Virus record (IMG/VR): IMGVR_UViG_3300031578_000371
Span: 1 to 22,464 of that record
Origin: a virus
DNA: 22,464 bases
Reading direction: 5' to 3' (one strand)
Positions within the stretch are counted from its first letter, which is position 1, and every line of letters starts with the position of its first letter. This document shows positions 1 to 22,464 of this stretch, piece by piece. Made by a program: the position numbers and the translations under genes. Below the pieces are notes generated by a model. That model was not told the DNA's origin and ran no database searches. It worked only from the letters and a program-made list of their open reading frames with translations.

Positions 1-226
1 TATTGAACCAAATAAGATGACAACAAGTTTTAGTGGTACAAAAATATTAAAATATCCGGTTTCAAGAGTACTGGATTCTTCGGCTATATTTGGATTCGAA
101 GGTGGTAATACAGATAATACCAATCCTGCATTATCATCGGCCAATGAAATTACTAAGGGTTTAGGTGTTCTAGGTAACCCTAAAAAAGCACAATTTAATT
201 CAATGTATGATTTAAAAACACAATAA
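1..226 (+). CDS. C-terminal end of a truncated phage protein, function unknown
   Basis: The reading frame is open from base 2 and runs to TAA at 224-226. The first in-frame ATG is at 17, but five open codons precede it, so this is most likely the tail of a longer gene cut by the window edge rather than a 69-residue protein. The visible part is rich in Ser, Asn and Gly with no transmembrane segment, cysteine cluster or motif I recognise. The stop is followed after a single base by the ATG of the cell-wall hydrolase (TAATATG), so the two are probably co-transcribed. That suggests, but does not show, a tail or baseplate role. Confidence 0.6.
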   Translation, partial: IEPNKMTTSFSGTKILKYPVSRVLDSSAIFGFEGGNTDNTNPALSSANEITKGLGVLGNPKKAQFNSMYDLKTQ

Positions 227-227
227 T

Positions 228-1766
228 ATGGCATATTCGGAATTAACAAAAAAAGGTAAGGAATTTATTACTCATATATGTAGTAGTTTTAGTACTAAAA
301 TATTAACAGGAAAAAATAGTTATGTTTTTCCATATACTAATACTCCATATTCTAATAAAGTATGGGTTTGTGATATAAAATATAATGGTAAACAATTAAC
401 AAATGCTACTGATGTAGCAAACGCATTAATAGATTGGTATAATAAATATGCAAATATCTATAAGTTAGATGCTAATATTATTGCAGCACAAGCATATGTA
501 GCGACAAAATATTATATGTGGTATTACGCAGAAGACGTAACTGCATCGGGTGTGCCTCAATTAACTATGTTGACATTCTATAATAGATATGTTAAGAATA
601 TTGATACTGCATCAACATCTACAGATACTTCAATACCTAAAATTACTAAAAATGAAATTGAAGTGATTATCAATGGATTAACAGATAAATACGATGTGAA
701 TTCATATAATGTAGGTGGTGCAACTCCTGAAGTGGCTCGTTCAAATAGACCTATTTTTCATCAAAACGTAATCAATAATCCAGAAATCATGATTAAAATA
801 CAGTGTGATTATATGAAATCAATTACCAATAATTGTGATTCAATTGCAAGTACTTCATTATTTTGTTATAGTAGAGGTTCTGAATATGTTGCTGATACAT
901 ATAGTGACGCACTATTAAAATGTAAAAATGACAAAGGTGAGGAATATATGAATTATGGTCTTGATTACGTATTAGAAATTTTTGGAGTTTTAGGTGATGA
1001 GGATAATTTATTGGTATCTAAAGGAGCTAAAAAAAAATATAAACCAAAAGGAATATATTTTGGTTATGATAGTAAAAATTTCCCTGATACCGACCCTAAA
1101 AATTTAAGACTAAATGAAGAATTTAACATGTTTGGTGCAAATGTTAATCTGTCAATACAATATAATGAGAGTGGTAATGTAAAATATCCAAAAGATTTTC
1201 CAATATCTAATTATATGTGGTATCATCAAGCTATTTCAGTTCCCTCTATGAGCATTACTAAAACATATAATGGAGTTAAATTTGATAGACGTAAATATGA
1301 TAATACACCTAATGAAGAAGAATACGCTAAATTAATAACACTAGCACAAACAATATATGACCCAATATGTAAACATTTCAACACCGAAATACCTATAACC
1401 ACTGCATATAGAGGCGAATTTTTGAATGGTCCTGTAAGTAGAGGTGGAGTAGGTGGTGATGCGAACTCACAACATAGATTTGGAGAGGCAATGGATTTAA
1501 ATGTTAATAGATTAACAACTAAAGTAAATTTTACTAATGCAGATGTATTTTATTTTATTGTAAACAATCTTAGTTTTGGTCAAATAATTTGGGAAGAGGG
1601 TGGTGCTTGTAGTCCCGGTTGGGTTCATGTGTCACTAATTAAATCAGAGAAAAATCATCAAATAACTTTATACAATAGTAATTTTAAGAAGGATAAATAT
1701 TTACATTCAAAAACCTTAACTGAATTCAACGCTTTAAAATTAAGTAAATACGGTCCGTGTAAATAA
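228..1766 (+). CDS. Cell-wall hydrolase with C-terminal M15 peptidase domain
   Basis: 512 residues. The C-terminal part (about 360-480) has the zinc-peptidase signature of the M15 family (D-Ala-D-Ala carboxypeptidase / L-Ala-D-Glu endopeptidase type): SQHRFGEAMDLNV with H416 and D423, then WVHVS with H467, the expected HxxxxxxD...H zinc ligands. W456-E457-E458 lie shortly before the last ligand. The N-terminal part (about 40-270) is less clear: a helix containing DANIIAAQAYVATKY followed by ASGVPQ resembles a degenerate lysozyme/lytic transglycosylase fold, which would make the protein two-domain, but I hold this loosely. No signal peptide or transmembrane segment is seen. It starts one base after the upstream stop and ends before a strong terminator. 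It may be a tail-associated lysin or a free endolysin; coupling to the upstream gene favours the former. Confidence 0.8.
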   Translation: MAYSELTKKGKEFITHICSSFSTKILTGKNSYVFPYTNTPYSNKVWVCDIKYNGKQLTNATDVANALIDWYNKYANIYKLDANIIAAQAYVATKYYMWYYAEDVTASGVPQLTMLTFYNRYVKNIDTASTSTDTSIPKITKNEIEVIINGLTDKYDVNSYNVGGATPEVARSNRPIFHQNVINNPEIMIKIQCDYMKSITNNCDSIASTSLFCYSRGSEYVADTYSDALLKCKNDKGEEYMNYGLDYVLEIFGVLGDEDNLLVSKGAKKKYKPKGIYFGYDSKNFPDTDPKNLRLNEEFNMFGANVNLSIQYNESGNVKYPKDFPISNYMWYHQAISVPSMSITKTYNGVKFDRRKYDNTPNEEEYAKLITLAQTIYDPICKHFNTEIPITTAYRGEFLNGPVSRGGVGGDANSQHRFGEAMDLNVNRLTTKVNFTNADVFYFIVNNLSFGQIIWEEGGACSPGWVHVSLIKSEKNHQITLYNSNFKKDKYLHSKTLTEFNALKLSKYGPCK

Positions 1767-1772
1767 TAATAA

Positions 1773-1796
1773 GGCATCTTACGATGCCTCTTTTTT
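1773..1796 (+). terminator. Intrinsic terminator after the M15 hydrolase
   Basis: Stem GGCATC (1773-1778) and GATGCC (1783-1788) around a TTAC loop, followed by TCTTTTTT. It ends the rightward unit and overlaps the stop codon of the convergent leftward gene at 1795. Confidence 0.85.
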
Positions 1797-2571
1797 AAAG
1801 TAAATCTTTTTTTAATTCATGTAAACTAATAATGTCATCATCTATGGTTTTAGAATTATAAGACATTTCACGAATTTTTTGAATTGTTTTAGTTATTTTA
1901 TCTTCAATACTATTTTGATTAACACGTTCTAAAATAATCAGGTTTTCATTTTTAAATTGTTCAAGAAGTTTCTGTTTTTCAATAACATTAGATTTAATGA
2001 GTTTTTTTAACAAGTTTTTATCGGTTTCATTAAGTGTTTCGTATTTTTCATTAAATTTACCAATGGCAATTTCTATAACATCTTCATTAATTAGTTTTAT
2101 TTCGCTAGTTTCATTCAATTGTTCTTTTGGAGATTTAATATGATTTAAAACAGTGGTAAATGATTCGTGTATACAATCAATATCAATGTTATCATAGTCA
2201 TTAATTGATTCCATAATTAAATTATCTATGGCTTCATACAATTTAATTTTATCTGAATCTAATTCAGACTCTTCATTTAAAAATGCATTGAGTTTTTTAC
2301 GTTCATCATTAATTTCGGAAGTCGTATATACCTCAAATAATTTAATATTGCTATCGATATAACGAGTTGCAGCCAAATCGTTTTCAATATTTTTATTTTC
2401 TAAATTATTAAAAATTTTAAATTCTAACTGTAAGATTGGTGAATTTTTAATAACATTAAAAAAATCCGTTGTCAATTTTTTAGATTCTTCGGTTAACTTA
2501 TTGTTAAAATAAGAATCTTTTAATTTATTAGAAATTACTAAATTAGCTACCCCTATGTTAGTTCTTTTCAT
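1795..2571 (-). CDS. Helical protein of unknown function downstream of portal
   Basis: 258 residues, predicted largely alpha-helical, rich in Lys, Glu, Asn, Ile and Leu, with no cysteine cluster or transmembrane segment. It follows the portal gene on the same strand (72 nt gap) but has its own late-type motif at 2591-2600. In T4 the genes after portal encode prohead core and protease proteins, so a head-assembly role is a reasonable inference from position alone. I see no Ser/His protease motif like gp21. The N-terminus contains NNKLTEES (LxE) at about residues 23-30, which could be a prohead-protease site, but the rest does not match the propeptide pattern of the other candidates. Confidence 0.7.
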   Translation of the reverse strand: MKRTNIGVANLVISNKLKDSYFNNKLTEESKKLTTDFFNVIKNSPILQLEFKIFNNLENKNIENDLAATRYIDSNIKLFEVYTTSEINDERKKLNAFLNEESELDSDKIKLYEAIDNLIMESINDYDNIDIDCIHESFTTVLNHIKSPKEQLNETSEIKLINEDVIEIAIGKFNEKYETLNETDKNLLKKLIKSNVIEKQKLLEQFKNENLIILERVNQNSIEDKITKTIQKIREMSYNSKTIDDDIISLHELKKDLL

Positions 2572-2590
2572 ATTATTATTTCCGATTTCT

Positions 2591-2600
2591 TATAAATACT
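2591..2600 (-). promoter_or_regulatory. Late-type promoter motif AGTATTTATA
   Basis: Read on the minus strand the site is AGTATTTATA, 20 nt before the ATG at 2571. It continues a flanking ACAGTATTTAT context also seen at 6061-6070. Identity rests on repetition of the same motif, in the same sense orientation, upstream of many genes in the window. Confidence 0.6.
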
Positions 2601-2642
2601 GTAAATTATTGTAAATGATTAACATTATCCATACTTAAATCA

Positions 2643-5600
2643 TTACTCCAGATTTAATGTTTCAATATCCTCAATATTAACGTCTTCTGATTCAATAGTA
2701 TTTGGATTAGAATTTATACTCTCACTTTTTTCAAGTAAAGAATCTATTTCTGAAATCATATCCATTGCATTGATATTTAGTTTATTATTGAAACTATCAT
2801 TTTCATTAATAATTTTTTTATGTTTAATTTCATCTTTATGCTTGGATTCTGTACTGCTACCAAAAACTAGTTTTTCAATTTGTTTAATATATTCTTCTTC
2901 AGTTAATACTTTTTTTCCTAGAATACTATCACCAACTACCGGAGGAAGTTCTGCTGGCGTTTGGTTAGGAAGACCGGGTATTGGTGCTGGTATTTCACCG
3001 CCTCCCATAGGTAATTCCCCAGCAGGTGGTAATTCACCTTCAGCACCGCCCATTGGCGGTACACCACCTTGTTCAGTGCCACCACTCAGACCACCTAATG
3101 GCATACCTTCGACTGGTTCACCATATCTTTTATCTATATCGGCAAATAAACCAGATTTTTTAATTGTAACCGGAGAATCTTGAAGTTCTTGCATAATAAC
3201 TTTTTCCATTTTCTGTTGTTTTAGGTCTTCAACGATTTCCCTATCACTCATATTAAATATCTTACGTTTAGCATTTGTATGAGACATTGCGGCAATACCT
3301 GATTCACCACGAGTTAATTCAGTATATGTTTGTGCTTTATCTCGTAATAATTCAGATTTTAATAAATCTTGTTGTGTAGATGGATTAGTTAATGATAATG
3401 TAAAATTCCTTAAGTCATCGCCAGTATAGCCTAATAAATACAAATGAACCATTGCCATTTTATTCAATTCTTGAATCATGGCTTGTTGTACACGATTTAC
3501 TTTTTTAGAAAAACGAATATCGTATTGTGCCATATTCTTACCACCACCTGCAGCATCTTGAAAACTTAAAAATGGTTTAGGAACACCTAATCCTGTGAAT
3601 AGATTATCCCTAAGATACTCTATATCTTGAATTTGGTCAAGGTTACTATTTCTGGTAAAAATCCCAGAACTTAATGCAAATGTGTGATAATCATGCAACT
3701 CCTCTTGACCATCAATAGTAATTGTACCCGTATCTTGTTTTTCAATCAACCATTCAATAGATATTATTTTATGATTATAACAGTGTACTTTATATTTAAA
3801 ATCATTCCAATTAGAATAGCCAAAATATTTTAACATTTTATCAATGTTGCTACGGGTAATTTTGGTCATTTTATTTAATTGCTTATTATTTGAATTTAAA
3901 GAATTAAACTCATTAAGCCATTCCGAATTATTCGTATTTATTTTATTTTCAAGTATTAAATCAATTCTTTCGTATTCGTCATAATAATCAACCAATAAAT
4001 CTAGTAATTTTTCCGAATATTTAATTGATTGTTTCTCAATAATAATTTCTCTTAAATTAGTGTTTTCCCATTGACGTTTAGTTAATTTTGATTGCTTTTC
4101 TCTATTTTCATTTAATGATTTAGTTTTACTTATTGATTTTCCTCTTAATTCAATTATTTTATCTCTATTTGAATTATTATTAAATGTTTCAACTGCTTTT
4201 TTTCTAATTTCTGGCTGTTGTAGATGTGATATAGCATTATATAACTCATCATCGTTTAATTCTGATAAATATTTCTTTCTTGCAACAGATTGTTTTCTTT
4301 TAACGTTTTCCGAAAAATTATTATCATTTTTTAATTTATTATGATATTTTTGTCTACCCAATAATAAATTATTATCTACATTATTTTTAAATTGAATATT
4401 ATTTTCATATAATTCTTTATATTTTAATCCACCGATGATTGATTGTTCACTATGTAATTTAAAGTGTTCTTTCGATGTCATTCTCTTAATATTAGTTGGA
4501 GAATTATTAAATCTATTGAAATCTTCATGATGTCTAATAATTCCACTTTCAATTTCTCCATTAAAATAATTATCTACCATTCGATGAGTATAGACCCAAT
4601 CATTAAAAAAATGGTCATAAATCATTTCATATTTATTGTTAGAATTTTTAATTTCCTTGAATTCTTTATTGAAAGCCCACATTGATTCACCAATAATTAA
4701 ATCTTTCGCTTCTTTAGTCCCATTAAATTTTGTCGGAAATTTATGGTCAGGTGTACATGTTATTGATTCACCATTATCTAGTGTTATTTTAAGAACATTT
4801 GTATTTTTTCTAGTTATACCTGCCCATGTTATCTTTCCCGGTACTATTTTACCATTTTGAGGATTAATTGAATATGACCAAAGTTCCTTACCTGAATTAT
4901 ATTCATCAATTATTTTATTTAATTCAAGACTTCTACCATCAAGAAGTTCAATTTTTGTATCTAAAACCAAACATGCTCCCGGCAATGTATCAATACCTGT
5001 TTGAGTATTTGCATTTCGTACAGGTATGAAATAATCTTCATCATTACCTAGTATATTAAAACGATAGTCAATTTGTCCGTCATTAGGCGCAACTTGTGCA
5101 GTTTTTTTAAACTTAGTTGCGACTTTATAGATGTAATTTTCAACATCATCTTCATCAATATTACCAACATCAATTTTAAAAACCTTTTTTTCTCCAGCAC
5201 GGATAATACGATACGTCAGCATAGCATCTTCAGCCATAACCAGTTGTCTGAAAACCCTACGTACCTTGTTTAAAATTGACGAACCATACGGTAAATATTT
5301 GTCATCACCCAAAAGCCTAAAATGTGCTATTTCAAATACATTAAATTCATCACCAGTCATTCTTTCTTTGAATCGAACAAATGGTTTACCATTTTGTATT
5401 CTTTCAAATCTTTCTATTTCATAATTAACCAGTTGTTTTACATGAGTAATACCTTTTTTTCTTTCACCATATAATAATACAAAATTATCACCGTATTTAA
5501 CAGTGTTTCTTACCCAAAAAGGTAGATTAACGTTAACATTTACTATATCATAAAAAAATTCTTCCAATAAAAATTTAATACGTTCTTTATTGGAGTAAAT

Positions 5601-5993
5601 ATTTAACATCTGACCATTAAAGCCTATAGTTGTGGCTTCTTCCATATATAAATCCAATGCAGCAGAAATAATTGGATAGAACTCCATTCCTTCATAATCG
5701 ATATATGCTGGAAGTCTGGCTGCTTCATATTGAAGTGCTTTTTGAAAACCCCTATCTGTAGTCCTGAAAAATTTATTTTGAAGTTCTCTTTTTTGTTCTA
5801 GTTCTAATCCTTTTAGATGTATTTCTTCAGGAGTATTACCTTTAATGATTATTTTATCTTCTTTACCGGAAGGTGATGTACCGAATGAAGCAGTAGATGA
5901 CATTGGAGTAGTCTCATTAAATCCAAAACCATCAAGATTTAATAATTTATTTAATCTCTGATATATGCTTAATTTATCTTCGTTTTCAGCCAT
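2643..5993 (-). CDS. 20: Portal protein (T4 gp20-like) interrupted by an intein
   Basis: 1116 residues as translated. After removing residues 341-782 (intein) a 674-residue portal remains, against about 520 in T4. The portal forms the dodecameric DNA-packaging ring at the capsid vertex and docks the terminase. Recognition rests on conserved blocks such as YPIISAALDLYMEE, the FRQLVMAEDAMLTYRIIRA region, and SNLDQIQDIEYLRDNL with KPFLSFQ just after the intein. The C-terminus is extended by a Gly/Pro/Glu-rich linker (about 935-1010) and an acidic tail; this extension explains the extra length. Start ATG at 5993 is preceded by late-type motifs. The intein sits in the highly conserved LPGA/SNLDQI segment, as expected for homing into an essential site. 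Confidence 0.92.
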   Translation of the reverse strand: MAENEDKLSIYQRLNKLLNLDGFGFNETTPMSSTASFGTSPSGKEDKIIIKGNTPEEIHLKGLELEQKRELQNKFFRTTDRGFQKALQYEAARLPAYIDYEGMEFYPIISAALDLYMEEATTIGFNGQMLNIYSNKERIKFLLEEFFYDIVNVNVNLPFWVRNTVKYGDNFVLLYGERKKGITHVKQLVNYEIERFERIQNGKPFVRFKERMTGDEFNVFEIAHFRLLGDDKYLPYGSSILNKVRRVFRQLVMAEDAMLTYRIIRAGEKKVFKIDVGNIDEDDVENYIYKVATKFKKTAQVAPNDGQIDYRFNILGNDEDYFIPVRNANTQTGIDTLPGACLVLDTKIELLDGRSLELNKIIDEYNSGKELWSYSINPQNGKIVPGKITWAGITRKNTNVLKITLDNGESITCTPDHKFPTKFNGTKEAKDLIIGESMWAFNKEFKEIKNSNNKYEMIYDHFFNDWVYTHRMVDNYFNGEIESGIIRHHEDFNRFNNSPTNIKRMTSKEHFKLHSEQSIIGGLKYKELYENNIQFKNNVDNNLLLGRQKYHNKLKNDNNFSENVKRKQSVARKKYLSELNDDELYNAISHLQQPEIRKKAVETFNNNSNRDKIIELRGKSISKTKSLNENREKQSKLTKRQWENTNLREIIIEKQSIKYSEKLLDLLVDYYDEYERIDLILENKINTNNSEWLNEFNSLNSNNKQLNKMTKITRSNIDKMLKYFGYSNWNDFKYKVHCYNHKIISIEWLIEKQDTGTITIDGQEELHDYHTFALSSGIFTRNSNLDQIQDIEYLRDNLFTGLGVPKPFLSFQDAAGGGKNMAQYDIRFSKKVNRVQQAMIQELNKMAMVHLYLLGYTGDDLRNFTLSLTNPSTQQDLLKSELLRDKAQTYTELTRGESGIAAMSHTNAKRKIFNMSDREIVEDLKQQKMEKVIMQELQDSPVTIKKSGLFADIDKRYGEPVEGMPLGGLSGGTEQGGVPPMGGAEGELPPAGELPMGGGEIPAPIPGLPNQTPAELPPVVGDSILGKKVLTEEEYIKQIEKLVFGSSTESKHKDEIKHKKIINENDSFNNKLNINAMDMISEIDSLLEKSESINSNPNTIESEDVNIEDIETLNLE
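3648..4973 (-). mobile_element. Intein with HNH homing endonuclease inside the portal gene
   Basis: 442 residues (portal residues 341-782). The N-terminal splice block starts at C341 with CLVLDTKI; the block B motif is TPDH with H417 in a typical NGESITCTPDHKF context. The C-terminal block is HTFALSSGIFTRN followed by Ser783, so the junction is N782/S783. The penultimate residue is Arg781, not the usual His. The central insert carries an HNH nuclease signature: H488-H489, N497, N501, H510, H514. It is followed by Lys-rich repeats of NUMOD-like DNA-binding character (for example KQSKLTKRQWENTNLRE). Splicing would join ...DTLPGA to SNLDQI.... The insert looks even more A/T-rich than the flanking portal coding sequence. 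Confidence 0.9.
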
Positions 5994-6020
5994 TTTTATA
6001 ATATTTTATAGTTTTTTATA

Positions 6021-6030
6021 ATAAATACTT
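6021..6030 (-). promoter_or_regulatory. Late-type promoter motif for portal gene
   Basis: Minus strand reads AAGTATTTAT, 27 nt before the ATG at 5993. A second copy in the same orientation (CAGTATTTAT) lies at 6061-6070, so portal may have tandem late sites. Confidence 0.55.
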
Positions 6031-6074
6031 TTATTATTTTGAAAAGCATCGTTAATTAATATAAATACTGTAAA

Positions 6075-6101
6075 TTGTTATAAGATTTTTTTATATATTT
6101 G
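6075..6101 (+). promoter_or_regulatory. Bacteroidota-type promoter for the 6130-7157 genes
   Basis: TATATTTG (6094-6101) matches the Bacteroidota -7 consensus TAnnTTTG; TTG at 6075-6077 could be the -33 element, though the 16-nt spacing is short. The ATG of the first gene follows 28 nt later. No sense-oriented late motif precedes this gene. Confidence 0.5.
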
Positions 6102-6129
6102 TATAAAAATTATTATAAAGAATTACATT

Positions 6130-6597
6130 ATGGAAAATCAAATAGAGAAGTTCGACCCATCTAAATTAATGCAGGGTGTGAAAGATAGAATTAAAGCAAC
6201 ATTTGTGTCGTTAATTCCCGATGGAGAATGGGATAGTATGGTACAAAAAGAAGTTGAGGCATTTTTCAATACTGAAGAAATATTGATTTTTGCAGAAAAA
6301 GATAAATACAAAGAAGGTCAATGGCATTCAACTAAATTCGCAACATTAGAAATAAAACAATCACCCTTTCGTGCTTTAGTATGGGAACATTGTTATCAAA
6401 TGACAATTAATGTACTTAAAGAAAAAATTGATAAAGATTATTTTAATAATGTATGGTCTCCAAATGAAGAAACACTCGATGAAAAAATGAAAGGATTTAT
6501 TAAAGAAGCAGCACCTAATGCAATTAATATGTTTTTTGAAAAAGCATTATTTAATCAAGCAGATTATTTACGCAACACATTAATGAATAACCATTAG
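6130..6597 (+). CDS. Conserved-looking phage protein, function unknown
   Basis: 155 residues. It begins with an acidic stretch, then DPSKLMQGVKDRIKATFVSL, and continues as a mixed helical protein without transmembrane segments, cysteines in metal-binding spacing or catalytic motifs I can name. It is the first of three short rightward genes behind a host-type promoter, placed between the leftward portal and terminase genes. Five nucleotides separate its stop from the next ATG. The insertion between two packaging genes on the opposite strand suggests an accessory cassette expressed at a different time, but function cannot be read from the sequence. Confidence 0.75.
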   Translation: MENQIEKFDPSKLMQGVKDRIKATFVSLIPDGEWDSMVQKEVEAFFNTEEILIFAEKDKYKEGQWHSTKFATLEIKQSPFRALVWEHCYQMTINVLKEKIDKDYFNNVWSPNEETLDEKMKGFIKEAAPNAINMFFEKALFNQADYLRNTLMNNH

Positions 6598-6601
6598 TTA
6601 T

Positions 6602-6805
6602 ATGAACAACTCAGAATTTATTGAAGGAGTAAATATTATTGCAAAGTATATCCCTGAAAATGAAAAAAATGATTTTGGTATACAGGCCGCACACGACCAA
6701 ATTTGGTTCGGTGCTGAAGAATGGGTAACCGATGAAAAGGATATTAAAAGATTAGATGAACTAGGATGGTTTATTAGTGAATCTAGTTGGAGTGCATTTA
6801 CATAA
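6602..6805 (+). CDS. Small acidic protein, function unknown
   Basis: 67 residues, acidic, with Trp-rich motifs (QIWFGAEEWV and a WSAFT C-terminus), no cysteines and no transmembrane segment. It is the middle gene of the three-gene cassette, starting 4 nt after the upstream stop and ending 4 nt before the SLOG-protein ATG. The tight spacing supports translation. I recognise the general look of short phage proteins with a C-terminal LGWFISESSWSAFT-type ending but no described function. Confidence 0.65.
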   Translation: MNNSEFIEGVNIIAKYIPENEKNDFGIQAAHDQIWFGAEEWVTDEKDIKRLDELGWFISESSWSAFT

Positions 6806-6809
6806 TAAT

Positions 6810-7157
6810 ATGAAAGTAATAATAGCAGGGGGGAGAACATTTAATAATTATGATTTATTATGTAAATCATGTGACAAAGTATTAAGTCAACAAAAAGAAA
6901 TAGAAATCGTGAGTGGAACTGCTTATGGTGCGGATAAACTTGGTGAAAAATATGCAAAAGAAAAGAGTTACACCATAAAACATTTTCCTGCTGATTGGGA
7001 TAATCACGGTAAAAGTGCCGGATATATACGAAATGCACAAATGGCTGAATATGCCGATGCATTAATTGCTTTTTGGGATGGTAATAGCAAAGGCACTAAA
7101 AATATAATTGATTTAGCAAAACGAATGAATTTGAAGATTAGAATAATTCGTTATTGA
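6810..7157 (+). CDS. SLOG/DUF2493 (YspA-like) Rossmann-fold protein
   Basis: 115 residues from ATG 6810, which follows the previous stop by 4 nt and begins directly with the fold (MKVIIAGGRTF). An upstream in-frame ATG at 6777 lies inside the preceding gene and would add 11 unrelated residues, so I reject it. Family motifs are clear: AGGRTFNNY near the start, VSGTAYGADKLGEKYA, FPADW, AGYIRNAQMAEYADALIAFWDG and GTKNIID. The YspA/DUF2493 proteins belong to the SLOG superfamily (DprA/LOG-like), which binds nucleotides or nucleotide-derived ligands; the phage role is not established. It ends 2 nt before the convergent terminase stop. Confidence 0.85.
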   Translation: MKVIIAGGRTFNNYDLLCKSCDKVLSQQKEIEIVSGTAYGADKLGEKYAKEKSYTIKHFPADWDNHGKSAGYIRNAQMAEYADALIAFWDGNSKGTKNIIDLAKRMNLKIRIIRY

Positions 7158-7159
7158 TA

Positions 7160-9205
7160 TTATTTTTTCTTTATACCGTCAAATAACCATCCATGTGATA
7201 TGTATGGATTTAATGATGAAGTACTATCAGGTGAAATTAATGGTTTATGTTTAACTTCTTGTTTTCTACCAATTTCAGATATATCGTTTACAGTTAAAAA
7301 AGCATTTAACATTTTTTCAGTAACACCTTTACTTTGCTTAAATCTAGCCATATCAAAATTTAATACATATAAACCGATTGATAGTCCCATAATTGAATCG
7401 TCATGAAAACTACGTTTATGGTCAGCAACTCGATTACCCGCAACCGTTACGAACGTTTTTAGTTCATTTAATAATCTAACTGACCTAATTAATACATCTT
7501 CTAAGTGAATTGCTCTTTGCATTTCAAGTAATACTGAAGCACGATTATTACCGATAAAAAATCCCGGAATTAAATCTACATAAATTATAGTACCATCAGA
7601 CATTGATTTTTGTCCTTTTTTGATATATCCTTGTAATCTATCTCTAGAAGGCTTATGTGAAACTTCGGCATAATGAACATCACCATAACCAAATTCCAAT
7701 AATTTTTCAACGGCTTGTACACCATATCCTCCGGTTATATCTACAACAGCATATGCATTATTATATCGTCTTCCATATTGATAAGCAATTTCAGCGAGCA
7801 TTTGAGGAACAACTTTTCCATAATATTCAGCAACTTGCTCTACTTTATGTCTTTTTATTTTAACTTTTTTAGTTTTATCTCCTTTAGTAATTATTTTTTC
7901 TTCAATAATTTCAATGGTTTTTAATATGTTAATAGTGGAATTATCTTCTCCGTGTCCGGGGGAAGCATCTAATGCCATAATATAGTCTTCACCGGGAATA
8001 GGGTCTTCCCAAATCCACATATTTAAGTCCATATATTCTTGACGAATTGGGACTTTTACTTCATCATTTTGTATTCTTAATAAATATTCTTCAGCAACAA
8101 AGTTATCACCCGACCCTAAAAATGAACAAAGTAATTCTTGTGCTATTTTACGCATATCTCCATTAGCATCTCTGACCTGTTCTTCAAACCAAGGAGAACT
8201 TGCTTCCCAACCTTCGTCTGCCATTTGAATTCTCTTAGAATTATCCCAATTTTCATCAATTATTTTAATCTGATTTTCTTTATTTTTGTTTTTTAACCAA
8301 ACTAAATCTTTATTATATCTTGGGTCATTATACCACCATAATTCAACTGCTTTGAAATTATTTTCATTATTACGTGCGCCATCAAATGTTTTATAAAACA
8401 CAGCATCTAAACCTGAAGGAGTACTTACCATAATTGCTGCACCGCCTGTTTGTAATGTAGGTTTTGCTGATGTCCAGAATTTATCAGCTTTTTCGGTCCA
8501 TGCAGTTTCGTCCCAGAATAATAATGTAGGAGTATAACCACGAAGACCTTTTGAAGAGAAAGCACCTAAAGATGAACCATTATCATATCTTTTTAATTTT
8601 TGAGTGTCTTTAAAGTTTTTTTCATTAGTTTCTCTACCAGTTTTAGGTCTCAACCATTCGGGACAGCCTTCAATGAATAATACCACATCATTCATCATTT
8701 CATCACGAGCAGTTTCTAATTTATCTGCAACAATAGCAACACTTCTATTTTGATTAAATATTATATACCATGCAATATATGCACATGTTGTTGTAGAAAT
8801 ACCAGCCTGACGATATTTATTTGCTATAACAAATCTATTACTATTATATGTTTCAATAAGAGTTTTTTGAAAATCAAATAATTTGAATAGAACGATTTCA
8901 CCAGCTCTTCCTTTTGTCTGGTCGAAAATTGTTAAATATGTTTCAATAAAATATATGGGATTCATCGCACAGCGAACAAACTCATATTCTTGTTCAGTAG
9001 TAGTTAATTCACTTGCTTTTTTGGCAATACCGTCACTAGTAACAATAATAGGTTGAATTTTCCCACCTTTTTTTCTTAATTCATTAGCTAATTTTCTAAC
9101 ACTTTCTTTTTCTCTTTCCTTTTGAACATCATATGGGACTACGGGAATATGGTCAGGAAACATATTTTCGTTTTCAACCACATTATTGTTAACGTCTTTA
9201 TTCAT
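7160..9205 (-). CDS. 17: Terminase large subunit (T4 gp17-like)
   Basis: 681 residues: the ATPase-nuclease motor that cuts and packages DNA through the portal. Visible ATPase elements are the deviant Walker A NKYRQAGIST (129-138), Walker B LLFWDE (228-233, D232/E233) and the coupling motif STPSG (261-265). The C-terminal RNase H-like nuclease has its acidic residues in ALDAS (D413), VVDIT (D489) and HDDS (D602/D603). Length is close to T4 gp17 (610) with an extra insert, rich in Lys, at about 430-455. The late-type motif at 9220-9229 lies 14 nt before the ATG. Terminase and portal share a strand but are separated by three opposite genes, unlike T4 where genes 17-20 are contiguous. Confidence 0.95.
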   Translation of the reverse strand: MNKDVNNNVVENENMFPDHIPVVPYDVQKEREKESVRKLANELRKKGGKIQPIIVTSDGIAKKASELTTTEQEYEFVRCAMNPIYFIETYLTIFDQTKGRAGEIVLFKLFDFQKTLIETYNSNRFVIANKYRQAGISTTTCAYIAWYIIFNQNRSVAIVADKLETARDEMMNDVVLFIEGCPEWLRPKTGRETNEKNFKDTQKLKRYDNGSSLGAFSSKGLRGYTPTLLFWDETAWTEKADKFWTSAKPTLQTGGAAIMVSTPSGLDAVFYKTFDGARNNENNFKAVELWWYNDPRYNKDLVWLKNKNKENQIKIIDENWDNSKRIQMADEGWEASSPWFEEQVRDANGDMRKIAQELLCSFLGSGDNFVAEEYLLRIQNDEVKVPIRQEYMDLNMWIWEDPIPGEDYIMALDASPGHGEDNSTINILKTIEIIEEKIITKGDKTKKVKIKRHKVEQVAEYYGKVVPQMLAEIAYQYGRRYNNAYAVVDITGGYGVQAVEKLLEFGYGDVHYAEVSHKPSRDRLQGYIKKGQKSMSDGTIIYVDLIPGFFIGNNRASVLLEMQRAIHLEDVLIRSVRLLNELKTFVTVAGNRVADHKRSFHDDSIMGLSIGLYVLNFDMARFKQSKGVTEKMLNAFLTVNDISEIGRKQEVKHKPLISPDSTSSLNPYISHGWLFDGIKKK

Positions 9206-9219
9206 TAAAAATATTTTAA

Positions 9220-9229
9220 TATAAATACT
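9220..9229 (-). promoter_or_regulatory. Late-type promoter motif for terminase
   Basis: Minus strand AGTATTTATA, 14 nt before the terminase ATG. It is half of a back-to-back pair with 9243-9252, separated by 13 nt. Confidence 0.65.
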
Positions 9230-9242
9230 TAATGATATTTAA

Positions 9243-9252
9243 AGTATTTATA
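9243..9252 (+). promoter_or_regulatory. Late-type promoter motif for the 9265 gene
   Basis: Plus strand AGTATTTATA, 12 nt before ATG 9265. It lies inside the longer open frame that starts at 9232, which argues for the internal start. Confidence 0.65.
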
Positions 9253-9264
9253 TTAAAATGCGTT

Positions 9265-9753
9265 ATGGTACAGGACGATAAAAATCTTAAGTTGATTTTC
9301 ATTTTGAAAATAGGATATAATTCAAAACAAGAAGGTATTTACGAATTCATTTTTTCTCAGGATGAAACTAATATCGATATTGAAAATTGGTGTTGGGATT
9401 TATCTCCAGCATGTGACAATGCAATGCCGCCATCAGAAGATTATGTAAATGCAGTTTTTAATTTAAAAACAAATAAATTTGATTTATTTTGTTTGCACGA
9501 AGCTGTCGATAGGGAATATATGCATGGATATTATACCATTCATGCACTTGCGTATGAAACAGATAGAACTATAGATAATAATGGTTTTAGTCAATACGAT
9601 AAGTTATTCGGAGGAAATGATGAAGACAATACTCCATTATTAGTATTTCATTACGGTATGACATTAGCGAGAATAAAAGATATGTTATATGCTAGAAAGA
9701 TAATTTTAAAAGGTAAAGAATTTATTGAAAGTTCTATGATAAAATTAGAGTAA
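9265..9753 (+). CDS. Late-type phage protein, function unknown
   Basis: 162 residues from ATG 9265. The open frame extends to an ATG at 9232, but that would translate through the AGTATTTATA motif, so I take the ATG 12 nt downstream of it. The sequence has YEFIFSQDETN, an acidic ENWCWDLSPACDNAMPP stretch and a YYTIHALAYE segment; it looks like a compact alpha/beta protein, with no signal peptide or transmembrane segment. I do not recognise a function. It is divergent from terminase and convergent with the small leftward genes, whose last stop is one base away. Confidence 0.7.
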   Translation: MVQDDKNLKLIFILKIGYNSKQEGIYEFIFSQDETNIDIENWCWDLSPACDNAMPPSEDYVNAVFNLKTNKFDLFCLHEAVDREYMHGYYTIHALAYETDRTIDNNGFSQYDKLFGGNDEDNTPLLVFHYGMTLARIKDMLYARKIILKGKEFIESSMIKLE

Positions 9754-9754
9754 T

Positions 9755-10048
9755 TTAGGATTGTTTTTTTCGTAACAATCCACTTTCAATATAGTAGTCG
9801 ATTTTACTCAAGTCTTTTATCATTTCATTTGCTATAGGTATCCATGAGTTTATTTCAAATGGACCACCTTCATCATTAATTAACATTTCATATTCACAAT
9901 TTGGTTCAGGTGAAGTATTATTGATATTATGTTTAGTGAATACCCGGTCTATTTTTTCAACCATACTATTACATAAACCACTTTTATCTAATAATGTGCA
10001 CATTACTAATAAATCTCTTGCTTCTTTTAAAAGTATAACGTATTCCAT
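9755..10048 (-). CDS. Small protein, function unknown
   Basis: 97 residues, third gene of the leftward unit that starts at 10516. It has a helical N-terminal half, an acidic middle (EYEMLINDEGG), and a basic C-terminal end. Its four cysteines have no zinc-binding spacing. It is separated by 13 nt from the upstream gene. No function can be assigned; gene position suggests an early or accessory protein. Confidence 0.55.
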   Translation of the reverse strand: MEYVILLKEARDLLVMCTLLDKSGLCNSMVEKIDRVFTKHNINNTSPEPNCEYEMLINDEGGPFEINSWIPIANEMIKDLSKIDYYIESGLLRKKQS

Positions 10049-10061
10049 TCTAAAACTATAT

Positions 10062-10277
10062 TTACTTTTTATTTTTTAATTCTCTTAATGATTGATAAAT
10101 TATCAATTTAATCGATGATACTGAAGGAATTGCATCTAAAAGATTTTGTAATCCCTTAATATCGTTTTTCATAGTCAACTCATTAACAATTGGCAAATAA
10201 TAATCATAAATTTCACGTTCAAGAATGTTAACTTCTACAATTAGTTTATTATATCTATCGATTTTATTTAATATCAT
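10062..10277 (-). CDS. Small helical protein, function unknown
   Basis: 71 residues, almost entirely predicted helix with regular Leu/Ile spacing, no cysteine. It lies 11 nt after the 10289-10516 gene and 13 nt before the 9755-10048 gene on the same strand, so the three probably form one operon. No recognisable family. Confidence 0.55.
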   Translation of the reverse strand: MILNKIDRYNKLIVEVNILEREIYDYYLPIVNELTMKNDIKGLQNLLDAIPSVSSIKLIIYQSLRELKNKK

Positions 10278-10288
10278 ATTAAAATTAG

Positions 10289-10516
10289 TTATACGATTTC
10301 TACAGCATCAACACTTTGTTCTCCCTGTAATACAGTATTTTTAAAATCATCAATACTCATTTCACCAAGTCCATCAATCCATTCTTTAGTATATTTATCC
10401 GACTGATTAAGCAATATTGTTTTTTTCATTGCTTCAAGTTCGTTTTCTGCTTCAACAATATTTGCGATAGCATTATTTTCGAATAAATTAACGTAAGCAG
10501 TTGCAAATTTTTTCAT
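10289..10516 (-). CDS. Small protein, function unknown, first gene of a leftward operon
   Basis: 75 residues beginning MKKFATAYVNLFENN, a beta-strand-rich start followed by helices with an acidic C-terminal half. Short proteins of this general form occur in many phages, but I cannot name a role. It sits first behind a TATATTTG element (10546-10553), consistent with transcription by host polymerase, and two further short genes follow in the same direction. Confidence 0.6.
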   Translation of the reverse strand: MKKFATAYVNLFENNAIANIVEAENELEAMKKTILLNQSDKYTKEWIDGLGEMSIDDFKNTVLQGEQSVDAVEIV

Positions 10517-10532
10517 ATTGTTTTTTTTATTA

Positions 10533-10553
10533 AGTTAATTAACTGCAAATATA
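10533..10553 (-). promoter_or_regulatory. Host-type -7 element with adjacent palindrome
   Basis: On the minus strand TATATTTG (10553-10546) is followed directly by CAGTTAATTAACT, whose 12-bp core AGTTAATTAACT (10533-10544) is a perfect palindrome. The ATG at 10516 is 16 nt farther on. No good -33 element is visible. The same palindrome with a similar flank recurs at 11131-11151, so it may be an operator overlapping the transcription start. Confidence 0.45.
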
Positions 10554-10589
10554 ATATATTGCAATCATATTTGCATAATATTTTTAAAT

Positions 10590-11006
10590 TTATTCTGTTT
10601 GAATTCGTATTCCGTATAATTCTTCGATTTTATAATTACTGACAGTAATACATAAATTATATGTATCTAATTTTTTATTTTCTTTATTTTTAAGTACAAG
10701 ATGAATTAACATTAAAATTAAAGACGCAACAATCAATATTGAAAAAATTAATAAAAATTTAAAAAATAAAACACCTGCTAACATTAAACCCAAACTTATT
10801 TTTAATGTTATTGCTTTCCATGACAATAATACGTGTAGTACATCATCAAAATGAATTATTAATATTCTTTTATATTCAATCCAATCACAGTCCGAAGCAT
10901 CATCCTTAATACCGCCAATTAGTTCGAAAGTATCTGTTTCAACTTGTTTAGAACCACCAATATAAGTTCTACGAAATTTATAGTTTTCAAATATTCTATT
11001 TATCAT
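10590..11006 (-). CDS. Membrane protein, function unknown
   Basis: 138 residues. Residues about 65-105 are strongly hydrophobic and long enough for two membrane helices in a hairpin, followed by a Lys/Asn-rich turn (KNKENKK) and a short soluble tail. The N-terminal 60 residues are soluble and beta-rich, with no signal peptide. It is bounded by a terminator upstream (11066-11093) and the next leftward promoter downstream, so it may be transcribed alone. An inner-membrane phage accessory role such as superinfection exclusion is possible but there is no direct sign of it. Confidence 0.6.
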   Translation of the reverse strand: MINRIFENYKFRRTYIGGSKQVETDTFELIGGIKDDASDCDWIEYKRILIIHFDDVLHVLLSWKAITLKISLGLMLAGVLFFKFLLIFSILIVASLILMLIHLVLKNKENKKLDTYNLCITVSNYKIEELYGIRIQTE

Positions 11007-11065
11007 ATATTCAATTTTAGTTATTAAATTTGTTAGTTATACGTAAAATTAACTAAAATTATTAC

Positions 11066-11093
11066 AAAAAAAAACCCGAAAATTTCGGGTTTT
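11066..11093 (-). terminator. Intrinsic terminator after the 11173-13104 gene
   Basis: AAAACCCGAAA (11071-11081) is the inverse of TTTCGGGTTTT (11083-11093); on the minus strand the hairpin is followed by an unbroken T run. It would end the transcript of the 643-residue virion-type gene. It also lies between a possible promoter at 11131-11151 and the membrane-protein gene. Confidence 0.8.
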
Positions 11094-11130
11094 ATAAAAT
11101 AACTTTATTAATTATTATAACTATTTAATT

Positions 11131-11151
11131 AGTTAATTAACTGTAAATTTA
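11131..11151 (-). promoter_or_regulatory. Second copy of the CAGTTAATTAACT palindrome with -7-like flank
   Basis: Minus strand reads TAAATTTA then CAGTTAATTAACT. The palindrome and the CAG before it are identical to 10533-10546, and the flank is a two-base variant of TATATTTG. The surrounding 11100-11172 is A/T-rich with further TTAGTTA-type partial repeats (for example AGTTAAATAACT near 11151-11162). Confidence 0.35.
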
Positions 11152-11172
11152 GTTAAATAACTAATTTATTAG

Positions 11173-13104
11173 TTAGTTTTTCTTACTAACAGATTCGTAT
11201 AAATTAAATTGCTTATCAATAGCCGCATCTAATTTTTTTAATGCTGTTGATTTTTTGCTTTCATTAATACTTGGTTTTTTTAAACCCGTTTTTTCTTCCA
11301 ATCTATTACGAATATATTTTCTAAGTTTTCTTTCAGATTCATTCATTGAAATACTTACGTTTTTATCTGGGTCAATGTTTATATCTACACCAGTTGTAGT
11401 ACTTTCAGGTTTAACACTTGTTACACCAAGACTTTGAGCATCGGGAGCAAATCCGATTTCCTTTTCTTCAGCATTTTCAATTTCTTCATCATCGTCTTCC
11501 TTTAAAACATTGGGTTGAACTTGTACATTTGAAGGGTCTACATTTTCAGCAGTTCTAAATTTACCTAAATTTGCAGCACCTTTTGATTGAATACCGGAAG
11601 TTATTGTCTGTAATAAACTCTGAACATTAACGGGTTCTTGACCTGCTTTTTCACCAGTTGTTTGTACTTTTTTAATTTCACCATTCAATTGTTGCGCCAA
11701 TCCTTCAAGTCTTTTAATTGCAGCATTTTTTTCTCCGGCATAATATGTTTGTTTAACATTTTGAGCTGCTTGTCCAACTGCTTGAGCACCCTTTTGAACT
11801 ACATTACCTACTCCCTGACCTGCTTTTTTTACCATACGACCTAAACCACTCCAAAGTTCATTAAGTTCAGCCATTTTATCTTCATCAGAAGTTTCATTCA
11901 TTGAATCAGTATATGGAGTAAGTTTTTCAGCGTATTCGTCATGACCGTAATCACCTTTTAATTTTTCAATAATTTCAGGTGTTATTACAATTGAAACTGT
12001 TTTTAAGTCACCATCATTCATTCCATCATTATGTGCATTAGCATAACCACTGATTATATTACTTTTTTCTTCGTCATCACATTCCATAAATGCTTCAGGA
12101 GAATCATAACCTCTAGATTCTGCATATTTACCAAAACCACCACATTCAGAACATTCTTCTTCATTTACTTCGGTGGTATCTTCAACATTTTGTCCTAAAT
12201 CTTCGATTTCATCGGGTTCAACAACATCCATGATTCCTTTCGCAATTTCTTTTCTATCAGTAATATCCATTTTACGAAGTTCTTTCGAGAAAACAGCTAC
12301 AAGTGAATTAAGTACATATTTGACATTGGAATCGCTCATATCAGTTTTATCGATTTGCCCGATTAAATCCCCTAATATTTTTTGTACCTCTCTATAATTT
12401 TCACTTTCATTTTCACCATCTACAGACATTTCTTCTTCGCCATCAGCACTAAGTTCTTCTTCACTGTCAACAGATATTTCTTCCTCACCGCCTTCTGGAG
12501 GAATTTCTCCACCATCAAGACTAAGTTCTCCATTTTCAGGACTAAGTTCTTCTTCACTGTCAACAGATATTTCTTCTTCACCACCTTCTGGAGGAGTTTC
12601 ACCACCAATTGGTTCATTTTCTAATCCAGCGGCCATTTCTTGTTCACCACTGTTTTCAATGTCTTCGGCATCTGTAGCAGCTTCTAAATCACCTAATTTT
12701 TCTTCAGCTTGGTCGATATTATCTTTAGCATCATCTTCCTTTAATATCATTTTACTACTAGTTTTATTAGGTATTAAAGTAATGGCTTCATTAATATTAT
12801 GAAATACCATATTTCTCTGCTTATCTGCTTCAGCCAATGTTTTAAATTGAAAACCAGTTATATTTTCTAATCCCCCAATATATACAAAATCAGCTACATC
12901 GGGGTCGTTTTTAATGCCGCCCTTTTTTAGATAATAATTATGATTTTCTTTAACAATACCATATGCAACACCGTCTGCTGCTCTTTTATAATCAATAAGA
13001 CTACCTAAGTTTCGTATTTTTGATTCTTTTATTGAAGGTTTATTTACTTCGGCTAATATTTTTATCCTTTCATAATAAGCCTCTTTCGATGTATGTTTTT
13101 TCAT
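11173..13104 (-). CDS. Large acidic virion-type protein with low-complexity repeats
   Basis: 643 residues. The N-terminal 120 residues look globular (NYYLKKGGIKNDPDVADFVYIGGLENITG). A Glu/Gly/Pro/Ser-rich acidic stretch at about 165-235 has a 31-residue repeat. A CxxC pair (ECSECGGFG, about residue 320) follows, then helical Ala/Gln/Lys-rich segments with VGNVVQKGAQAVGQAAQNV. The basic C-terminus contains KKPSINESKKS, echoing KPSIKESKI near the N-terminus (about 22-30). Both contain IxE, the form of a T4-type prohead-protease site. Strong acidity, repeats and position next to other probable internal head proteins suggest a scaffold, prohead core or packaged internal protein; this is inference. 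A late-type motif is 54 nt upstream and a terminator lies 80 nt downstream. Confidence 0.75.
   Translation of the reverse strand: MKKHTSKEAYYERIKILAEVNKPSIKESKIRNLGSLIDYKRAADGVAYGIVKENHNYYLKKGGIKNDPDVADFVYIGGLENITGFQFKTLAEADKQRNMVFHNINEAITLIPNKTSSKMILKEDDAKDNIDQAEEKLGDLEAATDAEDIENSGEQEMAAGLENEPIGGETPPEGGEEEISVDSEEELSPENGELSLDGGEIPPEGGEEEISVDSEEELSADGEEEMSVDGENESENYREVQKILGDLIGQIDKTDMSDSNVKYVLNSLVAVFSKELRKMDITDRKEIAKGIMDVVEPDEIEDLGQNVEDTTEVNEEECSECGGFGKYAESRGYDSPEAFMECDDEEKSNIISGYANAHNDGMNDGDLKTVSIVITPEIIEKLKGDYGHDEYAEKLTPYTDSMNETSDEDKMAELNELWSGLGRMVKKAGQGVGNVVQKGAQAVGQAAQNVKQTYYAGEKNAAIKRLEGLAQQLNGEIKKVQTTGEKAGQEPVNVQSLLQTITSGIQSKGAANLGKFRTAENVDPSNVQVQPNVLKEDDDEEIENAEEKEIGFAPDAQSLGVTSVKPESTTTGVDINIDPDKNVSISMNESERKLRKYIRNRLEEKTGLKKPSINESKKSTALKKLDAAIDKQFNLYESVSKKN
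12448..12606. repeat. 93-bp direct repeat encoding acidic 31-residue units
   Basis: The block starting ACTAAGTTCTTCTTCACTG at 12448 recurs at 12541 with a period of 93 bp (31 codons). The first roughly 66 bp are nearly identical with a few substitutions. Encoded units contain PPEGGEEEISVDSEEELS. It looks like an in-frame tandem duplication with a degenerate third partial unit nearer 12420. Confidence 0.8.
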
Positions 13105-13158
13105 TTGTATATTTTTAAGATAACGTTATTTTAATATAAATTATATTACACTTTTTTT

Positions 13159-13168
13159 CATAAATACT
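13159..13168 (-). promoter_or_regulatory. Late-type promoter motif AGTATTTATG
   Basis: Minus strand AGTATTTATG, 54 nt before the ATG at 13104, farther than usual for this motif in the window. Confidence 0.5.
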
Positions 13169-13194
13169 TTATTTAGAACAAAAAATTAGGAATC

Positions 13195-13443
13195 TTAGAT
13201 TATTTCGTAATTTTCATTCATAATATTATGTTTAATTAATAATTTATATACTTTTGATGTAATTAAATTTTTATTTTTAAAATTATCAATAATTGACTGA
13301 TTTGCCTTCTTATGTGAAAGATTTTCATTCAAAAATTTATGATTTTTATGCATTTCTTCCAATATAGAATAGTAAACCTTTTCAGCTTTTTTTGTTTCTA
13401 CATATTCTCTTAATTGAGATTCTGTTAATATAAATCTTTTCAT
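13195..13443 (-). CDS. Small protein with propeptide-like motif, function unknown
   Basis: 82 residues starting MKRFILTESQLREYVE, basic and helical. It contains KFLNENLS at about 37-44, where LNE fits the T4-type prohead-protease consensus. It begins 3 nt after the stop of the nucleotidyltransferase gene, as the last gene of the 16561-13195 leftward series. It could be a small packaged head protein; otherwise unknown. Confidence 0.6.
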   Translation of the reverse strand: MKRFILTESQLREYVETKKAEKVYYSILEEMHKNHKFLNENLSHKKANQSIIDNFKNKNLITSKVYKLLIKHNIMNENYEII

Positions 13444-13446
13444 GCA

Positions 13447-14250
13447 CTACAATTTAAATTCATCTAAACTTAATTCTTTGGTTAGATATTCATTTTTCAT
13501 TTCATATAATTTCCCTAGGTATCCTGTATTTCGTAATACTTTAAATACTAAATTTTCAGTTGAAAATTCACCTGCATTATCCAACCCTGTCTGTCTATAC
13601 TTCATGATTTTATCCTTTAATTTATCATGTTTTTTTAAAAAATTATCACTATTAATTTCATTTTTTAAATCATCGATAGAATTCATTAAATCAGCAGATT
13701 TTAACTGCACATCATTAGTATCTATATTTACAATTTTTTTTATTGGTTTTCTAATCCATTTATTTTTAATTAAGGAATAAGAACCAGATGAATGATATAC
13801 TTGGTCGGAATCCTGAAAATACAATTCTACGTCATGACCTTTTACTTGAATAGGCATCGAATCATTCCATAAATGTTTTTTTAATTTAAGATAATCACCG
13901 ACAAAATCTTTATTTTCAGATATTTGATTAAAATCTAAAACAACATGAACATCTAAATCAGAATTATCGCTATAATTATAATTAGCCATACTACCAATAA
14001 GCAAAATATCTGTAAATTTTAGACTTTCAACATCAGAAAATTCAATAAACCTTGCTGCATTTTTCAACAAGGTTTTTCTCACATCAGGCTTTAACGTCAC
14101 ATCAGATTCCCAAATAAGTGGACATAAAGTATCATTCATTTTAATCGAGGTAACATCAACCACATCGGGTTCAATAACTTCTTTTAAAATATCGAAAACA
14201 TTATTTTTTTTCCAAAATTTAGAACTCCATTTTCTTGGATTATCGTCCAT
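13447..14250 (-). CDS. Nucleotidyltransferase-fold (Pol beta superfamily) protein
   Basis: 267 residues. The signature of the Pol-beta/MNT nucleotidyltransferase superfamily is clear: LLIGSMANY (G86-S87) followed by SDNSDLDVHVV with D98 and D100 as the metal-binding DxD, and a third carboxylate E142 in HDVELYF. The C-terminal half is helical and Lys-rich, about 120 residues. The catalytic set looks intact, so transfer of a nucleotide to a protein, RNA or small molecule is plausible; the substrate cannot be inferred. It lies inside the block of probable head proteins, 5 nt after the preceding gene and 3 nt before the next, so late expression and possible packaging in the virion are suggested by context. 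A weak N-terminal match to the propeptide motif is absent. Confidence 0.85.
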   Translation of the reverse strand: MDDNPRKWSSKFWKKNNVFDILKEVIEPDVVDVTSIKMNDTLCPLIWESDVTLKPDVRKTLLKNAARFIEFSDVESLKFTDILLIGSMANYNYSDNSDLDVHVVLDFNQISENKDFVGDYLKLKKHLWNDSMPIQVKGHDVELYFQDSDQVYHSSGSYSLIKNKWIRKPIKKIVNIDTNDVQLKSADLMNSIDDLKNEINSDNFLKKHDKLKDKIMKYRQTGLDNAGEFSTENLVFKVLRNTGYLGKLYEMKNEYLTKELSLDEFKL

Positions 14251-14255
14251 ATTAT

Positions 14256-14831
14256 TTATTTTTTTGATTCGTCTAATTCCATATCTGACTCATCTTCAGG
14301 AAATAATTTATTAATGATTTCATCGACTTTATCGATAATATCGTAATGGTCATTGTCAAAAAGAAAATCAATCTTACCTTTTATTAATTCAGCTTTTTGT
14401 TGATATTCAGGTGAATGATGTTCAGTAATGCTACTTGTATTCATTTTATCTTGTCCAGATTTTTTACCGACAAATAATTTATACATATTATCAATAATAT
14501 CAAAATCATTGTTTAAAAATAAATTATCTATAGTTTGTTTAATTTTTTTTGCTTTTTCCTGATATTCTTCAGGATTTTGTGAAAACTGACTCATGTCAAA
14601 ACCTTCATTTTCAATGCCCTTTTTAAATCTCATAGCCAATGCTTTACGTTTTGGAGTACAAGTGGGTTTACTCATCGGAGTACAAAACCCTTTATGTTCC
14701 GGGTCAACAGCCTTTTGAATCCATTTGTCTTCATTCTCATTTAACATTTCCTGCTTTAAATTGAAATCAGGATTTAATTTAATCATATTTTCAAAAAGCA
14801 AGGTTTTAGTATCCTTTAACACTTTCTTCAT
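14256..14831 (-). CDS. Probable virion-internal protein with propeptide and duplicated module
   Basis: 191 residues. The N-terminus has TKTLLFENMIKLNPDF then EMLNE ending at E32, matching the shared propeptide-like pattern. A segment DKWIQKAVDPEHKGFCTP with C50 and C58 follows (GFCTPMSKPTCTPKRKALA). Two copies of a helical module then occur at about 86-119 and 140-173 (PEEYQEKAKKIKQTIDNLF... and PEYQQKAELIKGKIDFLF..., both ending DxYDIID/DFDIID). The C-terminus is acidic. Function unknown; head association is inferred from the N-terminus and neighbours. Confidence 0.7.
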   Translation of the reverse strand: MKKVLKDTKTLLFENMIKLNPDFNLKQEMLNENEDKWIQKAVDPEHKGFCTPMSKPTCTPKRKALAMRFKKGIENEGFDMSQFSQNPEEYQEKAKKIKQTIDNLFLNNDFDIIDNMYKLFVGKKSGQDKMNTSSITEHHSPEYQQKAELIKGKIDFLFDNDHYDIIDKVDEIINKLFPEDESDMELDESKK

Positions 14832-14847
14832 TTGTTATTTCACTGAA

Positions 14848-15339
14848 TTATTTACCAACTTTAGCAATTGCGGCAACCGGAATTTTTTTAGTTTTATTTT
14901 TTTCAATACTATGTTCTTTTTTTTCTTCTTTAGGACTTTCAGATTCCTCATGTTCTTCTTCCTTCTCTTCTTCCTTAGATTCATCTTCATCAGATTCTTT
15001 TTCTTCAGATTCCTTTTCACCTTTTTTCTTTTCGAAGTTCCATTTTTTTCTTTCATTCATCTCTACTTCCTCTTCTTCAGATTCTCCGTTTTCTTCTTCA
15101 GATTCTTCACCATGAATTAAAGCATAAAGTTCTTCAACCTTATTTTTCATTTCTTCGTATTTTTCTTCCATCGACAATTCCCTTTTCTCTGAGCCGAATT
15201 CATTTGGTTCAGTAGGTACTGCAATATCATCTTCTTCAGTTGATTCGATTTCTTCGAAACCTTCATTTAATTTGGGTTTAAATGTTTTATCAAGTCTACC
15301 CATGACTTCAAAAAGTCTTACTTTGCTATCTTTTTTCAT
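14848..15339 (-). CDS. Highly charged low-complexity protein with propeptide-like N-terminus
   Basis: 163 residues. Residues 1-26 (SKVRLFEVMGRL...KPKLNE) match the shared N-terminal pattern ending in LNE. The rest is dominated by Glu, Lys and Ser (about 45-150), with a short hydrophobic-basic end KKIPVAAIAKVGK. Such charge-rich disordered proteins occur as scaffold or internal head proteins in T4-like phages (compare gp22 and internal proteins), which suits the position. An overlapping Lys-rich frame on the same strand is a shadow. A late-type motif lies 32 nt upstream of the ATG. Confidence 0.7.
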   Translation of the reverse strand: MKKDSKVRLFEVMGRLDKTFKPKLNEGFEEIESTEEDDIAVPTEPNEFGSEKRELSMEEKYEEMKNKVEELYALIHGEESEEENGESEEEEVEMNERKKWNFEKKKGEKESEEKESDEDESKEEEKEEEHEESESPKEEKKEHSIEKNKTKKIPVAAIAKVGK

Positions 15340-15371
15340 ATTGTTAATTATTAATATTTTAAATCATTTTA

Positions 15372-15381
15372 TATAAATACT
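15372..15381 (-). promoter_or_regulatory. Late-type promoter motif AGTATTTATA
   Basis: Minus strand AGTATTTATA, 32 nt before ATG 15339, in the gap after the GP88-domain gene. It would drive 15339 through to 13195. Confidence 0.6.
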
Positions 15382-15382
15382 A

Positions 15383-16561
15383 TTATCTGTGCTTTAAGTT
15401 ATAAACAGCTAAAACATCTTTTCTTAATGCAGCAACATCATTATTACCACTCCAATTAATTACAATCCATTTACGATTGTGTTTTTCTTTAGGACTATAA
15501 GGAATATTCATTAATTCGTTATTAGTCAATAATATATTTCTATCGACATTATATGTTTTAACGATTCTATCTTTCAATATTTCAATCGATTCCGGACTAA
15601 AATTCCATATATTACCTTCTTTGGGTTGTAAATCCTTAAAGATTTTATCTGGAATGACTCTAGCATGACCTTCTTTAGTAGAATCAATTAATTCATCTTC
15701 TTTTCCTCCATAAGAAAATTTAATCTCAAAATTATCGGGTATATTACTATCTTTTATCATACCAATTTCTTTACTATAGGCATAATGAAAATCATCTGGG
15801 GTTGCTCTTGCAATATCAAATGCCATTTCAAGATACTTATTAGAAATAAAATCACCAGAATCATGCCATCTTATAACTGCTCCACCATTCCAACTAATTG
15901 ATTTAATACTATTAACCATTCTGGATTTCCATTCAGTCCAATGATTCATTAAATAATTAAGTTTTTGTGTATTAAGTCTAACTGTAGCATCAAACATAAT
16001 ATAGCGTCCCATTTGAGCATAACAGTCACGAGTACATGCACCTGCCTTATCACATACATTTACAACATAAAAATTATTGTCTGTTTGATTATATATTAAT
16101 CCCTTAAATGCTGGTAATGTAACATTATAGAAATTAGTTTTACCCATTTTACTATTTTGTTTTAAAAACTGGTCATTAGTAGGTTTTTCACTTAAAATCC
16201 TTTTCAATTTTTCAACATCAAATTCATCACCAGTTTTAATTGCACCTAATGTTCCACCATGAATACGTCCACCAGTATCATAATCTTGTTTTTTATTTTC
16301 AATTTCCTTGTTCTTTGTATTAAGCAATTTTTGTATATCATCAACTGGTTTTAATTTAGCACCAAATTCACTGGGATTTTCTTCATTAACATTTGTAGTA
16401 CATGGAACTTCCTTATCATAATCATCTAATGAAATAAAATCATTCGATGATATTCCCGGAGGCATATCTGAAGTTTGTAAATGACTATTTTCATTAAGTA
16501 TTGGCATACCCCCTACTTTATTCATCATCTCAAATAATCTTGTTTTATTATTTATTATCAT
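15383..16561 (-). CDS. GP88-domain protein with propeptide-like N-terminus
   Basis: 392 residues. From about 95 on it matches the family named after mycobacteriophage gene product 88: VCDKAGACTRDCYAQMGRY with C170, C176 and C180; RLNTQKLNYL; VIRWHDSGDF (229-238); AYSKEIGM; FSYGG; GHARVIP (298-304). The Cys triad and His/Asp residues suggest a metal or iron-sulfur site, but the biochemical role of the family is not known to me. The first 24 residues (TRLFEMMNKVGGMPILNE) carry the same N-terminal pattern as other proteins here, and residues 25-95 look disordered. If the LNE site is cut, a mature protein starting near residue 25 would be packaged in the head. A late-type motif is 15 nt upstream of the ATG. 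Confidence 0.85.
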   Translation of the reverse strand: MIINNKTRLFEMMNKVGGMPILNENSHLQTSDMPPGISSNDFISLDDYDKEVPCTTNVNEENPSEFGAKLKPVDDIQKLLNTKNKEIENKKQDYDTGGRIHGGTLGAIKTGDEFDVEKLKRILSEKPTNDQFLKQNSKMGKTNFYNVTLPAFKGLIYNQTDNNFYVVNVCDKAGACTRDCYAQMGRYIMFDATVRLNTQKLNYLMNHWTEWKSRMVNSIKSISWNGGAVIRWHDSGDFISNKYLEMAFDIARATPDDFHYAYSKEIGMIKDSNIPDNFEIKFSYGGKEDELIDSTKEGHARVIPDKIFKDLQPKEGNIWNFSPESIEILKDRIVKTYNVDRNILLTNNELMNIPYSPKEKHNRKWIVINWSGNNDVAALRKDVLAVYNLKHR

Positions 16562-16576
16562 TTAAATAACATTTTC

Positions 16577-16586
16577 TATAAATACA
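16577..16586 (-). promoter_or_regulatory. Late-type promoter motif TGTATTTATA
   Basis: Minus strand TGTATTTATA, 15 nt before ATG 16561; divergent from the plus-strand motif at 16609. Confidence 0.6.
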
Positions 16587-16608
16587 AAACTATTAATTAA
16601 AGTACTTG

Positions 16609-16618
16609 AGTATTTATT
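16609..16618 (+). promoter_or_regulatory. Late-type promoter motif AGTATTTATT
   Basis: Plus strand AGTATTTATT, 17 nt before ATG 16636. It overlaps the beginning of the open frame that could start at TTG 16606, so it helps place the start. Confidence 0.6.
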
Positions 16619-16635
16619 ATAAATTCTTGCATAAA

Positions 16636-18735
16636 ATGAATTTAGAATGTTTAAATAATATAATTACAGATAATCTAGCAATCCAGATTGATTTAACTAA
16701 GTTAAAATCATGGGATTTAAATACTGGTTTTACTTCGTTTAGTCTAACTAAATGGACTGGTGCAATATCAGACAATATTAATCTAATAGATTTTGGTTTA
16801 ACTGGTTTCGATAACGGTAGAACTAATATAATGTGGAGCGGTATAACACTAACGCCTGACGATACATTATTTTCAATGTATAGAGTAGGATATAATGTAA
16901 TTCAAAATCCATCAAGTAATAATACAAGTGGAATTACTGCTACTACAGAATATGATTTATATCCTATGAGTGCTGTAACTACTGGCACAACAGGTAATTA
17001 TTTCGAACTTAATGGTGGTTATTTACAAGGATTTTTTAAATTACATGATTATAATTACGAATTATTGCCTTCAAGATTTAATAAAGGTATAACAATTGAA
17101 ACCCTTGTTAATCTAAATCTTAACTCATCAGGTATATTTTATATGATGGGTCTACGTACTGAAGACAAGTATAGTCCATTTTTCAGTGGTGAAACAACAA
17201 CTGGTGGAACATCTAATGATATTACGACTCTTAATGGAGTTATAACAAGTGAAAATAATTATCTTGATTCATTTTATGAAGTAGACGTAAATAAAAAAGC
17301 ATTTAATAATTGGGAAACAAGGAAAAAAATCGAATATAAAGAAACTCCTGCAATTGACAATATAAAAAATAATGCAATCGCATTCTTTTTAACATACGAT
17401 AAAAAATTAGGATATAAATATATTGACGATAACGGTATTATTATTGAAAATACATCACCAACTCCAATTACTACAACTGGTTGGACCATGATTGCTATCG
17501 CATTTACTCCAGATTCATTAATCGATGACCCAGATTTATTGGAATGTGCACCTAAAAGAACGGGTAAATTCATATATTATGTAAATGGTAGAGCTGTGTG
17601 GATTATAAATGATTTCCCAGAATATTTCTTTAAAGCAATTAAAAATCAAAGAGAAAAACAAATAGGCGTACCTTATTCAATTAGTTGGGGTGGTGGTTCA
17701 TTTGGTTTAAGACATTCTTGGCATTATGATTATCAAAAATATACCTTATATGCCAGTCAAGACACTGAATATATTCAAAGTAATTTTTGGGTTCAAAATA
17801 ATCCATTACCTGATGAATGTGAAGAACCATCGACAGACGACTATTTACCGGGTTTATCATTAAGTGCTGATAGCAGTACCTTTATTGTTAAAGATAATTG
17901 TGACTCTAGTATAGAATATCCGTTAACAGTAATGAGTATAGAATACACTGGTTCTACAGGAACTACAGGTATGACAGGTACATCTGCTACGACATATTTT
18001 ATTAAATTTAATCATCCTATTTCGGTTTTATCAAATCGGGATTATGAGATTAATATGTCATTTTTTAATAATGGTTTTTTTAAAACATTTAATGAATATG
18101 ATTATAATGTAATTAGTAAAGCCACTATAGTTGTTTACGGTACTACGGATATTGATATTATAAGTGAAATACAATATTCTTATCCATTAACACTTTCAGA
18201 ATTATTGAATTTAGATAATAACGGACTTCATCCATTTCCCGATAGAGATGAATACCAATATTTAATCAATGGTCTTATGTATTATGGTACTACTGGTCTT
18301 CTAGTTACAGAAGAAAATGCTTTATTAGGTGGTATTATACCTAGAGATGATTTAATTAATGGCGGTTATGTAAGCGGTGAAAATGCATGGAGACCATTAA
18401 AAACTGTGTTTAGGACCAAAGATAATTCCGGACAACAAACCGTGTTTATTGGTTTACTGCTTGAAAGTACTGAAGAATTTAATTTAAATCAGCCTTTGTA
18501 TATCAATAATTTTACTTATGAAGGAGCAGACATATTAGTTCAAGACCCTAGAAAAGATAATTTATTTATAGAACAAAATTTCGATACATCGTTTATAGGT
18601 GGTATTCAAAAATTAAGAGTTTACGACACTGCATTAACTTCTCCGGAAATATTACATAATGCTTATATGGAATCTAAATTAAATCCGTATTTAAATATGT
18701 TTGTAAGTAAAGGAGGTAGAATAATCTATAGATAA
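16636..18735 (+). CDS. Large tail or adhesin protein with LamG-like regions
   Basis: 699 residues from ATG 16636. The frame opens earlier at TTG 16606, but those ten codons are the promoter motif itself. The protein is rich in Asn, Thr, Gly and Tyr, with no signal peptide or membrane segment. Features typical of concanavalin A/LamG-like beta-sandwich domains of phage structural proteins are visible: ITIETLVNLNL near 155, GWTMIAIAFTP then GKFIYYVNGRAVW near 280-315, GVPYSISWGGGSFGL near 345, and a final GGIQKLRVYDTAL with SPEILHNAYMESKLNPYL. A short Gly-Thr repeat (TGSTGTTGMTGTSATT) lies near 435-450. It is most likely a virion surface protein, perhaps binding host polysaccharide; exact position on the tail is not shown. 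Confidence 0.7.
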   Translation: MNLECLNNIITDNLAIQIDLTKLKSWDLNTGFTSFSLTKWTGAISDNINLIDFGLTGFDNGRTNIMWSGITLTPDDTLFSMYRVGYNVIQNPSSNNTSGITATTEYDLYPMSAVTTGTTGNYFELNGGYLQGFFKLHDYNYELLPSRFNKGITIETLVNLNLNSSGIFYMMGLRTEDKYSPFFSGETTTGGTSNDITTLNGVITSENNYLDSFYEVDVNKKAFNNWETRKKIEYKETPAIDNIKNNAIAFFLTYDKKLGYKYIDDNGIIIENTSPTPITTTGWTMIAIAFTPDSLIDDPDLLECAPKRTGKFIYYVNGRAVWIINDFPEYFFKAIKNQREKQIGVPYSISWGGGSFGLRHSWHYDYQKYTLYASQDTEYIQSNFWVQNNPLPDECEEPSTDDYLPGLSLSADSSTFIVKDNCDSSIEYPLTVMSIEYTGSTGTTGMTGTSATTYFIKFNHPISVLSNRDYEINMSFFNNGFFKTFNEYDYNVISKATIVVYGTTDIDIISEIQYSYPLTLSELLNLDNNGLHPFPDRDEYQYLINGLMYYGTTGLLVTEENALLGGIIPRDDLINGGYVSGENAWRPLKTVFRTKDNSGQQTVFIGLLLESTEEFNLNQPLYINNFTYEGADILVQDPRKDNLFIEQNFDTSFIGGIQKLRVYDTALTSPEILHNAYMESKLNPYLNMFVSKGGRIIYR

Positions 18736-18736
18736 T

Positions 18737-18940
18737 ATGAGTTTATTAGCAGAAATATATGATGGCTGGAAAAATCTTGCGTTTCCAAGTCCAGAAATTG
18801 AAATTGAAGCAAAACGTAGAATTGAAATTTGTATATCCTGTGATAAATTCAGAAAAAATAAATCATGTGCAAAATGTGGTTGCTATATGCCAGCAAAAGT
18901 AAGGAGTCCTAAATCAATTTGTCCTGTTAGAAAATGGTAG
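18737..18940 (+). CDS. Small zinc-ribbon-like protein
   Basis: 67 residues with six cysteines: C32, C35, C44, C47, C49 and C62 (ICISC, CAKCGC, ICPVRKW). The CxxC-x8-CxxC layout suggests a zinc ribbon. The N-terminal 25 residues form an amphipathic helix. It starts one base after the stop of the tail protein (TAATATG), so it is translated from the same message. The link to the structural gene suggests an assembly or virion component, though small Cys-rich phage proteins have varied roles. Confidence 0.75.
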   Translation: MSLLAEIYDGWKNLAFPSPEIEIEAKRRIEICISCDKFRKNKSCAKCGCYMPAKVRSPKSICPVRKW

Positions 18941-19357
18941 TTAAGGTTTATTAGTTGTAACAATATAAGTATTTTCAAGTGCCCTGCCTTCAAACGTATC
19001 GGAATCTAAAGATATTTTTGTATATGAATTCAAAATACGTATAGTATTACCCATAATTAATTCAAGTTTTCCCGTAAGACATGTCATAAAACCAATATAA
19101 TCTCTTTTTTCGAGTTCAAAATATGCACCTTTTGGTAAATAAAAAAATACAATTATTTCATCAGGTCTGTCTATATTAACAATTTTTTTATATTTGATTT
19201 CAGTATTAATGTCACAATTATCCCATTCGCTAAAAAAACGAATTATTATACCATCATCAATTTTATGAATATTAGGAAGTTTATTTAATAATTCATTTTT
19301 TCGTTTATGAATCAATGCATTAATTTTACCTAATAATTCTTTTTTTTCCTTAATCAT
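18941..19357 (-). CDS. Cupin-like small protein
   Basis: 138 residues. The N-terminal 35 residues are helical and Lys-rich. The rest is beta-strand-rich, with IIVFFYLPKGAYFELEKRDYIGF and LTGKLELIMGN resembling a small cupin/RmlC jelly roll. The usual metal-binding His set is missing, so a non-catalytic fold is likely. It ends exactly against the stop of the zinc-ribbon gene (convergent, no gap) and starts 5 nt after the 19362 gene, forming a two-gene leftward unit. Confidence 0.6.
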   Translation of the reverse strand: MIKEKKELLGKINALIHKRKNELLNKLPNIHKIDDGIIIRFFSEWDNCDINTEIKYKKIVNIDRPDEIIVFFYLPKGAYFELEKRDYIGFMTCLTGKLELIMGNTIRILNSYTKISLDSDTFEGRALENTYIVTTNKP

Positions 19358-19361
19358 GATA

Positions 19362-19955
19362 TTAACAATAAGAAATACTTTCTGGATTTTCTTTTTCTAT
19401 GTTAGTTTCCATCGTTTTATTTATAATAATACTTTCAATATAATCCCTAATGAATAAACTCTGTATATTAAAAGGTGCTTTACTAAATGCAATAAAATCA
19501 ATTTCATCACCATCAACAGTTGTTAATGTTACATCTATATCATTCCATTTAATATCAGTATAATATGCTTCTCCTGAAGGTGGTACGTATTTACCATAAT
19601 TGCCGGGGTCATGTGATGCATGTACATCAATACCTATATCGTTTCCATCGAATTGTAATGAAAATTTAGCAGGTTCTTTGTTAGAGTCATATTGATAAGT
19701 AACATCAAGCAAATAACTAATATTTAAATGTGTCGCATCATTTCCTTCCTCCCAATCACCATTAATTTGAGCATTATTAGAGTTGGTTTTAATAAGTTTA
19801 CTCTTCACAAGTGAATCGCATATGAATTGTTTTTGAAAATCTTCATTTTTTAATAAATTGATGCTTTCTTCTTCTTTGGTATATTCTTCATTACCAAGAA
19901 AATCAAAATTCGAAATTTCTTCATTAATTATTTTAATAAAATTCTTTATTTCCAT
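19362..19955 (-). CDS. Phage protein of unknown function with T4-like N-terminus
   Basis: 197 residues from ATG 19955; a TTG one codon earlier is an alternative. It starts MEIKNFIKIINEEISNFDFLG, then a helical segment (NEDFQKQFICDSLVKSK), and the remainder is beta-rich and acidic with several DID/DVT strands. IINEE at 9-13 fits (L/I)xE and the opening recalls the T4 internal-protein leader MKTYQEFIAE, so it may be a processed head protein. Late-type motif 15 nt upstream. Confidence 0.7.
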   Translation of the reverse strand: MEIKNFIKIINEEISNFDFLGNEEYTKEEESINLLKNEDFQKQFICDSLVKSKLIKTNSNNAQINGDWEEGNDATHLNISYLLDVTYQYDSNKEPAKFSLQFDGNDIGIDVHASHDPGNYGKYVPPSGEAYYTDIKWNDIDVTLTTVDGDEIDFIAFSKAPFNIQSLFIRDYIESIIINKTMETNIEKENPESISYC

Positions 19956-19970
19956 CAATCAATATTTTAG

Positions 19971-19980
19971 CATAAATACT
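19971..19980 (-). promoter_or_regulatory. Late-type promoter motif AGTATTTATG
   Basis: Minus strand AGTATTTATG, 15 nt before ATG 19955. Confidence 0.6.
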
Positions 19981-20020
19981 CATAAATTTACATAAATTAT
20001 AATTATTTTTTAAATGAACT

Positions 20021-20030
20021 AGTATTTATA
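20021..20030 (+). promoter_or_regulatory. Late-type promoter motif before a noncoding region
   Basis: Plus strand AGTATTTATA. No gene-length reading frame follows; the next signal is an intrinsic terminator at 20160-20190. Confidence 0.55.
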
Positions 20031-20035
20031 TCTAA

Positions 20036-20190
20036 AGTCATTGCTTAATCATTGTATTAAGTTACGTCTGAAAAAATCAGGAATGATTTTTAAATTTTAT
20101 CGCCAGTCAGTGGTTACGTAAAATTTATTGGACTTAACTAATTAGAAATTAAAGTAATTATTGCACCTATTTAACGTAGGTGCAATTTTT
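20036..20190 (+). ncRNA. Candidate late small RNA, about 150 nt
   Basis: This segment is delimited by a late-type motif (20021-20030) and a strong terminator. The 5' end is estimated as a few bases after the motif. Local pairing is visible: CTTAAT/ATTAAG around CATTGT, CTGA/TCAG around A-rich bases, and AAATTTTA (about 20092-20099) with TAAAATTT (about 20119-20126) enclosing GCCA/TGGT. GTTACG occurs twice. The only ATG frame inside is 12 codons (ATG at about 20083). I do not match it to tmRNA, 6S or any riboswitch I know. Confidence 0.5.
20160..20190 (+). terminator. Intrinsic terminator of the candidate small RNA
   Basis: Perfect 10-bp stem ATTGCACCTA / TAGGTGCAAT with a 7-nt loop, followed by TTTTT. 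Confidence 0.9.
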
Positions 20191-20235
20191 ATCTTCAATA
20201 AAAAAATAAAATATTTAGATTTTTTTCATAAAAAG

Positions 20236-20266
20236 TTTGTATTTATAATTTTAAATCGTATATTTG
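20236..20266 (+). promoter_or_regulatory. Bacteroidota-type promoter of the tRNA leader
   Basis: TTTG (20236-20239), 19-nt spacer, TATATTTG (20259-20266): a close match to the Bacteroidota TTTG / TAnnTTTG promoter. Transcription should begin near 20272. A late-like TGTATTTATA (20238-20247) lies within the spacer, so host-type and late transcription may overlap. Confidence 0.75.
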
Positions 20267-20294
20267 CAAAGTGTATTCAAGTTAAATATTAAAA

Positions 20295-20369
20295 ATGATG
20301 AAAAGTTTAATTCATATCCAACCCCAACCGCAACATCAATTTGTTGATGAATGGGATTATTATGCTTAA
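20295..20369 (+). CDS. Leader peptide of the tRNA attenuator (His/Gln/Pro-rich)
   Basis: 24 codons with two adjacent ATGs (20295 and 20298) and stop TAA at 20367-20369. Residues 7-15 are H-I-Q-P-Q-P-Q-H-Q (codons CAT ATC CAA CCC CAA CCG CAA CAT CAA); no other residue in the peptide is His, Gln or Pro. The genes just downstream encode tRNA-Pro(UGG), tRNA-His(GUG) and tRNA-Gln(CUG), with tRNA-Gln(UUG) farther on. The frame sits about 23 nt after the predicted transcription start. It ends within the segment that can act as an antiterminator, as in the his, trp and leu leaders of bacteria. The peptide itself probably has no function; translation of the control codons would set whether the terminator forms. 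This is inferred from sequence only. Confidence 0.75.
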   Translation: MMKSLIHIQPQPQHQFVDEWDYYA

Positions 20370-20411
20370 ACTTAACATCGAAGTTTTTAAAGTTAATCAA
20401 AACCCCATTCA
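20334..20411 (+). promoter_or_regulatory. Attenuator: pause hairpin and antiterminator pairing
   Basis: Region 1:2 is CATCAA (20334-20339), overlapping control codons His14-Gln15, paired with TTGATG (20344-20349). Region 2:3 is TGAATGGGATT (20348-20358) against AACCCCATTCA (20401-20411), 10 of 11 positions paired. Region 3 is the 5' arm of the terminator, so 2:3 and terminator are mutually exclusive, and 1:2 overlaps region 2 by two bases. A ribosome stalled on the His/Gln/Pro codons would block 1:2 and favour 2:3 (readthrough); one reaching the stop at 20367 would cover region 2 and favour termination. Confidence 0.7.
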
Positions 20412-20430
20412 GCAATGAGTGGGGTTTTTT
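20399..20430 (+). terminator. Attenuator terminator before the tRNA genes
   Basis: 12-bp stem AAAACCCCATTC / GAGTGGGGTTTT (one G-T pair) with loop AGCAAT, followed by a T run. The first tRNA begins 5 nt later, at 20435. Confidence 0.9.
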
Positions 20431-20434
20431 ATTT

Positions 20435-20509
20435 CTGGGTGTATTGCAGATGGCTATACTACGGTGACTTGGACTCATCGGTCCGCAGGTTCGAATCCTG
20501 CCACCCAGA
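20435..20509 (+). tRNA. tRNA-Pro (anticodon UGG)
   Basis: Acceptor CTGGGTG/CACCCAG pairs fully; anticodon stem GGTGA/TCATC encloses CTTGGAC (anticodon TGG at 20470-20472); variable loop GGTCC; T arm GCAGG-TTCGAAT-CCTGC; discriminator A, no encoded CCA. The D arm does not form a normal 4-bp stem; GTAT (20441-20444) with ATAC (20456-20459) is the best local pairing and uses the last acceptor base. It is the first gene after the attenuator terminator. Confidence 0.85.
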
Positions 20510-20520
20510 CTAAAATTTAT

Positions 20521-20534
20521 AAGGTCATGACCTT
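20521..20534. repeat. Perfect palindrome in the tRNA spacer
   Basis: AAGGTCATGACCTT is its own reverse complement. A related stretch TAGGTCGTAGACTTATA follows at about 20550-20566. With GTGATA/TATCAC at 20654-20673 it may mark hairpins for tRNA precursor processing. Confidence 0.6.
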
Positions 20535-20574
20535 ATATTAATAAATTATTAGGTCGTAGACTTATAATTAACAT

Positions 20575-20646
20575 GGTGTTTGAAGCATTAAGGTGATGTG
20601 CCAGACTGTGAATCTGGAGAAGACGGCTCGATACCGTCCTTACACC
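20575..20646 (+). tRNA. tRNA-His (anticodon GUG)
   Basis: Anticodon stem CCAGA/TCTGG with loop CTGTGAA gives GTG; D stem GCAT/ATGT; T arm GACGG-CTCGATA-CCGTC. G at position -1 (20575) opposite discriminator C73 (20646) is the His-specific identity pair. The acceptor GTGTTTG/CTTACAC has two adjacent T-T mismatches at pairs 5-68 and 6-67, which is unusual. Confidence 0.8.
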
Positions 20647-20688
20647 CAAAAGCGTGATATTTTGATTTATCACTATATTACATGATAT

Positions 20689-20761
20689 TGTCTCGTAGTG
20701 TAATTGGTAACACGATTGACTCTGAATCAATAAAGTACTGGTTCGAACCCAGTCGAGACAA
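20689..20761 (+). tRNA. tRNA-Gln (anticodon CUG)
   Basis: Acceptor TGTCTCG/CGAGACA, D arm GTGT/ACAC, anticodon stem ATTGA/TCAAT with loop CTCTGAA (anticodon CTG), T arm ACTGG-TTCGAAC-CCAGT, discriminator A. All stems pair; a normal class-I tRNA reading CAG. Confidence 0.92.
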
Positions 20762-20778
20762 CCAGAATAAATTATTAT

Positions 20779-20861
20779 TGTCCCTTGGTGGAATTGGCTA
20801 AACACGTCAGATTTTGAATCTGATGCCGAAAGGTTTGCAGGTTCGAGTCCTGCAGGGACAA
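20779..20861 (+). tRNA. Class-II Leu-like tRNA with anticodon UUG
   Basis: Acceptor TGTCCCT/AGGGACA, T arm GCAGG-TTCGAGT-CCTGC and anticodon stem TCAGA/TCTGA all pair. The loop TTTTGAA gives anticodon TTG, which decodes Gln CAA. However, the variable arm is 13 nt (GCC-GAAA-GGT hairpin) and the D arm TGGTGGAATTGG...ACACG is leucine-type, so the body is that of tRNA-Leu. One base change (T35 from A) would turn a Leu UAG loop into this one. Charging identity is uncertain: bacterial LeuRS does not read the anticodon, whereas GlnRS does. An automated caller might label it Gln. Confidence 0.8.
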
Positions 20862-20910
20862 CTAGATTTTATTATATTTAATTTTTTTTATTTATCTTTA
20901 CTGAAAAAAA

Positions 20911-21678
20911 ATGTATTATATTATTCAAGAAAATGTATTCAGAGAAGAAAATTATGATAATTTAATATTAGCATTAGATAGATTAGAACTTCAATATGAG
21001 ATAGTCAAAGTCTTACCATTTATTGAAACAATAGAATTTAAAACCAAAAGAAAAAACGTATTTCCATTCGGCTCATTGAAAATGGCTAGGATATCAAAAA
21101 ATTTAAGATGGTATCCGGGTTCTCAAATGAACGACAATCATGATTATCAAGTATATAAGAAATATTATCGTGAAAATCTATTAAACTATGATTCGAAAAT
21201 TTATAAATTTGGTGATAATTTCTTTAATAAAGAAATATTTTTTGCCAGACCAACTTTAGATACTAAGGTATTTACTGGTCAAATTTTTGATATGGAATCA
21301 TGGGAAATTTTCAGAAATAATCTTTTAACCAATGGTCATTCAACAATACTTGATGTAAATACGGAAATTCAAGTTTCTTCTGTTAAAAAAATACAGAAAG
21401 AATTTAGATTTTGGATTGTTAAAGGTAAAATAATTACAGCAAGTCAATATAAATTAGGTGATAGAAGAGTTTTAAGTGATATTGTGGACCAATCCGTATA
21501 TGAATTTTGTCAAAAAATGATTGAATTATTCGAACTTAATGATGCATTTGTTATGGATATTTGCTTAGTAAATGATGAATATAAAATAGTTGAATGTGGA
21601 TGTATTAATTGTGCTGGATTCTATCATGCAAATATGCAATTACTTTTAATTGCATTAGAAAATGCATTTTCCAAATAA
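20911..21678 (+). CDS. ATP-grasp domain protein (R2K clade-like)
   Basis: 255 residues. The C-terminal half has the ATP-grasp pattern of the phage-rich R2K clade: EFRFWIVKGKIITASQYKLG (164-183), VMDICL with D216, and IVECGCINCAGFYHA with E228 and N233 as likely Mg-ATP ligands; FARPTLDTK (111-119) supplies a basic residue set. ATP-grasp enzymes join a carboxylate to an amine or thiol through an acyl-phosphate; R2K members have been proposed to modify peptides, but the substrate here is unknown. It lies 49 nt after the class-II tRNA with no terminator between, and 21 nt before tRNA-Gln(UUG), so it is probably on the same attenuator-controlled transcript. The start is the ATG after a long A run. 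Confidence 0.8.
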   Translation: MYYIIQENVFREENYDNLILALDRLELQYEIVKVLPFIETIEFKTKRKNVFPFGSLKMARISKNLRWYPGSQMNDNHDYQVYKKYYRENLLNYDSKIYKFGDNFFNKEIFFARPTLDTKVFTGQIFDMESWEIFRNNLLTNGHSTILDVNTEIQVSSVKKIQKEFRFWIVKGKIITASQYKLGDRRVLSDIVDQSVYEFCQKMIELFELNDAFVMDICLVNDEYKIVECGCINCAGFYHANMQLLLIALENAFSK

Positions 21679-21699
21679 TTTAATATTTATATATTATAT

Positions 21700-21772
21700 T
21701 GTCCTATAGTGTAATTGGTAACACGTCTGATTTTGGTTCAGAAGAGTCTAAGTTCGAACCTTAGTAGGATAA
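21700..21772 (+). tRNA. tRNA-Gln (anticodon UUG)
   Basis: Acceptor TGTCCTA/TAGGATA (one G-T pair), D arm GTGT/ACAC, anticodon stem TCTGA/TCAGA with loop TTTTGGT (anticodon TTG), T arm CTAAG-TTCGAAC-CTTAG, discriminator A. It resembles the CUG isoacceptor upstream in its D arm and is a normal class-I tRNA reading CAA, the Gln codon used four times in the leader peptide. Confidence 0.92.
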
Positions 21773-21791
21773 CTAACTAAATTTTAAATAT

Positions 21792-22199
21792 ATGTCATAT
21801 AATTTATTCTTAGATGATATAAGGCAACCAAGTGATGCCTTTGATTACATGCATTTACCTGTATATAATACCCTTCAATGGGCAGTTGTTCGTAACTACG
21901 ATGATTTTGTGGATTACATAGAAAAAAAGGGTGTTCCAGATAATATTTCATTCGACCACGACCTTGCCGATGAACATTACGACCCAGAATTATATGGTAG
22001 TGAAACATATAATAAAGTATACGATGAATTCGAATTTAAAACTGGTTATGACTGTGCAAAATGGTTTATTGATTATTGTGATAGAAATAATAAAGAACTA
22101 CCTCATCGAATTTATATTCATACCCAAAATCCTGCAGGTGGCTTAAATATTAAGTCATTATTTGATACATATAATAAAATTAAGAAAATGGATACCTAA
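21792..22199 (+). CDS. Cyclic-phosphate-processing receiver-domain (cREC) protein
   Basis: 135 residues. It matches the family of small receiver-like proteins annotated as cyclic-phosphate-processing receiver (cREC): LFLDDIRQP (D8, D9, R11), VVRNYDDF, ISFDHDLAD (D55-H56-D57), TGYDCAKWFIDYC, and IHTQNPAGGLNI (H110, N113, N119). The fold is that of response-regulator receivers, but the conserved His and Asp set differs. The family has been predicted, not proved as far as I know, to process 2',3'-cyclic phosphate RNA ends. It starts 19 nt after tRNA-Gln(UUG), with no terminator between, which suits a role in tRNA or RNA-end metabolism, as after host anticodon-nuclease attack. No own promoter is obvious. 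Confidence 0.85.
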   Translation: MSYNLFLDDIRQPSDAFDYMHLPVYNTLQWAVVRNYDDFVDYIEKKGVPDNISFDHDLADEHYDPELYGSETYNKVYDEFEFKTGYDCAKWFIDYCDRNNKELPHRIYIHTQNPAGGLNIKSLFDTYNKIKKMDT

Positions 22200-22212
22200 T
22201 TCCAATATAATA

Positions 22213-22222
22213 AGTATTTATC
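22213..22222 (+). promoter_or_regulatory. Late-type promoter motif AGTATTTATC
   Basis: Plus strand AGTATTTATC, 16 nt before ATG 22239. Confidence 0.6.
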
Positions 22223-22238
22223 TAAAAAATACTTAACT

Positions 22239-22464
22239 ATGATATCAAAAGATAGCAAAGAAAGACTTATTGAAGTCATGCAAAGAGTTAGTGGATTAAA
22301 ACCCATGTTAAAAGAAAATTATCCAATGGGTGCAGAATTTGACCCTGATGCACCTTGGAATCAAACTGATGATGAAGAAAATCAAGATACCGAAGAATTC
22401 GATGCCTACGACCAATATAGAGATGACTCAATGGACGAAGCATATAAAGGAATTAATCCTAAAT
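22239..22464 (+). CDS. N-terminal part of a propeptide-bearing acidic protein
   Basis: Open from ATG 22239 to the window edge, at least 75 residues. Residues 1-26 (SKERLIEVMQRV...KPMLKE) match the N-terminal pattern of the leftward head-type genes, especially the 163-residue protein at 15339. The part after E26 is very acidic (NQTDDEENQDTEEFDAYD). It is probably another late internal head protein, transcribed on the opposite strand from its relatives; the rest lies outside the window. Confidence 0.7.
   Translation, partial: MISKDSKERLIEVMQRVSGLKPMLKENYPMGAEFDPDAPWNQTDDEENQDTEEFDAYDQYRDDSMDEAYKGINPK

Follow-up and report, generated by a model that had tools for sequence, protein, structure and literature searches.

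Leaders of the his, trp, leu, thr, and ilv operons combine a short ORF containing control codons with an alternative antiterminator (arms 2:3) and a terminator (arms 3:4), and region 1 masks arm 2 when no ribosome is present. T-box riboswitches, too, sense tRNA charging and regulate genes related to translation through antitermination, but they read the tRNA directly by a specifier codon, without translation. To our knowledge, there is no earlier case of ribosome-mediated attenuation controlling tRNA genes or acting in phages. The purpose of phage tRNA genes, which number up to 67 per genome in huge phages (PMC7162821), has been debated for more than 50 years (PMC10264068), and phage tRNAs replace depleted host tRNAs, a counter-defence against tRNA-cleaving host systems (PMC10264068, PMC11555353, PMC12409363). 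The counter-defence papers concern tRNA function, whereas with an attenuator the depletion itself would induce the supply. The text of PMC10264068 does not mention leaders or attenuation, and PMC7162821 mentions neither of these nor terminators. A preliminary description of the locus analyzed here knew of no phage tRNA array under leader-peptide attenuation; the literature we searched, which did not cover subscription papers or preprints, likewise held no description of such control for phage tRNA arrays or for tRNA genes generally.

The locus lies in a 22,464-nt stretch of viral DNA, hereafter the window (IMG/VR virus record IMGVR_UViG_3300031578_000371). We conclude that positions 20236-20432 very probably form a ribosome-mediated transcription attenuator controlling a phage tRNA operon, a reading for which there are no transcript, readthrough, or ribosome data. 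The locus has the features expected of an attenuator: between promoter and terminator lies a short translatable ORF that contains control codons, these codons match what the controlled operon encodes, the hairpins are mutually exclusive and conserved with compensatory change, and in the modeled geometry a stalled ribosome frees arm 2 whereas one that has reached the stop codon covers it. Unlike biosynthetic-operon leaders, the phage leaders precede tRNA genes rather than genes for biosynthetic enzymes, each contains codons for 1 to 9 amino acids, and several leaders per genome share out nearly all amino acids. No Rfam leader family (His_leader, Trp_leader, Leu_leader, and others) matched at gathering score, Trp_leader reaching 13.7 bits against 41, and no T-box covariance model matched; in contrast to a T-box, the phage leader has an ORF, the translation of which is inferred. 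The proposed mechanism is of a known kind, and what is new is its target, its multi-amino-acid code, and its breadth.

All leader and operon features are on the plus strand. An upstream intrinsic terminator (20160-20186), composed of a hairpin and a T-run, insulates the leader transcription unit. The Bacteroidota-type promoter (20236-20266) consists of TTTG (20236-20239), a 19-nt spacer, and TATATTTG (20259-20266), and the H/Q/P leaders of relatives, described below, also have this element upstream; transcription is expected to start near 20272. The leader ORF of 24 codons (20295-20369, MMKSLIHIQPQPQHQFVDEWDYYA), which has an alternative start at 20298, is kept in relatives as MKNLVNIQPQPQQHPQDGEWGSYT-like ORFs. 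The coordinates of the preliminary description held up, and its observation that His, Gln, and Pro are absent from the peptide outside the control run was also correct, all of these residues falling within H-I-Q-P-Q-P-Q-H-Q (20313-20339). This run is conserved across relatives and also serves as region 1. Arm 2, the 5′ arm of the antiterminator (UGAAUGGGAUU, 20348-20358), pairs with arm 3 (AACCCCAUUCA, 20401-20411), which by folding and alignment is common to antiterminator and terminator and pairs alternatively with arm 4, the 3′ arm of the terminator (UGAGUGGGGUU, 20416-20426). Arms 3:4 and a U-run make up the intrinsic terminator (20399-20432, -17.7 kcal/mol). Folding of the leader was far stronger than that of shuffled sequences (z -6.5; 0/200 shuffles equally good). 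Among the hairpins proposed earlier, the arm 2:3 pairing and the terminator stood; the one at 20334-20349 overlaps arm 2 by merely 2 nt, and the masking structure is actually wider, with control codons 20323-20335 pairing with 20342-20355 and hiding arm 2 in the no-ribosome fold. CCC and CCG made up 60% of Pro control codons versus 24% in window genes. The control codons were just slightly rarer than in phage usage overall, and rare-codon choice is therefore no main feature.

Downstream of the leader, ARAGORN identified tRNA-Pro(UGG) (20435-20510), tRNA-Gln(CUG) (20689-20764), a tRNA with a UUG anticodon and a long variable arm, that is, a class II body (20779-20862), and tRNA-Gln(UUG) (21700-21773). 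It missed tRNA-His(GUG) (20576-20646), which was detected with Rfam RF00005 (41.8 bits) and the anticodon of which was taken from the sequence. The tRNAs listed previously (Pro, His, and Gln(CUG)) are thus all present, but the list was incomplete, since the operon has the two UUG tRNAs in addition. Whether the class II tRNA is charged with Gln or Leu is undecided; operon membership suggests Gln. Its body is Leu-like in parts, it has a clear homologue in L014 (7291-7375), and long-armed UUG tRNAs are found at the equivalent place in L010, L013, and L015. Inside the operon is a gene for an R2K-clade ATP-grasp protein (20911-21678; Pfam PF14243, E 2.3e-17), which is probably co-transcribed with the tRNAs and possibly under co-control by the leader. 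This gene recurs beside tRNA arrays at 53 IMG/VR loci, in large phages of many hosts and also in cultured jumbo phages.

Under the attenuation reading, RNA polymerase would start near 20272 and a ribosome would translate the leader ORF. Scarcity of charged tRNA-His, -Gln, or -Pro would stall the ribosome on the control codons, where it would cover region 1 and leave arm 2 free to pair with arm 3; the terminator would then be blocked and the Pro, His, and Gln tRNA genes transcribed. If these charged tRNAs were plentiful, the ribosome would proceed over arm 2 and arms 3:4 would terminate transcription, and if no ribosome were loaded, region 1 would pair with arm 2 and the terminator would form again. 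Ribosome stalling in vivo and readthrough raised by it are inferred. A full-length leader with several amino acids would allow any single shortage to induce the whole operon, and in relatives with one leader per tRNA operon the predicted outcome is on-demand tRNA supply, separate for each amino-acid group. The closed feedback loop proposed in the preliminary description is a logical consequence of attenuation and has not been shown. The natural cause of shortage is also an inference: host tRNA cleavage in defence and late-infection demand exceeding supply are both possible.

Scanning longer records, we found that the same phages carry three further leader types, namely MKNLLDILMVALVAVLWAADEDRLYSVG before Asp, Glu, Val, Leu, Ala, and Trp tRNAs, MKIFGTYYYGKKSYKKHLTRIGNVMSKKQK before Lys and Tyr tRNAs, and MKTYRHISAIITSTSSRNGISIFCSDFTGRN... 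before Cys, Ile, Ser, Asn, Phe, Gly, Thr, and Arg tRNAs. Each has an arm 2 fitting its terminator (CAGTCGGG, GAATCGGG, and similar). With the H/Q/P type, the four cover 19 amino acids; Met tRNAs also occur in these phages, and several class-2 leaders contain Met. A 372-kb phage (G001) splits the amino acids differently, and its six leaders (Q/F/R/V, L/C, N/H/T, K, S/R/W, and D/G/Y/M/P/A) follow that split. Another phage, G009, has F/E/D/A and C/V/L leaders, and R2K-linked loci have K/F/S/W/H, F/V/L/R, P/Q/Y/T/G, and other leaders, including poly-Q before four Gln tRNAs. Several of G001, G002, G003, and G007 were also observed to have stop-anticodon tRNAs (CUA, UUA) and tmRNA genes within or beside their tRNA operons.

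Matching leaders were also present in published huge phages of 462, 634, and 735 kb, with H/E/V/W/L in LR756500, R/T/V/A/G/P in LR756501 (735 kb), and N/R/L/V/I/T/M, P/D/Q, and Q in LR745206 (634 kb). LR745206 also shows a second leader within one tRNA operon (L248, 24721): MTTTQQIQQQQINQTD lies directly upstream of three Gln tRNAs and within the range of a P/D/Q leader, suggesting nested control. Among cultured phages, Cellulophaga phi4:1 has MKIQRLHLQELEQPIISGGTGV before Pro, Glu, Gln, His, Leu, and Arg tRNAs, VQLTKTGITVIDKTKGARAYLGDTVIG before Ala, Lys, Ile, Gly, Met, Asp, Thr, Val, and Arg tRNAs, and MKTNYCTYNNSNWSFSYDTG... before Tyr, Ser, Asn, Trp, and Phe tRNAs, and the Tunturiibacter phage Tunturi_5 has L/C/Y/S, Q/G/T/P/H/A/F, and W/D/M/K/V/R/E leaders. 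In phi4:1, the hypothetical protein gp075 (L302, 7990-8109) includes a leader peptide; its annotated start is probably too far upstream, and a GTG at about 8027 fits better. When cultured and INPHARED phages were searched by tblastn with class-2 and class-4 peptides, nothing matched. The leaders of cultured phages differ in their amino-acid sets and were therefore found by structure, not by peptide similarity. As judged from these sequences, the putative device recurs in many unrelated tRNA-rich phages, cultured ones included.

The correspondence between leader codons and tRNAs was quantified with a tRNA-blind detector, which required a terminator within 600 nt of a tRNA, an ORF of 15-50 codons, and an arm 2 of at least 7 bp, and took the longest ORF. 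It yielded 75 unique leaders of 19 types. On average, a fraction of 0.457 of the peptide residues was matched by a tRNA of the same operon. Permuted pairings gave 0.236 +/- 0.029, with 0/200,000 reaching the observed value (z 7.6), and reading the same DNA in its other two frames gave 0.235. Four types were not ranked first, three of them being wrongly picked ORFs. In permutations within phages, the true assignment came first in 7/7 phages tested (combined ~10^-7), and 133/137 operon amino acids were present in the leader peptide. Matching codons also lay preferentially upstream of the ribosome-footprint limit (63% versus 27% downstream in 26 leaders; Wilcoxon p = 5.7e-7). The within-phage and 26-leader sets were partly curated with knowledge of the tRNAs; the blind-detector set was not. 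Some leaders carry codons for tRNAs absent from the known part of the operon (e.g., G005), and in a few the simple finder gave weak or interrupted arm 2 pairing (the D/G/Y/M/P/A leader of G001 and the Q leader of LR745206). The preliminary description had asked whether peptide codons covary with tRNA identity, and they do so to a greater extent than expected: about 30 leader types with differing amino-acid sets each fit their own operon. This specificity bears on whether the leader responds not to particular amino acids but to a general failure of translation (through ribosome arrest, host shut-off, or loss of initiation). Any ribosome stalled upstream of arm 2 would antiterminate too, but codon-tRNA specificity and the splitting of amino acids over leaders in each phage would then be pointless, and we regard this alternative as very unlikely.

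Conservation was assessed in relatives reached via neighboring genes (GP88-like and cREC proteins) that have Pro/His/Gln arrays, in each of which an H/Q/P leader precedes the first tRNA. Such a leader is retained ahead of Pro/His/Gln tRNAs in about 25 related phage contigs. A scan of the collection with the first seven codons alone (MKNL[IVM]NI) returned 30 matches, comprising 26 H/Q/P leaders before Pro/His/Gln tRNA operons, one Q/F/R/V leader before Gln, Phe, Arg, and Val tRNAs, and three unrelated sequences. The pattern included no control codon, and the way in which relatives were selected therefore does not account for the conservation of QPQPQ(Q)HP. An exact search with the full control run of the window found no match, and no H/Q/P leader was present in the first relatives, which had been chosen solely through the ATP-grasp gene and which carry other leader types (F/D/A/E in L005). 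As a leader finder, the generic pattern QPQPQHQ returned mostly unrelated proteins, and it recovered L037 and L124/L126, which have compensatory arms.

In an alignment of 22 leaders, arm 2 (GAAUGGGG) and arm 3 (CCCCAUUC) were paired in 97.7% of cells and arms 3 and 4 in 98.6%, the latter with double changes in 6/10 pairs and a covariation score that 0/500 shuffles equaled. Covariation was weaker for the 2:3 helix, which has only one double-changed pair: in L037 and L126, a U-to-C change in arm 2 (GAAUGGGG to GAACGGGG) is accompanied by A-to-G in arm 3 and U-to-C in arm 4. Arm 4 usually has a G-U wobble (GAGUGGGG) at a site where arm 2 matches perfectly. According to the preliminary description, relatives with the same tRNAs but without the short ORF or the alternative pairing would have refuted attenuation; the relatives keep the H/Q/P leader, the pairing, and the terminator. 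The MKNLVNI and EWGxYA segments of the peptide are conserved as well within the H/Q/P class, as they would be if the peptide itself were a functional small protein or a nascent-chain arrest peptide and RNA pairing were secondary. That explanation is hardly credible given two leaders (L037 and L144) in which the stop codon falls before or within arm 2 and the EWG codons are gone; the RNA pairing is therefore kept though the peptide around arm 2 is not. Moreover, across types the peptides have in common only the residues that match their operons.

The 3′ edge of a ribosome lies 13 nt past the first base of the A-site codon, as known from toeprints, and we modeled the leader with this edge. Arms 2:3 could form (8-10 bp) with the A site at every position through the last control codon, retained 5 bp at the next codon, and were lost by about the third codon beyond; the control codons end approximately one ribosome footprint upstream of arm 2. 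Folding with and without a footprint, as suggested in the preliminary description, predicted that arm 2 is freed by a stall and hidden without a ribosome. A few leaders have a stop codon far downstream of arm 2. Equilibrium folding of the full-length RNA always preferred the terminator, and antitermination must therefore be kinetic and co-transcriptional. Antitermination is likewise co-transcriptional in classical attenuators. The direction of control is inferred and has never been measured, which leaves room for positive control, in which efficient leader translation rather than stalling promotes tRNA transcription. This is scarcely tenable, however, as a ribosome at the stop codon would cover arm 2 and free 3:4, predicting termination, and the control codons sit exactly where a stalled ribosome would free arm 2. 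Finally, although CAN and CCN codons all yield H, Q, or P, such that an A/C-rich frame could mimic this class alone, the notion of a low-complexity coincidence beside a terminator that just separates transcription units has a negligible chance of being right, being refuted by the roughly 30 leader types of other composition, the frame control, and the permutations. Conservation in relatives together with the permutation and frame tests therefore excludes chance, and the comparative evidence (conservation, co-variation, and codon-tRNA match) strongly supports the attenuation originally proposed.

Neither the T4 tRNA cluster nor any of 26 tRNA-operon starts sampled in two Flavobacteriaceae genomes showed the arrangement, and a scan of 85,000 species genomes with MKNLxNI gave 31 matches, none of them a tRNA leader. 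Because the bacterial sample is small, use by phages only is a hint and not a result. The examined regions of Flavobacterium immuto, XacN1, and LR756508 had no tRNA genes and that of Brevundimonas Bambus had one, and these are therefore uninformative on leader presence.

It thus appears that large bacterial viruses activate the tRNA genes they carry only when the matching charged tRNAs become scarce. A leader that reads out tRNA shortage would indicate the purpose of these genes, namely restoring supply when specific charged tRNAs drop, and the codon-compensation and anti-defence hypotheses become directly testable through the inducer of each leader. A wider proposal, which we advance tentatively and consider somewhat less than an even bet, is that many tRNA-rich phages, with hosts in at least two bacterial phyla, run a tRNA supply resolved by amino acid, in which the leader of each tRNA operon senses a shortage of precisely the tRNAs encoded there, and that host immunity is the principal trigger, depleting tRNAs through anticodon nucleases, PARIS, retron effectors, Cas13, or other means. 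Were host immunity the main trigger, defence itself would switch on its own antidote. Leader amino-acid sets that track their operons in unrelated phages represent an unusually clear regulatory code evolving with its target, and the leaders may be natural in vivo sensors for charged tRNAs, by amino-acid group.

The window phage itself is T4-like, with Portal_T4 and T4-type terminase genes in the IMG/VR virus record. Its T4-like portal gene (2643-5993, minus strand) is split by an intein-like insert containing HNH (for Pfam Intein_splicing, the match was below cut-off).
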